Below, in pieces: positions 1 through 64,000 of a stretch of 64,000 nt of DNA. The stretch is taken from the NCBI RefSeq assembly GCF_015265475.1, contig NZ_CP054493.1:744001-808000 (forward strand). The letters run 5' to 3'. How positions within the stretch are numbered: the stretch's first letter is position 1; the number at the start of each line of letters is the position of its first letter. The notes under the pieces were generated by a model, which was not told the DNA's origin, did no database searches, and saw only the letters and a program-made list of their open reading frames with translations. Made by a program: the position numbers and the translations under genes. This DNA is from Candidatus Sulfurimonas marisnigri (GTDB taxonomy: Bacteria > Campylobacterota > Campylobacteria > Campylobacterales > Sulfurimonadaceae).

Positions 1-347
1 TTCTCACTATGTAAGACTTCTTTCTTTGTAGTGAATGACAAGGCATCTAAGTCTTTTTCTCCAGTTCGTATACGTTCTACTTCAAGTACTGGGGTAACCC
101 ACATTTTACCTGTACCATGTTCGATATCCTGTGCATTAGCACGAATAGCTTCCATAGCCTTCTCTTTATGAATAGTGTCTGCTACTACAATCACAATTAA
201 TACTTTTTCAATTAGCTTATTTTCTTTATTGAAGCATCCTTTACCAACAACATTAGTAATAGTAATACCATGAATCTTTTCATCGTGAAGACCTTGTACT
301 ACATCATCGATTACTGATGGATTTAAAACGGCATTTATCTGAAACAT
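1..347 (-). CDS. P-II family regulatory protein, variant T-loop (3' end outside window)
   Basis: About 115 residues can be read leftward from an ATG at 347; the stop lies beyond base 1. The C-terminal half carries the P-II signature GTGKMWVTPVLEVERIRTGE, and the N-terminal half has the usual first beta-alpha-beta unit (GLHDEKIHGITITNVVGKG). P-II proteins are trimers that sense nitrogen and energy state and bind partners such as AmtB through a long T-loop. Here the loop between GKG and the VLIVIVVAD strand is about ten residues shorter than in GlnB/GlnK and lacks the uridylylated Tyr. It may be a P-II-like paralogue with a different partner. Family membership is clear; the partner is unknown. 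Confidence 0.8.
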   Translation of the reverse strand, partial: MFQINAVLNPSVIDDVVQGLHDEKIHGITITNVVGKGCFNKENKLIEKVLIVIVVADTIHKEKAMEAIRANAQDIEHGTGKMWVTPVLEVERIRTGEKDLDALSFTTKKEVLHSE

Positions 348-1183
348 TTGGAATCCTTTATGTTTAAAATTATTAACGACTACAAAATAGTTTTGTTATG
401 GAAATTTTTATCATTAATACTGTTAAGTTAACTTAAATATACGAGGTATGATTTACTGATTAAGTTAAAATTTAGGTTATGGAAACACTCCTAATAATTG
501 GAAAACTAATTTTTGTAACAATCCTCAAATACAGGGTAGGTCGAATATGCAATACCTTTTAGATAGAAGAAATGATTGATATGAAAGATATGTTCTCTTG
601 ATAATAGTTATAATATATCATTAAAATTACATAAAGGATTGTTACTTTTTGTAACTATAGTTTCATCTGGTTACAGATGATAAATAAATAATATTAGAAT
701 AAAGTCATTGCCAATTATAAATAACTTTGATACTTTAAAATGCTTGACTGTCTTGTTTCCTCGTTATTTTGTGATTGCTGATTTGGTCATAAAAGAGTAA
801 AAAAAGCTTTCTACTGCGGTATTACATCGTAATAACTCTTATTTAAATGCTTTGGATAATCATGTACCATAGTTTATATTAGATAAATCGTTAATTTTCA
901 TTTCTTCACTTTCTTTTAGCCATTAAATTTATTTATAAATTATTTTTAATATATTAAGTTAAAGAAAAGTCAAAGGTTTTTCAAGTAAAGTCCATATTGA
1001 AAAACATAAATGTAGCTGATAAAAAATTTGTTATGCTAATAAAAAATGTGTTATGAATACTATAAATAACTTTTCTTAAGATTATTTTGCATATAGTGTT
1101 TTTAATGCTACATTGCTAATTATTAGTTATGATAATTTTATCATGACTAATATCTATGTTTAAGTCATCATATGGAGTAAAAA
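348..1183. other. Intergenic stretch with no supported gene
   Basis: This gap lies between the divergent P-II-like gene and the oxidoreductase operon. All frames are broken by stops and no RNA gene was recognised. A short leftward frame near 790-870 could be a decayed gene fragment, but it matches no family I can name. A promoter for the oxidoreductase operon must lie towards the right end; GGAG at 1174-1177 is the ribosome site for the first gene. Confidence 0.4.
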
Positions 1184-1411
1184 ATGTATTATGTAGCAAA
1201 AGTTAATTCAGACATGTGTGCTGAGCATAAATGTAATATGTGTACACTATATTGTCCAGAAGCGAATACGCTGATGTTCAATAAAGATGGGAATACATCT
1301 TGGGTAGATGAAGATAGATGTAAAGGCTGTGCACTTTGTGTGTACGTGTGTACTGACATGCTTAGTCGAGATTGTATTTCGATGGAAATGGTTCATGGTA
1401 AAGAAGAGTAA
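1184..1411 (+). CDS. porD: 2-oxoacid:ferredoxin oxidoreductase delta subunit, 4Fe-4S ferredoxin type
   Basis: This 75-residue iron-sulfur subunit carries electrons from the thiamine-diphosphate site to external ferredoxin in a pyruvate-type oxidoreductase. Two cluster motifs are visible: C12-x4-C17-x2-C20-x3-C24-P and C46-x2-C49-x2-C52-x3-C56. The first has an extra two residues between its first cysteines. It is the first gene of a five-gene operon and has a good GGAG site 7 bases upstream of the ATG. The delta subunit is separate here, as in the five-subunit enzymes of Hydrogenobacter and Aquifex. Whether pyruvate or 2-oxoglutarate is the substrate cannot be read from this subunit. Confidence 0.78.
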   Translation: MYYVAKVNSDMCAEHKCNMCTLYCPEANTLMFNKDGNTSWVDEDRCKGCALCVYVCTDMLSRDCISMEMVHGKEE

Positions 1412-1469
1412 GTCTATAAATTATATTTAATTAAAACTTATACTATAAAAAAAATTCATAGGAGAACTT

Positions 1470-2039
1470 ATGGCAAATCAAGGCCCAGCGTATTATTCAC
1501 CGTATCCAACGGCTGTATATGAAGGTGTAATTACACCACCAGAAGGAAAAGCACTTTTATTAACCGAGGTGGTTGATGAAGAAATTGCAATGAGAGAAAT
1601 TGCAAAAGTTATGTTGACAAGTGAAAATGCAACTATTTTCCCTGGTCCACAAGTATTATATGGTTTCAATGAAGAAGCTAAGAAAAAAGCTAAACTTATC
1701 AAAGAGATGGCAGAAGTTCTTAATTCTAAAATGATTCCAATGTACGATTATAGACCAAAGTATCCAAAGATTGATGCTGAAGTTGAGATTAATCCAAATC
1801 ATCCAAACTTAACAATTTGGCATAACAATATTAAAGCAGCAATCTTTATTGGTGTTCATTGTCATTATGCAAATGTTGCTTTAAAGATTGTAAGAGCAGA
1901 AACAGACTGTTATACAATCGCGATTTGTGGTTTGTCAGGGCATGAAGATGCAATGGCTACATTAAGAGACCAGCATTCTTCAGAGCTTGAGAAATTCATC
2001 AAAATAGCTAGAGAAGTTAAAGCTGAGCTTGGTAAATAG
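1470..2039 (+). CDS. 2-oxoacid:ferredoxin oxidoreductase fifth (epsilon-type) subunit, CODH beta-subunit-like
   Basis: This is a 189-residue soluble protein without cysteine cluster motifs. It resembles the family labelled carbon monoxide dehydrogenase beta subunit-like, which forms the extra subunit of five-subunit pyruvate or 2-oxoglutarate:ferredoxin oxidoreductases (ForE/PorE of Hydrogenobacter). Features include a conserved-looking N-terminal region (GPAYYSPYPTAVYEG) and a central IFPGPQVLYG. Its place between the delta and alpha genes, with 58 and 13 base gaps, supports membership of the complex. A structural or substrate-binding role is inferred. The assignment rests on recalled family resemblance and context. 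Confidence 0.65.
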   Translation: MANQGPAYYSPYPTAVYEGVITPPEGKALLLTEVVDEEIAMREIAKVMLTSENATIFPGPQVLYGFNEEAKKKAKLIKEMAEVLNSKMIPMYDYRPKYPKIDAEVEINPNHPNLTIWHNNIKAAIFIGVHCHYANVALKIVRAETDCYTIAICGLSGHEDAMATLRDQHSSELEKFIKIAREVKAELGK

Positions 2040-2052
2040 GTAGGAGATAATA

Positions 2053-3255
2053 ATGAGTAAAATTACTGATATGACAAAAACACATAATTGGTCTGGACAA
2101 AAATTAGTTACAGCAGACCATTTACTTTTCGATGCTCCAAGAGAAAAACACTTTATGACTGGTTCTGAAGTTTTAAAAGAAGCCGTTAAAAGATGTACAG
2201 TTGATGCATCTGTATCATACCCTATTACGCCACAATCTGAAGCAGCTCACCTTATAGGTGAACTATGGGCAGAAGGTTATGTAGGTGTATACTTTAGAGG
2301 TGAGAATGAATTTGGTGTTATGTCTGAAGTTGCTGGTTGTGCGATGGCCGGTGCTAGAACAATTACAACGACTTCAGGTCCAGGTACACTAAGAGCAATG
2401 GAAAACTTTGCTCAGTGGTCTGGTACAAGAATTCCATGTCAACTTATCCTTATGGCTCGTGGTATTAATTCACCACTTACAATTCAGCCGGATAACTTAG
2501 AAGTTTCATATATGCTAGAAACTGGTTGTCAGATTTGGTATGCTGAAAACGTACAAGAACTTTTTGATATGTCAATTGCAGCATTTATCGTAGCTGAAAA
2601 ACCTGATGTTCATGTTCCAATTATTACAGTTGTTGATGGATTCTTTGTATCTCATACTCGTGAAGCAGTAATGCTTCCAGCTGATGATATTGCACTTTTT
2701 CCATATGAGCCATATAAATCTCCACTACCTCCGATTGATTCAGAAACACCTCCGGGACGTTTCCTAAGAGATCCATTTGTAATGAAGTCTAACTATATTT
2801 CTTATGCTACACATGCTAGTTGGCAATGGGAAGTTAGATCTGCGGTTGAGCGTTCACGTCCATACGCTAAACATTTCCTTAATGGTCTTGTACATGTTAC
2901 TGGTGAAGAAGATGCTGAGATTGCATTTGTTACTTGTGGTACTGCTTCTAATCAAGCTAAAGAAGCACATAGAGAATTAATGAAACTGGGAATTAAGACT
3001 AAAGTTATTAAACTAAGAACTATTAGACCTTTCCCGACAGAAGAACTTATTGAAGCTTTAGAAGGTGTAAAAAATGTATTTGTACCTGAATTTAATGTTG
3101 TTGGTTGGCTAGAAAAAGAAGTAAAAACTGCACTTTATAAAAAGTCTGACGCTGATGTTGTCGGCGGACCAAGAGTTGCTGGTGGTATGAGTATGCCTGC
3201 TGAAGCAATCATTCAAGAAGTTATGGAAAAAATTAACCCTGGAAAAGGAGCATAA
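2053..3255 (+). CDS. porA: 2-oxoacid:ferredoxin oxidoreductase alpha subunit (pyruvate type)
   Basis: This 400-residue alpha subunit belongs to the enzyme that interconverts acetyl-CoA plus CO2 and pyruvate (or succinyl-CoA and 2-oxoglutarate) with reduced ferredoxin. It carries the domain I motif SYPITPQSEAAH, the GARTITTTSGPG segment that contacts the cofactor, and the C-terminal transketolase-like domain (IKLRTIRPFP). The length matches PorA (about 400 residues) better than OorA (about 375). It lies 13 bases after the fifth-subunit gene and one base before the beta gene, with GGAGA before its ATG. In a Campylobacterota autotroph this would serve the reductive TCA cycle. The substrate is inferred, not seen. 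Confidence 0.8.
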   Translation: MSKITDMTKTHNWSGQKLVTADHLLFDAPREKHFMTGSEVLKEAVKRCTVDASVSYPITPQSEAAHLIGELWAEGYVGVYFRGENEFGVMSEVAGCAMAGARTITTTSGPGTLRAMENFAQWSGTRIPCQLILMARGINSPLTIQPDNLEVSYMLETGCQIWYAENVQELFDMSIAAFIVAEKPDVHVPIITVVDGFFVSHTREAVMLPADDIALFPYEPYKSPLPPIDSETPPGRFLRDPFVMKSNYISYATHASWQWEVRSAVERSRPYAKHFLNGLVHVTGEEDAEIAFVTCGTASNQAKEAHRELMKLGIKTKVIKLRTIRPFPTEELIEALEGVKNVFVPEFNVVGWLEKEVKTALYKKSDADVVGGPRVAGGMSMPAEAIIQEVMEKINPGKGA

Positions 3256-3256
3256 C

Positions 3257-4126
3257 ATGGCAATAGATATATATAAAATCAATCCAGAATTTAGAGACAT
3301 TATGCCTCAAGAGATCCTTGATCTTGAGGAAAAGGCTACATGGGCTGAAAATGCGGTCAAACCACGTGGTATTAAGGAGCTTCCAGAAACAAAGGAGTTA
3401 CTTGAAGAGCACTCTTTATGTGCTGGTTGTCCAGAAGCTGCTGCATTAAGATATGTGCTATCAGCACTACCTAAACCTGAAGAGACTATTATTGTTAACT
3501 CAACAGGTTGTACATCTTTAATGTTCCCACATATCGCACTTCATACTGTGCATTCACTTTTTGGTAACCAAAATGCAGTTGCAACTGGTATCAAAAGAGT
3601 ATTAGATTGGAGATTTCCAGATACTGAAAAAGATGTTGTTGTTCTAGCAGGTGATGGTGCTACTGTTGATATCGGTCTTGACTATACACTTCAATCATTT
3701 TTTAGACAAGAAAACATAACGACTATCTGTTTTGATAACGAAGTGTATGCAAATACAGGTGGACAAGAGTCTGGTGCAACTCCAAAAGGTCAAGTCTTTA
3801 AAATGGCACCAACTGGTAAAAAGTTTGAAAAAGTAAAAATGTGGGAACTTGCTGTTACATCTGGCTGTCATTACTCTATAAATATGACAGCTTCTGCACC
3901 AAAAGCAGTTGCTAAAGCAGTAAGAGAAGCAATTTTAATTGCTAGAGAAATTGGACCGACATTCCTTAACATTTACACGCCTTGTATTCTTGAAATTGGA
4001 TTAAATGCAAATGAAGGACTTAGGGAAATGAAAGAACAGGACAAAGAAAGATTTGCATCGTTCAAGTATGTTTCACCAGAAGCAGAAGAATTCTTAGTAA
4101 AATGTAAAGAAGAGGGGCGTTTATAA
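3257..4126 (+). CDS. porB: 2-oxoacid:ferredoxin oxidoreductase beta subunit, thiamine-diphosphate binding
   Basis: This 289-residue beta subunit binds thiamine diphosphate and one 4Fe-4S cluster. C55-A-G-C58 starts the cluster ligands and VVLAGDGATVDIG, with the following DNEVYANTGGQ, is the diphosphate/magnesium motif. The phrase YANTGGQESGATPKG is typical of the pyruvate-type beta chain. The ATG starts one base after the alpha stop, with GGAG upstream, and the gene overlaps the gamma gene by one base. The first 45 residues before the cysteine motif are longer than in the shortest homologues. The subunit identity is sure; substrate preference is not. Confidence 0.85.
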   Translation: MAIDIYKINPEFRDIMPQEILDLEEKATWAENAVKPRGIKELPETKELLEEHSLCAGCPEAAALRYVLSALPKPEETIIVNSTGCTSLMFPHIALHTVHSLFGNQNAVATGIKRVLDWRFPDTEKDVVVLAGDGATVDIGLDYTLQSFFRQENITTICFDNEVYANTGGQESGATPKGQVFKMAPTGKKFEKVKMWELAVTSGCHYSINMTASAPKAVAKAVREAILIAREIGPTFLNIYTPCILEIGLNANEGLREMKEQDKERFASFKYVSPEAEEFLVKCKEEGRL

Positions 4127-4830
4127 TGGCAAAAGATTCAATAAAAATAAGAATGCCTGCTTTAGGTGGGCAAGGGGCGGTTACTGCTGCGCATATTGCG
4201 GCAACTGCAGCGGATACAGACGGTTACTATGCGGTATCTAATCCGTTTTTTGGTGCTGAAAAAAGAATGGCTCCATCTGAGAGTTATGCAAGAATTGGTA
4301 CGGTGCCTATTTACGACAGAGGTGAAGTTATCTATCCAGATATTGTAATGATTTATCACCCACAAGTTATTACTATGGGTAAATCATACACAATGCCTTT
4401 TTATGCTGGTATTAAAGAAAATGGACTGGTTATTATCAACAGTGATACAGATCTTTTGACTGACACAGATAAAAAAATATTAGATGACTTGAATGTAAAA
4501 GTTCTTACTAGAGACTTCACTAAGTTTGCTATTGAGCAAGCAGGAACTGAACTTGCTACTAATATGGCAATGTTAGGTGCACTGTTTGGAGCGTTAGGAA
4601 CTGTTAGTAAATCTGCTATTGAAGAAGGTATCAAAGATAGATTCCTTAAAAAATATACAGCTTCGGGTGGTACAGCTACACTTGACTCAGCGATTGAGAA
4701 AAAGTTTAAAAAGAAGATGGATCTTATCCAGAAAAATCTTGATACTGCATCAGCAGCATTTGACTTGACTGCTGAATGGTGTAAAGAAGTTGGTTTTGAA
4801 CAAATGTTGGAAGCTCCAAAAAAACACTAG
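4126..4830 (+). CDS. porG: 2-oxoacid:ferredoxin oxidoreductase gamma subunit
   Basis: This 234-residue gamma subunit is the CoA-binding domain that completes the catalytic core. The N-terminal MPALGGQGAVTAAHI matches the G-GGQG-v family motif, followed by FFGAEKRMAPSESYARI, the usual gamma-chain segment. It overlaps the beta gene by one base and ends the operon just before a strong hairpin (4838-4863). About 45 C-terminal residues extend beyond short homologues and form a charged helix. The gene order delta-epsilon-alpha-beta-gamma differs from the gamma-delta-alpha-beta order of four-subunit enzymes in Helicobacter. Confidence 0.82.
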   Translation: MAKDSIKIRMPALGGQGAVTAAHIAATAADTDGYYAVSNPFFGAEKRMAPSESYARIGTVPIYDRGEVIYPDIVMIYHPQVITMGKSYTMPFYAGIKENGLVIINSDTDLLTDTDKKILDDLNVKVLTRDFTKFAIEQAGTELATNMAMLGALFGALGTVSKSAIEEGIKDRFLKKYTASGGTATLDSAIEKKFKKKMDLIQKNLDTASAAFDLTAEWCKEVGFEQMLEAPKKH

Positions 4831-4837
4831 ATAATAT

Positions 4838-4863
4838 AACAACTGTGCTTTTGCACAGTTGTT
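4838..4863 (+). terminator. Hairpin after the oxidoreductase operon
   Basis: A perfect 11-bp stem (AACAACTGTGC) with a TTTT loop lies 7 bases after the porG stop. No clear U-run follows, so it may work as a processing or stabilising hairpin rather than a canonical intrinsic terminator. Its position marks the end of the operon. Confidence 0.7.
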
Positions 4864-4943
4864 ACTGTAACACTACATAAGATACTTTACGCATTTTCAA
4901 ATGTAACTCTACTCAATTAAAATCAAACTTTTAAGGTATAAGC

Positions 4944-5915
4944 ATGATACAATCATTTGTTATTACGGGATTTTTAGGTGTTGGTAAAACCACCATGCTT
5001 ATTAATACGGTCAAAAAATATTTTAGTGATAAAAAAGTCGCTATTGTGGTAAATGAGTTTGGAGATATTGGCGTAGATGGCAATATACTAAGCAATGTAT
5101 ACAGTGAAGTACTTGAAATATCAGAAGGGTGTATCTGTTGTCAATTAGCTGAAGAGTTTGAAAGTGGTGTTATCGAGATTATGAATAAATATAACCCTGA
5201 GATAATATTCGTAGAGACCTCAGGTGCATCTGAGCCTTTTCCTATCTTTTTATCTTTACAAAGCCTTGGTATTGCTGTTGAAGGTGTAATTTGTGTTGTT
5301 GATTCTAAAAACATAGCTTCGTACATAGATAACTCAACTGCCAAATATCAAATTGGTGGCTCAAATATAATTGTGTTAAATAAGACTGATTTAGTGACAG
5401 ATGATGAATTAGAAACTGTAAAGAAAGATCTCATTGAAATCAAAAAAGAATACAATATTAGAAATAATCTTACTGGTAAAACTATATTTGATAGATATGT
5501 AATTGACTATGCACAACAAGGCATTGTCAACAAAGAAGTTTTTGAAGGTGTGTACAAAGTTGATGAAATTATTGGATTGGCAAAAGATTATAAACATCTT
5601 GATCACACCACAAGAGATTCAATAACTCAAAAAGTAGCTTATCTAAAAGAAAATATAGATTTTAAAGATATAGATGAAGTGTTGAATTCTCTTCCAAAAA
5701 GCATATATAGAGTGAAAGGTGTCGTAAGAACAAAAGATGTTCCAAACCCTATTGTAATTAATTATTCATTTGGTAATATCTCATATGAAGAGTTGGAAGA
5801 TTATAACGAACAATCAATCTTGATATTTATTGGAGAAGCAATAGACAATGATGTTAATCTGTTGAATAAAAAGTTTGATTTTTTAAATGTGCCTCAATTT
5901 AAAGTAAACAAGTAG
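4944..5915 (+). CDS. CobW/COG0523 family GTP-binding metallochaperone-like protein
   Basis: This 323-residue G3E-family P-loop GTPase has Walker A GFLGVGKTT (residues 9-17), the family metal site C63-I-C65-C66, ETSGASEP as switch region, and NKTD as guanine specificity motif. COG0523 proteins deliver metal ions or insert them into enzymes; subfamilies serve cobalamin, nitrile hydratase, zinc homeostasis and others. The C-terminal CobW domain is present but short and weakly conserved. It stands alone, about 110 bases after the oxidoreductase operon and beyond its hairpin. A link to that metalloenzyme is possible, but only position suggests it. Confidence 0.82.
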   Translation: MIQSFVITGFLGVGKTTMLINTVKKYFSDKKVAIVVNEFGDIGVDGNILSNVYSEVLEISEGCICCQLAEEFESGVIEIMNKYNPEIIFVETSGASEPFPIFLSLQSLGIAVEGVICVVDSKNIASYIDNSTAKYQIGGSNIIVLNKTDLVTDDELETVKKDLIEIKKEYNIRNNLTGKTIFDRYVIDYAQQGIVNKEVFEGVYKVDEIIGLAKDYKHLDHTTRDSITQKVAYLKENIDFKDIDEVLNSLPKSIYRVKGVVRTKDVPNPIVINYSFGNISYEELEDYNEQSILIFIGEAIDNDVNLLNKKFDFLNVPQFKVNK

Positions 5916-5960
5916 TCCTACAAATTTCTAATTCATGTGTAACATATTTCTTATAGGTGG

Positions 5961-6059
5961 GTGTTAACCTACATTCAAGAGTCTATAGACAACAGCAATC
6001 CATACTTATATTACGAAGTGCTAAATAAAGAGGAGCTTAAGCCTACTCTTGACTTCTGA
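5961..6059 (+). pseudogene. Possible 3' remnant of a gene (32 codons from a GTG)
   Basis: A frame reading VLTYIQESIDNSNPYLYYEV and on to a TGA has protein-like composition. It is preceded in frame by a stop at about 5936. It could be a tiny gene (GGTGG upstream of the GTG) or the tail of a lost gene. The family is not recognised. The rest of 5916-6320 shows only the 13-bp inverted repeat described separately. Confidence 0.25.
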
Positions 6060-6111
6060 TATTTGGATTAATTTATCATCCTTACATGTATAATTTATAA
6101 TACCTTCGTAT

Positions 6112-6225
6112 TATAACGCCAATTCAAGTAAGTTATTACCCTCCTAGGGCTCTTTAACCCTATATCCTTGTGAATAAACAATAGAAGTCATGTCTTGACA
6201 TCAATTCAAATTAATTGGCGTTATA
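6112..6225. repeat. 114-bp segment bounded by 13-bp perfect inverted repeats
   Basis: TATAACGCCAATT at 6112-6124 is the exact reverse complement of AATTGGCGTTATA at 6213-6225. No open frame or target-site duplication is seen. It could be a miniature transposable element or the base of a long hairpin. Confidence 0.4.
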
Positions 6226-6320
6226 TGACTGCTAGTATATTAGAAAAATGTCTAACAAGTAGTAATGTATTAAATATTTAATTTGTGAATGTAATTAAAA
6301 TAGGGAGTTTAAGTATTAAG

Positions 6321-6395
6321 TGGTGACCCCGAGGAGAATTGAACTCCTGTAACATGGATGAAAACCATGGATCCTAACCGCTAGACGACGGGGCC
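6321..6395 (-). tRNA. tRNA-Glu (anticodon TTC)
   Basis: This is a complete cloverleaf on the reverse strand: acceptor GGCCCCG pairs with CGGGGTC, anticodon stem CATGG/CCATG with loop TTTTCAT giving TTC, T-loop TTCAATT, and encoded CCA at 6321-6323. It lies 15 bases downstream of tRNA-Lys, so the two are likely cotranscribed. Confidence 0.95.
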
Positions 6396-6410
6396 ACAAA
6401 ATAAAAAAAA

Positions 6411-6486
6411 TGGTGTCCTGTGATGGATTCGAACCATCGGCCACATCATTAAAAGTGACGTGCTCTACCAGCTGAGCTAACAAGAC
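6411..6486 (-). tRNA. tRNA-Lys (anticodon TTT)
   Basis: Reverse-strand cloverleaf: acceptor GTCTTGT pairs with ACAGGAC (two G-T pairs), D-arm AGCTCAGCTGGTAGAGC, anticodon stem CGTCA/TGATG with loop CTTTTAA giving TTT, T-loop TTCGAAT, and encoded CCA at 6411-6413. It is the first gene of the two-tRNA unit. Confidence 0.95.
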
Positions 6487-6639
6487 TTGTTACAAACATA
6501 TTGTTTGTGGATGGGAATTATAGGCAAAAATATTTTCTAAGTCAAGAAAAAAAGTGGTGAATTTGCACATATTTTAAAATTTGTTCTTTATCGTCACAGT
6601 TTCGCTTAAAATTGTTACATTTTGGCTAAAATGTTGACA

Positions 6640-7563
6640 ATGAATTACTATAGTTTTGAATATGCATATCTGATACTATTGTTACTCCCTCTCATATACT
6701 GTCTATATAGATGTAAAGAGTATATGAAACCAAGATTCTTTGTACATTTGCAATTTTTGTCTTCAAAAAGAAGTTTTTTAAAGCTAGAGTGGATTCTCAA
6801 GGTCATTATTTTTATACTGCTTTGTATTGCTCTGGCTTCTCCTATAGTGATAGATAAATTTAACCCACTCAACAGACACGGTAAAGATATAGTTTTGTGT
6901 ATAGATGCCAGTGGTTCGATGAACTCATCAGGATTTGATTTTGAGAATGAACTTGGTGGAGGTGAACGGCTATCTAGATTTGAGATTACAAAAATAATAG
7001 CGAAAGAATTTATTCATAAAAGAGTTAGCGATAATATTGGAGTTGTCTTGTATGGTGACTTCGCTTTTATAGCTTCTCCTATAACCTACGAAAAAGAGAT
7101 TGTAAGTGATATGCTTAGCTATCTCTCTCAAGGGATGGCAGGGCAAAATACTGCTATTGGTGAAGCAGTGGCTATGAGTGTGAGAGCATTTAAGCACTCA
7201 ACTGCTAAAACAAAGGTGATAATACTTTTAACTGACGGCGAACATAATAGCGGAGACATTTCTCCAAAAGAAGCAATGGAGCTTGCAAAAGCGCAAAATA
7301 TTAAAATCTATACAATTGGCCTTGGCAACAAGGGTGAATCTGACGAGAAGCTTTTAGAAAAAATTGCAGATGAGAGCGGAGGTAAGTTTTACACTGCTGT
7401 CTCAGCAAAAGAGCTACAGAGTGTATATGAGCAGATTGACATATTAGAGTCATCAAAAATTAAAAGCAGAGAGTATGTGCTAAAAGATTACTACTACTGG
7501 ATAGTTTTGTTTTTTACTCTTCCTCTTTTGCTCTTCTTGTTGTTTAGAGAGATTGAAAAATGA
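6640..7563 (+). CDS. VWA-domain membrane protein, BatA-like (first Bat cluster)
   Basis: This is a 307-residue BatA-type protein: two N-terminal membrane segments, a periplasmic von Willebrand A domain with MIDAS motif DASGSMNSS and LLTDGEHNSG, and a C-terminal membrane helix followed by basic residues. Bat proteins work with MoxR ATPases in envelope stress or in assembling other complexes. TTG at 6622 and ATG at 6631 are in-frame alternatives; 6640 aligns best with the paralogue at 21140 (both begin with an acidic/aromatic stretch before the first helix). It overlaps the next gene by four bases. A second copy of this gene type lies at 21140-22069. Confidence 0.85.
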   Translation: MNYYSFEYAYLILLLLPLIYCLYRCKEYMKPRFFVHLQFLSSKRSFLKLEWILKVIIFILLCIALASPIVIDKFNPLNRHGKDIVLCIDASGSMNSSGFDFENELGGGERLSRFEITKIIAKEFIHKRVSDNIGVVLYGDFAFIASPITYEKEIVSDMLSYLSQGMAGQNTAIGEAVAMSVRAFKHSTAKTKVIILLTDGEHNSGDISPKEAMELAKAQNIKIYTIGLGNKGESDEKLLEKIADESGGKFYTAVSAKELQSVYEQIDILESSKIKSREYVLKDYYYWIVLFFTLPLLLFLLFREIEK

Positions 7564-8984
7564 GTTTTTTATCTCCTGAATATTTTTGGCTTTTGGTACT
7601 TATTCTACCTTTGTTTATAAAAAAAGATTTCAGAAACATTAGTATTACTGCATTCGGATATATTTTAACTTTTGTTTTAATAGTTTTAGCTCTCTCTAGG
7701 CCAGTTATTGAGCAGGAACCTATTAAGTCAAAGCAGGTGCTTAGTGATGTTGTAGTCGCAGTAGACTTATCTTTTTCTATGTATGCACAAGATATAGAGC
7801 CATCAAGACTTGTAAAGGCTAAAGAGATTTTAAAAGAGTTGCTTATGTCGGAGTATAAAACTCGCTTTGGAGTTTTAGGTTTTACCACAAATGCTATTGT
7901 TTTATCCCCTTTAACACAGGACAGAGAGCTTCTACTGCATCTTTTTAACTCACTTGAGGAAAAGTTCATCTCTACAAAAGGGAGCAGTGTTATGCCGGCT
8001 CTAAAGTTAGCTAGGAAAATGTCAAACTCTAAGACGATGAATGTGGTACTATTAACAGATGGTGCTGATGAGTTTGGTTATGAGAGTGAAGCTTTATATG
8101 CAAAAGAGAATTCAATGAGAGTTAATGTGTTTATGCTTGGCTCTGGCATAGGGGCAACATTGCGACTTGAAAATGGGGAACTTTTAAAAGATGAACTTGG
8201 AGATATCGTAGTAAGTAGAGAAAATAGCGCTATTAAAGAGATTTCAGATGCAACCGGTGGAGTTTACACCAAAGATTTTAGTGAACTCCTTGAAGCTATT
8301 GGTTCACAAAAAGAGAAAGATAAAGAGAGTGAAACAACAATAATTAAAAATTTAGAGCTGTTTTATTACTTTGTATTTTTGGCAATTCTTACATTTTTAG
8401 TAAGTGTGACAACTCTTAAGAAGTATGTTTTGGTAGTTTTGCTTCTAGTTGGAGTTAATCTACATGCAGATAGGTACACAAAGCTCTTTAGTGAAGCAAA
8501 TGAGTTTTATAAAAACGGAAAGTATGAAAAAGCACTAGATGGTTATGATGGTGTAAAATCCCCACATGTAGAGTTTAAATCAATAGTTTATTATAATATG
8601 GGCAACACATACATAAGACTTCAAGAGTTTAAAAAAGCAAGAGAGGCATACCTAAAGTCTCTAACACTTATGTATTCTAAAGAAGCAGATGAAAATTTGG
8701 CTTATATAAAAGATGTAAGTGAAAAAAAAGAGATGAAAACAGGTCAACAAAAAACAGATAAGAAATCATCTTTGGCAAAAAAAGAGAAGAGCTCAAAAGA
8801 GCAAAAAGAGGGTGGTGGCTCAAATATGAAAGTAAGTGCAGCGGCTAGCAGCGGAGATGACGATGGCGGTAAAAAGAGTGAGTCCAAAAGTAAGATTGAC
8901 TTAAATAGCGGCAAGGCAAAACTAAGCTCAAAGCAGTATGAGCTAATTAATAAAAGGGTAGTAAATGAAAATCAGCCTTGGTAG
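7560..8984 (+). CDS. VWA and TPR protein, BatB/BatC-like fusion (first Bat cluster)
   Basis: This 474-residue protein has two N-terminal membrane helices, a VWA domain with MIDAS motif DLSFSMYA and LLTDGADEFG, a third membrane helix after about residue 260, then tetratricopeptide-like repeats (YYNMGNTYIRLQEFKKAREAYLKSL) and a charged Lys/Ser-rich tail. This arrangement equals BatB plus BatC in one chain. It starts inside the ATGA overlap with the upstream gene and overlaps the BatD-like gene by 20 bases. The tail ends in NQPW, like the KPW end of its paralogue at 22066. It is shorter than that paralogue (631 residues), mainly in the charged tail. Confidence 0.85.
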   Translation: MSFLSPEYFWLLVLILPLFIKKDFRNISITAFGYILTFVLIVLALSRPVIEQEPIKSKQVLSDVVVAVDLSFSMYAQDIEPSRLVKAKEILKELLMSEYKTRFGVLGFTTNAIVLSPLTQDRELLLHLFNSLEEKFISTKGSSVMPALKLARKMSNSKTMNVVLLTDGADEFGYESEALYAKENSMRVNVFMLGSGIGATLRLENGELLKDELGDIVVSRENSAIKEISDATGGVYTKDFSELLEAIGSQKEKDKESETTIIKNLELFYYFVFLAILTFLVSVTTLKKYVLVVLLLVGVNLHADRYTKLFSEANEFYKNGKYEKALDGYDGVKSPHVEFKSIVYYNMGNTYIRLQEFKKAREAYLKSLTLMYSKEADENLAYIKDVSEKKEMKTGQQKTDKKSSLAKKEKSSKEQKEGGGSNMKVSAAASSGDDDGGKKSESKSKIDLNSGKAKLSSKQYELINKRVVNENQPW

Positions 8985-10068
8985 GGTTCTTTTAACACTG
9001 TTAATATTTCTACATGTAGAGCTTTTTGCTTCAACTTATGAGTGGAGTGCAACAGCAAATAAAAGTAAAGCCTATGTAAATGAAGCGATACATCTTAGTT
9101 ATACATGTAGATTCAGTGATGCTGCTGAACTTTATAGTATTGAGTTTAATCCTGATGGGGAATATGAAAATTACACCATAAAACTTTTAACAAAGAGTGA
9201 AAAACTAATAAATAATAAAAAAGTAAATAGTTATGAATTTGTTGCTTTTATAAAAAAATCTGTAGATGTTAACTTTGCCTTTGACACTGTTATGAAAAAA
9301 ACAAATGAAGACTCTATAAAAAATACTGTTTTAGGCCGTGACAATGCTTCTTATGAAGAGTTTACCAAAATAAAAATAAAACAAAAAAACTTACATGTAG
9401 AAGTAGTACAAACAGATATAGCTCTAGTTGGAAGCCTTGCAATTGAACTAAAAAAAGATACTCTACATGTAAAAGCATATGAGCCATACCATATGGAGAT
9501 AATCATCAAGGGAGAGGGTAACTTAGATGAGATTAAACCAATTGAGTTTAAGATAGATAAAGTAAAAGTATTTGCTGGTAAAGTTATAAGAGATATCAAA
9601 CTTACAAAAGATGGTTACATCGGAGTGTGGAGCCAAAAATTTGCGTTTGTTGGGAATGAAGAGTTTGTAATTCCGGCGTTGAATATAAACTATGTTAATT
9701 TGAAGCTAAAAAAAGAGGATGTTTTAGTTGTTGATGCTATTAAGGTTGAGGTTGAAAAAGGTTTTAAGAGAGAAGAGCTTTTAGATAAGATTGATGAAGA
9801 TTTTAAAATCAACTATGAATATTTCTACTATATTTTTGCTTTTGTCTTAGGTTTTTTGATTTCAAAAATTAAGTTGAAAAAGCCAAAAAAACAGATGCTA
9901 GAAGATGAGGAGTTTAAAGAGAAAATAAAAAATATAGATTCCCTTGGGGAGCTTTCAGTTGTTTTGGCTTTAAAAGATAGAAAAAAATATGAAAAACTGA
10001 TATTGGACATAGAAACTAAAAAGGCTACTAACATAAATAAAATCAAAAAAGAAATTGGTTTAATATAG
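8965..10068 (+). CDS. BatD-like protein (first Bat cluster)
   Basis: A 367-residue protein with a signal peptide (VLLTLLIFLHVELFASTYEW), a beta-rich periplasmic region with the BatD phrase IIIKGEGNLDEIKPIEF and a single C-terminal membrane helix near residue 290 before a charged cytoplasmic end. BatD proteins accompany VWA proteins in Bat operons; their biochemical role is unknown. The start lies inside the preceding gene (20-base overlap). The paralogue at 23986 carries the matching phrase IKVLGAGNLEDIKSF. This copy is about 100 residues shorter, chiefly in the N-terminal beta domain. Confidence 0.78.
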   Translation: MKISLGRVLLTLLIFLHVELFASTYEWSATANKSKAYVNEAIHLSYTCRFSDAAELYSIEFNPDGEYENYTIKLLTKSEKLINNKKVNSYEFVAFIKKSVDVNFAFDTVMKKTNEDSIKNTVLGRDNASYEEFTKIKIKQKNLHVEVVQTDIALVGSLAIELKKDTLHVKAYEPYHMEIIIKGEGNLDEIKPIEFKIDKVKVFAGKVIRDIKLTKDGYIGVWSQKFAFVGNEEFVIPALNINYVNLKLKKEDVLVVDAIKVEVEKGFKREELLDKIDEDFKINYEYFYYIFAFVLGFLISKIKLKKPKKQMLEDEEFKEKIKNIDSLGELSVVLALKDRKKYEKLILDIETKKATNINKIKKEIGLI

Positions 10069-10119
10069 TATTAAATGCAATTGAACTAAAATGATTTAAA
10101 TTTTAATAAAGTGAAGAAA

Positions 10120-11130
10120 ATGAAAATATTTTTAATTATAATTACTCTGCTGCTGACACAATCTTTTGCTGATAAAACGGTTATAAAAACAATAACTGTA
10201 AACCAGATGCTATATCCGAATAAAACACTCTCTGAGCTTAAAAAGATAGCTGTGCAAAAAGCAAAACTCTCAGCTGCAAAAGAGATTTTCGGGGAATTTT
10301 TACTCTCTGAGACTGTAATGGTGAATGGGAAAATCCTGGATGATGTTGTTCGTGAAAAATCTGGCGGAGTAGTCCATATAAAAGGCGAGCCGAAGTTTCA
10401 AAACGGTGAAAATTTTGGTGACTTGCAGGTAACCATAGAGGCATACGCTACAGATGAGGAGATTCAAGATATGACTCCCCAGTTTATTAAAATAGATGAT
10501 TTTACATACTCTAATCCCGACATCCCAGCAAGAGATCTTAAAATCGCGGCTGAGGGTGCATTTATTGTCGAGGCAATATCATCCAAAAAACCTTCAATTG
10601 TTAGTGCATCAGTGGATGAGGCACGTAAACTAGTCCTCTCGGTTGAGATTACAAAAGCTAGTTATGATGAAGAGTCTGCAACCTATACAATGTCTGGAAG
10701 AGTAGAGTATATTCCTTCATTTTTGAGAAATGCTGATTTAGACAAGGGTAGAGAAGATATAGTAGATAGAACTAAGAATATTTTATATAGTTCTGTAGAG
10801 CGTATACAAAAAGTAAAACGCGGTTTTTATGGAGTTTGGAGTGGATTTATAATGCGTTCAAACGGCGGAAGCGGAGATGTTATGATTGAAATAACAGAGA
10901 CAGGTATCGGAACAATTGACTACAACTCCTTAAATTGCGGCGGTGAACTTATTATACAAAGCAAAACTGCAAATATAGTGAAATTTAAAGAGGTTCTTAC
11001 TTATGGTGAAGACAAATGTGTTAACAAACATTTTATAGATTTAAAGAAGCTAAATAATACGCAACTCCTCTTAATGCAATATAATGAAGAAAATAAAGAG
11101 GTAGCTAGAGGGACTCTTTATAGAGAATAA
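10120..11130 (+). CDS. Exported protein of unknown function, FlgT/LPP20-like N-terminal domain suspected
   Basis: This 336-residue protein has a signal peptide (MKIFLIIITLLLTQSFADK). The first part (VQKAKLSAAKEIFGEFLLSETVMVNG) has the helix-strand pattern of the FlgT-N/LPP20 fold seen in nearby lipoproteins. The C-terminal third (FYGVWSGFIMRSNGGSGDVMIEITE) looks like a small beta-barrel with conserved GxW. GTG at 10111 is an alternative start. It sits between the BatD-like gene and the LPP20 lipoprotein, within the same run of genes. No family can be named with certainty. A role in the outer-envelope assembly encoded by its neighbours is inferred from context only. Confidence 0.6.
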   Translation: MKIFLIIITLLLTQSFADKTVIKTITVNQMLYPNKTLSELKKIAVQKAKLSAAKEIFGEFLLSETVMVNGKILDDVVREKSGGVVHIKGEPKFQNGENFGDLQVTIEAYATDEEIQDMTPQFIKIDDFTYSNPDIPARDLKIAAEGAFIVEAISSKKPSIVSASVDEARKLVLSVEITKASYDEESATYTMSGRVEYIPSFLRNADLDKGREDIVDRTKNILYSSVERIQKVKRGFYGVWSGFIMRSNGGSGDVMIEITETGIGTIDYNSLNCGGELIIQSKTANIVKFKEVLTYGEDKCVNKHFIDLKKLNNTQLLLMQYNEENKEVARGTLYRE

Positions 11131-11157
11131 CAGTTTTTTTAATAATTTAGGAGTTAC

Positions 11158-12033
11158 ATGTATAAAGTTTTTTTATTAATTTTAATCTATATTTTTGTGG
11201 GGTGTACTCCTTCCGTACATGTAAAGCCTAGTGAGCAACTTCCAAAATGGGTTGATAGTGATGACACTTTACGCGGTGTCGGCTCAAGCGAAGTTAATTT
11301 TCAGGGTATCTATACTCAGCGTCTTGCAGCTGTAAATCAAGCGAAAAGTGACTTAGCACATACACTAAAATCATACATCACCTCAATATACAAGAGCAGT
11401 GAAAAAGTTAATAAAGATGAAATATCTAATAAAAGTCAGAATAAGATAACAGCTTTTTCAGAAGTTTTTTTAAATGAGAGTTATCAGGTTGATGCATACT
11501 TTGATGTAGATAGGAGACTATATGTATTGGTCGAACTTTCAAAACCAAGGCTAAATACTCTTTTGGGTATAAAGGTCGAGACGATAAAAACTACTCAAAC
11601 TCTTCCAAAGCTAAATACTAGAGTGTTTAATAAAGATGAACTAATGCAAAGCAGATGTTATCCTCAGGATATATTAAAAACAATTGATACAAAAGCTGAC
11701 CTATACCAAAACAAACCGGTTTGGTTTTTTCGACCAAATCAAAATGGTTACGAAGGAAGTGTTGGTATTGCTGAAAAAGAGAGTTTGAAAAGTTATGAAG
11801 AGCAAAAAAAAGTTGCTGTAATCTTGGCAAAATCTGCTCTTTCAAAGCGAAAAAAAACACAAATTGCATCAGAACATGAAGCATTGGAAATCTTACATAA
11901 TGATACATCAGGAGAAATCTTTGAAACATCGTCAATTGTAAGAAGTGCAAATAGATCACAACCAACGACTGTAAAAGACATATGGCTTGATCCGCAGAGT
12001 TGTGAGCTGTATGTTTGGATTGTTAATAATTAA
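11158..12033 (+). CDS. LPP20-family lipoprotein
   Basis: The 291-residue protein has a lipobox IFVGC with Cys16 as the lipidation site. The first domain begins KWVDSDDTLRGVGSS and continues with a long helix of the LPP20 type; a second related unit starts at PVWFFRPNQNGYEGSVGIAE, so the protein may hold two copies of the fold. LPP20 proteins are outer-membrane lipoproteins of Campylobacterota and gammaproteobacteria and are often found with COG3014, DUF1425, LpoB and CsgG genes, as here. GGAG lies 5 bases upstream of the ATG. A second LPP20 gene ends the cluster at 17839. Confidence 0.75.
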   Translation: MYKVFLLILIYIFVGCTPSVHVKPSEQLPKWVDSDDTLRGVGSSEVNFQGIYTQRLAAVNQAKSDLAHTLKSYITSIYKSSEKVNKDEISNKSQNKITAFSEVFLNESYQVDAYFDVDRRLYVLVELSKPRLNTLLGIKVETIKTTQTLPKLNTRVFNKDELMQSRCYPQDILKTIDTKADLYQNKPVWFFRPNQNGYEGSVGIAEKESLKSYEEQKKVAVILAKSALSKRKKTQIASEHEALEILHNDTSGEIFETSSIVRSANRSQPTTVKDIWLDPQSCELYVWIVNN

Positions 12034-12057
12034 AAAAATAAAATACAAAGTATATAA

Positions 12058-13473
12058 ATGAAATTATTAAAACATTTACTTTTTGCTACTCTCTTGCCTC
12101 TGTTATTTGGGGGATGTGTATCTAATCTTGCAAACTCTATAGGTGTTGATTTAAGCAACTCCTCGCAGCAGGACAAAATGTATATTGCAGGTCGTTATGC
12201 AGAAGCGGCAACCCTAGCATATGAGAGTAAAGATAAAAGAGCTTCATTAGATGAGGCAAACTTACTCTCAACTCTAAAAGCAGGAAACTCATATTTTTAT
12301 GCAAAAGATTATATTAACAGCATTAAGATGCTTGATGAATCAGAAGATATTATAAAATTTCACCACGAAGAGACGATTGGGGGAAGTGTGGCAGACTACA
12401 TGTCACAGTTGATGCTTAATGATGCGGCAATAGATTATCACGCAACAATAAGTGAAGCGATTATGGTGAACACATATAAGTCACTAGATTATATGGCACT
12501 AGGAAAGCATGCGCAAGCTAGAGTTGAACTAAATCGCGCTATTGACCGTCAAAGACGTGCAAAAGAGACATATGCAGAGTTGATAGGTAAGCAAAAAGAT
12601 GCAATCGCAGAAAAAAGGAGAGAGAAAAGAAGTGCTGGATTTGATAAAACACTCTCTAATCCAACAATTAAAAGCATAGCACAAAGAAACTACTCATCTT
12701 TGGAGCAGTTTCAGGCTTATCCTGATTTTGTGAATCCATTTACAACCTATTTAGCAGGTCTGTTTTTTGCAATAGAGGGTGACTACTCAAAATCATCATC
12801 ACTTTTAAAAGAGGTGCATGGGATGGTGCCAAAAAATAAAACCGTAAAAGCTGATTTTGAGATGGTAGAAGATGCACTCTCGGGCAAGCCCATTAGTGAA
12901 AAGTATGTATGGATTATATATGAAAACGGTTTAGGAGCTGTCAAGTCTGAGTATAGAATAAATATACCAATGTTTCTCTTCTCTCCTAGATTAGTATATG
13001 CAGGGATAGCTTTGCCAAAAATGCATACAAGAGAGCAGGCAACATCAAGTATAACTGTTTTTTCTCAAGGGGAAAAAGAGCAAGAGACATCATTGGTGGC
13101 TGATATGGACAGAGTTGTATTAACTGAGTTTAACTACTCGTATAACGATATTTTAACACGGGCTGTATTCTCAGCAATATTAAAAACATATGCACAGTAT
13201 AGAGCAAATGAGAAAGGTGGAGCGGTTCTTGGTATGGCAGCTGGTATTTTCCAGTCCTTAACAACACATGCTGATACTAGAGTTTGGAATTCTTTGCCAA
13301 AAAATTTCCAAATTGCAAGAGTAAAAATGCCTCTGGACGGTAAACTACTCCTTAAAGCGGGAGTGAAAAATTTAGATGTCAATCTTGACACAAATGCTAA
13401 ATATGCTGTTATTTATGTTAAAATCCCAACAGTAATTTCAATACCAAGCGTTAGTATTATTAACTTTTATTAA
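12058..13473 (+). CDS. COG3014-family lipoprotein with TPR-like helices
   Basis: The 471-residue lipoprotein has lipobox LFGGC with Cys20. Helical repeat-like pairs follow, including GRYAEAATLAYES and SLDYMALGKHAQARVELNRA, then a beta-rich C-terminal half. COG3014 proteins are uncharacterised but co-occur with LpoB, DUF1425 and LPP20 lipoproteins in gammaproteobacteria. It lies 24 bases after the LPP20 gene. The spread of the cluster across phyla suggests an outer-membrane complex acting with peptidoglycan synthases, which is an inference from context. Confidence 0.72.
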   Translation: MKLLKHLLFATLLPLLFGGCVSNLANSIGVDLSNSSQQDKMYIAGRYAEAATLAYESKDKRASLDEANLLSTLKAGNSYFYAKDYINSIKMLDESEDIIKFHHEETIGGSVADYMSQLMLNDAAIDYHATISEAIMVNTYKSLDYMALGKHAQARVELNRAIDRQRRAKETYAELIGKQKDAIAEKRREKRSAGFDKTLSNPTIKSIAQRNYSSLEQFQAYPDFVNPFTTYLAGLFFAIEGDYSKSSSLLKEVHGMVPKNKTVKADFEMVEDALSGKPISEKYVWIIYENGLGAVKSEYRINIPMFLFSPRLVYAGIALPKMHTREQATSSITVFSQGEKEQETSLVADMDRVVLTEFNYSYNDILTRAVFSAILKTYAQYRANEKGGAVLGMAAGIFQSLTTHADTRVWNSLPKNFQIARVKMPLDGKLLLKAGVKNLDVNLDTNAKYAVIYVKIPTVISIPSVSIINFY

Positions 13474-13525
13474 AGTTAATAGACCGTGTTTTGATTTAAT
13501 AACTAATTTTATATAAAAGATTTTT

Positions 13526-15736
13526 ATGTCAATAAGGCCACATAGATACAAAGTCATTCTTATTTTGACTTTTATTATTTCATTTTCTATTATGTTTTTT
13601 GTAATCACAAATGACAAAAATAAAAGAATCAAAGAACATTTACGTCAAGTTATATTAACTAATCAAATGAACTATGATGTTAATTTAAGAATGTATAAAA
13701 AGTTATCGCAACAGACCTTTGATTTAATAGTTGAGCAGCCAGATGTTTTAAATATTTTACAAGAGGCTCAAAGTGCAAGTGAAACAAAAAGATCTTTATT
13801 AAGAGAAAAACTATATGATTTAACAAAAGAGAAATATGCAAAATTAGTAAAACTGGGTGTTTTACAATTTCAATTTGTTTTTCCAAATAATAAAGATTTT
13901 TTAAGAGTACATAAGCATGGAAAATTTGGGGATGATTTAACAGGTATTAGATATAGTTTTAATTATGTAAACAAGCATAAAAAACCTATAGAGGGGTTTG
14001 AGGGTGGAAGAACTACCCACGCATATAGATTTGTATATCCAGTTTTTTCAAATAAAAGCAACTATCTAGGAAGTGTGGAAATCTCTTTTTCATCCGGGGC
14101 TCTTCAAGAATCAATGGAAAAAAATCACAATACACACACCCATTTTATTGTGAATAAAAAACTATTTAATACAAACTTATGGAAACCTGAGATTTTTCAG
14201 AAATATCTACCAAGTGTTGAAAATGAAAATTACCTATATACTGTTACTTCAAACATGGATGTAAGTGAAAGAGAAAATGAAAAGAAAATAATAGATAAGT
14301 TCATGAAGAAAGATATAGAAAAAAACCTGAAACACGAAAAATCTTTTGCTCTATATCAGGAGTTTGATAATTTTGTTAAGGTTGTGACGTTTATTCCTGT
14401 AAGTCATACTGACAATAAAAGTGTGGCTGCATATTTAGTCTCACATACAACCAGTGATGATATAGCGCATCTCCTCAATGATTTTAGAAATATTAACGTG
14501 CTGTTGAGTGTTTTTTTATTGGTTTTATTTTATTTTATTTACAGGATTTTAAAATCAAATACTAATATAAAGATTGCTCAGAAGGAGACAAAATCAATCA
14601 TAAATTTTTTGCCTTCAATAATGATACTAAATAGAAATAAAAATATGATAGAAGTTAATTTAAAATTTCTAATGTTTTTTAATCAACACAAAGATATAGA
14701 TGATTTCTTAGAGCATTATGAGTGCATTTGTGATTTATTTGAAGAATACGATGATGAAAACTACATTCAAGAAACATACGTTAATAAAGTTTATTGGACA
14801 GATTACGTAAAAAATAATAAAGATAAAATACACAAAGCTATGATTATAAAAGATGGTAAGCAACACCACTTTACAGTTAAGGTTAGAGAAGTTATCTATA
14901 AAAATGAGACTACAGATATAGTACAACTAATTGAAATAACAAAAGAACTAGAGTTGAACAATAGTATAAAAGAGAAAGAAAAACAACTTTTTCAGCAAGC
15001 TAAAATGGCGTCAATGGGAGAGATGATAGGCAATATAGCTCATCAGTGGAGACAACCTTTAAATATAATAAGCGTTATGAATATGAAAGTAGAATTTTTG
15101 CTAGAGTTAAATGAGACTATAAATTATGATGATTATGAACCGATTTCAAAATCAATAGCAGGACAACTTGAATATATGACAAAAACTATTGATGATTTTA
15201 GAAGTTATTATAATCCAAATAAATTAAAAGAAAACTTCAGTATTAAACAAAGCATACAAGATGTTTATAATCTAATTTACCCTCAATTAAATAGCCATTC
15301 AGTAGATCTTATCATAACAGAGGATTCTGATAATGAAGAGTTAATTATATATGGTCATGCAAATGAGTTTAAGCAGGTTATTATAAATATGGTGAATAAT
15401 TCAAAAGATGCTATTTTACACTGCCAAGAAAATGATAAAGATAAAGCGGGGAAAATAGAAATATCTATTAAAAAAATGAACGATGAAATTATTATTACCA
15501 TTAAAGATAATGGTGGAGGGATACCTCTTGATATAATCGATAAAATATATGAACCATATTTTACAACTAAACATAAATCTAAAGGGACTGGACTTGGTCT
15601 AAATATGAGTCATCAAATTATTACTGATCATATGAATGGAACAATAGTGGTTTATAATTTAGAACACAACAAAGAAGATGCAGGTACAATTTTTATTATA
15701 ACTTTACCTATAAATAAGAATAATAATATTAGTTGA
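13526..15736 (+). CDS. Orphan sensor histidine kinase with periplasmic Cache-like sensor
   Basis: A 736-residue kinase. A membrane helix (about 9-27) precedes a roughly 290-residue periplasmic region with the [22 protein letters not shown] signature of double-Cache-like sensors, then a second helix near 322-341, a PAS-like segment, the H-box [20 protein letters not shown], and an ATPase domain with N box (MVNNSKDA), G1 (DNGGGIP) and G2 (GTGLGLNMS). HQWRQPLN is the H-box type common in Campylobacterota. No response regulator gene is nearby. It splits the lipoprotein run, 52 bases after the COG3014 gene and 81 before the DUF1425 gene, suggesting it senses the envelope state served by those proteins. 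Confidence 0.88.
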
Positions 15737-15817
15737 TGGGAAAGATAGTTTATGTTAAAATACAAATAGTAATCTTTAGGTATAAGTGTTAGCGTGATAA
15801 ACTTTTAAGGAGTATTT

Positions 15818-16225
15818 ATGAGGTCAAGCATATTAATAATTTTAGCATTAGTTGCTTTCTTTGGTTGTAGTAAATCACCGGAACCTGCTGGTACAATAGT
15901 CAAAGTTGTTAATGGATGTGGTAATAGTGATATTGTAATTACAGATATTAAAGGTAGAAAAAAGCCTGATGGTTTTATGCAGGCTCAGGTAATTGGTGAA
16001 AATAGTTCTAACAATTATCAGGCTCTGGAATATCGTGTCGTTTGGTTTGATAAAGAGGGCTTTAAGATAGATAGTATCCTTTCTATCTGGAAAAAAGCTC
16101 CAGCTTATGCAAGTCAACCTTTTTACATTAACGCAACATCACCAAGTACAAAAGCGAGAACATTTCGCCTATATATAAAAAAAGATAAGGAAATAATATG
16201 CGACGAACAATACGATGGACATTAA
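15818..16225 (+). CDS. DUF1425 (YcfL-like) lipoprotein
   Basis: The 135-residue lipoprotein has lipobox AFFGC with Cys17. The rest is one small beta-sandwich with the family pattern ITDIKGRKKPDGFMQAQV, QALEYRVVWFDKEGFKI and a late PSTKARTFRLYI strand. YcfL is encoded next to lpoB in Escherichia coli, and the same pairing occurs here: the gene overlaps the LpoB gene by 28 bases. AAGGAG precedes the ATG. Its own function is not known; a helper role for LpoB is inferred from the conserved pairing. Confidence 0.75.
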   Translation: MRSSILIILALVAFFGCSKSPEPAGTIVKVVNGCGNSDIVITDIKGRKKPDGFMQAQVIGENSSNNYQALEYRVVWFDKEGFKIDSILSIWKKAPAYASQPFYINATSPSTKARTFRLYIKKDKEIICDEQYDGH

Positions 16226-16815
16226 TCTTAGGTGTAACTGGCCTCTTATTTAGTGGATGTGCAACAAAAACCACAAATATTGATATAAACAACGATAAGG
16301 GTGATGCAGTTATGGGACTTGACTACCGTGACTTTCAAGGTGCAGCTCAAGATATGATTGAGTCACTACTAGCTTCAGGAGCTGTAAATAAACCTAATGG
16401 TGAGCGTTATGTTCTTGTAGTTTCTAGAATTATCAATGACACAATGCAACATATTGACACTGATCAGTTAGTTAAAAAAATAAGGGTAGGTCTACTTCGC
16501 AGTGGTAAAGTTGTTGTAACAACAGCTGTTGGAGTAAATGGTGCTGAAGATACAATGGCCATGAAAACTAGAAAAGAGCTTCGAGTAGATGACGAGTTCA
16601 ATCAAAAAACAGTTGCTGGAAAAGGGTCAATGATTGCACCTGATTTGAGCCTTTCAGGAAAAATTCTACAACGTAATATTCGTGTAGATAAATCAACACA
16701 ACGTGTAGAGTACTATTTTCAAATGTCTTTAACAGACATTAAAACAGGTTTGGCTTTTTGGGAAGATGAGCGTGTTATCGGAAAACGCGGTAGCAATAAA
16801 TCTGTAGCGTGGTAA
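16198..16815 (+). CDS. lpoB: LpoB-like penicillin-binding protein activator lipoprotein
   Basis: A 205-residue lipoprotein (lipobox LFSGC, Cys21) with an LpoB domain: GLDYRDFQGAAQDMIESLLA, then RYVLVVSRIINDTMQHIDTDQL, and a final strand set ending in YYFQMSLTDIKTGLAFWEDE. In enterobacteria LpoB reaches from the outer membrane to stimulate PBP1b. AAGGA five bases before the ATG supports this start inside the DUF1425 gene. There is no long disordered linker after the Cys, unlike E. coli LpoB, so its reach or partner may differ. The fold family is clear; a target synthase is not in the window. Confidence 0.8.
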   Translation: MRRTIRWTLILGVTGLLFSGCATKTTNIDINNDKGDAVMGLDYRDFQGAAQDMIESLLASGAVNKPNGERYVLVVSRIINDTMQHIDTDQLVKKIRVGLLRSGKVVVTTAVGVNGAEDTMAMKTRKELRVDDEFNQKTVAGKGSMIAPDLSLSGKILQRNIRVDKSTQRVEYYFQMSLTDIKTGLAFWEDERVIGKRGSNKSVAW

Positions 16816-16843
16816 AGACTTTTATGAGCTTGGCTAATAAAAT

Positions 16844-17842
16844 ATGAACTACTCCATTTTAGTAATTGCAACAGCTACACTGCTTATAAGCGGATGTGCT
16901 CAAAAGGCAACAGTTCTCGCAATACAGCCAGCGGAAGTTGACCGTATGGCAAGCACTAAAAAGGTTGCAGTGAGCGCTTTTTCACATGATATTGCAGGGC
17001 TTTCAAATAAGATTGAGGTTGAGTTGGCAGGTAAGAAAGTAGATGGGAAGAACTATTTTACAACAATTAGCCGCAGTGATATAAACAAAGTTTTAGAGGA
17101 GCAACGTCTCCAAAATTCAGGTCTTTTTGACGATTCAAGCTCTGTTAAAATGGGCAAATTGCTCGGTGCTCAGGCACTTATAAGCGGTAATGTCTCCGTA
17201 GTATCAATGAGTGATAAATATTTTTATAAAAAAAGAACAAAATGTTCGGATGATAAATGTAAAGAAACTTATGAGTACAGTGTTCGCTGTACAAAACGTG
17301 AAATGTCCATGAGTGCTCAGATGAAAATTGTTGATGTACAAAAAGGAGATATTATCTATGCCGAGACTATAAGCAGAGAAGGAACTTGGAAACGTTGCGT
17401 AGACGACAAAAAAGATCTTCCCTCAAAAGCTTATGGTTTGAATATGTTAGCTGATGAGATAAGCGGAAGTTTCGTTCAAAAGCTTGTTCCGTATTATGCA
17501 ACATATAAAGTTCTCCTTCTTGATGAGCCTGATTTAGAGTACTCAGACATGCAAGAAGATGAACTTAAGTATGCTCTTGAATATATAAAGTATAAACGTT
17601 ATGACAAAGCAGAAGAGCTTTTAAGCAGACTTTTGGAATCAACTTCTGATAAAAGTTATGTAGCAGCATACAATCTGGCAATAATCAAAGAAGTTCAAGG
17701 TGACCTAATGAGTGCAAAGCAACTCTGCGAACTTGCTGATTCTTTAACTATACAACCTGTGGAAGCTGTTGATTTGGCAATATTACGTATAAATCAATCA
17801 ATATCGTCGCATAGACAGGCTCAAAAACAGATTCAACAATGA
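16844..17842 (+). CDS. CsgG/HfaB-family lipoprotein with C-terminal TPR-like region
   Basis: The 332-residue lipoprotein has lipobox LISGC with Cys18. The N-terminal two-thirds follow the CsgG fold (KKVAVSAFSHD, ISRSDINKVLEEQRLQ, GKLLGAQALISGNVS), which forms outer-membrane pores in curli export but occurs widely in non-curli lipoproteins. A cysteine pair hairpin (RTKCSDDKCKE) interrupts the fold. The C-terminal 80 residues form helical repeats (YDKAEELLSRLLES). It overlaps the downstream LPP20 gene by four bases. No curli subunit genes are present, so curli secretion is unlikely. Confidence 0.75.
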   Translation: MNYSILVIATATLLISGCAQKATVLAIQPAEVDRMASTKKVAVSAFSHDIAGLSNKIEVELAGKKVDGKNYFTTISRSDINKVLEEQRLQNSGLFDDSSSVKMGKLLGAQALISGNVSVVSMSDKYFYKKRTKCSDDKCKETYEYSVRCTKREMSMSAQMKIVDVQKGDIIYAETISREGTWKRCVDDKKDLPSKAYGLNMLADEISGSFVQKLVPYYATYKVLLLDEPDLEYSDMQEDELKYALEYIKYKRYDKAEELLSRLLESTSDKSYVAAYNLAIIKEVQGDLMSAKQLCELADSLTIQPVEAVDLAILRINQSISSHRQAQKQIQQ

Positions 17843-18849
17843 GAATATTTACAAATATTTTACTAGCACTGCTGGCTGTTACATTTATTGGGTGTAGTGC
17901 CGGTAAAGCGCCTCAGGCTCTACATGTAGAGAAACAACTTCCCAAGTGGTATTTAACTCCGCCCTCAAACAATGGAATCTCCCTTTACGGTGTCGGAGAG
18001 GGTATAAACAGAGAAGAATCAATAAAAAGTGCATTGGACAACCTTGTCTCGAAGCTGGGAATTACCATATCGTCTAATTATAATTCTACAACAAACACTA
18101 AAAAAGGGTACAGAGAGTATTTTACACAAGCAAGCAGTTCTGATATAAGCAGTGAAGTTAGTAAAATAAGAATTAGTAATTATGAAGTTATAGAGATACA
18201 TAAACAAAACTATAAGCACTTTATAACTCTTGTGCGTTCAGATAAAAAATTATTTATAAAAAATTTGATAACAACTTTAAATCAGAGATATAAAAAGATT
18301 GAAGATAAGCAAAAACATATAATTGATATGAATATACTAAGACGATATTCTTTTTTTAAAGAGTCGCAACAAACACTCTCTCAAACACATTCAACACTTT
18401 TGGTTCTTAACTCATTAGATAAAAACTTTGATGATTCTCCTTACTTAAAAATAATACAGACTATTAATAATGATTCTGATTTATTAATTAAAAACATGAG
18501 TATCTCTTTTTCAGCTTCTAAAGAATCTAGTGCATTTGTTAATTCTATAAAATCAGTTTTAAGTGAGACTAAAATAGCTATAAAACCAAACAGCCAAAAT
18601 GATAAAAACAATATTAACATTTCACTCTCACATAAATTAAACAAAGCTTTCTCTCATGGTTTTCATATTGCCAGAACATCTGTACTTATAGAGGTTAAAG
18701 ATAATAAAAAAAATATTATGCACAGTGAGCAAATAGATGCGGTTGGTCACTCGCCGCAAAGTGATGATATTGCTATGTCTGATTCTATTAAAAATTTCAA
18801 AGAAGAGATAGAAAAAAGGGATGTTTTAAAGATTCTTGGAGTCAATTAA
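17839..18849 (+). CDS. Second LPP20-family lipoprotein
   Basis: A 336-residue lipoprotein with lipobox TFIGC (Cys19). The first domain starts QLPKWYLTPPSNNGISLYGV, which parallels LPKWVDSDDTLRGVGSS of the LPP20 gene at 11158, and continues with EGINREESIKSALDNLVSKLG, the helix typical of the family. The C-terminal half is a Ser/Lys-rich alpha-beta region without a recognised domain. The ATGA overlap with the CsgG-like gene shows translational coupling. It ends the lipoprotein run about 70 bases before moxR. Confidence 0.72.
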   Translation: MRIFTNILLALLAVTFIGCSAGKAPQALHVEKQLPKWYLTPPSNNGISLYGVGEGINREESIKSALDNLVSKLGITISSNYNSTTNTKKGYREYFTQASSSDISSEVSKIRISNYEVIEIHKQNYKHFITLVRSDKKLFIKNLITTLNQRYKKIEDKQKHIIDMNILRRYSFFKESQQTLSQTHSTLLVLNSLDKNFDDSPYLKIIQTINNDSDLLIKNMSISFSASKESSAFVNSIKSVLSETKIAIKPNSQNDKNNINISLSHKLNKAFSHGFHIARTSVLIEVKDNKKNIMHSEQIDAVGHSPQSDDIAMSDSIKNFKEEIEKRDVLKILGVN

Positions 18850-18890
18850 AAAAGCAGTTTAACATTGCCATCCATTTACTCCCAATTCGT

Positions 18891-18896
18891 TATACT
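18891..18896 (+). promoter_or_regulatory. Possible -10 box of the moxR operon
   Basis: TATACT lies 24 bases before the moxR ATG, in the only gap (71 bases) between the lipoprotein run and moxR. The best upstream match, TTGCCA at 18865, is spaced 20 bases away, which is too far for an ideal -35. AAGG before the ATG is the ribosome site. Confidence 0.35.
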
Positions 18897-18920
18897 TCCC
18901 TAACTTTAACACAAGGTCAA

Positions 18921-19874
18921 ATGCTTATGATTTCTAAGATTGAGTTAATAAAAAAAGAAGTTTCTAAAGTAGTTGTAGGACAAGAGAAAATGATAGACTC
19001 TCTTCTTATAGCACTTTTATGCGATGGACATATACTTATAGAGGGTGTTCCAGGACTTGCAAAGACTACAACAGTAAATGCATTGGCACAAAGTTTAGGT
19101 CTTAACTTTAAACGTGCTCAGTTTACTCCGGACTTACTCCCATCAGATATACTTGGTGCAGAGATTTATGACCCACAAAACAACAGTTTTAAAATCAAAA
19201 AAGGTCCAATTTTTACAAACCTGTTATTAGCAGATGAGATTAACCGTGCTCCTGCAAAGGTGCAATCTGCTTTGCTAGAAGTTATGCAAGAGAAACAGGT
19301 TACTTTAGGTGATACTACTTTTAAAGTTGAACCTCCATTTTTTGTTATGGCTACTCAAAATCCAGTTGAGCAAGAGGGTGTTTACCAGCTTCCAGAAGCT
19401 CAACTAGACAGATTTATGCTAAAACTTATAGTTGATTATAATACAAAAAAAGAAGAACTAGAGATTGCAAGACGTATCTCAAGCGGAAACTTTGAATCTA
19501 TAAAAGCAGTAGTGACAAATGATGATTTATTAGAGATAAAAGAGGCTATAAAAAATATACATGTAGATGAAGAGGTCGAGGAGTACATGATAGAGCTTGT
19601 TAATGCAACTAGAAATCCTACCCTTTATGGTCTTGAAGATATAAAAGATTACATCCAGTTTGGTGCTTCACCTCGTGTCAGTATAGATATGTTTAAGGCA
19701 GTAAAAGCAATGGCATTTATGCGTGGGAAAGATTTTGTTACTCCTGTTGATGTGGCATACATTGCAAAAGAGCTTATGAGACATCGTATAGTTTTAACAT
19801 ATGAGGCAGAGGCTGAGGGTGTTACAACTGATGAGATTATTCAAAAAGTTTTAGAGACTGTAGCAATTCCGTAG
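18921..19874 (+). CDS. MoxR-family AAA+ ATPase
   Basis: The 317-residue AAA+ protein has Walker A EGVPGLAKTT, Walker B LLADEINRAP, sensor 1 ATQNPVEQEGVYQLPEAQLDRF and an arginine-containing C-terminal lid (FGASPRVSIDMFKAVKAMAF). MoxR ATPases act as chaperones with VWA-domain partners, which follow here (21140 and 22066). It opens a six-gene operon: DUF58 starts 8 bases after its stop. It is the only moxR in the window, so it may also serve the first Bat set at 6640-10068, which has none of its own. Confidence 0.92.
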   Translation: MLMISKIELIKKEVSKVVVGQEKMIDSLLIALLCDGHILIEGVPGLAKTTTVNALAQSLGLNFKRAQFTPDLLPSDILGAEIYDPQNNSFKIKKGPIFTNLLLADEINRAPAKVQSALLEVMQEKQVTLGDTTFKVEPPFFVMATQNPVEQEGVYQLPEAQLDRFMLKLIVDYNTKKEELEIARRISSGNFESIKAVVTNDDLLEIKEAIKNIHVDEEVEEYMIELVNATRNPTLYGLEDIKDYIQFGASPRVSIDMFKAVKAMAFMRGKDFVTPVDVAYIAKELMRHRIVLTYEAEAEGVTTDEIIQKVLETVAIP

Positions 19875-19881
19875 GTCTTAG

Positions 19882-20733
19882 ATGAGTAAGCTTTCTCCAT
19901 ACGGTTTATCCGTGCAAAAAATATTAGTTCGAGCAAGACGACAAGTCTTTAGCGAAATGGTCGGTAATAACCCTTCAATCTTTCAAGGCGAGGGGTATGA
20001 CTTCATAGAACTTCGTGAGTATATGCCAGGAGATGACATCCGTCATATCGACTGGAATATAACTGCTAAACTGCAGAAACCTTTTATTAAAATATTTCGT
20101 GAAGAGCGAGAGCTAAATATTGTTATAGTTTCTGTTTTAAACGGAAGTGTACATTTTGGTTCTAAAAAGTTTAAGCAAGAGAGTATTGCAGAAGTAGCTG
20201 CACTGCTTAGTTATTCAACTCTAAAAAATGGAGATTTACTTAGCTCATATATTTTTACTGACGAGATGATTTCTAGCTCAAAACCAAGCAAAAAACTCCA
20301 CCAGATTCAAAAAAGTGTAGAAGATATTTTAAGTTTTGATGCAATAAACAAAAAAGTAGATTTTAAAGTTATTGCAGACACTTTGTTTAAGAGACTAAAA
20401 AGAAAGTCACTAGTTTTAGTTATTGGTGACTATTTTGAGATTCCAGATTTTAAACTTTTGGCTAGAAAACATGAAGTTCTCTCCATAATTGTTAGAGATA
20501 GACTGGAAGAGAACCCGCCGGCTATGGGTTTTGCATCTTTAGTTGACCCTGAGAGCGGGGCTGTTTTAGAGGGAGATTTCAACTCTTCAAGTGTAAAGGC
20601 TTACAGCAAAAAAGTTCAGGCGCATGACCATAGACTCTATGACACTCTTAGAAAAGATCAAATTAGATTTTGTAAAATATATACTGACTCTCTTGCAGGT
20701 GTAGAACTTCGCAGATTGTTTGAGGGTAGGTAG
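19882..20733 (+). CDS. DUF58 protein of the MoxR operon
   Basis: A 283-residue DUF58 protein. The hallmark segment GDDIRHIDWNITAKLQKPFIKIFREERE is present, preceded by GEGYDFIELREYMPG. DUF58 proteins have a VWA-like fold and almost always lie next to moxR; their biochemistry is unknown. Unlike longer DUF58 proteins it has no N-terminal membrane helices. The next gene starts immediately after its stop. GGTCTTAG before the ATG is a weak ribosome site, so translation may depend on coupling to moxR. Confidence 0.88.
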   Translation: MSKLSPYGLSVQKILVRARRQVFSEMVGNNPSIFQGEGYDFIELREYMPGDDIRHIDWNITAKLQKPFIKIFREERELNIVIVSVLNGSVHFGSKKFKQESIAEVAALLSYSTLKNGDLLSSYIFTDEMISSSKPSKKLHQIQKSVEDILSFDAINKKVDFKVIADTLFKRLKRKSLVLVIGDYFEIPDFKLLARKHEVLSIIVRDRLEENPPAMGFASLVDPESGAVLEGDFNSSSVKAYSKKVQAHDHRLYDTLRKDQIRFCKIYTDSLAGVELRRLFEGR

Positions 20734-21147
20734 ATGCAAGCACAACAAGCTCAAAGTTATGACATTCCTCTACACGATATTAAGACCATAGTTGATGTTC
20801 CTGAGTACTCTTTATACTATCTTTTAGGTGTAAGTTCTGTTGTGCTTATTGTTCTGTTTTTAGGGTTGTACCTTTTATACATGTGGAATAAAAAACGAAA
20901 AGCTTTTAATATCAAAAAAGAGCACTACAGACTCCTTCATGAACTAGATTTAAGCGATACAAAACATAGTGCCTATGCCATTACAAGTTATGGTCTGACA
21001 TTTAAAGATGATAGTCCAAGGCATCAGGAGATGTATACAAATATAACCAACAGACTTGAAGTTTATAAATACAAAAAACATGTTGATGAATTTGATAGTG
21101 AAATGCTAGGTTATATAGAACTATACAAGGGTATGATTGATGTTTGA
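20734..21147 (+). CDS. Small membrane protein, DUF4381-like
   Basis: This 137-residue protein has the DUF4381 layout: an N-terminal amphipathic stretch (DIPLHDIKTIVDVPEYSLYY), one membrane helix near residues 28-50, and a soluble helical domain (KKEHYRLLHELDLSDTKHSAYAITSYG). DUF4381 genes lie between DUF58 and the VWA genes in many Bat operons. It begins directly after the DUF58 stop and overlaps the BatA gene by 8 bases. The family label is from gene order and layout rather than a strong motif. Confidence 0.65.
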   Translation: MQAQQAQSYDIPLHDIKTIVDVPEYSLYYLLGVSSVVLIVLFLGLYLLYMWNKKRKAFNIKKEHYRLLHELDLSDTKHSAYAITSYGLTFKDDSPRHQEMYTNITNRLEVYKYKKHVDEFDSEMLGYIELYKGMIDV

Positions 21148-22069
21148 AGGACTTTATTTTGAGTTCCCATATCTGATTTTAATACTCTTTTTTTTCATAG
21201 TCTGTGCGAGAGTGTGCAAGATGAAAATCCCCTCTATATATTTTCCACATACAGGCAGTTTTTTAAAGAGTTCTGTTTCAGCTTCTAAGCCTCTTTTGTT
21301 TCTTAAATGGCTTGGAATTCTTATGATGATTATAGCTCTTATGTCTCCTGTAAAAGATGAGCCTTATGAGCTTGAGCCAAAAGAGGGGTATGAGATTGCT
21401 CTGATTTTAGATGCTTCTCAATCTATGCAAGCTAGAGGATTTGACGTAAACAACCCTGCTCTTACCAGATTTGACGCAGTAAAAGAGATAGTTAGTGACT
21501 TTATAAATCAGAGAAAAAGTGACAACATAGGTCTTGTTGTGTTTGGAGCATACTCCTTTATAGCATCACCGCTAACTTATGATGAAAATATTTTAAATAA
21601 AATAGTCTCTCAACTCTACATAGGAATGGCCGGGAAATATACAGCGTTAAACACATCTTTGGCTCAAGGTGTAAACCTTTTGAAGATGAGTAAATCTAAA
21701 AGCAAGGTGGCAATTTTACTCACTGATGGATACAGTACACAAGAGATAGATAAGATTCCGCTAGATATTGCTCTTGAGATGGCAAAAAAAGAGGGTGTAA
21801 AAGTTTACCCAATCGGAATTGGAAATTCTAACGAGTACAACCAAAATGTTTTACTAAAAATTGCCAAGGAGACTAGCGGAGTTGCATTTGGAGCTTCTAG
21901 TGCTGCGGAGTTAAAAGCTGTGTATAAAAAGATTGATGAACTTGAAAAATCAGAGATCAAGAGTGAAAGTTTTACCTATATAAACTACTACTTTATGTTT
22001 CCTCTGTTTATCTCACTAATATCTTTAATGCTATATATATTTATAAGAAACAAAAGGGGATATGCATGA
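21140..22069 (+). CDS. batA: VWA-domain membrane protein, BatA (second Bat cluster)
   Basis: A 309-residue BatA protein with two N-terminal membrane helices, a VWA domain with MIDAS DASQSMQAR and LLTDGYSTQE, and a C-terminal helix (FMFPLFISLISLMLYIFI). The ATG at 21140 follows an in-frame TTG at 21137; ATG is preferred. It is clearly paralogous to the protein at 6640: both share RFDAVKEI/RFEITKII, the phrase SDNIGLVVFGAYSFIASPLTY/SDNIGVVLYGDFAFIASPITY (compared in halves) and GMAGKYTA/GMAGQNTA. It overlaps the following gene by four bases. Confidence 0.88.
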   Translation: MFEGLYFEFPYLILILFFFIVCARVCKMKIPSIYFPHTGSFLKSSVSASKPLLFLKWLGILMMIIALMSPVKDEPYELEPKEGYEIALILDASQSMQARGFDVNNPALTRFDAVKEIVSDFINQRKSDNIGLVVFGAYSFIASPLTYDENILNKIVSQLYIGMAGKYTALNTSLAQGVNLLKMSKSKSKVAILLTDGYSTQEIDKIPLDIALEMAKKEGVKVYPIGIGNSNEYNQNVLLKIAKETSGVAFGASSAAELKAVYKKIDELEKSEIKSESFTYINYYFMFPLFISLISLMLYIFIRNKRGYA

Positions 22070-23961
22070 GTTTTTTACACCCTGAATTTTTATACTACAT
22101 GTTGCCGCCGTTATTTATACTTTTTGCTCTACTTCTTACACAAAAGGAATCTCAAGCAGAGTACTTTAGTGAAGAGGTAATGAGTAAATTACGCGTAAGT
22201 GCAAACACGCTTACTTTAAAAGCAAGAAATGCTCTGTTTTTACTTATGGGAGTGTTTATGATTTTGGCACTTGCTCAGCCTGTTATAAAAGAGGGGACAG
22301 TAGAAGTTAAAGCTAAGAGTGCAGATATAATGATAGCACTTGATATATCTGACTCAATGTTGGCTACCGATGTCTATCCAAATCGTTTAGAGGCGGCAAA
22401 ACAAAAGGCACTTGCTCTTTTAGATGAAACACCAAATGAGAGGATAGGAATAGTAGCATTTGCCAAGAACTCATACCTTGTCTCACCTCTGAGTTTTGAT
22501 ACAGGCGCTGTTGCTTTTTTACTTCGTCAACTAGACACTACCTCTATAACAGAAAAGGGGACTGACTTTTTATCTGTTATTGATATTGTAAGCAAGTCAC
22601 AAAAAGAGCAAAAGAAAAAGTACCTTTTAATACTGAGTGACGGTGGAGATAAAAGTGATTTCTCAGAGGAGATAGAGCTGGCCAAAGAACAGGGTGTAAC
22701 GGTTTTTATTTTAGGTATCGCAACTAAAAAAGGTGCTCCTATTAAACTTAGTGATGGCAATTTTATAAAACACAACGGAGACATAATCATCTCAAAACTA
22801 AATGAAAATATTATAGATTTAGCAACAAAGACAGGCGGAGTTTACATACAAAGTTCTACATCATCTAATGATATAAAAACAATGCTCAGAGAGATAACAA
22901 ATATTAGTGATGAAAAAGAGTTAAAGAGTGAAGAGATTCAAAGGTTTATACCTCTGTTTTACTACCCTGTGGCAATAGCACTTATAATTTTACTGATTGC
23001 AACAAGTTCAATAAGCAAGAGGCAAAAGTCAAGTCTGCCGTCAGTTTTCGTTCTTTTTATACTGCTGTTTTCAAATCTACATGTAGAAGCTGGGATGCTT
23101 GATTTTATGGAACTTAACAAAGCAAAAGAGGCTTATGAGAAGGGTGATTTTGAGAACTCTGCAAAACTTTATGAAGAGTATGCAAAAGAGAGTGGAAGCG
23201 GTGAGGGGTATTATAATTCAGGTAACGCTTACTATAAACAAAAAAAATACAAAGAGGCATTACAAGCTTATAAAAAAGCAACTTTTGACACTCCAGATGG
23301 CAGAGCAAAGAACTTTTCAAACATTGGAAATGCTTATGTAAAAGAAGCTTCACAAGCTTCTCTTGAAAAAGCTGTTGAGGCTTATGAAAAATCTTTAGAA
23401 ATAAGTGAAGATAAAAATACAAGAGAGAATCTAGAAGCAGTTAAGAAGCTTATAGAAAAACAAAAACAAGATTCTAAAGAGGATAAAAAAGAAGATAGTG
23501 ACAAAAAAGAGCAAGACAAAAAAGATAAAGATTCAAAAGATAATGATAAGAAAGATGGTGATAAGAAAGATGGTGATAAAAAAGAGTCTGAAGATAAACA
23601 AAAAAAAGAGTCAGATGAGAAAGATGAAAACAAAGAGGAAAAAGATAGTTCAAAAAGTGAAAAGTCAAAAGATAAGCAAAAAAATAAAGATGATATGAAA
23701 AGCAAAGAAGAGGATGAGAAAAAAGAGAAAGAGAAGAGTGAAAGAGGGAGTGAAGAGAAGAAAAAAGATGATTTAAAAGAGTTGGAGAAAGATAAAAGTG
23801 AGGACTCTAAAAGTACAGCTAAAGAGTTAAACAAATCAAAAATGAGTGATGCTGAGGAGCAGAAGTGGATGCAACAGCTTAATACAGACAGCAATACATA
23901 CTTGTATCAGCTAAATAAAGAAAAACCAAAAAACAGCGACTCAGATGAAAAGCCTTGGTAA
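22066..23961 (+). CDS. VWA and TPR protein with long charged tail, BatB/BatC fusion (second Bat cluster)
   Basis: A 631-residue protein: two membrane helices, VWA domain with MIDAS DISDSMLATD and LILSDGGDKSD, a third helix near residue 310, then TPR units (YYNSGNAYYKQKKYKEALQAYKKAT). Residues 465-578 or so are almost only Lys, Asp, Glu, Ser, including the tandem KKDGDKKDGDKK. The chain ends in KPW. It starts within the ATGA overlap. The paralogue at 7560 has the same order but a short tail. The charged segment could vary in length by repeat slippage, as the DNA there is made of short AAAGATG-like units. Confidence 0.88.
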   Translation: MSFLHPEFLYYMLPPLFILFALLLTQKESQAEYFSEEVMSKLRVSANTLTLKARNALFLLMGVFMILALAQPVIKEGTVEVKAKSADIMIALDISDSMLATDVYPNRLEAAKQKALALLDETPNERIGIVAFAKNSYLVSPLSFDTGAVAFLLRQLDTTSITEKGTDFLSVIDIVSKSQKEQKKKYLLILSDGGDKSDFSEEIELAKEQGVTVFILGIATKKGAPIKLSDGNFIKHNGDIIISKLNENIIDLATKTGGVYIQSSTSSNDIKTMLREITNISDEKELKSEEIQRFIPLFYYPVAIALIILLIATSSISKRQKSSLPSVFVLFILLFSNLHVEAGMLDFMELNKAKEAYEKGDFENSAKLYEEYAKESGSGEGYYNSGNAYYKQKKYKEALQAYKKATFDTPDGRAKNFSNIGNAYVKEASQASLEKAVEAYEKSLEISEDKNTRENLEAVKKLIEKQKQDSKEDKKEDSDKKEQDKKDKDSKDNDKKDGDKKDGDKKESEDKQKKESDEKDENKEEKDSSKSEKSKDKQKNKDDMKSKEEDEKKEKEKSERGSEEKKKDDLKELEKDKSEDSKSTAKELNKSKMSDAEEQKWMQQLNTDSNTYLYQLNKEKPKNSDSDEKPW

Positions 23962-23985
23962 AAAAAACAAATACAAGAGGAAAAA

Positions 23986-25398
23986 ATGAACAATATATTT
24001 AAAATACTATTTTTATTACTAATAATTACAAATATAGCATATGCGGCGGTCACAGCAAGGGTAGATTCAAAAACTGTAGAACTCGGAGAGACGGTTACTT
24101 ACTCTTTAAATGTATCAGGTGAGAATATTGTAAGACCTGTTATTCAAAGATTATGTGACACAGACGTAATATCTACAAGCTCTCAAACAAGTGTGCAGAT
24201 AATAAATGGAGATGTTAAAAAAAGCTATATACTAAGTTATAAATTCTTACCACTAAAGAGCTGTACGATAGAGCCCATAAAGGTTGAAATTAATTCTAAA
24301 ACAGAGTTGAGTAATGCAGTAAGTGTAGAGGTTAAGCCGGTAACTGCAGCAAAAGATTCAGACTTTTCGCTAAGACTTAGCAGTGAGAAGCAAGAGTTGT
24401 TTGTTGGTGAAACATTTGATTTAACTTTAACCTTTAAACAAAAGAGAGACTCTGGTGCAGTAGATAGTGAATTTTTACCACCTAAGCTAAATGGATTTTG
24501 GATAAAAAATGAGTCTAAACCACTTAGCCATCAAGAGGGAAAATACACTATTACCAAACTCACATACACAATGGCTGCTCAAAGAGATGGTAAGTTAAAT
24601 ATTCCAAAGGCTCAGATGCGTATAGCTTCAAGAGGTAGTAAAACTGACATATGGGGTGCTTGGGCTCCTTCAATAAAATGGAAAACATATTTCTCAAATG
24701 AGTTGGAGTTAAATATAAAACCGCTTCCTGCTGGAGTAAATTTGGTTGGCGACTTTACTATATCAACAACAGTTGATAAAAAAGAGGTAAATGCCAATGA
24801 GGCTGTAAATATAACTATAAAGGTTTTAGGAGCAGGTAATTTAGAAGATATAAAAAGCTTTAAGCCGTCCATAGATGGTGTTAGTGTCTTTGATGAAAAA
24901 ATATCTATTGAAGGTAACTTACTAACTCAAAAGATAGCATTTGTAGCAGAGAGGGACTTTATTATACCATCATTTAATCTGAAATTCTTTAATCCAAAGA
25001 CGCAAGAGGTAAAGAGTATTGTTTCAGATGAGATAAGTATAAAAGTTAAAAATGCAAAATTAGAAGAAGAGTTAAATATACAAAGAGAACAGAAGCCTGT
25101 TGTTGTACCACAAGTTATTGCTGAAAATGATATATTTACTCTAGTTGTTACTTTTTTAATAGGTCTTACATGTGGAGTATTGATAATTCTGTTTAAGCCA
25201 TTTAAACTATTTAAAAAAGAGAAAACTTTATCCATAAAAGAGCCGAAAGTTCTTTTGATGAAATTACTACCGTATAAAGATGATGCAGAGGTTAAGGATA
25301 TAGTTGATATTTTAGAGAAAAACATCTACTCAGGAGAGAAGTTAGATTTAGATAAAAAAGCTTTAAAAGAGCTTCTTAAGAGGTGTAAAATAGACTAA
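23986..25398 (+). CDS. batD: BatD-like protein (second Bat cluster)
   Basis: A 470-residue BatD protein with a signal peptide (IFKILFLLLIITNIAYAAVT), beta-rich repeats (ARVDSKTVELGETVTYSLNVSG, KQELFVGETFDLTLTF), the late IKVLGAGNLEDIKSFKP motif and a membrane helix near residue 390 before a basic cytoplasmic tail. The protein is the last gene of the moxR operon, 24 bases after the VWA/TPR gene. Its stop overlaps the tyrA stop by four bases (convergent), so no terminator separates them. Confidence 0.85.
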   Translation: MNNIFKILFLLLIITNIAYAAVTARVDSKTVELGETVTYSLNVSGENIVRPVIQRLCDTDVISTSSQTSVQIINGDVKKSYILSYKFLPLKSCTIEPIKVEINSKTELSNAVSVEVKPVTAAKDSDFSLRLSSEKQELFVGETFDLTLTFKQKRDSGAVDSEFLPPKLNGFWIKNESKPLSHQEGKYTITKLTYTMAAQRDGKLNIPKAQMRIASRGSKTDIWGAWAPSIKWKTYFSNELELNIKPLPAGVNLVGDFTISTTVDKKEVNANEAVNITIKVLGAGNLEDIKSFKPSIDGVSVFDEKISIEGNLLTQKIAFVAERDFIIPSFNLKFFNPKTQEVKSIVSDEISIKVKNAKLEEELNIQREQKPVVVPQVIAENDIFTLVVTFLIGLTCGVLIILFKPFKLFKKEKTLSIKEPKVLLMKLLPYKDDAEVKDIVDILEKNIYSGEKLDLDKKALKELLKRCKID

Positions 25399-26225
25399 TC
25401 TAAAACATCATGAAGTCTATTCCCACTCTTGATGTTATTATGTACCTCACTCCAGTTGTCATCTTCTATATTTTTTTTAAGAAGTTTTAGCTCATCTTCA
25501 AAAAGTCCTATGGCCTCAAGTAGGTTTGATTTATTCTGTCTGAAAATATCTTCCCACATATTTGCTGAACTTTTTGCTAAGCGGCTCATAGAACGAAAAC
25601 CACCAGCTGCAAGGGCTAGAATGTTGTGTTTATTCTCTTGGTTCATAACTGTATTTGCAATTGAGTAAGAGATGGCATGCGGCATATGTGATATAAATGC
25701 AGCATGTCTGTCATGTTCTTCAGCATCCATAAAATATTTTTTCATTTTCAGTTCTTTAAATATTTTTTTGGCTACTTTAGTCTGTGTCTCTCCACTATTT
25801 TTCAAATCGCATAAAACGACAACCTGATTTTCATAAAGACCTTCAATCGCTGCATGTGGTCCAAAGTTCTCTGTTCCGGTCATTGGATGAGCTGCTACAA
25901 AATTTTCTCTTATCTCAGCTGGTATAGAGGAGACAATTTTAGCTTTTGTACTTCCCAAGTCTATTATCGTTGTGTCTTTTGAGACATCACGGAGCTTTTG
26001 CAATGCTGAGATTACTCCATCAACAGGAATTGCGAGAAATATTACATCATAACTTTTTATATCATCAAACTCTATAATTTTTTCAACCAAGCCGAGTTCT
26101 AATGCATCTTTTTGGTGGATTGGATTGTGGTCACTTCCAACAATGCTTTTAATGAAATCTAATTTTTTTAAACTAAGGGCAAGTGAGCCACCCATAAGCC
26201 CTAACCCTACTATTGCTACATTCAT
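25395..26225 (-). CDS. tyrA: Prephenate dehydrogenase
   Basis: A 276-residue NAD(P)-dependent dehydrogenase that oxidatively decarboxylates prephenate to 4-hydroxyphenylpyruvate for tyrosine synthesis. The nucleotide-binding GLGLMGGSLA opens the chain, DLGSTKAKI and AAHPMTGTE form the catalytic region with His and the HMPHAISYSIA helix typical of TyrA. It is a stand-alone enzyme with no chorismate mutase or ACT domain. It is encoded alone on the reverse strand between the Bat operon and bamA, divergent from bamA with about 100 bases between the starts. Confidence 0.93.
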   Translation of the reverse strand: MNVAIVGLGLMGGSLALSLKKLDFIKSIVGSDHNPIHQKDALELGLVEKIIEFDDIKSYDVIFLAIPVDGVISALQKLRDVSKDTTIIDLGSTKAKIVSSIPAEIRENFVAAHPMTGTENFGPHAAIEGLYENQVVVLCDLKNSGETQTKVAKKIFKELKMKKYFMDAEEHDRHAAFISHMPHAISYSIANTVMNQENKHNILALAAGGFRSMSRLAKSSANMWEDIFRQNKSNLLEAIGLFEDELKLLKKNIEDDNWSEVHNNIKSGNRLHDVLD

Positions 26226-26265
26226 ATCAATTCTTTTATTTTATTTGTCAAATTATACAAAGTTT

Positions 26266-26295
26266 ACTTGACATTAACCTCATAAAAGGTAAAAT
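26266..26295 (+). promoter_or_regulatory. Sigma-70-type promoter of bamA
   Basis: TTGACA at 26266-26271 and TAAAAT at 26290-26295 are separated by 18 bases, about 30 bases before the bamA ATG. It is the best -35/-10 pair in the window. Confidence 0.6.
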
Positions 26296-26325
26296 CCCTT
26301 CTTATTTTATAACTATGGAACCTTA

Positions 26326-28596
26326 ATGAGAATATTTTTAGCAACATTGCTAACCCTACTAGCCGTAAACTCTTTCGCATACACAATTGAATCTATTAAA
26401 TATAATGGCATGGTTCATATATCAGAGCCTGTCGCATTAAGAATGTTGAAGTTTGAAATTGGTGATACAATTAATGATAATACAGTTGATGACTCTATTA
26501 AAACGTACTATAATCAGGGCTATTTTGAAGATGTCTGGGTTGAGATAGAAAATGGAAATTTAACATTTAACTTTAAAGAGAAGGCTCTTATCTCCAAGAT
26601 TGAACTAAAGGGCTGGAAAGAGAATGATGCTGAAATTAATGACACTGTTATTAAGATAAAAAAAGGCTCTTTGTATGATGAGCAAAAACTCGAAGAGGCA
26701 AAAAAAAGAATTATTGAGGCAATCAGTCAAGATGGCAAAATAGACAGTGTTGTTGAGATTCAAAAAGAGATTCTTGAAAATGGAAGTATAAAAATCATTT
26801 TTGTAGTGAACGAAGGTGAAGAGATTACTATAGAAAATTTAGATTACAGCGGTGTTTTTGGTCTTGAGAGTGACGAGTTTGACGAAGTTTTAGCAAATAA
26901 AGAGAGAGAGTTTATGGGCTGGTTCTGGGGGCAAAATGATGGAAAAATGAGACTTCCAGACTTAGCTAATGATCCTCTTAGAATCCGTGATTTGTATATG
27001 CAAAATGGATATCTTGATGCTGATGTAAAAGAGCCGTTTGTAAAAGTTAATTTTGATAATTACACAGCTGATATGAGTTATCAGATTAGCGAAGGTGAAG
27101 TATATACTATTAGTGCAATAACAATTAACCAGACAAAAAATGTTATTGATGATGAACTTATAAAAGAGTTGATAAAACTAGAAATCGGTAAGCCTTTTAA
27201 TATTAAAACATTTCGTGATGATTCACAAAAAATCAAAACTCTTATAGCAGATCTTAGTTATGCTTTTGTTCAGGTTGTTCCAGATTTGAAAAAAGATAAA
27301 GAGAAACAAACAGTTGAAGTAATTTTTAAAGTTATGCCTGGTGAGAAGGTTATAATAAGAAATGTAATAATATCAGGCAACACAAGGACGCTTGATAGAA
27401 TTGTTAGAAGAGAGTTGTATTTGGGACCTAACGACATGTACTCACTTACAGACCTTACAGACTCAAGAAATGCACTTGGGCGACTTGGTTTCTTTGATGG
27501 TAACACTATTGAAGAGAGAAGAGTTGACAACAAGACTATGGATTTAGTTGTCAAGCTAAAAGAAGCACCTACTGGCAATATTCAACTAGGTGGCGGATAC
27601 GGTAGTTATGGAGGACTGCTGGTCAGCGTTTCGGTAGATGACAGAAATGTTTGGGGGTCTGGTATTAATGTAGGCCTAAAGGCTGAACGTTCAGAGCTTA
27701 CTTCAAGCTACTCGTTTAATATTTCTAACTCAAGGTTAAATGATAGTGACTTTAGCGGTAACTTTTCAATATATACAAACGATACTGAATATAATGATTA
27801 CTCTGTCTCTTCAAATGGTATAAGTACCGGATTAGGACATAGATTTACTAGGCACATAAGTGGTTACCTAGGTTATGGATTTTCAGATAATAGTTACACG
27901 TTTGATGAAAATACAACAGTTGATACTACTCTCTTTGAAGATTACTCAAAAAGTTCAGTTACGGCTAGTGTTAAATTTGACAATACAGATGATTTTTATC
28001 TCCCTAGAAGTGGATTTACACTAAGTCAAAGTTTTGAAGATGCAGGAATAGGCGGAGATGCCAGTTTTATTAAAGCCAGAACAAATTTTGGTGCTTTTAA
28101 AGGTTTAGAGAGCTATTTAGGTTTCGATGCCATAATAAGATATAAGGCTAGAGTTTATTATGCTAAAGAGACAGGCTTTTTACCACTGGCAGAGAGATTT
28201 TATATGGGTGGTATTGGAAGTGTAAGAGGGTATGAATCATACTCTCTCTCTCCGACAACAAAGGATGATGCAGCAGTTGATGACTTAAGAAGAGTCGGCG
28301 GTGAGTTGACAGCTTCAAATAGTTTGGAGCTTAGTTTACCTCTTGTTCCTAAAGCTAAAATGCGTTTAGTTACATATCTTGACTATGGATATATAGGTGC
28401 TTCAGGTAATGAACTAAAGAGCAGTACAGGCACTTCAGTGTATAAATCAAATGACATTACTCGTGGTGGTTTTGGTTTTGGTCTAGAGTGGTTCTCTCCT
28501 GTCGGGCCGATTCAGCTAATGTTCTCAAAACCAATAGGACAAGAAGAGGGTGATAAAACAGCAGTGTTTGAGTTCACTATGGGACAGAGGTTTTAA
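26326..28596 (+). CDS. bamA: Outer membrane assembly factor BamA
   Basis: A 756-residue Omp85 protein that inserts beta-barrel proteins into the outer membrane. A signal peptide (LATLLTLLAVNSFAYTIESI) is followed by five POTRA-like units to about residue 400, then a 16-strand barrel. The family motif region VRGYESYSLSPTT contains the conserved VRGF/Y-G-Y loop residue Arg, and the chain ends in an aromatic strand (EFTMGQRF). AACCTTAATG gives a weak ribosome site. The stop overlaps the stop of the convergent lipoprotein gene by four bases. Confidence 0.93.
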   Translation: MRIFLATLLTLLAVNSFAYTIESIKYNGMVHISEPVALRMLKFEIGDTINDNTVDDSIKTYYNQGYFEDVWVEIENGNLTFNFKEKALISKIELKGWKENDAEINDTVIKIKKGSLYDEQKLEEAKKRIIEAISQDGKIDSVVEIQKEILENGSIKIIFVVNEGEEITIENLDYSGVFGLESDEFDEVLANKEREFMGWFWGQNDGKMRLPDLANDPLRIRDLYMQNGYLDADVKEPFVKVNFDNYTADMSYQISEGEVYTISAITINQTKNVIDDELIKELIKLEIGKPFNIKTFRDDSQKIKTLIADLSYAFVQVVPDLKKDKEKQTVEVIFKVMPGEKVIIRNVIISGNTRTLDRIVRRELYLGPNDMYSLTDLTDSRNALGRLGFFDGNTIEERRVDNKTMDLVVKLKEAPTGNIQLGGGYGSYGGLLVSVSVDDRNVWGSGINVGLKAERSELTSSYSFNISNSRLNDSDFSGNFSIYTNDTEYNDYSVSSNGISTGLGHRFTRHISGYLGYGFSDNSYTFDENTTVDTTLFEDYSKSSVTASVKFDNTDDFYLPRSGFTLSQSFEDAGIGGDASFIKARTNFGAFKGLESYLGFDAIIRYKARVYYAKETGFLPLAERFYMGGIGSVRGYESYSLSPTTKDDAAVDDLRRVGGELTASNSLELSLPLVPKAKMRLVTYLDYGYIGASGNELKSSTGTSVYKSNDITRGGFGFGLEWFSPVGPIQLMFSKPIGQEEGDKTAVFEFTMGQRF

Positions 28597-29012
28597 ATAA
28601 TATCGTCTAAACTTTTAAGACCCTGTACAATCCATGTGTCATCTATTTTTTGTACCAATAATGTTATAGTTCTTTCTTTGCTATTTGCTATAACAGTTAC
28701 TTTAGCATAACCCTTGTCTTCGGACAATAAAGTTATATCAATATCTTTATAACTTAAATCTGCATATTTTTCTACTAAACAGTCATGTGTTAACTTAAGG
28801 TTGTCAGTATAACCTTTTTTATTAACACTACACTCTTTTAATGAATTTGATATTAACATAATATTTAAAGATTCACCTGTGTTATTAACTAGTTTAACAA
28901 TATTACCATCTTGCAATGCATCATACATATTGGATACAGCATCTTTAGGTGAACCACTACAACCAATAAGTAGTAGCGCTGGTAGTATTAGTGATGTTTT
29001 CAATAAATTCAT
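28593..29012 (-). CDS. DUF4878-like lipoprotein
   Basis: A 139-residue lipoprotein with lipobox LLIGC (Cys18). The motif PKDAVSNMYDALQDGNIVKL followed by a cystatin-like sheet (YKDIDITLLSEDKGYAKVTV, WIVQGL) is typical of DUF4878, a small NTF2/cystatin-like family of unknown function. It is the last gene of the leftward secretion/pilus operon, 13 bases after the pseudopilin gene at 29026. Whether it works with that machine is not shown by the sequence. Confidence 0.65.
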   Translation of the reverse strand: MNLLKTSLILPALLLIGCSGSPKDAVSNMYDALQDGNIVKLVNNTGESLNIMLISNSLKECSVNKKGYTDNLKLTHDCLVEKYADLSYKDIDITLLSEDKGYAKVTVIANSKERTITLLVQKIDDTWIVQGLKSLDDII

Positions 29013-29025
29013 AATTTTCCTTTTA

Positions 29026-29682
29026 TTAGTTTAAGTTTGTCCAATTAGTGTCAGTTTGAGAATAAATTTTTAATTTAGAGACGCTGGTATCATACCATAA
29101 GGCACCATTAATCGGTGTTGTAGGCTCTGTGGCAGAGACTATCGCACTATTATAACCTCTTGTTTCTGTAATTATTTCAGAGCTTCCATAAAGCTTGAAA
29201 TGATTAATTTCACCAAGACCAATCTCAAGCATAATATCATCTCCCTGAGAAGTAGTATGTGTAGCATTGGTATCAAGTGTTGAATCCTCACCATAGCTTA
29301 TTAATCTACCTGCAATATTTGAATTTGGTGATATACTTGTGTTAGTATCAGCATAAGCTGAATCAATCAAATTTACATTACCAAGATCTATAGTAGAATA
29401 ATAAATTGCTTTGCCCCAAGCATCTACTCCAATCCCTACACTAACTGGCAGCGTATTATTTGCATCTTCTTTTAGTAGTTCAAAGTATGAGTCACTATCT
29501 GGATCTGATGATAAATTTATCAACCTACTTCTAATTACCTCTAATAATGTTTTAGTATTTTGTTGTTTAAGTAGATCTGATTGGATTTTAGTATAGTAGT
29601 TCATCATCGTAAAGGCACCAGCAACAATACCAGTTATAATGATTGCAATCATTGCTTCGACTAAAAAATATCCATTACGCAT
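29026..29682 (-). CDS. Pseudopilin-like protein
   Basis: A 218-residue protein with a prepilin N-terminus: MRNG then YFLVEAMIAIIITGIVAG, cleaved after Gly4 with Glu at mature position 5. The remainder is a globular pilin-like domain with few Cys. Late residues (TPINGALWYDTSVSKLKIYS) look like a beta hairpin. Translation is coupled to the GspF-like gene (TAATG overlap at 29682). It may be a minor pseudopilin of the machine encoded upstream. The prepilin peptidase gene is not in the window. Confidence 0.75.
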   Translation of the reverse strand: MRNGYFLVEAMIAIIITGIVAGAFTMMNYYTKIQSDLLKQQNTKTLLEVIRSRLINLSSDPDSDSYFELLKEDANNTLPVSVGIGVDAWGKAIYYSTIDLGNVNLIDSAYADTNTSISPNSNIAGRLISYGEDSTLDTNATHTTSQGDDIMLEIGLGEINHFKLYGSSEIITETRGYNSAIVSATEPTTPINGALWYDTSVSKLKIYSQTDTNWTNLN

Positions 29683-30731
29683 TAGCCGAACACCCCTGTT
29701 CTGCTAGCGTCTATAAAACCTTTTTGTATAATAATTTGTGTTAGCACGACTGTGTAGTATTCTATAAATACAGCAAATGCCATCATGAAAATTGACATTA
29801 TAGTAATCAGTCTAAAAAATTTTGTGCTTAGTTTTAATGCATCAGTTCTAGCTCTATTACTTATCTCTATCATCACAGAACCGACTTGTTTTGAAGATCC
29901 AACGCCTGTTAGAAGACCTTTTTCTATATCATCATATAGGTGAGAGTGTAAGATTAATTTACCATTGTATTTTATATTATCTAGGGTACTTTTTATTGCT
30001 TTTTTAAATTTTGCGACTGTTGTTGTAGATATGGCAGTACTCATTGACTTTTGAAAAGAAATACCACTTTGAAGCATCTCTCCTAGCATACTAAAAAGCA
30101 TAAATTTTTCAAATTTCATAACAATTGATGATGTTAATGGAAGAATTAAAGCAAGTTGTTTAGAAATTGCTTGCATATTTTTTGATTGACTAAATAAAGA
30201 ACCTAATAAAATAAAAAAGTAACTTGCTATAACTACAAGTATTATAAATAGTATATCTGTCATTGTTTGTGCTAGTTGAAGGTGATTTTCTACCATATCT
30301 CTTACTATTTTATTATATCCTGCAACTTCTGTCATTTGATATGGAACAGCAAAAAACTTTACTCCAAGTACGATGAGCGCTGCAATACTAAAGTAAATTA
30401 CTGGAAGGGTAGTTTTTTCATTCGATTCTCGCTCAAACTCATCTTTAACTTCAATATAGTGTATGATTTTTTCTAAAGCAGTTTTAAAATCAGTACCTTT
30501 TTCAGCCATATTTATAAAGTTAATTACATCAACTGAACCAATTTTATGTTTAGATAATGCTTGAGAAAGGGCATGTCCATTTTTTATATCAGTGTAAATT
30601 TTTTTATAAACTTTTTTTTCTTGTTTTGTATTGGAAGTAGTAGAAAGAAGTTGCATGCCACTTGATATACTTTTCCCATTTTTGATAGTAAAATGAAGTG
30701 TTTTAAGCATAGTATATAGATTAATCTTCAT
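29682..30731 (-). CDS. Type II secretion/type IV pilus platform protein, GspF/PilC-like
   Basis: A 349-residue inner-membrane platform protein. Two homologous halves each hold a cytoplasmic helical domain (TLHFTIKNGKSISSGMQLLS; FEKFMLFSMLGEMLQSGISF) followed by membrane helices near residues 110-130, 155-180 and 315-340. It overlaps the ATPase gene by 11 bases. In Campylobacter jejuni the equivalent gene is ctsF of the DNA uptake system. Length is slightly under the usual 400 residues. Confidence 0.82.
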   Translation of the reverse strand: MKINLYTMLKTLHFTIKNGKSISSGMQLLSTTSNTKQEKKVYKKIYTDIKNGHALSQALSKHKIGSVDVINFINMAEKGTDFKTALEKIIHYIEVKDEFERESNEKTTLPVIYFSIAALIVLGVKFFAVPYQMTEVAGYNKIVRDMVENHLQLAQTMTDILFIILVVIASYFFILLGSLFSQSKNMQAISKQLALILPLTSSIVMKFEKFMLFSMLGEMLQSGISFQKSMSTAISTTTVAKFKKAIKSTLDNIKYNGKLILHSHLYDDIEKGLLTGVGSSKQVGSVMIEISNRARTDALKLSTKFFRLITIMSIFMMAFAVFIEYYTVVLTQIIIQKGFIDASRTGVFG

Positions 30732-32283
30732 CTACATACCCTAAGGAGAATAACTCTGATGATAAAGATTCATAGTCACATAAGCCTTGCTCAAAAAGGT
30801 ATTGAGCTGATTGGTAGTAGCTAAAAGTAATTAGTTGATCCCATGCCTGTAAAACAGTGCTGTTTTTAAGTGCCATATAAAATGTATATCTTGTTTTCAT
30901 ATCTGGTGGTATAAATACTATATCTGTGAGCAAAACTCTACTATTGTAGCCACTAAAATTACACTTAATACATCCTCTTTTGTTGTAACCAAAATCATTG
31001 GATTTAAAATATTTTTTTCCAATTTCATCTGTTGATTTTATCTTACATGAACATAGTTTTGAAACAAGTCTTTGAGCAATTACTCCACTAAGGGAGTAGG
31101 CTAATATAAATAAATCACCACCTTCATCTCTAATACGCTCTAAAGCCATATATGAGTTTGTAGTATGAAGAGTAGAATAAACCATATGTCCACTATGTGA
31201 AGCTTTGAGCGCAATCTCAATACTTAATTTATCTCTCATCTCTCCAATTACTATAACATCTGGATCTTGACGCATTATAGACTTCATAGCAGTGTCAAAA
31301 TTAAATCCAACAGCTTCATTCACTTGATATTGAGTAATAAAGTCTATTTTATACTCAATAGGGTCTTCAATTGTATAAATAACTTCATGTAGCCTGTCTC
31401 GTTGTGTGAGTATCGCATTTAGAGTTGTCGTTTTACCACTACCAGTAGGACCAACAGCTAAGAAAAAACCATTTTTTTGATTTATGTAGCGAAAAATATG
31501 CTCACTCATAGGATGATCTTTTGGAAATAGTTGTTCAAGTGATTTAAGATTATTTGATTTATCGAGTATACGAATAACAATATTTTCACCAAAGTGTGAA
31601 GGTGCTATCTCAATACGAAAATCTACATTATCAATGCCGATATTTTCTGTAAACCCTCCACTTTTTGGTGATTTTACATCTATAAGGTCTATCCTCGCTT
31701 TTTCTTTTAGTATAAGAGAGAATCTATCAGCTAAATCTTTATTTAAAAGGTATTTCGCATTAATTTTCCCATTTTCTCTATATCTAAGCCATGAGAATTC
31801 TTCATAAGCATTTATATGAATATCACTTATATTGTTTCTTACACCATGTTTCAATATCATTCTTAATAATTCTAATATTTCAGTATCATCAGAATCAAAT
31901 GCATTAAATTGTCTGATTTTCTTTTCAATTATATCAGGGTCTATACTAAGGATTACATCGAATTTTTCGTTAAACTCTCTAACAGGAATTGAATGCTGGA
32001 TTATTTTTTTATGTAGTTGAGATTCTAGTTCTTTTAATCTGTTGGGACCGAGTAGTTCTTTACACTCAATATAAAAGTTTTTTTCATCTTCGTTTATAAT
32101 TATTATTTCATATTTTTTTAGTAATTCTAAACTGTATTGGGCTTTTTTCTCTTTTTTCTTTATAAAATTATGTTCTATAGCTATTTGTAAAATATTTTTT
32201 TTTATACCAATACGCTGATAGTAAGATTTCTCTTCTTTACATATCTCTATTTGTTTTGGAGTTAAAATTTTGTTTATGTTCAT
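30721..32283 (-). CDS. Type II secretion/type IV pilus assembly ATPase, GspE/PilB-like
   Basis: A 520-residue ATPase: N-terminal helical domain, Walker A VGPTGSGKTTTLNAIL, Asp box (TIEDPIEYKID), Walker B VIVIGEMRDKLSIEIA and His box (HMVYSTLHTTNS). Near the end a four-cysteine metal site is present: CSCKIK and CIKCNFSGYNSR, the zinc-binding domain of GspE/PilB. It energises assembly of the pseudopilus or pilus encoded beside it. Corresponds by order to CtsE of Campylobacter. Start is ATG 32283; the preceding pseudopilin stops 33 bases upstream. Confidence 0.9.
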   Translation of the reverse strand: MNINKILTPKQIEICKEEKSYYQRIGIKKNILQIAIEHNFIKKKEKKAQYSLELLKKYEIIIINEDEKNFYIECKELLGPNRLKELESQLHKKIIQHSIPVREFNEKFDVILSIDPDIIEKKIRQFNAFDSDDTEILELLRMILKHGVRNNISDIHINAYEEFSWLRYRENGKINAKYLLNKDLADRFSLILKEKARIDLIDVKSPKSGGFTENIGIDNVDFRIEIAPSHFGENIVIRILDKSNNLKSLEQLFPKDHPMSEHIFRYINQKNGFFLAVGPTGSGKTTTLNAILTQRDRLHEVIYTIEDPIEYKIDFITQYQVNEAVGFNFDTAMKSIMRQDPDVIVIGEMRDKLSIEIALKASHSGHMVYSTLHTTNSYMALERIRDEGGDLFILAYSLSGVIAQRLVSKLCSCKIKSTDEIGKKYFKSNDFGYNKRGCIKCNFSGYNSRVLLTDIVFIPPDMKTRYTFYMALKNSTVLQAWDQLITFSYYQSAQYLFEQGLCDYESLSSELFSLGYVDED

Positions 32284-32316
32284 AGTTGCTTTTTTTAAAT
32301 AATTATACCATTATAT

Positions 32317-32805
32317 TTAACGAGATAGATAGAAATTTAAGTAAGCTGTAGTCGCATCATGTGTTAATACATATTGATTTGGAGAAAATGTAGTGTTTAA
32401 ATCTATTAATACTTCATCATTTGTGGAATTGATAGCTGTAGTTGTAGTAAAATAAAATTCGCTACCTGTTTGTGTAGCTGTATATGCTGTAAAGTTTTTT
32501 AAAGCAGGTGGAATAAAACTTCCTTTACCACCATCAAGTAAGTATGGTGTTGATGTATTACATTCTAGTGTATTTAGTAATGTAGAGCTAGCCAATGAGC
32601 CGTTATTTTGGATTGGAAAGACATTACTGTATTCTTTACATTGTAAAATAATTGATGTAATAATATTAAAGTGAGATTGTAACTGTGTTTTGACATTTTG
32701 TTTTGATATCTCGTTTGTGTCAAGATAAAAAGCTACCGTGTATGCCATAACCCCCGAGAGGGCAATGGCTATAAGCATTTCTATAAGAGAAAATGCTTGT
32801 CGCAA
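32317..32805 (-). CDS. Pseudopilin-like protein (TTG start)
   Basis: A 162-residue prepilin-like protein: MRQA then FSLIEMLIAIALSGVMAYTV; the residue before the cleavage point is Ala rather than Gly. The start is a TTG directly after the TAA of the upstream pseudopilin (TAATTG), so it depends on coupling. Two cysteines (C53-ish in LQCKEYSN and in TLECNTS) may form a disulfide. It is a likely minor pseudopilin of the machine. Confidence 0.72.
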   Translation of the reverse strand: MRQAFSLIEMLIAIALSGVMAYTVAFYLDTNEISKQNVKTQLQSHFNIITSIILQCKEYSNVFPIQNNGSLASSTLLNTLECNTSTPYLLDGGKGSFIPPALKNFTAYTATQTGSEFYFTTTTAINSTNDEVLIDLNTTFSPNQYVLTHDATTAYLNFYLSR

Positions 32806-33480
32806 TTATTGAATCTTTGTTAAGAATACTAACTGTTGCCCAGAGTCAGCTGTACCTGTATCAGAATCCCAACAGAAAAATGTATTGTTACCTAACTCAG
32901 CGGATGCATTGATATCAGCACCTAAACCAGCTTCAACAACATCATAACTTAATACACCATTTGAAGCGATATTGTTAAGAGCATTACAGTAATCTTGTCT
33001 GTCAGCACCAACTGCTGTACCATTTAAATCATAAGTAAGAAATTGCTCATTCAAAGTTGTTCCACCTTGAGTTTGAATAAAAGTACTATCAATATCTACA
33101 GTATTAGTTGATACAAACCAACCTTGATCAGATACATCTGGAATTACCGCAGGAATTGAAGTGATAATTCTTTGAGCAACTAATAAACCTAAACCATTAT
33201 CAGCATCTGCAGGATCAGCAACTGATGAATTCGCATCTATACCAGTTTTAACAGCATATAATTCAAGACCATTTTTAAGCTGTGCAGCTTGGTCAAGTAA
33301 AATAGCAACTTTAATTTGCTTTGCAGCAAGCGCAGTACTATAGTAGTTTTTGTAGTAAGTAAAACCTACTGACGATAAAATTCCTAGCAAAATAATTGCA
33401 ACTAACATCTCCATTAAAGAGATACCTTTTCTCATTCCCATTCTATTGTGACTTGTTGTCATTTTACGTCCTTGTGTCAT
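32806..33480 (-). CDS. Pseudopilin-like protein
   Basis: A 224-residue prepilin-like protein with MRKG then ISLMEMLVAIILLGILSSVG, cleaved after Gly with Glu at mature position 5. Four possible starts lie upstream of the leader; ATG 33480 and ATG 33462 both have AAGGA-type sites, giving an 18- or 12-residue leader. Globular part contains a Cys pair (DYCNALNN, TFFCWDSD). By size and position it is the best candidate for the major pseudopilin (GspG-like) of the operon. Confidence 0.75.
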   Translation of the reverse strand: MTQGRKMTTSHNRMGMRKGISLMEMLVAIILLGILSSVGFTYYKNYYSTALAAKQIKVAILLDQAAQLKNGLELYAVKTGIDANSSVADPADADNGLGLLVAQRIITSIPAVIPDVSDQGWFVSTNTVDIDSTFIQTQGGTTLNEQFLTYDLNGTAVGADRQDYCNALNNIASNGVLSYDVVEAGLGADINASAELGNNTFFCWDSDTGTADSGQQLVFLTKIQ

Positions 33481-33527
33481 GTGTGTGTCCTTTTTTTTCG
33501 TTCAAGATGTACCTATATCGGCAACTA

Positions 33528-33968
33528 TTATTTTAACTTTAATAAGTATGGTCTAAATTTGATTAAAAATCCGTAGTCGTTATCTGTACACTCCTTTCCC
33601 ACACACGCGGTCATTAGATTTACTTCATCGTTTTTGATGATGTTTAGTAGTCTTTTAAGTAGAATATATGAATAATTATTGTGAATTTCACCTCGAACAA
33701 CCATAAAACTGCTATCTGCCTCAGCAATAGCATCTATATTTAGTTCTTGAATAATTTCATTGTACTTAAAAACTTTTTCTTCAATTTCTGTAGCATTAGA
33801 GTAAACCACGATAGGTTTACCAGCTATCCTTGTTAAATCGTATAGTGATTCAACATCTTTTTTAACAAGCTTATCCTTATAGATGATGTCCAAATAAAAG
33901 AAGTAGCTGGAGACGCTTATTGTAATCAAAATGAGAATAAATAGAATAACTAAATTATATTGTTTCAT
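33528..33968 (-). CDS. PilO/GspM-like membrane protein
   Basis: A 146-residue protein with one N-terminal membrane helix (YNLVILFILILITISVSSYF), a short coiled segment and a C-terminal alpha/beta fold. It lies between a PilN/GspL-like gene and pseudopilin genes, where PilO or GspM genes usually are. The ATG at 33968 is preferred over 33989, because it puts the helix at the N-terminus; the gene overlaps its upstream neighbour by 14 bases. Sequence similarity alone would not identify it; the call depends on order and topology. Confidence 0.55.
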   Translation of the reverse strand: MKQYNLVILFILILITISVSSYFFYLDIIYKDKLVKKDVESLYDLTRIAGKPIVVYSNATEIEEKVFKYNEIIQELNIDAIAEADSSFMVVRGEIHNNYSYILLKRLLNIIKNDEVNLMTACVGKECTDNDYGFLIKFRPYLLKLK

Positions 33969-34749
33969 AACAGTATTCCACCTTCCCATTAAGATTATCT
34001 TTTTGCTTTATATTAGTTTTTTGAGGCAGCATGCCAATGAACTGCTCAATTTCCGGTGTATTTACTTTTACGCATATATCTCCTTTGTTGTATTCTACCT
34101 TCTCAAGAGTAGAGTGTGATGATTTTGTTAGGTGTTCAATATTCTCAAGTATGTCAACTAAATCAACTTTTTCAAGAATTTTTTCAGACTGTTTAAATTT
34201 GCTTGTCACTATCTTTTTATACTGACTTTCCAAAGATGCTTTGTTTCCGCTATTTATTTTTGTATCTTGCATGTAGTAAAAACCACTATAGAAAATTGTT
34301 GTCGTTAAAAGAATTGTAAATCCAAGAGAGACAAAACCTGCTTTTGCTGCACGGCTAGTGTTGTCCAGGTTAAATGATACTAGTTTAACACCATCATCAT
34401 TGTCAACAAAAGCTGTTTCATAGCCTCTCTCCTGAGCAAATTCTTTTGGCTTATCTAAAATATAATCTATTATTCTTCTATACTCACATACAACACCGAC
34501 ATATTTGTAGTCCAGCTCAAATACAATTACTGTTCGGGCTTCGCATTCTGAGACTTTTTTAAGTATGTTTTCTTGTATGATTTTATCTTTTGGCAAGAAA
34601 GCAATAAAGTTTATACATGTAGGCGATTTTCTAACAGATATTTTCATAGCCGGTGAGTCAAGATCATGCTTTGCTAATTCATACACACGATTGCGTATTG
34701 TATTGCTATTGTTAGTAGATTCAATGCATCCTGCTGTAAAAATTGCCAT
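33955..34749 (-). CDS. PilN/GspL-like inner-membrane protein
   Basis: A 264-residue protein: a cytoplasmic domain of about 135 residues (DYKYVGVVCEYRRIIDYILD), one membrane helix (AGFVSLGFTILLTTTIFYSG), a coiled segment and a periplasmic ferredoxin-like end. This bitopic layout fits a GspL/PilN-type assembly protein; CtsX or CtsP of Campylobacter are possible counterparts. It begins 10 bases after the secretin stop. The cytoplasmic part is much shorter than GspL and lacks an actin-like fold that can be recognised by eye. Confidence 0.55.
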   Translation of the reverse strand: MAIFTAGCIESTNNSNTIRNRVYELAKHDLDSPAMKISVRKSPTCINFIAFLPKDKIIQENILKKVSECEARTVIVFELDYKYVGVVCEYRRIIDYILDKPKEFAQERGYETAFVDNDDGVKLVSFNLDNTSRAAKAGFVSLGFTILLTTTIFYSGFYYMQDTKINSGNKASLESQYKKIVTSKFKQSEKILEKVDLVDILENIEHLTKSSHSTLEKVEYNKGDICVKVNTPEIEQFIGMLPQKTNIKQKDNLNGKVEYCYETI

Positions 34750-34759
34750 AACTAGTCCA

Positions 34760-36253
34760 TCACTTCATCACATACTTGATAACTCTAGGAGTTACAATGA
34801 TGACCATTTCACTTTTAGACATCGATTTATATTCACTACCACCAAGTATACGTGCATCTGTTGCTGCTAAACCAGGTATTCCTTTATACCCTTTGTCATT
34901 TTTGTGTCTAAATAGTCCAGAAATAACAATAGGTACGCCAGGTTGTACTCTTATATTATTGCTAATGGTCTTAGTGCGAACTTTTGGTTGAGTATAAGAT
35001 GTATCCCCTACACTAAAGTCACTATACCCAACAATATCGTTGACTATTAAATCTATGTTTGTGATTACAGTTCCATCCATGATATTAGAGTTTAGTGTAA
35101 TTTGCAGACCGCTTTGTGCAGTTGCATTTTGAGTTGTTGTTTGTATTCCAGTGTCTCCAACAGCAGTAGTTGTTAAGCCAGATATGTACTGCTCTGATTG
35201 CCCATCAATCAGTGTTACGTCTGTTCCTGCTATTCCAAGAAGTTTTGGTTTTTGAATACTCTCAACAGTTCCAAACTTTGTTAATGCCTCTCCTATCATG
35301 GATGCAGAAAAATACTTATTATTAAGCAATGTACCGAATACTGCAGATGTTGCTACTGCTCCTGCCGCACCAAAAGTAGAAGAAGCAGTAGAAGTAAACT
35401 CCAAGTTTCTTGCTCCTGTTGGTATCAGGCTCCAATCTACACCTAGATTGTAGTTATCATTAAGGGCTACATCATAAATAGCTATGTCATACTCTATAAC
35501 ATAAAGGTTGTTTCTAAGTATTGTAAGATACTTCATTATATCTTGATACTCTTTTTCCCTTGCAGAAAATGTAACTGTCGAAGTTACGTTATCTAATACA
35601 ACATTAAGTGCACCAAGAGTTGATAGTGTACCTTTTAATTGTGATGCAAGTTCAGTAATAGATGGAATTTTAAGAGTGACAGTTTTTACATAACCAAGGT
35701 AATATGTTCCATCATCATAGTTAATGCTAAGTTTTTCACCAACGGTCTTTTGTAGTAGTTTTCCAAATCCAATATTTGATGCTGATAAGAAAACATTAGC
35801 CGTACCTGTTTCTTGATTTCCAACATCTAAATTGGTGTCATTTGTTGTATTGTTTGTATTGTTTGTATTGTATTGATATCTATTATTTGTATTATTTGTA
35901 TTATTTGTATATTGATTATTAATTCCTGATTGAGTTACTGGAGATTGAGTCTGAAATATTATATCTTGGTTTGTAGCTTCGCTAAGTAATGCAATTACAT
36001 CATCAAGTGGTGCACCTAGAATTTTTATTCGTTTTATTTGCTCATTATCTGGAATTATATTTTTTCTAACTTTAAAGTTTTCAGCACTAACTTCTATAAC
36101 CTTTATAGCAGACTCTGCAGGAACTTGTTTTGTTAAGTCATTAAACTCTTGCTTTAACTCTTTTTTTAGTACTTCTTTTTTATATTCATTAGAGCAACCG
36201 TACATAAAAAGTGTTACTACAAATAAGATAAATAAATTAGTTTTACTGAACAT
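34760..36253 (-). CDS. Secretin lipoprotein, GspD/PilQ/MshL-like
   Basis: A 497-residue outer-membrane secretin. The ATG at 36253 puts a lipobox (LFMYGC) at the N-terminus; an upstream in-frame ATG at 36328 would bury it. An N-domain (IKRIKILGAPLDDVIALLSEATNQDIIF) precedes an Asn/Thr-rich segment (residues about 111-138), then the secretin domain with RTKTISNNIRVQPGVPIVISGL and the end motif SEMVIIVTPRVI. It overlaps the PilP-like gene by 11 bases. The counterpart in Campylobacter is CtsD. Confidence 0.88.
   Translation of the reverse strand: MFSKTNLFILFVVTLFMYGCSNEYKKEVLKKELKQEFNDLTKQVPAESAIKVIEVSAENFKVRKNIIPDNEQIKRIKILGAPLDDVIALLSEATNQDIIFQTQSPVTQSGINNQYTNNTNNTNNRYQYNTNNTNNTTNDTNLDVGNQETGTANVFLSASNIGFGKLLQKTVGEKLSINYDDGTYYLGYVKTVTLKIPSITELASQLKGTLSTLGALNVVLDNVTSTVTFSAREKEYQDIMKYLTILRNNLYVIEYDIAIYDVALNDNYNLGVDWSLIPTGARNLEFTSTASSTFGAAGAVATSAVFGTLLNNKYFSASMIGEALTKFGTVESIQKPKLLGIAGTDVTLIDGQSEQYISGLTTTAVGDTGIQTTTQNATAQSGLQITLNSNIMDGTVITNIDLIVNDIVGYSDFSVGDTSYTQPKVRTKTISNNIRVQPGVPIVISGLFRHKNDKGYKGIPGLAATDARILGGSEYKSMSKSEMVIIVTPRVIKYVMK
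35838..35920. repeat. 9-bp-type tandem repeats inside the secretin gene
   Basis: On the + strand, ATTGTTTGT-like units (about three) are followed by ATTATTTGT units (three to four). They encode the NNT-rich stretch of the secretin. Unit length is a multiple of three, so copy-number change would alter protein length without frameshift. Confidence 0.75.
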
Positions 36254-36644
36254 TATTATTACGCTTTTGATTATTATACTCAGGAGTTTTTGAACTAAAG
36301 TATATTGTTTGTGGAGAGTTGTGACCATCTTTTAAGACTATATAGTTGCTAGATAGGGTAAGAACCTTTACAACTTTTTCTCCAATATATACAGAATCTT
36401 TTTGTTTTAAGACGATATTTTTACCATTTATTTTTACTAGTGCGAACTTTCCTTTGTTGCTTTCTATAAAACCGAAATAAGTTATTTTTATGTCTGTTCT
36501 TTTTATTTCAGGTTTAGGCTTCTGGATAATAACCTTTACTTCTGCTTCTGCAGGCTTTGGAGCCTGTAAATCTGTAAAAAATGGGTTGTATGATGCATAA
36601 ATAAATATTGGCATAATAATTAATGTTATGAATATCTTTTGCAT
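36243..36644 (-). CDS. PilP/GspC-like periplasmic protein
   Basis: A 133-residue protein with an N-terminal signal anchor (IFITLIIMPIFIYASYNPFF), a Pro/Lys/Glu linker and a small beta domain (GKFALVKINGKNIVLKQKDSVYIGEKVV) of the kind seen in PilP and the GspC homology region, which bind the secretin. ATG 36644 has AAGGG upstream; TTG at 36650 is an alternative. It is the first gene of the secretion/pilus operon and overlaps the secretin by 11 bases. CtsR of Campylobacter holds the same place. Confidence 0.65.
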   Translation of the reverse strand: MQKIFITLIIMPIFIYASYNPFFTDLQAPKPAEAEVKVIIQKPKPEIKRTDIKITYFGFIESNKGKFALVKINGKNIVLKQKDSVYIGEKVVKVLTLSSNYIVLKDGHNSPQTIYFSSKTPEYNNQKRNNNVQ

Positions 36645-36727
36645 ACACAAATCCCTTTTTTGTTAATTATTTTAAATTAAAGCAATAATTGTACCAAAAA
36701 TAGTAGGAATGAATAAAATATAAGTTT

Positions 36728-38194
36728 TTAAGAAGAGAATATTATGTTGAAATTTTTTAGAGGATTTAATTTTTTTATATTTTCTTTTGCTAAATATAAA
36801 CTATTTTTTGATTCAACAATTAACTCGCCATTGCTAAATTCAAGTTTTAAGTCAATATTTCTAGGTTTATGAGATAGAAGTGCAATGCTTAGTGATAAAA
36901 TATAACTAAGTGCATTTAGTTCATTATTATTAGGTAGTAATCCCTTGTATTTTTCTACATGTAAGGATGATGGGAATCTCTTTTTTGCATATTTTGCAAG
37001 TGTTGAAATAAGCATTATCTGTTTATGTGTAAATCCAAACTCAAGAGCATTTTGTAAAAGATAGTAGCTATGTCTGTATTGTGAGTAAAAGTGCATACTA
37101 GAGCCACTCATACAAAGTTTTGCTGCTATTGCTAACTCATAACGGTATTTTATATCTATGCCTAACTCTTCGTATGTTATATCAAACAATTGTTTTGAGA
37201 GTTTGCTTAGTTGATTTGAGTAAGCTGTATCATCTACATGTGAGTCAAGTATTTGTCTTACAGAAGTGTTGTAGTTAATCGGAAATTTGTCTTTCGAATT
37301 TCTCAGTAAATCTGCTAGATAAACCCCTTCTCTAAGACCAACACCACTTGTAGTTAGATTATCGACTTTGAATTTATTTAGAACTCTGTCTAGGATTAAA
37401 GCACCTGGTTTTATAACGTCAAATCTGGCACTTTTAATCCCTAGCTTTTTTAATCCAGTTTCATTAGATTCTAAGACTTTAGTTAAAAACTTCCTAAATT
37501 CACTATAGCTTGACTCATAAGCATGTAATTTTTTCATAGGATATTTGTTGTTATTCATAAGAGCAAGTGAAATTGCCCTAAACGTTCCGCCAATTCCAAT
37601 TATGGTTGATATTTCAATATTATCAAGCTGTTTTAACTGCAAATCAATAAGCTCTTTGGCTCCATTTATGTCATTGTTGTCAAAAAAGAGTTCTTTAAGT
37701 CTCACAGTACCAAGATTAAGGGATATATTGTTGTCTATATTTTTTTTAGATATTATTGAAAATTCAGTTGAACCACCGCCAATATCTATGCTTAAGGCTC
37801 TATCTTGATCTGGTAATAAGTTTGCACAAGCGATAGCTCCCAAGTAGGCTTCTCTTTGACCGTCAATGATTTTTATTTTTAGTCCAAGGTTATGTCGTGC
37901 ATTATGTAAGAAGTCTTTTTTATTTGGCGCATCTCTAAGTGCTGAAGTAGCAATACAAAGAGTTTTTCTTGCTTTAAATGAGGATATGATTGTTAAAAAG
38001 TTTTCAAGAGCATAAATAGTTCTTTGCATAGCCTCATCTTGAAGTACACCACCGTTTTGGTAGGCATTTTCAGATATTCTAACCCTGCTTTTTTCTTCAT
38101 GCAATATTCGAAATGCAAAACGAGAAGTTTTTTCATAGACTACCATTCTAACTGAATTAGAACCTATGTCTATGACTGCTACTCGTTGTGCCAT
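36728..38194 (-). CDS. ppx: Ppx/GppA phosphatase family protein
   Basis: A 488-residue exopolyphosphatase/guanosine pentaphosphate phosphohydrolase. The ASKHA motifs are present: AVIDIGSNSVRMVVYE at the start, LSIDIGGGSTEFSII in the middle and GVGLREGVYL later; a C-terminal HD-like helical domain follows (about residues 310-488). In Campylobacterota these enzymes degrade polyphosphate or pppGpp and affect the stringent response. It lies 11 bases after the ferredoxin gene, likely in one transcript. Confidence 0.9.
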   Translation of the reverse strand: MAQRVAVIDIGSNSVRMVVYEKTSRFAFRILHEEKSRVRISENAYQNGGVLQDEAMQRTIYALENFLTIISSFKARKTLCIATSALRDAPNKKDFLHNARHNLGLKIKIIDGQREAYLGAIACANLLPDQDRALSIDIGGGSTEFSIISKKNIDNNISLNLGTVRLKELFFDNNDINGAKELIDLQLKQLDNIEISTIIGIGGTFRAISLALMNNNKYPMKKLHAYESSYSEFRKFLTKVLESNETGLKKLGIKSARFDVIKPGALILDRVLNKFKVDNLTTSGVGLREGVYLADLLRNSKDKFPINYNTSVRQILDSHVDDTAYSNQLSKLSKQLFDITYEELGIDIKYRYELAIAAKLCMSGSSMHFYSQYRHSYYLLQNALEFGFTHKQIMLISTLAKYAKKRFPSSLHVEKYKGLLPNNNELNALSYILSLSIALLSHKPRNIDLKLEFSNGELIVESKNSLYLAKENIKKLNPLKNFNIIFSS

Positions 38195-38205
38195 AAAATA
38201 CTCTT

Positions 38206-38457
38206 CTACTCTTCTAGTTGGAGGTTTTTATATTTAAATTGAAGCTCAGCAATTGATTCTACATTATCTTTGTCTGGTACAATACAGTCAACTGGACAAA
38301 CAGATATACAAGCAGGCTCGTCATAAATATTTACGCACTCTGTACAGCGATCTGGATCTATATAGTAAATTGGATCTCCCTCTTCAATTGCTTCTGTAGG
38401 GCACTCTTCTCGGCATGCATCACATGCAATACACTCATCATTAATAATTAAAGCCAT
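38206..38457 (-). CDS. 2[4Fe-4S] ferredoxin, YfhL/Allochromatium type
   Basis: An 83-residue ferredoxin with cluster motifs C-I-A-C-D-A-C-x3-CP and C-T-E-C-x8-C-x3-CP. The six-residue insertion between the second and third Cys of the second site and the C-terminal helix (SIAELQFKYKNLQLEE) define the Allochromatium vinosum/YfhL type, which has very low potentials. It could be the electron partner of the oxidoreductase at 1184-4830, but this is only inference. Upstream of ppx by 11 bases. Confidence 0.9.
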   Translation of the reverse strand: MALIINDECIACDACREECPTEAIEEGDPIYYIDPDRCTECVNIYDEPACISVCPVDCIVPDKDNVESIAELQFKYKNLQLEE

Positions 38458-38569
38458 TAGTTCACCTTATAATTTAGAAGTTCATTTGAAATATATATAA
38501 GTATATATTTTTTAGTGTTCGATTTATAGCGAAATAAAGCTTTATTATTTTTTAAATTTTAATATTCTA

Positions 38570-39871
38570 TCAATATTGAGGTAAAATACAAGAAAGTTTT
38601 GAGTTTAGGTTTAATGAGGCAATAGTTCCATCTATTCCATCGGTTCTATTTTTTATGCTGATTTTTGCTCCAAGGGCGTCTGCTGCACTTTTAGCTAGAA
38701 ATAGTCCTAGTCCAACCCCTTGTTTATTTCCTTGTCTCGCAAAGGGTGCATATAGATCAACACTCTCATCTACGCCACACCCCTCGTCAATTACTTCAAT
38801 AAGCAATCCATAGTTATTTAACGAACTTTGTAGTTTTACTTTGCCTTCCGTACGTGTAAACTTGAGCGCATTTTGTAAAAAATTTTGAACTATTTGATTA
38901 AGCAAACCTACTTGAAGTATTGCAGTAAAACCATTAGGCATAAAATTCATCTCTAGTAATTTACCTTCATTTTCAGCAAGTAGCCTAAAGTCATCAGCTT
39001 TTTGAGAGAGAACAGCTATAACATCTACTTCCTGAGGTTTTTCTAGTTGCATACCTTCTTGTCTGCCTATATTGAGTATATTAGAAACTATGTTGTTCAT
39101 TTCATCTATAGTTTTATTTGTTACTTTCAGGGCTTCTATATACTCCTCCGGGGAGCGTTTTTTTAATAGAGTTACTTGATTTTTTAATTTAATAACTGCA
39201 AGCGGAGTCTTTAGCTCGTGAGCAGTACCAATAAAAAGTTCTTTTTGATATTTGACAAAATTTTGAATCCTTAAAATAAGATGATTTATTGTAGCACCTA
39301 GGGATTCAAACTCTTCAGGTAGATTCTCGGTTACTATTGGCCTTATGAGATGCTCATTCATGTTTGAGAGTTTATTACTTAGTGCTTTTACAGGACTAAC
39401 TAACATTTTTGAAAGGGTGATTGCGTATACTACAGCAAGTAAAAAACCAGCAATATTTATTATAAAAATATAATGAAGTATTTTATCTAATAACTCCCTT
39501 GTTTCTGTAATATTGTTTGTTATTTTCAGATAACTTAAGTCGTCTAAATTAAAAGGGTAAATAAGCGTAAGATAGGTTTTTCCTCTCTTGCTTGTTTGAT
39601 ATAAATCTTCTTCAATATATGATTTTTTAAGCTGTACAATTTCAACTTCTAACCCTAGGTATAACTCTGGTACTAAAGGGGTTACGGAGTTATGTAATGA
39701 TTTATTATGCGCAATATTTTTTGCATGTTTAACAATCTCTTGATATTTCTCTTCTAGAATAGAACTTTCTATGTACAAGTATAAAAAAGATGAAAATATA
39801 AGTATGAGAGATGCCAGTGAGAAGATTAATTTAATTAGAAAAACCCGTCTAATACTTTTTTTAGAAAACAT
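38570..39871 (-). CDS. Sensor histidine kinase, likely former operon partner of hsrA
   Basis: A 433-residue kinase. Membrane helices near residues 10-30 and 135-160 bracket a roughly 100-residue periplasmic sensor, followed by HAMP, an H-box (GTAHELKTPLAVIKLKNQV), N box (IVQNFLQNALKFT), G1 (DEGCGV) and G2 (GVGLGLFLAK). AGG upstream of ATG 39871. The response regulator hsrA now ends at 49781, with the 9.8 kb integrated element between. Removing the element would leave about 145 bases between hsrA and this gene in the same orientation, so it was probably its operon mate. The kinase gene itself is intact. Confidence 0.9.
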   Translation of the reverse strand: MFSKKSIRRVFLIKLIFSLASLILIFSSFLYLYIESSILEEKYQEIVKHAKNIAHNKSLHNSVTPLVPELYLGLEVEIVQLKKSYIEEDLYQTSKRGKTYLTLIYPFNLDDLSYLKITNNITETRELLDKILHYIFIINIAGFLLAVVYAITLSKMLVSPVKALSNKLSNMNEHLIRPIVTENLPEEFESLGATINHLILRIQNFVKYQKELFIGTAHELKTPLAVIKLKNQVTLLKKRSPEEYIEALKVTNKTIDEMNNIVSNILNIGRQEGMQLEKPQEVDVIAVLSQKADDFRLLAENEGKLLEMNFMPNGFTAILQVGLLNQIVQNFLQNALKFTRTEGKVKLQSSLNNYGLLIEVIDEGCGVDESVDLYAPFARQGNKQGVGLGLFLAKSAADALGAKISIKNRTDGIDGTIASLNLNSKLSCILPQY

Positions 39872-39977
39872 TTTTTACCTAGCTATTAAGTGATGTATGT
39901 AAGTATAGCAAATTAATTTAAAACTAACTATATATGTGATATTGTGAAATTTTGAATGCAGGTGATTAACGCAAGCA

Positions 39978-40003
39978 GAGAAAAGGGGTAAGTTCCCTTT
40001 CTC
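39978..40003 (-). other. Hairpin in the original hsrA-kinase spacer
   Basis: GAGAAAAGGGG and CCCTTTCTC pair with one bulged A around a 7-base loop. It lies just outside attL on the chromosomal side, so before insertion it followed the hsrA stop closely. No T-run follows on the reverse strand; it may attenuate rather than end transcription into the kinase gene. Confidence 0.45.
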
Positions 40004-40017
40004 GTTAATATTAATTG

Positions 40018-40031
40018 ATTTCTTTTGGGAA
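40018..40031. repeat. attL core repeat
   Basis: ATTTCTTTTGGGAA, identical to 49788-49801. On the reverse strand the flanking chromosome would finish hsrA as FPKEIN-stop, which shows that this is the displaced original hsrA end. Confidence 0.85.
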
Positions 40032-40090
40032 ACAAAAGAAGTAAACGACATAAGAGTACGAATATACAGTAGTTTAAATGGTATTAAAAA

Positions 40091-40116
40091 TAAGTTATAC
40101 ATAAAGTTATACATTC
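40091..40116. repeat. Left integrase arm-type repeats
   Basis: Two AAGTTATACAT units, 12 bases apart (40092 and 40104). The whole 26 bases recur exactly at 49645-49670, near the other end. Position 60 bases inside attL fits arm-binding sites of a tyrosine integrase. Confidence 0.7.
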
Positions 40117-40179
40117 TAAAATATTTAATATTTTTACTAAACACTCTTTAAACTGCCTACTTTAAGTACTTTACTTAGT

Positions 40180-40731
40180 TTATCTGTTAAACTCATTATC
40201 AAACCATTTTCTAAGTTCATTAGCATTATACTGTATTTTACACCCATCTTTAGAAGATTTTTCTAATCTATTGTGTACTCTATTTCTTCTATTAGTTTGC
40301 CAACTTTTTGAGTACCCATAAAGTAAAGTAAACTCATCCGCTGTTATAAACTCTTTAGTACTTATTACATTAACTTTAACTTCATCTAAGTAAGGTACTT
40401 TAATATTGTCATATAATTCATATACATTCAAGGCATACTTTAGTAACTCGTTGTATGTCTTTGTGTTTTGTTTATACAGTTCTATTGCTACTGTATTTCC
40501 ATCTAGTAGTACTTGTATATCATTTTCTTTATTATCACTATCAGTTACTACAATAGTTACTAAGTCTTTGTAAAACTCTTTGTCTTCTTTACTTAGTTCA
40601 GTTCTGTTAATATTCTTATTATTAGTACTTGTATAAACTTTATTAAGTATATCTTTTTGTTTCCTTGATAAGTCTTTTATTGTAGTAACTAAATCATCAA
40701 GTATTTTCTTTATTTGTTTGTCTTTATTCAT
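40180..40731 (-). CDS. Element protein with C-terminal helix-turn-helix (excisionase-like)
   Basis: A 183-residue protein starting at MNKDKQIKK (an upstream ATG at 40755 would add eight residues). The N-terminal part is helical and charged. The end (ITADEFTLLYGYSKSWQTNR, then YNANELRKWFDNEF) looks like the winged helix-turn-helix of AlpA/excisionase proteins, where the first part contacts DNA and the last strand/helix is conserved. It is the last gene before attL. A role in excision or control of the element is inferred. An AGTACT word lies just upstream of the coding start. Confidence 0.55.
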   Translation of the reverse strand: MNKDKQIKKILDDLVTTIKDLSRKQKDILNKVYTSTNNKNINRTELSKEDKEFYKDLVTIVVTDSDNKENDIQVLLDGNTVAIELYKQNTKTYNELLKYALNVYELYDNIKVPYLDEVKVNVISTKEFITADEFTLLYGYSKSWQTNRRNRVHNRLEKSSKDGCKIQYNANELRKWFDNEFNR

Positions 40732-40823
40732 TCTAAAATTATAACTAAAAATCAAGTACTAAATAAAAATTGTAAAGTAAAAAATTCAAGTAAAAATACA
40801 ACTATAAACAGTTATAAACACCC

Positions 40824-40887
40824 CTACAACACTTTAAACCTCTTAGTAAACATAATGTATTAAGTAAGTTGTAAAAGTGTCTTGTAG
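40824..40887. repeat. Imperfect inverted repeat between rep and the HTH gene
   Basis: CTACAACACTTT (40824-40835) pairs with AAAGTGTCTTGTAG (40874-40887) with two unpaired bases, around a 38-base loop. The 180-base gap could hold the end signal of rep or an operator for the HTH gene. Confidence 0.4.
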
Positions 40888-40935
40888 GTCTTCTGTCAAC
40901 TTAACTTAAACTTAAATAACATTAACTATATCTGT

Positions 40936-41087
40936 TTACAAAAAATCATCTATTTTTGTGTTTGTTAACTTTTCTTCAAATAATTTAAAATTCACAAACT
41001 TTTCTAACTTTAGTAATTCATCTTTTACATTACTAATATCTAAAGTGTACATTATTCCGTCACTTACACTTGTACCCTTATTAATCA
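40936..41087 (-). pseudogene. Rep-like protein, C-terminal fragment cut off by IS21
   Basis: The reverse frame gives LINKGTSVSDGIMYTLDISN and on to KIDDFL-stop, about 50 residues. It continues the frame of the fragment at 43677-44424 exactly when the IS and one copy of the 6-bp duplication are removed: both fragments then read through QKRLINKG. Alone it has no start codon of its own. It would be a non-functional end of a 299-residue protein. Confidence 0.85.
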
Positions 41088-41273
41088 ATCTTTTGCTTAC
41101 GCCACTCCCATTCGGACACCCAGTCACTTTTCACTCGGACACTCAGTCGGAAAGTATTCGGACAGTTAGCCGTTTTTAGTTCGGACAATTTGTCTAATTT
41201 AGCGGCTGGAAATCATAAGTAGAAAATTCTCTAATAATTTAATTACACTTCATAAAAAAAATGAGGTGTGAAG

Positions 41274-42809
41274 ATGGAGAGACTTTCTATGCGAAAAATT
41301 AAAGATATATTGAAGTTACGATTTATAACTGAGATATCCTATAGGCAAATAAGTAGAGCTGTAAATGTACCAAGTTCAACCGTATCAGACTATTGTAAAA
41401 GGTTTGAAATAAGTAAATGTACAATAGATGAACTTTTAGAGATAGACGAAGATAAGATATATCAGATTCTATTTCCTGAAAAACTGAAAATTGATAAAAC
41501 TACTAAACGACCACTTCCAAACTTCGAATATATTCACAAAGAGATAGCAAAAAAAGGTATTACATTTGAGCTGCTATGGATGAAATATAAAGAGCAGCAT
41601 CCAGATGGATATGCACTGAGTAGATTTAAAGAACTCTATTACAGCTTCAAGAATAAAATAAGCCCCACAATGAGACAGACCTATATACCAGGACATCAAA
41701 TGTTTGTAGACTATAGCGGTCTTAGTGTTGCATATAGAGATGCTATAACTGGTGAAATACATAAAGCACAAATATTTGTCGCTGTGCTTGGTGGAAGTGG
41801 ATGTGCATTTGTACATGCAACACCATCTCAAAAACAAGAGTATTTTATAAAATCACACATCTTAGCCTATGAGTTTTATGGTGGTGCACCTAAAATAAAT
41901 GTACCTGATAATCTAAAGAGTGCCATTATCTCAAATAATAAGAATGGAATTGTTGTAAATGAGAGCTACGCAGAGATGTGTCGCCATTACAATTGCGGGG
42001 TTGAACCAGCACGTCCAAAAAAACCTCAAGACAAAGGAATAGTCGAACAAGCTGTGCAAGGGATTCAGAGATGGATATTAGCTGTATTTAGACATAGGAC
42101 ATTTTTTAGTGTTGATGAGATAAATCAGGCTATTGCACCATTGCTGGATCAATACAATTCTAAAAAGAGCAGACACTTAGGAGCAAGTAGATATGAACTC
42201 TTTGAAGAAGAAAAACTCCAGCTACAGCCATTACCGGCAAATAGATTTATATACAAAGAGATAAAAATTGCAACAGTTGATTTATCATACCATGTCAAAT
42301 TATTGGATTGCTACTACTCGGTACCATTTAAATACTTGAGTGAAAAAGTAGAAATAAAATACTCTACAGCCTTAGTAGAGATTTATCACAAAAGTAGGCT
42401 GTTGGCGACACATCCAAGGATACACAGAGTAAATGCAAGGTCTACACTTCATGAACATATGCCTAAAAACCATCAGTATCAAAATGAAAAAATGAATCCA
42501 GCAAGACTACTAAATTGGACAGTATCCATAGGTGAAAACACAAGAGCCTTTACTCAGAAAAAGCTTGATGGTTCAGAGTATCCTGCGAATGCATATACTA
42601 GTATCATCGCTATATTAAATAAAGCGAAAGTTTACGGAAGAATTGAGCTTGATATGGCACTTGCATACGCACTCTCAATAAATGCGACAAGTGTAAAATC
42701 GATAGAGTCAATACTATCTAAAAAGCTCTATGTGCAGATAGCAAACAATGTAACAAGTACAGTAATTAATAATCATGAAAATATTCGTGGTAAAGATTAC
42801 TACAAATAA
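41274..42809 (+). CDS. istA: IS21 transposase IstA
   Basis: A 511-residue transposase with an N-terminal helix-turn-helix (ISYRQISRAVNVPSSTVSDYCK) and an rve-type DDE domain: MFVDYSGLSV (first Asp), VPDNLKSAI (second Asp) and PKKPQDKGIVEQAVQ (final Glu). A C-terminal beta domain follows (YYSVPFKYLSEKVEIKY). It needs IstB for target capture. ATG 41274 has GAGG seven bases upstream; the in-frame GTG at 41268 is too close to that site. istB starts 17 bases downstream. Confidence 0.93.
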   Translation: MERLSMRKIKDILKLRFITEISYRQISRAVNVPSSTVSDYCKRFEISKCTIDELLEIDEDKIYQILFPEKLKIDKTTKRPLPNFEYIHKEIAKKGITFELLWMKYKEQHPDGYALSRFKELYYSFKNKISPTMRQTYIPGHQMFVDYSGLSVAYRDAITGEIHKAQIFVAVLGGSGCAFVHATPSQKQEYFIKSHILAYEFYGGAPKINVPDNLKSAIISNNKNGIVVNESYAEMCRHYNCGVEPARPKKPQDKGIVEQAVQGIQRWILAVFRHRTFFSVDEINQAIAPLLDQYNSKKSRHLGASRYELFEEEKLQLQPLPANRFIYKEIKIATVDLSYHVKLLDCYYSVPFKYLSEKVEIKYSTALVEIYHKSRLLATHPRIHRVNARSTLHEHMPKNHQYQNEKMNPARLLNWTVSIGENTRAFTQKKLDGSEYPANAYTSIIAILNKAKVYGRIELDMALAYALSINATSVKSIESILSKKLYVQIANNVTSTVINNHENIRGKDYYK

Positions 42810-42826
42810 AAAAGGAAATCGAATAA

Positions 42827-43573
42827 ATGAATCAAACTACAGTAATAAATAAACTTAATGATTTAGGATATCAGGGCTTAAAAAATGCATATCTAAGACA
42901 GATGGAGGATACAAACTATCATCAACTTAGCTTTGAGGAGAGAATCTATGGTCTCTTAGATGCACAAGATATTTTTTTACAAAACAAAAGAATAGCTACA
43001 AATATAAAAGCCTCAAAAATCAAAGACAAACAAGCAGCAATAGAGAATATAGATTATAACTCTAGCAGAAACATTGACAGACAGGCTTTCCAATCGCTTA
43101 TTAGCATGGATTTTATTCGTAATCATCAAAATATTATCATCACTGGGAAAACTGGAACTGGTAAGAGCTTTACAGCCCAAGCACTTGCAAACAGAGCTCT
43201 GTTAGATGGATTTAAAGTTTATTATGTTCGGGTACCTACACTGCTAGAAGAGATTAAAATATCAAGAGCAGATGGGACGTATACAAATTTACTAAAAAGA
43301 TATTCAAGGTTTCAGCTTCTTATACTTGATGACTTTGGAGTATCGCAAATATCTACAGATGATGTTACAAACCTATTTGAGATTATTGAAGATAGGACAG
43401 AGATAAACTCGACTATTATAACTTCACAATTACCTGTTTCTCAGTGGTATGACTATCTCAATAATGATACTGTAGCGGATGCTATGTTGGATCGGGTAGT
43501 TCACTCATCTCATCGTGTTGAAATAAAGGGTGAATCTATGAGAAAATTGAAGTCAAAAATAAATCCAAATTAA
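42827..43573 (+). CDS. istB: IS21 ATP-binding helper IstB
   Basis: A 248-residue AAA+ ATPase of the DnaC/IstB type. Walker A ITGKTGTGKSFTAQALANRA and Walker B LLILDDFGV are intact, followed by sensor residues (TIITSQLPVSQWYD) and an arginine finger region (DAMLDRVVHSSHRVEIKGES). IstB assembles on DNA and recruits the transposase to the target. The gene lies 17 bases after istA with AAAGGAAA before the ATG, and is complete. Confidence 0.93.
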   Translation: MNQTTVINKLNDLGYQGLKNAYLRQMEDTNYHQLSFEERIYGLLDAQDIFLQNKRIATNIKASKIKDKQAAIENIDYNSSRNIDRQAFQSLISMDFIRNHQNIIITGKTGTGKSFTAQALANRALLDGFKVYYVRVPTLLEEIKISRADGTYTNLLKRYSRFQLLILDDFGVSQISTDDVTNLFEIIEDRTEINSTIITSQLPVSQWYDYLNNDTVADAMLDRVVHSSHRVEIKGESMRKLKSKINPN

Positions 43574-43676
43574 AACTCATTCGGACACTTGTGTTATAAT
43601 TTTACACTTAGAGATTTTTTACTTATGCATGTCCGAATGATTTCCGGCTAGCTGTACGAGTGAAGTGGCTGGAGCA

Positions 43677-44424
43677 ATCTTTTTTGGATGTTACATTTAT
43701 TTCTAGTACCGAAAAGTTTTACATGGTACTTATTTAATTCATTACTTAATTCTTTAATACTATGTATTTTCTTTAGTAGTCTAGGCAGTAATTTAACTTC
43801 AAATCTAGTAATGTCCTTATCTATATTATTATTAAGTACTAGTTCTTTATGTGTTTTATCACACAAGTAGGCACTCATCATCATATTACTTCTATCTAAA
43901 GTTTTTACACCATTCTTTACTTTATTTTTTATAGTTTCAATATATTGTGTCTTAGTACTAATATCAGTAATAAGTTTATCTATCCTATTTCCTCTTACTT
44001 TATCTTTCTGTACTATTACTTTATCATTTGTAGTATTAATATCAGTACAAATATCTATCTGTCTAATATCCCACTTACTTAAATTACATTTTATACTTAA
44101 GTACTCTAGTAAACTAAATATGTGTTTAGTTCTATTATTGTCTAGGTCAGTATTGTAAGTTTTTAATCCATTAAAATTAATAATATTACTTACTAAACCA
44201 TCTTTATTAATTAAAGTCCTGTAATCAAATATTACTTGATTATTCTCTTTTACTAAGTACTTGTTCATACTGTTGTTTGTTTCAATCTTGTGTTTAGTTA
44301 ATGTGTTGTTTTGTATGTAGGTTTCCATCTGTGTATGGAGTGTATTTGTAGTATAGTTAACAAAACTAATACTATCAATTGTAGTTTGTAAATTGTTCAT
44401 CCTTGTACCTCTATTTGTTTTCAC
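43677..44424 (-). pseudogene. Rep_trans/phage-Rep-like replication protein, N-terminal fragment interrupted by IS21
   Basis: Reading leftward from ATG 44424 (or 44400) gives about 249 residues before the IS boundary; a further few IS-derived codons end at 43648. The motifs WDIRQIDICTDI, SAYLCDKTHKEL and ITRFEVKLLPRL follow the order (D-x-D/T strand, Y-DK, R-fE-v-L) of replication initiation proteins of small plasmids and filamentous phages. Restored, the protein has 299 residues. It probably started replication at repeats just upstream. Interrupted by IS21, it should no longer work. The exact family is inferred from motif pattern. Confidence 0.7.
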
Positions 44425-44507
44425 AAATATTTATACAAATCATTAACAATTATTCAAAAATAGATAAAAAGTACTGAAAAACAGTTAACCTTTTATGGAG
44501 AAAAACA

Positions 44508-44632
44508 TAGGGTATACAGTACTTATGGTGTATATTAATATGTACTATAACAGTATTAATACACTAAAATCAAAAAGTATATATACCCTCTCAAAAACAA
44601 AAAATCCAAAAAAGTATATATACCCTCTTGTA
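44508..44632. repeat. Repeated GGGTATA elements upstream of rep (possible origin)
   Basis: AAAAGTATATATACCCTCT occurs twice (44573-44591 and about 44612-44630), 40 bases apart. A related inverted copy, AGGGTATACAGTACT, starts near 44510. They lie in the 230-base gap before rep, where iterons or a nick site would be expected. Confidence 0.5.
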
Positions 44633-44655
44633 AGTCTTCTATTTTCCCTATTATT

Positions 44656-45012
44656 TTATTTTCTAGTTCTTTTCGCTGGTAGTAAATCTTCTTTAGCATT
44701 TTTCTTAAATAAACTTCTTAACTGTTCAGCAGTTACAGCATACTCTTTTGCAGTACTTTTCTTACCTTTAATAGTTATCGGTTTATCTGTATATGCTTCT
44801 TTAACACTTCCAAATTCAACAAGTATACCACTAGCAATATATCTTAATTTTGACATAGTAAAGTTACCTTTATTATCTTCAGCATAATTAAATAGTACTT
44901 CTTTCATAGCATTAAACTCTTCACTATACTTAGCAACTCTAGTACTTACTGTATTATTTGCCTTATCAATTATCTTATCTACATCAATCTTAGTTATATC
45001 AAATGTTGCCAT
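44656..45012 (-). CDS. Element protein of unknown function
   Basis: A 118-residue soluble protein starting MATFDITKIDVDKIIDKANN (an upstream ATG at 45039 is less likely). It is basic at the C-terminus (DLLPAKRTRK) and mostly helical. No family recognised. It lies between rep and the serine recombinase, with the putative origin repeats on its left, so a replication accessory role is possible. CCTTTTG-rich sequence before the ATG gives AAAGGAAAC as ribosome site. Codons AGT ACT (Ser-Thr) occur twice. Confidence 0.6.
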   Translation of the reverse strand: MATFDITKIDVDKIIDKANNTVSTRVAKYSEEFNAMKEVLFNYAEDNKGNFTMSKLRYIASGILVEFGSVKEAYTDKPITIKGKKSTAKEYAVTAEQLRSLFKKNAKEDLLPAKRTRK

Positions 45013-45234
45013 TATGTTTCCTTTTGTTTTAATTCGCAAAAGTATATCATATCTATAGTTTATTTAGTAAGTAATAGTGTAGTTTATTTGTTAGTTGTAT
45101 AAATAAGTGTAGTAAGTTTAAACAATAAGTTTATCTCTCATTTACTTATTTGTTTACTCTTATACCTATTACAGTAGGCTCGAAAGTTTTCATAGTAGAC
45201 ACCTCTACTAACTCCTTGTAGTAGTATAGTTTAA

Positions 45235-45849
45235 CTATACTACTTTTAAATTCCTTGTTTTAATATATTTTCCTAAACTTTGTACACTACCAATATTAAT
45301 ATATTCGTGTATTCTTTTATTAGTAACTCCTAAATTAATTAACTCAGTTATCTTGTCTTTATGTTCATCAAATATACTTTTAACTTGTTGTCCTTTTTGT
45401 CTACCTAATTTAGTTCCATTTGCTTTTACTCGTGCTAGTCCTTGTTTAGTTCTCTCACTAATAAAACTTCTTTCAAGTTCTGCTACTGCTGTTAACATTG
45501 TTAACATCATTGTATTCATAGCATTAGTATTATTACTATCAATAACTAAATTTTCTTTTATAATAATAAGTTTAATACCTTTGTTTTTAATGTCTTCAAT
45601 AATTTGTAAAGTTTCAATAGTACTTCTTCCAAGTCTATCTAAAGCATAAACAATTAAAGTATCATTCTTTTGTAATTTTTCTAGTGTAGTATCTATTTGT
45701 CTGTCTTTTCTATTATTTCTAGTACTTGTAGTTACTTCAATAATATCATCTATCTTTATTTTATTATTATAAGTATATTCTAGTATTGTATGTTTTTGTG
45801 TGTCAGTAGTTTGTTTATCTGTGCTTACTCTTGTGTAACCTATTATCAT
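45235..45849 (-). CDS. Serine recombinase (resolvase/invertase family)
   Basis: A 204-residue small serine recombinase: IIGYTRVSTDKQTTDTQ holds the catalytic Ser; LIVYALDRLGRSTIETLQII and the E-helix AVAELERSFISERTKQGLARVKANGTKLGR are intact. A C-terminal helix-turn-helix follows (ELINLGVTNKRIHEYI). It may resolve element multimers or invert a segment. It stands apart from its neighbours: 117 bases from the Wzz-like gene and 222 from the next. The element thus carries both recombinase classes. Confidence 0.9.
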   Translation of the reverse strand: MIIGYTRVSTDKQTTDTQKHTILEYTYNNKIKIDDIIEVTTSTRNNRKDRQIDTTLEKLQKNDTLIVYALDRLGRSTIETLQIIEDIKNKGIKLIIIKENLVIDSNNTNAMNTMMLTMLTAVAELERSFISERTKQGLARVKANGTKLGRQKGQQVKSIFDEHKDKITELINLGVTNKRIHEYINIGSVQSLGKYIKTRNLKVV

Positions 45850-45966
45850 GTTCTTTCCTAGTAATAAACTTTAGTAGTATTATTATCACTAGAAGAACAT
45901 GAAAAGAAACTTTAAACTATACCTATATCGTTTATTTTTTCAGTACTTTAGTTGTTCGTTTGTAGT

Positions 45967-46560
45967 TTACTTAGTACTCTCATCTTCATCTCTTGCTTTA
46001 GCGATAAAGTCTAATAAAAAAACTAAAAATATAGAAAGCACAAGTCCTGTTATAAAACTAACAACAACTATTAACTTTTTCTTTGGTTTGTTTATCGCTT
46101 CATTACCTATCGTAATGTTACCAATTTGTTTAGTCATAATATACTTCTCAAAAAGTTTTGCTTTTGATTTATGTCTTTCTAAAACATATACTACATATTT
46201 TTCTAAATCTCTCTTTATTACTTCTTTATTAACATTAGTAGTTGATAAAGACATTAACCCATTAGATCTTTTTGGAAGTGTTACTAATAGTGAATATTGT
46301 TTTTCAAGTATGTGTTTTAAGTTATTAGGATTATCTAAATAAGTTAAGTTTGTTGTATTACTTTTAACTTCTCCAATTTCTAGCATTACATTACCACTAT
46401 AAACAGGTATTGGATTTTTCATATATACATATACAATTGCTCCTAGTGTAACCAAAGTTGTAACTATAAAAATAACAATTTTCCTATTTACTATAATCTT
46501 CCATAACTCTCTCAAGTCTATTTCATCTTCTTCTATATGTCTTACTTGTCCATTATTCAT
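45967..46560 (-). CDS. Short Wzz-like chain-length determinant protein
   Basis: A 197-residue protein with the Wzz layout: DEIDLRELWKIIVNRKIVIF and a first membrane helix (residues about 27-50), a periplasmic part of only about 110 residues, then a Pro/Gly helix (KKLIVVVSFITGLVLSIFLVFLLDFIAKA). Wzz proteins set O-antigen or capsule length and usually have about 320 residues. The KPKKKLI preceding the last helix matches the family's P-K-x-P-k-k. It overlaps the 34-codon gene upstream by ATGA. An altered or interfering Wzz on a mobile element suggests modification of the cell surface. Confidence 0.75.
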   Translation of the reverse strand: MNNGQVRHIEEDEIDLRELWKIIVNRKIVIFIVTTLVTLGAIVYVYMKNPIPVYSGNVMLEIGEVKSNTTNLTYLDNPNNLKHILEKQYSLLVTLPKRSNGLMSLSTTNVNKEVIKRDLEKYVVYVLERHKSKAKLFEKYIMTKQIGNITIGNEAINKPKKKLIVVVSFITGLVLSIFLVFLLDFIAKARDEDESTK

Positions 46561-46661
46561 ACTAATTCCTTAAAGAAGTCAATACTATTTAAAAATACCA
46601 TAAACCCAACTAATATAATAAACATTATCAATGACGCTATTCCAAAAAGTTTTTTTCTCAT
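46557..46661 (-). CDS. 34-residue single-span membrane peptide, coupled to the Wzz-like gene
   Basis: Translation gives MRKKLFGIASLIMFIILVGF and 14 more residues. It has a basic start, one membrane helix, and no cleavage site. AAAGGAAAAGC upstream provides a ribosome site. Its TGA overlaps the Wzz-like ATG (ATGA), which makes it likely to be a real gene in the same operon. No family is recognised; it may assist or regulate the membrane protein that follows. Confidence 0.6.
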   Translation of the reverse strand: MRKKLFGIASLIMFIILVGFMVFLNSIDFFKELV

Positions 46662-46698
46662 GCTTTTCCTTTATTAATTCTGTTATTGTATCAAAATA

Positions 46699-47340
46699 TT
46701 AATACAAATGAGTATTTCGCACACTTACTAAACTGTTACCCTCATTTAAAGTTGTAATACCTCTTAGTATTAAATCAATAGTATATCTATCCGCACCACT
46801 TTCAACTAGTGCTTCTCCAAAAGTACTACCTTTTTTTATTCTCTCTTTTAAAAAATTAAAGTTATGTTTACTCTTCATGTACTGTTTAACTGCTAGTTCT
46901 TCTGTGCCTGTCATTACATTACTTTTAACAGTTGTATCTTCATTAAGTACTTTATTGTTATTTAACTTTTCTTTTTGTCCTTTAATACTATTTCTTTTAA
47001 TATACTCTTCTGCTAATGTATTATGCTTAAGTCTTTCTTCTTTCTCGTTAAGTGTTCTGTTAAGTTTACTTATTGTTTCTTCTTGTTTTTGTATTAAGTC
47101 TTCATTTTCTATAATAGTGCCTACTTGCTCTCCGTGTTCATGTTTGTATGTATTATTAAAGTACTCATCTTAAATATGGTTGTATTCTCCACTTTCAAGC
47201 ATTACAGTAACAAAGTTTTTTACCTTTTCAGTTGTAATAGTGCCATCAGTAATACTCTTAATAAAATCACTTTCACTTTCGTTAAGTCCTGTTCCTCTAG
47301 TTCTTCTTCTATTTGTTGTATTTCTATTTGTTTTGTTCAT
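46699..47340 (-). pseudogene. Unknown element gene with an in-frame TAA (213 codons)
   Basis: From ATG 47340 the frame reads MNKTNRNTTNRRRTRGTGLN to SGEYNHI, hits TAA at 47172-47170 (codon 57), then continues for 157 codons to the end at 46699. The later part is a Lys/Glu-rich coiled coil (LIQKQEETISKLNRTLNEKE) and a C-terminal helical domain. No ATG, GTG or TTG restart with a good site lies soon after the stop; the first ATG is codon 143. One base change would restore it. Function unknown. It lies 2 bases after the 103-residue gene. Confidence 0.65.
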
Positions 47341-47342
47341 AA

Positions 47343-47654
47343 TTATTCCCCTAGTAAATTAATATCTTTGTAATTGTTTTTTTTAATATCTTCTAAAAAC
47401 ATATAATACTGCCCTATTGTTACCCACATATGAAGACTTAATTGTCTAATAGTATAAGACTTACTTTGTTGTACTAATACCATTAACTCTGTTAAGTTTT
47501 CTTCTAATTCTGTCAAAGGTTTATCTTCAATGCTTATTGCCAACATTGCTTCCATTAAACCTCTAATACTCTCTGTGTTACTAGTAGTATAATATTCTAA
47601 AGGTTTTTCTAATATCTTATTTACTCTCTTAATAAGTTGTTCTTTACTCATCAT
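47343..47654 (-). CDS. Unknown element protein, 103 residues
   Basis: A helical soluble protein (LIKRVNKILEKPLEYYTTSN; LTELEENLTELMVLVQQSKS). No cysteines, no membrane segment. A start three bases later (47651) is also possible. It overlaps the gene upstream by 11 bases and is two bases from the next, so it is part of the tight seven-gene leftward operon of the element. No family recognised; composition and helix pattern would fit a structural or regulatory partner protein. Confidence 0.55.
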   Translation of the reverse strand: MMSKEQLIKRVNKILEKPLEYYTTSNTESIRGLMEAMLAISIEDKPLTELEENLTELMVLVQQSKSYTIRQLSLHMWVTIGQYYMFLEDIKKNNYKDINLLGE

Positions 47655-48003
47655 CTTGTACCCCTTTAGTTTGGAACTTTGCTAATATTTCTTGTGTATC
47701 AGCAATAATCATTTTATTGTCCTGTTGTACTTCTTTTCTAATAATTTCTTGTTTAGTTACAGGCATTTCGTACTCTAATAGTTTAAGTGCTATTTTTACT
47801 AATAGTTCTTTTTCACTTATTGTATTACTTTCTTTCACTAGTAGTTGCAGTACTACTTCTTTTAATATTTCTTTTGGTTTAATTCCTGTTAAATCGTTAT
47901 TAAAAAATGTTTCGTACTTTTCTTTAATTATTGTAGTTTTATTCTTAACACCTTTACGACTTTTTATTGTTGTTGGTTGATTATCACTTGTAAATAATGA
48001 CAT
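47644..48003 (-). CDS. Unknown element protein, 119 residues
   Basis: The chain opens MSLFTSDNQPTTIKSRKGVK, a basic disordered stretch, and continues with long helices (LLVKESNTISEKELLVKIAL). The last residues are acidic (VQDDE). No known domain recognised. The gene starts two bases after the 86-residue gene and overlaps the 103-residue gene by 11 bases. The basic start could bind nucleic acid. The tight spacing says that this and its neighbours act together, but the process is unknown. Confidence 0.55.
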   Translation of the reverse strand: MSLFTSDNQPTTIKSRKGVKNKTTIIKEKYETFFNNDLTGIKPKEILKEVVLQLLVKESNTISEKELLVKIALKLLEYEMPVTKQEIIRKEVQQDNKMIIADTQEILAKFQTKGVQDDE

Positions 48004-48005
48004 TG

Positions 48006-48266
48006 TTAAAGTTCCTTTTGTATTACAGTAAAAAAAGTTTTATAGTTATGTGTTCCATAATCTTCTTCTAGTACATTAGCAATTGCTTTAGCAAAAGTAC
48101 TTATGTCTAAACTATCGTCTACCTTTTCTATACTAGTACTAATTAGTTTTTGTAGTTTAGTTGCCTTAGTAGTATCAATCTTAACAATGTAGTTATCTTT
48201 TTCATTTATATTTTGTAGTCTTTCTTCCATTGCTTTATAACTATCCATATCTTTATACGAAACCAT
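48006..48266 (-). CDS. Unknown element protein, 86 residues
   Basis: A small acidic-to-neutral protein (MEERLQNINEKDNYIVKIDT; FAKAIANVLEEDYGTHNYKT), probably alpha/beta. Its ATG overlaps the TAA of the 52-residue gene (TAATG), so translation is coupled. No family recognised. Several AGTACT words fall within its Ser-Thr codons. Confidence 0.5.
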   Translation of the reverse strand: MVSYKDMDSYKAMEERLQNINEKDNYIVKIDTTKATKLQKLISTSIEKVDDSLDISTFAKAIANVLEEDYGTHNYKTFFTVIQKEL

Positions 48267-48424
48267 TACTTTAGTTCCTTAGCAATCTTCTTTTCTAAGT
48301 TAAGTTTTTTAATAATATTTAGTAATTCATTAAGTAATGTTTCATTACCTTTTGAGTCTTTCTTAAGTAATTTTGTGTGTGTTGGTTTAAGTAGTAAACT
48401 TTGTAGTGTTTGTTCTGTTGTCAT
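48266..48424 (-). CDS. Unknown element protein, 52 residues
   Basis: Translation from ATG 48424 gives MTTEQTLQSLLLKPTHTKLL and a helical Lys/Leu/Glu-rich end. A good GGAG lies about seven bases upstream, and its stop overlaps the ATG of the next gene. It is the first gene of the seven-gene operon; the promoter should be in 48425-48526. No family recognised. The strong ribosome site and coupling are the main support. Confidence 0.55.
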   Translation of the reverse strand: MTTEQTLQSLLLKPTHTKLLKKDSKGNETLLNELLNIIKKLNLEKKIAKELK

Positions 48425-48526
48425 GTGTAACTCCTATATTTTATAAGAGTATTTATAAGAGTAGTAAAGTAACGGCAAGTTTCCGTTATTTTTTTTCGTT
48501 ACTTGAGTGGATTAAGTCTATTTTAA

Positions 48527-49618
48527 CTACTTAATTATATCCGAATAGTATTCGTATAATTCTTGTATATCTTCATTGTTATAAGTTAAGTAAACACTTT
48601 TCATTTCATTACTCGTATGTGACAGTACTACTTCATTTACAAAGTCAGTATTAAATTTTGTACATAATGATATAAAAAACTTTCTATTAGTGTGTGAACT
48701 TACTTTGTAGTCTGTACCTAATTTTATTTTTTGTATCATTACTTTATAGTTTCTAATATAAGTATCTTTATGACTAGGAAATATTTTTTCATCTAAGTCT
48801 TTGTTATGTATTAATAACTCTATTACAACTTCGGGTACAGGATATTGGTATAGGTGAGTATTGTCTTTTCTTGTTTTAGTTGTTTCCGCCCTTACTTTTA
48901 TTCGTTTAGTTTCAAAGTTAATATCAGTATATTTTAACTGTGTTAACTCTCCTATTCGACGACCAGTTAATAACGAAAGTAAAAATAGTACTTCAGTGTT
49001 AACACCACCATGTGATTGAGTAGTAATACCTTGATACACTTTTTTAACTATTTCTTTTAATTCATCTTGTGTTGAATTTAAAAATGTTTTCTCTCTTTTG
49101 TAGTTAGTTTTTACAAGTTTTAATGGATTTCTATCTATATTTTGTAGTTCAAACTCTCTTTTAAATATAGGCATTAATAAGTTTTTAACTCCTTCTTTAG
49201 TTGAGTTTCCTATTCCTTTACTTTCTATATTATCCATTATTTCTTCTAAGTCTGTTACTCTAATTTTACTTATTTTTATGTGTCCTATTTTATCGTGTAC
49301 CCATTTATTGTATTGTAAAAGTGTTGTAGTTTTGTAAGGTTCATTTAGTTTTTTATTATATTTGTAATATAACTTATCGAGTATTTCGCCTTTTATGTAA
49401 AGAGGGTCTTTATTTTTTACTATTTCTATTTGTATCTCTTGTAGTCTATCGTGTGCTTGTTTTTCACTAGTACATCCATACTAATTAGTCATATTAACCC
49501 AACCAATATTTTTACCTTTTGTTATCCTCGCAAAGTAGTCTATACCTCTGTATGCTGTTTGATAAGTGTATATACTAGTATACTTCTTACTCTTTACTTT
49601 TTTATTCTTTAGTGCCAT
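48527..49618 (-). pseudogene. int: Tyrosine integrase of the element with an in-frame amber codon
   Basis: Full frame: 363 residues from ATG 49618 (MALKNKKVKSKKYTSIYTYQ) to 48527. A TAG at 49483-49481 (codon 46) interrupts it; a restart is only available at ATG 49237 (codon 128), which would drop the arm-binding and part of the core-binding domain. Catalytic parts are present: LLTGRRIGELTQLKYTDI (Arg I), SSHTNRKFFISL (H-x-x-R) and LSHTSNEMKSVYLTY (His/Trp position and Tyr). It directs insertion into hsrA. Adjacent arm repeats at 49635-49670 fit. The gene is inactive unless the stop is read through. Confidence 0.85.
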
Positions 49619-49634
49619 TTTATCCCTTTGTTAA

Positions 49635-49670
49635 AAGTTATACATAAGTTATACATAAAGTTATACATTC
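49635..49670. repeat. Right integrase arm-type repeats
   Basis: Three AAGTTATACAT units start at 49635, 49646 and 49658. Bases 49645-49670 are identical to 40091-40116 near the left end. They lie between the integrase start and attR. Confidence 0.7.
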
Positions 49671-49734
49671 CATAGTGTAACAGAATAGGATTAATAAGTA
49701 AATATTTAAGGTTAAATTAATTTTTAAGTGAAGT

Positions 49735-49756
49735 AAACCCCAAGTTTATGGGGTTT
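49735..49756 (-). terminator. Element-borne hairpin after the hsrA stop
   Basis: AAACCCC (49735-49741) pairs with GGGGTTT (49750-49756) around an 8-base loop, 24 bases after the current hsrA stop. It is element DNA. No U-run follows, so its strength is uncertain, but it could reduce readthrough from hsrA into the integrase gene. Confidence 0.5.
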
Positions 49757-49780
49757 GGTGTGGATTGAATTAAGTAAAGA

Positions 49781-50455
49781 TTAACTAATTTCTTTTGGGA
49801 AGCAGAAACGGTATCCACGACGACGAACAGTTTCAATTGTTGTGATTCCTAATGGTTTGTCCATTTTTTGACGAATTTGGTTGATAGCAACTTCAATAAC
49901 ATTTGGAGTAACAAGCTCAGGCTCTTCCCAAATCGCGTCTAGTAGTTGTTCTTTAGAAACAATTTGATCACGGTGACGAGCTAAGTGAGTTAGAACTTCA
50001 AAAGGTTTACCTTTAAGCTCTATATCTTGCTCTTTGTAAGTTATTTTTTCCTCTTCAGGGTTGATAACTAAATCGTCTATTGAAATAATATTACTTCCTC
50101 CAAAACGAAGACGAGCTTCAATACGTGCAATTAGAACATCGAAGTCAAATGGTTTTCTGATATAGTCATCAGCACCACTTCTTAGAGCTTCAATCTCACT
50201 CTCGTTGTCATCTCTAGCAGATAAAACTATTACAGTAGTTTTTGGAGTCTTAATTTTTATGTCACCTATAATATCTACAGAGTTTCCATCAGGAAGCATC
50301 CAGTCCATTAATACTAGGTCGTAGTTACGGATATCTAAGTAATATTCACCGTCTTTAAGTGTTTCAACAACATCGCTTTGGTAGCCAAATTCTTTTAATC
50401 CTTCAGCAAGCATTTTGTTTAATGTAACTTCATCTTCTATAATAAGAATGCGCAT
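49781..50455 (-). CDS. hsrA: OmpR-type response regulator HsrA, 3' end rebuilt by the element
   Basis: A 224-residue regulator: receiver domain with acidic pocket E7-D8, phospho-acceptor D51 (LVLMDWMLP), T/S and K (VIVLSARDD, RKPF), then a winged-helix DNA-binding domain (TPNVIEVAINQIRQKMDK, TVRRRGYRF). H. pylori HsrA, an essential homeostatic regulator, lacks the acceptor Asp; this one has it, which fits a kinase partner. The attR core covers codons for FPKE near the end. The element supplies the last two codons and stop (I-S-stop instead of the ancestral I-N-stop), so protein length is unchanged. Confidence 0.9.
   Translation of the reverse strand: MRILIIEDEVTLNKMLAEGLKEFGYQSDVVETLKDGEYYLDIRNYDLVLMDWMLPDGNSVDIIGDIKIKTPKTTVIVLSARDDNESEIEALRSGADDYIRKPFDFDVLIARIEARLRFGGSNIISIDDLVINPEEEKITYKEQDIELKGKPFEVLTHLARHRDQIVSKEQLLDAIWEEPELVTPNVIEVAINQIRQKMDKPLGITTIETVRRRGYRFCFPKEIS
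49788..49801. repeat. attR core repeat inside hsrA
   Basis: ATTTCTTTTGGGAA, identical to 40018-40031. On the hsrA strand it reads through the Phe-Pro-Lys-Glu-Ile codons just before the stop. Confidence 0.85.
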
Positions 50456-50555
50456 TATTTATGTCCTATATTTGAATATTTTGGCGAATGATATCATAAT
50501 TTTAGAAAACTTTAAAGAAAAATTCAATTTTCTTTAATAAAAATTTAACTTATAA

Positions 50556-50885
50556 TTAAGATTGGGATTTGTAATGATTGCTTACACTTACCACACAGTC
50601 GGGTAAAATTGAAGGTTTTGTTATCTTTATTTTTATGCTTTTTATGGAGTTGTATTCTTTAATTAACTTTAAATTTAGGCTGTTTAAAGCATCTTCTATA
50701 AGTAGGAATTCACTTTTAATCATATTTTCCTTAACGATTTGTACTATATCTGCGTAATTTATAAAACTATTTTCATTGTTATAATCAATTGTTAAATTTA
50801 CTATTACATCTTGCTTCGTAATTCTCTCAAAGTCTAAAATTCCAATAATGCATTGGAACTTTAAATCTTCTATATGTATAGTCAC
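50556..50885 (-). CDS. folB: Dihydroneopterin aldolase
   Basis: A 109-residue FolB that splits 7,8-dihydroneopterin in folate synthesis. The start MTIHIEDLKFQCIIGILDFE matches the family (l-x-C-I-I-G-i-x-x-x-E-R), and the Lys region KIKITKPSILPDCVVSVS holds the conserved K-P...  residues. It starts one base before the plsY stop (ATG overlap) and lies upstream of hsrA by about 100 bases. A little shorter than the usual 120 residues. Confidence 0.85.
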   Translation of the reverse strand: MTIHIEDLKFQCIIGILDFERITKQDVIVNLTIDYNNENSFINYADIVQIVKENMIKSEFLLIEDALNSLNLKLIKEYNSIKSIKIKITKPSILPDCVVSVSNHYKSQS

Positions 50886-51499
50886 TAAACTACTCTTTTT
50901 TCTTCACCTTTAAACAGACGAATAAGATTTGGAATATGTTTATAAAATAGAATAAAACCTATAAGGATAACAGGAGCATGAGCCATTTCAGGGTGAAGTA
51001 AAAAGCTAGCAATCATTAGAGCAGCCAGTGCTGTTAGTGAAGAGAGTGAAGATATTTTAATAACTTTTGCTCCTATAGCCCAAACTACAAGTGCTATTAT
51101 TGTCTCTATAGGAAGCATAAACATCATAACGCCCATCCCTGTTGCAACACCTTTACCACCTTCAAAGTTTAGATAAGGGCTAAAACAGTGGCCAATAACA
51201 GCCAAAACTGAGATTCCCCAAAGTGTTGCTTCACTAACGCCTGAAAAGTAAGCTACTATTAAAACTAAAGCACCCTTTAGAGCATCAAGCGCTAAAGTTG
51301 CAGCACCTAGTTTTTTTGCCAAAGCGGGATTAGTCTCTTTCACTACTCTTAAAACATTTGTAGCACCAATGCTCCCAGAACCGCTAGCCTTTATGTCTAC
51401 GCCAGCAAACTTTTTTGAAAGTAGTAAACCAAAAGGTATCCCTCCGACTAAATAAGCTACTATAAAAAACTGTACGTTTGGGTTAAATAAAAAATCCAT
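50885..51499 (-). CDS. plsY: Glycerol-3-phosphate acyltransferase PlsY
   Basis: A 204-residue membrane acyltransferase that uses acyl-phosphate to acylate glycerol-3-phosphate in phospholipid synthesis. The three conserved cytoplasmic motifs are visible: SGSIGATNVLR, HCFSPYLNFEGGKGVATG and HIPNLIRLFKGEE. Five membrane helices are predicted by eye. First gene of the leftward plsY-folB pair, with hsrA further on. Confidence 0.93.
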   Translation of the reverse strand: MDFLFNPNVQFFIVAYLVGGIPFGLLLSKKFAGVDIKASGSGSIGATNVLRVVKETNPALAKKLGAATLALDALKGALVLIVAYFSGVSEATLWGISVLAVIGHCFSPYLNFEGGKGVATGMGVMMFMLPIETIIALVVWAIGAKVIKISSLSSLTALAALMIASFLLHPEMAHAPVILIGFILFYKHIPNLIRLFKGEEKRVV

Positions 51500-51617
51500 T
51501 AATTACCTTATAAATTATTTTTGACATTTTACTTGATATATCATAACAAGGATATAAAATAGATATTTATCTTATTTATTTAATCTCTAGATGTAGATAA
51601 ATATTTGTTTTTTTTGC

Positions 51618-51623
51618 TATACT
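51618..51623 (+). promoter_or_regulatory. -10 box for the TIGR03545-like gene
   Basis: TATACT preceded by a T-rich stretch (51607-51615), 31 bases before the ATG. Campylobacterota promoters often have a -10 box with only a T-rich periodic upstream region. Confidence 0.45.
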
Positions 51624-51654
51624 ATAAGAGAATATTTTTAAATAGGAATAAACA

Positions 51655-53916
51655 ATGGTAAGATTTTTCATGAAACTTTTTAAAGCACTTAACTCTTCTC
51701 AAACACCATGGCAAATGTCGCTTGCTTTATCTTTGGGTATGGCTATGGGACTAACTCCATATAGTGGTATTCAGACAATCGTTTTGATTTTTATAGTCTT
51801 GGTGGTCAATATGCATGTAGGCCTTTTCCTGATTTCATCTGCCTTTTTTGCAGGTATAGGCTACTTATTTGACCCTTATTTTGAGCAGTTAGGTTATGCT
51901 TTACTAAATATGGAAGCGCTTGATGGAGTATTCACAGCTTTTTATAACTCAGCTCTTCTTCGTTTGACATATTTTAATAACACCATTGTTTTGGGCTCAA
52001 ATGTAGTTGCGTTTATATTGGTATTGCCAATGTTTTTTATTTTAAACAGAGTTGTGTATATTTACAGAGATAAAATTGCTTCCAAACTACAACAATACAC
52101 AATTCTTAGAAAACTTGGCATCTCAGTAAGTGACAAAAAAGACAAATTCTTTAGAGTATGGGGTATAGGTCTATTTTTGATTCTTAGTGTTGGTGTTGTA
52201 CTATTTAGTGTTTTGTTTTTAGATGCACTACTAAAAAATGCAATTGAAGACAACTTAACAAAAATTCTTAAGAAAAAAGTGTCTATAGAAAACTTGGATG
52301 TATTATTAACAGAGGGAAAAATCAATATAGACAATCTACATGTAGCAGATGATAAAAAAGCAGTAGTGAGCACTAAAAACATCAATATTGATATAGATTT
52401 AAATCAACTTCTATTTAAGCGTTATCATATTGAAAACATAAATGTGTCAGGGATGGCCTTCAGCAAAGAGGTAAAACCTGGGCTTCTATATACTGGTCCG
52501 TCAACAACTTCCTCAAAAGTAAGCCCGCAAATAAAAGAAAAAAGCAGTGAAGAGGGGTTTAAGCTCCCATCTCTCTCTTTGGAGGACCCTAAGGCTTTGA
52601 TAGCAAGAATGGGACTAAGCTCACTTGGCAGTTTTGATGCTACAAAAGAAAAAATTAGCGCAATTAATACAAAATATAAAAACATAATAGAAAATGATTT
52701 TTCCAAAGATGAGTTGACTAAGATAAGCAGTGAGATTAAAGATATACAAGAGAGATTAAAATCCAAAGATATTAGCTCAATGCTTCAACTAAAAGAAGAC
52801 GTCACTGCTTTAAATAAAAAAATAAAGGCTAAAAAAGAGCTTTTAAGCAGAACTAAAAAAGAGTTTTCTCAAGATAAAAATAGCATACAGCAAGATTATA
52901 AAGATTTGACTAAAGGTGCTGCAAAGGATTACAATAATTTAAAATCACAATACACTTTTGATTCAGAAGGTGGTGTAAATATTGTCGGTGTACTGTTTGG
53001 TGATAAACTAAAAACTTATTTAGGCAGTTTTTTAAAGTACTATGAAATAGCAAAGCCATATCTTAAAAGTGGTCCTAAAAAAACAGAACAACCTATTCCA
53101 CCTCGCGGCGAGGGACGATGGGTGGCTTTTAAATACACAATCCCAACTGTTGATTTTTTAATCAAAAGTACAAATATTAGTGGCGAGCTTCAAAAGCAAG
53201 ATTTCAAATTGGCAGTAAAAGACATAAGTTCAAATCAAAAGTTGTTAAAGGCTCCAATGACATTTTTGTTTAGCAGTGATGGGGATGAGTTAAAAGGCTT
53301 GGTAGCAAAAGGTGAAGATAATCATCTAAAAGAACATGTCAAAACTACATCGAGTTTTTCACTTGTTCAGGGTGTTTTAGAAAATACAGATATGAGTTTT
53401 ATGAATTTAAAGAAGGCAAAATACAGTTTTAAGGGAGAATTAAATGCAGAAGATTATATTAAGTTAAATGCTCAGACAAAAGTTCTGTTTTCCAATGTAT
53501 CTCTTAGTTTAAAAAAAACTGATAGTAAATTAATGAAAAGTCTTGCTGGTGTAGTAAGTAAAATTGACAATTTTGATTTAGATGTAAAACTTAATGGTTC
53601 AGTTGAAAATCCCGAAGTGTCAGTAAAGTCAAATCTAGATAAAAAACTATCAGGTGTTTTTTCAAGTGTTTTTGAAAATGAGGTTAAAAAGTACCAAGGT
53701 GAGCTTAAAGCCTTAATAGATACTCAGGTAAAAGATAAGTTAAAAGAATTGGGTATTGAGCAAGAGGGCTTTGGTGATATAGATAAATTGTTGAACGCTC
53801 AGAGTCTTGGACTTGACAACATGCAATCAAGTACAAACGGTATTGGAGATACTATTAAAAATAAAGCTGGGGATGAGTTAAAAGATAAAGCTAAAAGTCT
53901 TTTTAAGGGTTTTTAA
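51655..53916 (+). CDS. Fused TIGR03546/TIGR03545-type membrane protein
   Basis: A 753-residue protein. Residues 1-155 are a DUF2062-like membrane unit (MSLALSLGMAMGLTPYSGIQ; four helices), which elsewhere is the separate protein TIGR03546. After another helix (about 170-190) comes the TIGR03545 part: an AsmA-like beta region (IEDNLTKILKKKVSIENLDV), a coiled coil (about 330-430), then GEGRWVAFKYTIPTVDFLIK and further beta repeats. AsmA-like proteins are implicated in lipid transport between membranes; a role here is inferred. Both halves have separate adjacent genes in gammaproteobacteria. The C-terminal tail is Lys/Asp-rich. Confidence 0.75.
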   Translation: MVRFFMKLFKALNSSQTPWQMSLALSLGMAMGLTPYSGIQTIVLIFIVLVVNMHVGLFLISSAFFAGIGYLFDPYFEQLGYALLNMEALDGVFTAFYNSALLRLTYFNNTIVLGSNVVAFILVLPMFFILNRVVYIYRDKIASKLQQYTILRKLGISVSDKKDKFFRVWGIGLFLILSVGVVLFSVLFLDALLKNAIEDNLTKILKKKVSIENLDVLLTEGKINIDNLHVADDKKAVVSTKNINIDIDLNQLLFKRYHIENINVSGMAFSKEVKPGLLYTGPSTTSSKVSPQIKEKSSEEGFKLPSLSLEDPKALIARMGLSSLGSFDATKEKISAINTKYKNIIENDFSKDELTKISSEIKDIQERLKSKDISSMLQLKEDVTALNKKIKAKKELLSRTKKEFSQDKNSIQQDYKDLTKGAAKDYNNLKSQYTFDSEGGVNIVGVLFGDKLKTYLGSFLKYYEIAKPYLKSGPKKTEQPIPPRGEGRWVAFKYTIPTVDFLIKSTNISGELQKQDFKLAVKDISSNQKLLKAPMTFLFSSDGDELKGLVAKGEDNHLKEHVKTTSSFSLVQGVLENTDMSFMNLKKAKYSFKGELNAEDYIKLNAQTKVLFSNVSLSLKKTDSKLMKSLAGVVSKIDNFDLDVKLNGSVENPEVSVKSNLDKKLSGVFSSVFENEVKKYQGELKALIDTQVKDKLKELGIEQEGFGDIDKLLNAQSLGLDNMQSSTNGIGDTIKNKAGDELKDKAKSLFKGF

Positions 53917-54174
53917 TAACAGGATCCTGGCATATACTTTTTTTCTCTTTTATTTCAAATAAGAAAGAGTTGATAAAGTTTAATAGATGATGTGTGTCTT
54001 AATGTATTGTGTCAAAGATAAAACAAAACAATTGATAATGGAACATTGTATTTAGCTTTTTTGTTTATTTCAATTTGAGAGATACCTATGTTAATGCAAG
54101 ATAACTGATAGTGCAATCCTTTGTTCTTATAAAATATTAATAATTTAAATATTTCTAACTCTACAAATATAAGA

Positions 54175-54348
54175 TTAAGAAAAAGGTTTTATACTAGAGT
54201 GATTTATTATATTTTCAAATATTTCCAAAATATATATGGTCATGTTGTTTATAAACTCAGCGAAGAAAATATAATCATGTTGGGTTATTGAAATAGAACT
54301 AGCAAACACTGGCACTAGAATAAGCAATAACAAGGGTAATCGTTTCAT
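54175..54348 (-). CDS. Possible small exported peptide
   Basis: A 57-codon frame from ATG 54348: MKRLPLLLLILVPVFASSIS is a convincing signal peptide with an Ala-Ser cleavage region. AAGGA lies 7 bases upstream. The mature part (about 38 residues) is hydrophobic and Ile/Asn-rich. No family recognised. It is alone in a non-coding gap, so chance cannot be excluded, but the ribosome site plus signal sequence make it worth listing. Confidence 0.35.
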   Translation of the reverse strand: MKRLPLLLLILVPVFASSISITQHDYIFFAEFINNMTIYILEIFENIINHSSIKPFS

Positions 54349-54569
54349 TCTGTATCCTTTTATTGAATAAAGCATATATCAAACTAACTTTTTTGATAAT
54401 GTAATATTATGTTATTACTATGAAGAAACAATGAAGAAACAAATATATTGTGTAAAACTTACTAAATATATAAGCTTATTATGCAGAGAAAATATGCTTT
54501 AGTATCACTAATAGATGCGTAAAGTTTATTTCAATATCTCAATAGTAATAAAGTGTTTTTTAATTTTGA

Positions 54570-54575
54570 TATAAT
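54570..54575 (+). promoter_or_regulatory. -10 box of the nad operon
   Basis: TATAAT, preceded by TTTTTTAATTTTG, 27 bases before the nadA TTG start. The T-rich upstream part is typical for this phylum. Confidence 0.55.
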
Positions 54576-54602
54576 TACAAAATATTTAGCAGAGGAATTG
54601 TT

Positions 54603-55601
54603 TTGCAACTTACAAATGAAGAATTAAAAAATAAAATTAACGAATATAAAAAGAAATTAAGTGTGACTCTTGTTGCACATTTTTACCAAAGAGATGAAGT
54701 TTTTGATATGGCGGATATTACAGGAGATTCACTTGAACTTGCCATAAGGACTAGAGATGACGACGCAGAATTTGTAGTTTTTTGCGGTGTTGGTTTTATG
54801 GGTCAAAGTGTAAAAGTACTCTCTCCAAATAAGCGTGTACTAATGCCAAAAGTAGCCTGCTGTGCCATGGCTACAATGATTGATGGCACTCAGTTTGATG
54901 CATCTGTAAAAGCTTTAAATGAGAGTGGCATAACAAATGAGAATATTTTGCCAATTACTTATATAAATTCAAATGCAGATGTAAAAGCTAAAGTTGGCGA
55001 AATGGGTGGCTTGGTTTGTACAAGTTCTAATGCCAAAAAAATTATTACAACAGCACTTAAAGAGGGAAAAAAAATCCTTTTTGTTCCAGACAGATGTTTA
55101 GGACAAAACATAGCAAACCAAATGGGACTTAGGTCTTGCGTTATTGGTGATGGCAGTAACCCAGCTGATTCTGATATTATTTGCTTTAATGGTTTTTGCT
55201 CAGTTCATCAACTTTTTTCAGTAGATGATATAAACTTTTACCGTAAAAAATTTCCAGGAATTCTTATAGCCACTCACCCAGAGTGTGACCCTGCTATTTG
55301 TGATGCTTCTGATTTTGTAGGTTCAACTTCTCAACTTATTAAGTATATAACTGAATTGCCAGCAGAACAAAAAGTTGCTGTTGGTACTGAGTTCAATATG
55401 GTTAATCGTCTTCGTCCAAATAATACCTATATTCTATCTTCAACAAAACCAGAGTGTCCAACTATGAATGAGACAACTCTTCAGGATGTCTATGATATTT
55501 TAAAGTCAATAGATGAGGGCGAACCATTAAATGAGATACATGTAGATGATAACACACAAAAATGGGCAAAAATTGCACTAGAAAGAATGTTGGCATTATG
55601 A
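54603..55601 (+). CDS. nadA: Quinolinate synthase
   Basis: A 332-residue 4Fe-4S enzyme that makes quinolinate from iminoaspartate and dihydroxyacetone phosphate for NAD synthesis. Cluster ligands are in VACCAMATMID (first Cys), CFNGFCSVHQ (second), and STKPECPTMNE (third). The HFYQRDEVFDMADITGDSLE segment is characteristic. The start is TTG at 54603, with GAGG seven bases upstream; no in-frame ATG fits. The stop overlaps the nadC start (ATGA). Confidence 0.95.
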   Translation: MQLTNEELKNKINEYKKKLSVTLVAHFYQRDEVFDMADITGDSLELAIRTRDDDAEFVVFCGVGFMGQSVKVLSPNKRVLMPKVACCAMATMIDGTQFDASVKALNESGITNENILPITYINSNADVKAKVGEMGGLVCTSSNAKKIITTALKEGKKILFVPDRCLGQNIANQMGLRSCVIGDGSNPADSDIICFNGFCSVHQLFSVDDINFYRKKFPGILIATHPECDPAICDASDFVGSTSQLIKYITELPAEQKVAVGTEFNMVNRLRPNNTYILSSTKPECPTMNETTLQDVYDILKSIDEGEPLNEIHVDDNTQKWAKIALERMLAL

Positions 55602-56422
55602 TAGAAGGTTTTATAAAAGAGTCACTTGCTCAAGATGTCGGACGCGGAGATTTATATGCTTTAGTAGAATCGAGTGTAAGTGCAAGCGCTAGAATTATTG
55701 CAAAAAGTGATGGTGTACTATCTGGTGCTAAATATATAGATGTTCTGGCAAAACTAGAAGAGTTTGAGATTACTTGGAACGTAAAAGATAGTGAAAGCTT
55801 TGTAAAAGGCGATATTTTGGCAACACTTAGCGGAACTTCACATGTTCTTTTGAAAATTGAGAGAACTCTTTTAAATATGCTTCTACATGCAAGCTCAATA
55901 GCAACACTTACAAAAAAATATGTAGATATTATAGAGCCTTATGGTGTCAAACTTTTAGATACAAGAAAAACAAGACCACTTCTAAGAGTGTTTGAGAAGT
56001 ATGCAACAAGATGTGGCGGCGCAGTTAACCATAGAATGGGTTTGGATGACTCACTAATGATAAAAGACACACACTTAAAGACAATCAAGAATTTAAAAGA
56101 GTATATACAAAAGGCAAGAAAACATATTCCATTTACCTCAAAAATAGAGGTGGAAGCAGAAACATTTGAAATAGCTAAAGAAGCTTTTCTTAGCGGATGC
56201 GACATAGTGATGTGTGACAATATGACGCCAGATAAGATAGTTGAAATTGTAAAATATAGAGATGAAAATTTTCCACATATACTTTTAGAGGCTAGTGGAA
56301 ATATTTCACTTGAAACTATAGAATCTTACGCTAAAACAAAAGTTGATGCTATCAGTAGCGGAGCGCTTATCCATCAGGCAAATTGGATAGATATATCTAT
56401 GAAAATGGACTCTATCTATTAA
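55598..56422 (+). CDS. nadC: Nicotinate-nucleotide pyrophosphorylase (carboxylating)
   Basis: A 274-residue quinolinate phosphoribosyltransferase, the step after NadA. Motifs: LAQDVGRGDLYALV, LLDTRKTRPLLRVFEKYATRCGG and NHRMGLDDSLMIKDTH, then KIEVEAETFE and DIVMCDNMTP. The ATG at 55598 overlaps the nadA stop; an upstream frame extension to 55562 is not needed. Followed by a terminator at 56477-56506, so nadA-nadC form one unit. Confidence 0.95.
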   Translation: MIEGFIKESLAQDVGRGDLYALVESSVSASARIIAKSDGVLSGAKYIDVLAKLEEFEITWNVKDSESFVKGDILATLSGTSHVLLKIERTLLNMLLHASSIATLTKKYVDIIEPYGVKLLDTRKTRPLLRVFEKYATRCGGAVNHRMGLDDSLMIKDTHLKTIKNLKEYIQKARKHIPFTSKIEVEAETFEIAKEAFLSGCDIVMCDNMTPDKIVEIVKYRDENFPHILLEASGNISLETIESYAKTKVDAISSGALIHQANWIDISMKMDSIY

Positions 56423-56476
56423 ACTGTAAAATAGTCTATTTTACTATGTTTTATAAAGCTACTATGGCTACTAAAG

Positions 56477-56506
56477 AGTAACTACACTATAGTTACTATA
56501 TTTTTT
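56477..56506 (+). terminator. Intrinsic terminator after nadC
   Basis: AGTAACTA/TAGTTACT form an 8-bp stem with a 5-base loop (56477-56497), followed by ATATTTTTT. A second palindrome (GTAAAATAG/CTATTTTAC, 56426-56444) lies directly after the nadC stop. Both stand before flhB. Confidence 0.75.
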
Positions 56507-56525
56507 AAATTGGGGTTAATTTATT

Positions 56526-57578
56526 ATGGCAGATGATGCTGAAAAAACAGAAGAACCCACCCCCAAAAAGATTGAGGATGCCAGAGAAGAGGGAAATGTA
56601 CCGAAGTCACAGGATACTTCAGGTGTAATTACTCTCTTTGTCGCGATACTTGCTTTTTTAATGCTTTTTCCATATATGAGCTCTCATGTAGTGTTTTTAT
56701 TTAAATATTACTTTTCACTTATTGGTTCACCACTCGACAAAGCATTTATGATAGATATAGCGATTATTACAATCAGAGAGTTTCTTTTAATTATCATGCC
56801 TCTTGCTATTACGGTTGCCATATCTGGTGTTGTTGCTGCACTTGCCCAGTTTGGTTTTTTATTTACAACAAAAGCGATTATGCCTGACTTTAAAAAAATT
56901 GACCCGATTAAGGGGACAAAAAATCTTTTTTCTATGAAAAAACTTATAGAGGGCGTTAAGGTGACCTTTAAGTCTTTTACCACCTTGGGCATAGGATTTT
57001 TATTTTTCTTTATATTCATTTTGGAACTTCCAACAGTTGCCCTTTTTGGATTAGGTGATCAGCTAGATTGGCTTAAAGACAAGATGTTGATAATAGCTTT
57101 TGTAATGCTTTTAATTATTTTTATTTTTGCAATTATAGATATTATTATTGTTAGAAAACAATACTTTGATGGACTTAAAATGAGTAAGCAAGAGATTAAA
57201 GATGAGATGAAAAATATGGATGGAGATCCTCTTATAAAAGCTAAAATTCGTCAAATTCAGATGCAAGCCTCTAGAAAAAGAATGATGTCAGAAGTTCCAA
57301 ATGCGGATGTTGTTATAACAAATCCAACCCACTACGCGGTTGCTATTAAATATGATGAAGAAAAATCGCATGCACCTATAGTGGTTGCAAAGGGTATGGA
57401 TAATATTGCTCAGCAGATTAAAAAGATAGCCCGAGAAAGCAATGTACATGTAGTGCAAAACCCACCACTTGCTAGAAGTTTATATGCTCAAGTTGAGATA
57501 GATAAACCAATTCCAACCGAGCTTTTTGCAGCGGTAGCAGAGGTATTGGCATATGTTTATAAGATGAATAAGAAATAG
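56526..57578 (+). CDS. flhB: Flagellar export protein FlhB
   Basis: A 350-residue component of the flagellar type III export gate that controls the switch from hook to filament export. Start motif EKTEEPTPKKIEDAREEGNV; four membrane helices; the cytoplasmic domain has the autocleavage site NPTHYAVAIKYD (NPTH, about residue 265). The NADPLIKAKIRQIQ-like segment reads MDGDPLIKAKIRQIQ. The gene is alone here among housekeeping genes, as often in Campylobacterota, where flagellar genes are scattered. Confidence 0.94.
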   Translation: MADDAEKTEEPTPKKIEDAREEGNVPKSQDTSGVITLFVAILAFLMLFPYMSSHVVFLFKYYFSLIGSPLDKAFMIDIAIITIREFLLIIMPLAITVAISGVVAALAQFGFLFTTKAIMPDFKKIDPIKGTKNLFSMKKLIEGVKVTFKSFTTLGIGFLFFFIFILELPTVALFGLGDQLDWLKDKMLIIAFVMLLIIFIFAIIDIIIVRKQYFDGLKMSKQEIKDEMKNMDGDPLIKAKIRQIQMQASRKRMMSEVPNADVVITNPTHYAVAIKYDEEKSHAPIVVAKGMDNIAQQIKKIARESNVHVVQNPPLARSLYAQVEIDKPIPTELFAAVAEVLAYVYKMNKK

Positions 57579-57606
57579 TATATAATTTTAAAAATAAAAG
57601 AGCTTT

Positions 57607-58545
57607 ATGAATAAAATTATACAAAGAATAAAAAATGCAAAACATATTGTGGTTATCTCACATGTTAATCCTGATGCTGACTCTATTTGTAGCGCGAGTG
57701 CTATGTACACTTATTTACTTCAAGAACACAAAAAAGTTTCCTGGTTTTGTAAAACTAAAAAAATAGATAGTAAATTGTCGTTTATTCCATGGTTTGAGAA
57801 AATTAGAGACTCATTTCCATCTTCCGCTGATTTAGCCATTTCTCTAGATTGTGGAGATATAAAGAGGTTGGGAGTAGAAGTAGAGTGTAATTTAATAAAT
57901 ATAGACCATCATGCAAGTAATACGAATTTTGCTGCGTTTAATCTTGTAGACCACAATGCTATGAGTACAACTATGGTCTTATTTGATTTGTTTAAAACAA
58001 ACGGCATTAAGATTAATAAAAAGATAGCAACTGCTTTGTATGGTGGTCTTTTAGATGACTCCAACGGGTTCATGGATGAGAAAGTTGATGGCACAATTTT
58101 TGCTGTTGTAAAGGAATTAATAGAGTGCGGCGCAGAGCATAATGTTTGTAATAAATTTATTATGAAGAGTGTCTCTTTAGCCGCACTTAGGTTAAAAGCG
58201 ATAATGTTTAAAAATATGAGATTAGAAGCTGGGGCACGAATTGCAATCTTCTGTGTAAGTGATGAAGATATGAAATCTACTGGAGCTGTCGGACAAGATT
58301 GTGAAAGTCCTCTTGAGGAGTCACTGTATCTTCCACATGTAGAAGTTGCAATGCTTTTAAAGCAAAATAGTGATTTTACTTTAAAAGGCTCTATCCGTTG
58401 TAATTCTGGAGTTAATGCTTCAAAAATAGCATCAAACTTTGGAGGTGGAGGACATGCCAGCAGAGCTGGTTTTAACATAAATTCTGTTGTACAGATAGAA
58501 GATGTACAAAAAGAAGTTTTAAATTTGATAAAGAAGGAAATGTAA
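57607..58545 (+). CDS. DHH-family phosphoesterase, NrnA-like
   Basis: A 312-residue DHH/DHHA1 phosphoesterase. Motifs: VISHVNPDADSICSASAM, AISLDCGD, NIDHHASNTNF and, at the end, the DHHA1 motif FGGGGHASRAGF. Such enzymes hydrolyse nano-RNA, pAp or cyclic dinucleotide products. Substrate cannot be read. The gene ends right before the M23 peptidase gene (no gap), which begins with TTG. Confidence 0.88.
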   Translation: MNKIIQRIKNAKHIVVISHVNPDADSICSASAMYTYLLQEHKKVSWFCKTKKIDSKLSFIPWFEKIRDSFPSSADLAISLDCGDIKRLGVEVECNLINIDHHASNTNFAAFNLVDHNAMSTTMVLFDLFKTNGIKINKKIATALYGGLLDDSNGFMDEKVDGTIFAVVKELIECGAEHNVCNKFIMKSVSLAALRLKAIMFKNMRLEAGARIAIFCVSDEDMKSTGAVGQDCESPLEESLYLPHVEVAMLLKQNSDFTLKGSIRCNSGVNASKIASNFGGGGHASRAGFNINSVVQIEDVQKEVLNLIKKEM

Positions 58546-59913
58546 TTGAGAAAAAGAAAAAGTAAATTTTCACTAGTCACATCACTGTTATTCGCAGCAA
58601 TAATTGGTGGAGCATTGTATGTGTACAGTTCTACAATGTTTGAAAGAGATGTCCCTAGGATATCTATGCAAAACAATGGTTATTGGAATCTGAAAAACCC
58701 TCTAGAAGTATTGATTGAAGATACTAGCGGATTGAAATCATATAAAATTATTTTGAAAAATGGTAATGATGAGACAACTTTAGAACATGAACAGTTCTTG
58801 GTTTTTAAAGAGTCCGCAAAGGCAAAAATTGAAGTCCCACGAAGTGTGTACAACATGAAAGAGAAAGAGATTTCGATTTTAGTTGAGGCAACGGACACTA
58901 GTAAATGGAACTTTCTTAGTGGAAACAGTACGGTTACTGAATACAAGTTAAAGATTGATAAAAGAAAACCAAAGCTTAATATAGTTGCACACTCTTATAA
59001 AATTAAAAAAGGCGGAGCAGCACTTGTTATTTTTAATGCTGCTGATGAGAATTTAAAAGATATTTATATTCAAACAAACTTTGGAAAAAAGTTTAAAGCA
59101 CAGCCATTTTATAAAGATGGCTATTATATTTCTCTTCTTGCTTGGCCGGTTAACCAGAGAAATTTCAAAGCTACAATTATAGTCAATGATTTTGCAGATA
59201 ATGAGTCAAAAAATTATATTCCACTATATTTAAAAAATAATAAATATAAATTGTCAAATATTGAGCTAAGTGAGAAGTTTTTAAATGGAAAAATCGCTGA
59301 ATTAGCTGCAGAATTTGCTGAAACACAAGGTGTGACAGACAAGATTGAACAGTTTAAGATTATTAATGAGGATATAAGAGCTAAAAACGAAAATCTTATT
59401 CATGATATAACATCTAAAGTTTCAGATAGCATGATTAGTGATTTTAAAATTAAAGAGATGTACCCGTTGAAAAATGCAGCTATAGTTGCACATTTTGGTG
59501 ATCATAGATATTACTCTTATAAAGGTAAACAAGTAAGTGAGGCATATCATTTGGGCTTAGATATGGCTAGCAATGCCATGGCAAAAATAATACCACAAAA
59601 CAGTGGAGAAGTTATTTATGCTGATTATAATGGACTTTATGGAAATATGCCAATAATATCTCACGGTTTAGGATTGTACACACTTTATGGTCACTGCTCA
59701 AGCCTTAATGTTAATAGCGGTGATTCAGTAAAGGGTGGTTCACACCTGGCAAATACAGGCAAAAGCGGGTATGCTATGGGGGATCATTTACATTTTGGAG
59801 TAGTGATTCAAGGAGTGGAAGTTCGTCCTGCAGAGTGGATGGACACTACTTGGATGAAATTAAATATAAGTAATGTAATAAAGAGTGCTAAAGAGATTAT
59901 AGATAGAGGGTGA
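58546..59913 (+). CDS. M23-family zinc metallopeptidase (peptidoglycan hydrolase)
   Basis: A 455-residue membrane-anchored peptidase: N-terminal membrane helix ([19 protein letters not shown]), a long periplasmic beta-rich region, then LytM/M23 catalytic motifs YHLGLDMAS (H-x-D), the middle His in [10 protein letters not shown], and the final GDHLHFGV (H-x-H). All zinc ligands are present, so it is likely active. In Campylobacterota such enzymes trim cross-links and affect cell shape. The TTG start follows the upstream stop by zero bases; AAGGAAATG gives the ribosome site. Confidence 0.88.
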
Positions 59914-59915
59914 AT

Positions 59916-60800
59916 ATGTATCAAACAACTATAAAAAAACCTGTTGAACTTGTAGGAATCGGTCTTCATAAGGGATCAGCCGTTAAGTTAAGACTAGAAC
60001 CATTAGATTCAAACAGTGGCATAATATTTTATCGAAGCGATGTAGATGTTGCCATCCCTCTTATTCCTGCAAACGTAGTTGACACAAAGATGGCAACTGT
60101 AATAGGAAGAGATGGTTACATTATCTCTACAATTGAGCATATGCTTTCTGCGGTCTACGCATATGGAATAGATAATCTTAAAATCATAGTTGATGCGGAT
60201 GAGGTTCCAGTTATGGATGGAAGCAGTGCTAGTTTTTGTATGCTTTTAGACGAAGCAGGCAGGCAAGAGCTGGATGCACCTAAAAAAGTAATGAAAATTA
60301 AAAAAGATATCATAATTCAAGAGGGTGATAAGTATGTTAAGCTTTCTCCCTCGCCTGATTTAAAGTATGATTTCACTATTAAATTCGCCCACCCAGTTAT
60401 ACAAAAACAAGAGTATGTTTTACATTTTAATAAGCAGAGTTACAGGGAAGAAATTTCACGTGCAAGAACTTTTGGCTTTTTACATGAGGTACAATATTTA
60501 CGTTCAAAGGGTTTAGCACTTGGTGGATCACTGGAAAATGCAGTAGTTTTGGATGAAAAAAAAGTTCTTAACCCAGAAGGACTAAGATTTCCAGATGAGT
60601 TTGTAAGACATAAAATTTTAGATGCGATTGGTGATATGGCACTTATTGGTATGAACTTTGTAGGAAACTATGAGGCGATGGCAGGAAGCCACGACTTAAA
60701 CCACAAACTTACGTTAGAGCTACTGAAGAATCCGGAAAACTATGAAGTAATAGAACTTGTTGGTGAAAAAACAAAAGAGCTAGAAAAAGCATATGCTTAA
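59916..60800 (+). CDS. lpxC: UDP-3-O-acyl-N-acetylglucosamine deacetylase
   Basis: A 294-residue zinc deacetylase for lipid A synthesis. [20 protein letters not shown] at the start, [17 protein letters not shown] with the zinc His, [14 protein letters not shown] and GSHDLNHKL with the other ligands. ATG 59916 aligns with homologues; a GTG at 59910 in frame is less likely. It overlaps the M23 gene end by convention of adjacent stop and start (TGAATATG) and the tsaB gene by 8 bases. Confidence 0.95.
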
Positions 60801-61254
60801 GAGTGTTGATTTAGTTTTTATAACCCTGACTTCTCCTATAAAAGTTGGCATATATGAAAACAAAAAGTTAATAGAGACGATAGTCTCTCAAGATAAAAGC
60901 TCAGATATTTTGCCGAAAATATTTAATGAGCTTTTGGATAGATACAATATAGAAAAACTTTTCTATGCAAATGGACCTGGCAGCTTTATGGCTATAAAAA
61001 TTGCGTATATTTTTTTAAAATCGATGAGTATTTTAAAAAATATACCACTTTTTGCAACAGATGCATTTTATTTTAATGATAATACACCAATAAAAGCGAT
61101 AGCAAAGTTGTATTTTGTTAAAATTTCGTCAGAAATAAAAACTATAAAATTAGAAATAGCACCTGAGCCTTATTTTAGGCTTCCAGATGTGCTTGATTAT
61201 AATGAGTTTAGCACAACAGCAACGCCTATTTATGGCATAGGGGCTGTAGGATAG
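60793..61254 (+). CDS. tsaB: TsaB-like protein (tRNA t6A synthesis partner), short form
   Basis: A 153-residue protein with the TsaB start ([20 protein letters not shown]) and [20 protein letters not shown], matching the family phrase G-P-G-S-F-T-G-x-R. TsaB dimerises with TsaD for threonylcarbamoylation of tRNA. The usual length is about 230 residues; Campylobacterota have short forms of this size that lack the second subdomain. Overlaps lpxC by 8 bases; thrB starts 7 bases later. Confidence 0.78.
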
Positions 61255-61261
61255 GAGAAAA

Positions 61262-62143
61262 GTGACAATAAGTGTACCAGCAACAAGTGCCAACCTTGGA
61301 CCAGGATTTGATTCATTAGGATTAGCAGTTGATTTACGAAATATAGTTGAATTTCATCAATCGAAATTTTTTAGCGTTTGCATCAAAGGTGAAGGTGAAA
61401 ATAACCCAAGGCTCAAGGGTAATAATCTTTTTGTTAGTATTTTTAATGAGCACTACGACAGATTAACTAAAAAAAAGCAAAATTTTAAGTTTACTTTTTA
61501 TAATCAAATTCCAATGTCGAGAGGACTAGGAAGTTCATCTGCTGTAATTGTTTCAGCAATTGCAAGTGCACATGAGGCTGCTGGAATAAGAGTCTCTAAA
61601 AGAAGAATACTTAATCATGCGTTAGTGTATGAATCACATCCTGATAATATCACTCCAGCTGTTATGGGTGGATTTAATGCAGCAACAGTAGAAAAAAATA
61701 AAGTATTCTCTCAAAAAAAGCATTTACCAAATTATATTAAAGCAGTTGTAGTTATTCCAAATAAGCCAATAAGTACAGCTAAAGCGAGAACGCTTCTTCC
61801 AAAATCATATTCCAAAGAGAATGCAATATATAATTTGTCTCATACCGCTCTTAGTGTTGCTGCATTTTTTAATGAAGATTGGGAAATTTTAAAGTTGGCA
61901 TCTCAAGACAGATTTCATCAAAAAGCGAGAATGAAGGCTTTACCGGAACTGTTTAATGTCCAAAAAATAGCATATGAGAGTGGAGCATTAATGAGTACTC
62001 TCTCTGGAAGCGGTTCAACATTTTTTTCAATGGTTTATGATGAGGACTCGGCAGTTATTGCAAGTAAATTAAAGCAAAAATTTCCAGATTTCATAGTTAA
62101 AGAGTTAGATTTTGACAATGATGGTCTAATAATAGAGAGATAA
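61262..62143 (+). CDS. thrB: Homoserine kinase
   Basis: A 293-residue GHMP kinase for threonine synthesis. [20 protein letters not shown] at the start, [20 protein letters not shown] as the ATP motif, and [14 protein letters not shown] at the end. Start is GTG at 61262 with AGGAG seven bases upstream. Its order after tsaB is common in Campylobacterota. Confidence 0.95.
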
Positions 62144-62184
62144 GTTGTTAATATCTTCTATAAATCAAGGAACTTTTGGATACA

Positions 62185-62448
62185 ATGGCGAAAAAATTTA
62201 ACCAACCTCTTCGAATGTGTATATCTTGTAGGCAGAGAGATACACAAAGTAATTTTCTTAGACTTCAGTGTGATGAAACACAACTCAGTCTTTTTAGGGG
62301 AGCAGGTAGAAGTTTTTATTTATGTAAAATTTGTCTTGAAGACCAAAAAAGAGTCTTAAAAGCACTTATGCGACAGTGTAAAAGTGGAGATAAAGATAAA
62401 TTTTCGAACATACTAAAGGAGATCATCACTGATGACAGAAAAAGTTAG
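62185..62448 (+). CDS. ylxR: YlxR-family RNA-binding protein (DUF448)
   Basis: An 87-residue protein with [19 protein letters not shown] and [14 protein letters not shown], the DUF448 fold found between nusA and infB or directly before infB. ATG 62185 fits better than the TTG at 62176. It overlaps infB by 17 bases. YlxR binds RNA and has been linked to transcription control and RNase P in other bacteria. Confidence 0.88.
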
Positions 62449-64000
62449 AGTACACGAAATTGCAAAAGAGCTAGGAATAGCTTCCAAAGATGTAGTAAAA
62501 AAAGCTTCAGATATGGGTATCGAAGTAAAATCAGCAAATAGTACAGTATCTATGCAAGAAGCTGAAGGCTTAATGAACTATATTCTTAATGGTGAAGTTG
62601 CAGAGACTCCTGTATCAATAAATGCAGCACCTGCAAAAGTAGAAAGTGATACTCCTAGTATAAGCGAAACTCCTGTACATAATGAAGTAAAAAAAGAGAC
62701 TTCTGATGTTAAAGAAGTAGTGTCTAATAAATTGAATGAAGAAGAGATACCTGTTGAGCAAGCTAGTTCTAAAAAAGAAGAAATAAAAGAAGAAATAAAA
62801 GAAGAGAGTAAGGCAAAGTTAAGCGAAACAAATAATACTACACTCAACATAGTTGAACCTAAAAAAATGGTGATAAAAAGATCTGGACTTAAGATTGTAA
62901 AAAAGAAAAAACCAAGAGTTGAAGAAAATTTTTCTATTCCTGAAAAGCAAGCGTCTATATCTTCATATGGAAAAATGAGTGCAGAAGCTTTGGAAGAGTT
63001 AGCTGGTAAGAAAAAATCTAAACAGCATACTGCAACAGCTAAAAAACAGACTCAAGGAACGAAAATAGATGTTTTTGGCGGTTCAATGGCAGACGTATCT
63101 ATGGATATGGATAATCAAGTTACGCTTCTAGACCTTAACTCCACAGAGCGTCGTGAAATGATGCCTGAACAACCAAGAAAACCAAGAGAACCAAAACCTA
63201 TAGGTAGAAATGCTAATAAAAAAGCAGCACCAAGAGGCAGAAAAGTTTCTCGTGACAAGAGAAAAACATACGCAAAAAGTAAACCTGAAGATTTAATCGT
63301 TACACATGTAGAGATTCCTGAAGATATTCGTGTTTATGAATTTGCAGAAAAATTAAATCGTCCTATATCAGATATTATTAAAGTTCTTTTTGATCTTGGT
63401 TTGATGATGACAAAAAATGATTTTTTAGGAAATGATGAGATTGAAATTCTTTCTGAAGAGTTTGATGTAGAAGTTACTATTGTTGATCCTAAAGATGAAT
63501 TTACTCATGACGAAGAGGATATAGAAGAAGATGTAGATGCTACACCGAGACCTCCTGTAATTACGATTATGGGTCACGTAGACCATGGTAAAACTTCACT
63601 TTTAGATGCTATTCGTGAGGCAAAAGTTACTGATGTAGAAGCTGGTGGCATAACACAACATATTGGGGCTTATACGATAGAGCAACACGGTAAACCAATT
63701 ACATTTATTGATACTCCTGGTCATGCTGCATTCTCTCATATGCGTCAACGTGGTACAGATGTTACAGATATAATTGTAATCGTGGTTGCGGCTGATGATG
63801 GTGTTAAACCTCAAACTCTTGAAGTTATTAAACTTGCTAAAGAGTCAGGCGCTCCAGTTATAGTTGCTCTAAATAAAATGGATAAAGAAACTGCTCAACC
63901 AGATATGGTTAAAGGTCAAATGGCAGAGCACGGTATGAATCCTACTGACTGGGGTGGAGATGTAGAATTTATTCCTGTTTCTGCAAAAAGTGGAATGGGA
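62432..64000 (+). CDS. infB: Translation initiation factor IF-2 (3' end outside window)
   Basis: 523 codons are visible from ATG 62432 ([20 protein letters not shown]). The N-terminal IF2N domain is followed by a long Lys/Glu/Pro-rich linker, a second IF2N domain ([20 protein letters not shown]), then the G domain: [17 protein letters not shown] and NKMD. IF-2 brings initiator tRNA to the small subunit. The gene starts inside ylxR, with AAAGGAG about 9 bases upstream. The rest of the G domain and domains II-IV are outside the window. Confidence 0.97.

Follow-up and report, generated by a model that had tools for sequence, protein, structure and literature searches.

In the genome of Candidatus Sulfurimonas marisnigri the response regulator gene hsrA (cosR; positions 49781-50455, minus strand) and a CosS-like histidine kinase gene (38570-39871, minus strand), which comes after hsrA in empty sites, lie 9930 bases apart. 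What separates the two genes, and is the regulator thereby uncoupled from its kinase? The window, the 64-kb stretch of DNA that was analysed, was compared with other genomes of the genus and with related islands. The explanation that accounts for the locus, and which is held with high confidence, is that a 9.77-kb island was inserted at the 3' end of hsrA by its own integrase, rebuilt that end, belongs to a family of such islands and is present here as a probably immobile copy.

The hsrA-kinase spacing

The gap between hsrA and the kinase gene is 43-1637 bases in 122 of 123 genomes of the genus, and 9930 in this genome only. It was measured from the match end in those genomes that have both matches on one contig; the other 12 of the 135 genomes had no hsrA match (three), only a weak hsrA match (five), the two matches on split contigs (three) or no kinase match (one). 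Second kinase places in genomes G038 and G095 were left out of the count. The gap of 711 bases in G027 is derived from a partial kinase match, and the largest gap, that of G001, contains one unrelated gene. The kinase gene is thus near hsrA in these empty sites, as the earlier note had expected, and a relative with the two genes far apart, which would have spoken against that note, was not found among the 122 other genomes.

The ends of the element and the empty site

The element is bounded by two copies of a 14-bp core, ATTTCTTTTGGGAA. The left copy (attL) occupies positions 40019-40032 and the right copy (attR) positions 49788-49801, inside the rebuilt end of hsrA. Both had been described in the earlier note, which placed the start of the element at 40018, one base too early, and its end correctly at 49801. 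In a context of 34 bases the two core sites are identical at 28 positions, and the next-best match on either strand of the window reaches 21 of 34. Chance exact repeats in shuffled ends of this region are as long as 14 bases, so the length of the core is not significant by itself. The case for the ends rests on the position of the core at the edge of the empty-site homology, and on the arm repeats. The closest relative, G004, has an empty site in which the flanks meet at a single copy of the core. The joined flanks align across all 192 bases, with 159 identities in 200 columns, which is the arrangement that had been predicted for a genome lacking the element.

Two tandem copies of AAGTTATACAT, predicted to be arm-type sites, are found at the left end (40092-40114, plus strand) and three at the right end (49635-49668, plus strand). 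These five copies, starting at 40092, 40104, 49635, 49646 and 49658, have the same orientation and are the only ones in 64 kb, where 0.2 would be expected from a zero-order model. The longest exact repeat shared by the two ends is 27 bases, compared to 14 in shuffles. The same-orientation repeats reported in the earlier note are therefore real and confined to the ends, and a tandem arrangement at both ends is shared with several islands of the same integrase clade. The ends, the empty site and the repeats are directly established, as is the layout shared with the related islands described below. The integrase would have inserted the island between the two core copies, probably while bound to the 11-bp arm sites that stand in tandem at either end, with strand exchange in the core.

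The rebuilt end of hsrA

On the minus strand the left core is followed by the displaced original end of hsrA, which reads FPKEIN-stop, whereas the present terminus reads FPKEIS-stop. The gene is intact and encodes 224 amino acids, as in the relatives, its last codon or codons and the stop being supplied by the element. Insertion into the last codons of hsrA with rebuilding of the gene end, as originally suggested, agrees with both the remnant on the left and the whole gene on the right. The exchange of Ser for Asn, on the other hand, is not a special change but natural variation, because Ser is the final residue in four of the 29 other loci examined. In both Helicobacter pylori and Campylobacter jejuni the ortholog of hsrA/cosR is essential, which does not of itself make the gene essential in Sulfurimonas marisnigri. 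No report of hsrA as an integration target was present among the literature matches listed.

The element end next to hsrA also carries a hairpin, predicted to be terminator-like, at 49735-49756, 24 bases past the rebuilt stop. Its T-run is short, and the 60 bases past the stop have a structure z of -3.2. The hairpin that originally followed hsrA (39978-40003, z -3.6) is now on the kinase side. Past the hsrA stop, 26 of 29 relatives have structure with a z below -2, as does the window, owing to the element's own hairpin. By giving back the last codons and the stop and adding this hairpin, the element would leave hsrA complete, and the hairpin probably serves as the hsrA terminator.

It could be argued that the insertion works as a regulatory switch, cutting the link between hsrA and the kinase. 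In favor of this, all 122 other one-contig genomes have the two genes no more than 1.7 kb apart, and all 30 loci retain D51 of the regulator. However, in the 26 relatives the predicted structure already stands past the hsrA stop, and the upstream side of hsrA and about 145 bases before the kinase gene are untouched, making a switch very improbable. The separation of regulator and kinase claimed in the earlier note consequently holds for position only. CosR and CosS are a known two-component pair (PMC3938529). As far as that account describes it, the pair resembles the target locus in having an OmpR-type regulator with D51 and an adjacent sensor kinase, but it includes no mobile element and is a counterpart of the target site only.

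Gene content and probable decay

All genes of the element except those of an insertion sequence are on the minus strand. The tyrosine integrase gene, int (48527-49618; Pfam PF00589, E 1.1e-12), starts about 170 bp from the core at one end of the element, on the hsrA side as had been noted, and contains an in-frame TAG at 49481-49483. The far end holds a small excisionase-like gene (40180-40731), named for its position and for a weak C-terminal similarity to the far-end genes of relatives. Its product is 20-28% identical to three of these, one of which scores HTH_17; family scans gave no match of its own, and its predicted structure is a poor model. It may have the role of an excisionase.

A replication-initiator-like gene is split into a 5' piece (43684-44400) and a 3' piece (40936-41085) by an IS21-family insertion (41095-43674, plus strand; istA 41268-42809, istB 42827-43573). 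The insertion is flanked by the 9-bp repeat CAATCTTTT at 41086-41094 and 43675-43683, and no other copy of it was found in the genome. The model of the protein has a mean pLDDT of 49.8, and Foldseek gave nothing at E<=0.001, a RepDE chain being 21st with an E of 0.059, so the name replication initiator is a guess. Searches of Pfam, PHROGs, NCBIfam, phages, plasmids and IMG/VR gave no convincing match to the protein, and those made with one or both of its two relatives, one of them from G387, gave none either. The rest of the element encodes a serine resolvase/invertase (45235-45849), a short Wzz-like chain-length determinant that represents cargo (45967-46560), and proteins with no assigned function: a small one (44656-45012), one whose gene (46699-47340) is broken by a TAA at 47170-47172, and four small ones (47343-47654, 47644-48003, 48006-48266 and 48266-48424).

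Three disruptions, namely the TAG in int, the TAA in the 46699-47340 gene and the split of the replication-initiator-like gene, have thus accumulated within one small element. With int, one of the small genes and the replication-initiator-like gene disrupted, the copy has probably lost its mobility, and excised circles, for which a search had been proposed, are not expected. The element might still move if the TAG in int were bypassed, or had arisen from an error in sequencing, and if it could dispense with the remaining broken genes. The 317 codons past the TAG are open and contain the catalytic domain, and a single genome was seen. Still, the disruptions are three and separate, and mobility is improbable. 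Recoding of stop codons was considered and rejected: the TAG and the TAA each fall within a reading frame, and int and the resolvase gene themselves normally end in TAG.

The kind of element

The element is a tyrosine-integrase genomic island, which is a known kind. Scans of its genes, the two smallest frames being compared with PHROGs only, found no structural, packaging or lysis genes, with the sole exception of weak matches of the IS21 ATPase to families of these types. No relaxase or transfer gene of an integrative conjugative or mobilizable element was present among the genes scanned, of which the replication-initiator-like one has no assigned family.

A prophage or phage-satellite remnant, rather than an island of the plasmid-like or defence type, is suggested by the integrase, the excisionase-like gene and the AT-rich small genes. 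The HE-PICI satellites, as far as reported (PMC10111431), have in attP a doubled motif whose units measure about 11-12 bases, and one integrase clade that repeatedly chooses gene targets, in their case related ones, features that resemble those of the window element. They are, however, enterobacterial and located inside prophage late genes. Apart from the IS21 ATPase matches the scans gave no structural, packaging or lysis gene, IMG/VR contained no relative of the integrase by the patterns used, and eight phage records are only 26-28% identical to it. A phage origin is therefore unlikely.

Identity with GInts was also rejected. In the available description (PMC5385486) the ginABCD operon of these elements comprises three integrase genes and ginD, while the window element has a single PF00589 match. 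Possible insertion at a gene end, a small helper gene and variable cargo are common to both. Among other islands, SGI1 targets the 3' end of trmE and others the 5' end of dusA (PMC8409611, PMC4482086). To the extent that these sources describe them, they share with the window element variable cargo and an integrase-driven insertion that uses a protein-gene end, but they have other targets, and no mobilization gene was found in the window element.

Related islands and their targets

The integrase is 27-36% identical to its nearest relatives and 27-31% identical, over about 317 residues, to the clade of G096, G033, G009 and G115, the homology spanning the whole searched length. Midpoint-rooted trees group it with the G009, G058, tRNA and G117/G023 rows, all of them on the same side of a branch supported at 100/100 or 83/83. 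No closer relative was found with single-sequence patterns in IMG/VR or GTDB genomes, nor in phage and plasmid records or 397 genomes of the class; a GTDB search with an integrase alignment gave 12 loci, the best at 33%. The window element was not found in a second genome among those searched.

Islands of the same clade occur in G096, G033, G028, G065, G009, G067 and G115, and near ends only were seen at L081, L123, L124, L127 and L130. In these islands int adjoins the target gene, and the length is about 8.5-31 kb where both ends are seen. They share with the window element the integrase homology and the position of int; the targets differ and the integrases are only 27-36% identical. Several have further features in common with it. 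Tandem repeats are present at both ends in G096, G033 and G067, and by eye in G028, and none are visible in G009. A small far-end gene with a wHTH-like C terminus was aligned in G096, G033 and G009. A far end was looked for in G051 and none was found. As judged from these sequences, the island is a member of a family that occurs in Sulfurimonas and its relatives, and most of the members with both ends mapped occupy a protein-gene end.

Chance exact repeats in the shuffled controls across the islands reach 12-16 bases, so that the core lengths of 14 (window, G096, G033) and 17 (G009), taken by themselves, are at or slightly above what chance gives. The 14-base core of G033 has a competitor in a match of 16 bases at another place in that element, and for G028 and G065 the far end was placed by a translated remnant instead of a long exact repeat. 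Six of the eight integrase relatives followed have a second copy of a protein-gene end at the island, and one looks tRNA-Leu-targeted. A protein-gene attachment site, regarded as unusual in the earlier note, is therefore not odd within this clade. For G115 the ffh gene was rejected as the target in view of an apparent tRNA-Leu fragment beside int and a shared far-side 13-mer in a tRNA-Leu gene, although 13 bases are within chance in shuffles. An ARAGORN scan of 29 tyrosine recombinase loci (nine from this genome and 20 from relatives) detected one tRNA, at L036 in this genome, but the program misses truncated tRNA remnants such as those read by eye beside int of G115, L123 and L124.

These comparisons tend to favor a reading in which one integrase clade was repeatedly re-aimed among gene ends, keeping its plan of arm repeats, a far-end excisionase-like gene and an end piece whose stop codon and hairpin would let the target gene go on functioning. 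The targets would be tRNA-Leu, a luxS-linked gene, a ribA-like gene, the start of a dinB-like gene, hsrA and probably a spore-photoproduct-lyase-like gene. If true, the clade is a natural series in which to follow target changes of a tyrosine integrase. In any event, related islands whose ends were mapped to a variety of genes make target switching comparable in one bacterial group, and hsrA/cosR joins the list of integration targets as a gene of a kind that an element can use and yet leave whole.

A hairpin lying between core and int, at -175 to -100 of int, was seen at eight of 18 near ends; this count, uncontrolled for chance, is not taken as evidence of a family trait. The cargo of the three clade islands examined includes DNA methylases and restriction genes.

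Ends of the element and the empty site

The 9.77-kb island at the 3' end of hsrA carries a copy of the 14-bp core ATTTCTTTTGGGAA at its left end (40019-40032) and another at its right end (49788-49801), the latter within the last codons of hsrA. Over a 34-base context the two sites agree at 28 positions, whereas the next best site in the window reaches 21. After the left copy comes FPKEIN-stop, the original hsrA end, now displaced. The window has five copies of AAGTTATACAT, where 0.2 are expected: two near the left end and three near the right end, all in one direction. The longest exact repeat shared by the ends is 27 bases, compared to 14 in 20 shuffles; the core alone is not longer than chance repeats. 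The arrangement of cores, hsrA remnant and repeats proposed in the earlier note is borne out.

The kinase gene (38570-39871, minus strand) follows hsrA in empty sites. In a genus set of 135 genomes, that of the window included, hsrA has a match in 132 and the kinase in 130. Distances were compared for 127 hsrA places, five genomes with only weak hsrA matches having been dropped. The two genes are on one contig in 123 cases and on different contigs in three, and one genome has no kinase match. The gap is 9930 bases in the window's genome and 43-1637 bases in all 122 others with both genes on one contig. A gap of 711 bases (G027) derives from a partial kinase match, and that of 1637 (G001) is due to one intervening gene, by eye encoding a receiver-GGDEF protein. 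The closest relative, G004, has 95% identity over the hsrA query, and the window's joined flanks align with it end to end through the junction, as had been anticipated. An insertion of a known kind is well supported.

Over the 60 bases downstream of the hsrA stop, 27 of 30 loci (26 of the 29 relatives, plus the window) have a structure with z < -2 (100 shuffles per locus). In the window this structure is the element's own hairpin (49735-49756); the old one was left behind at 39978-40003.

The target gene

With the core in its last codons, hsrA (49781-50455) is intact and encodes 224 residues. The replacement of the terminal Asn by Ser noticed earlier is present, but is not peculiar to the insertion, as Ser is also last in 4 of 29 other loci. 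The identity of HsrA was confirmed by its match to the solved regulators 2hqr (HP1043) and 8uvx (CosR). Asp51 is kept in all 30 HsrA loci, whereas the aligned solved chains lack it. Together with the adjacent kinase, this fits the CosR/CosS pair known from other Campylobacterota (PMC3938529). In the genus, HsrA looks like a standard phosphorylated regulator, unlike the H. pylori orphan: Asp51 is kept in 30/30 loci, and the kinase is within 1.7 kb in 122/122 other genomes that have both genes on one contig. PMC9449129 describes HsrA of H. pylori and CosR of C. jejuni as essential; hsrA is presumably essential in the window's organism too.

Contents and decay of the element

On the minus strand the genes run in the order integrase, which is at the hsrA side as first noted, four small genes, a gene of unknown function, a Wzz-like gene, a serine resolvase, a small gene, a replication-initiator-like gene and an excisionase-like gene. 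The integrase gene is interrupted by an in-frame TAG (49481-49483), and a TAA (47170-47172) breaks the gene of unknown function. An IS21-family element with a 9-bp repeat, the sole copy found in the genome, divides the replication-initiator-like gene. This copy of the island looks decayed.

The split protein has a match in 2 of 397 class genomes, G000 (the window's own) included. One distant relative lies at 1.77 Mb of the same genome and another in G387, which belongs to the same order (27-29% identity). The relative at L077:2465-3361, in a larger island of the window's genome, lies near genes that by eye are DUF932-, Rad52- and gp157-like; the G387 locus (L078) has a similar gene set. The short Wzz-like protein (45967-46560) is island cargo that might change surface polysaccharide length.

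In the regions 40038-41084 and 43700-49780, AGTACT occurs 26 times, in all phases and between genes, compared to 7.7 +- 2.6 in dinucleotide shuffles and 11.9 and 16.1 expected from order-2 and order-3 models. AGCT and ACGT are absent there (16.6 and 11.7 expected in shuffles); AGCT is not avoided in the rest of the window. This bias may be a sign of a donor whose restriction systems differed.

Related islands and their targets

Integrase matches at E<=1e-8 are present in 47 of the 135 genomes (46 besides the window's), the best of these 46 being 35% identical. A profile search found 31 genomes at 1e-25; 13 genomes, G000 among them, account for the 14 matches that score above 250 bits. As compared by eye, each of the 13 strong matches other than the window's is either on a different contig from hsrA or more than 0.5 Mb away from it, but contig breaks in drafts could hide a case, and G037 lacks a good hsrA match.

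Eleven integrase loci were inspected and the element side was fetched for eight; L047, L048 and L051 were left out because of nearby contig ends. A second copy of a protein-gene end is found in six of the eight, contrary to the earlier view that such a target is unusual. Four islands lie at the second gene after luxS, with a 14-base core in G096 and G033 and a translated MWGNGL-stop remnant in G028 and G065. G009 has a 17-base repeat at a GTP-cyclohydrolase II gene, and G067 a 19-base repeat at the 5' end of a dinB-like gene (IMS family), which may be expressed from the element end. The other two are G115, whose island looks to be targeted to tRNA-Leu, and G051, for which no far end was found. 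Mapped members of this island family are mostly at the ends of protein genes. For the islands of one database, PMC12884075 gives 56.6% in intergenic sequence or tRNA/tmRNA genes, with many in protein genes.

Across 20 shuffles the five longest repeats arising by chance measure 12-16 bases, depending on the locus, so length alone backs the G067 repeat well and that of G009 barely. The G096 and G033 cores are backed mainly by adjoining arm repeats (24 and 15 bases), and G033 has a competing 16-base match elsewhere. Tandem repeats of ~11-12 bases are present at both ends in G096, G033, G028 and G067, partly as judged by eye, but are not visible in G009. The far-end gene of G096 has an HTH_17 score at the cut-off and that of G033 a weak excisionase-family match; the G033 and G009 far-end genes can be aligned with the G096 gene and with the window's, and the three have 20-28% identity to the latter. 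Among the cargo of three related islands are DNA methylases and type III-like restriction genes. In G031 the near end (L102) reads like that of the G067 island (L092/L093).

No report of hsrA as an integration target was found among the matches listed for hsrA/HP1043/CosR attachment, Sulfurimonas integrases, prophages and islands, and attB sites in response regulators, in a largely open-access literature.

Searching GTDB genomes with the alignment yielded 12 integrase loci. Near ends alone were examined in L127, L123, L124, L130 and, from a separate search, L081. L127 is at the luxS-linked gene, and LuxS was confirmed by Pfam in this equivalent locus. L123 and L124, whose arm repeats are close to the window's, have by eye tRNA-like fragments beside the integrase gene, where ARAGORN found no full tRNA. 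L130 adjoins a mutS-like fragment (no Pfam match), and L081, from another genus, follows a spore-photoproduct-lyase-like gene.

The four luxS-linked integrases form a group (96/98) in a 16-sequence tree; with 19 integrases G065 is no longer resolved with them. The hsrA integrase is without a resolved sister. It falls with the G009, G058, tRNA and G117/G023 integrases on one side of a branch supported at 100/100, or at 83/83 in the smaller set, from which L123 and L124 are absent.
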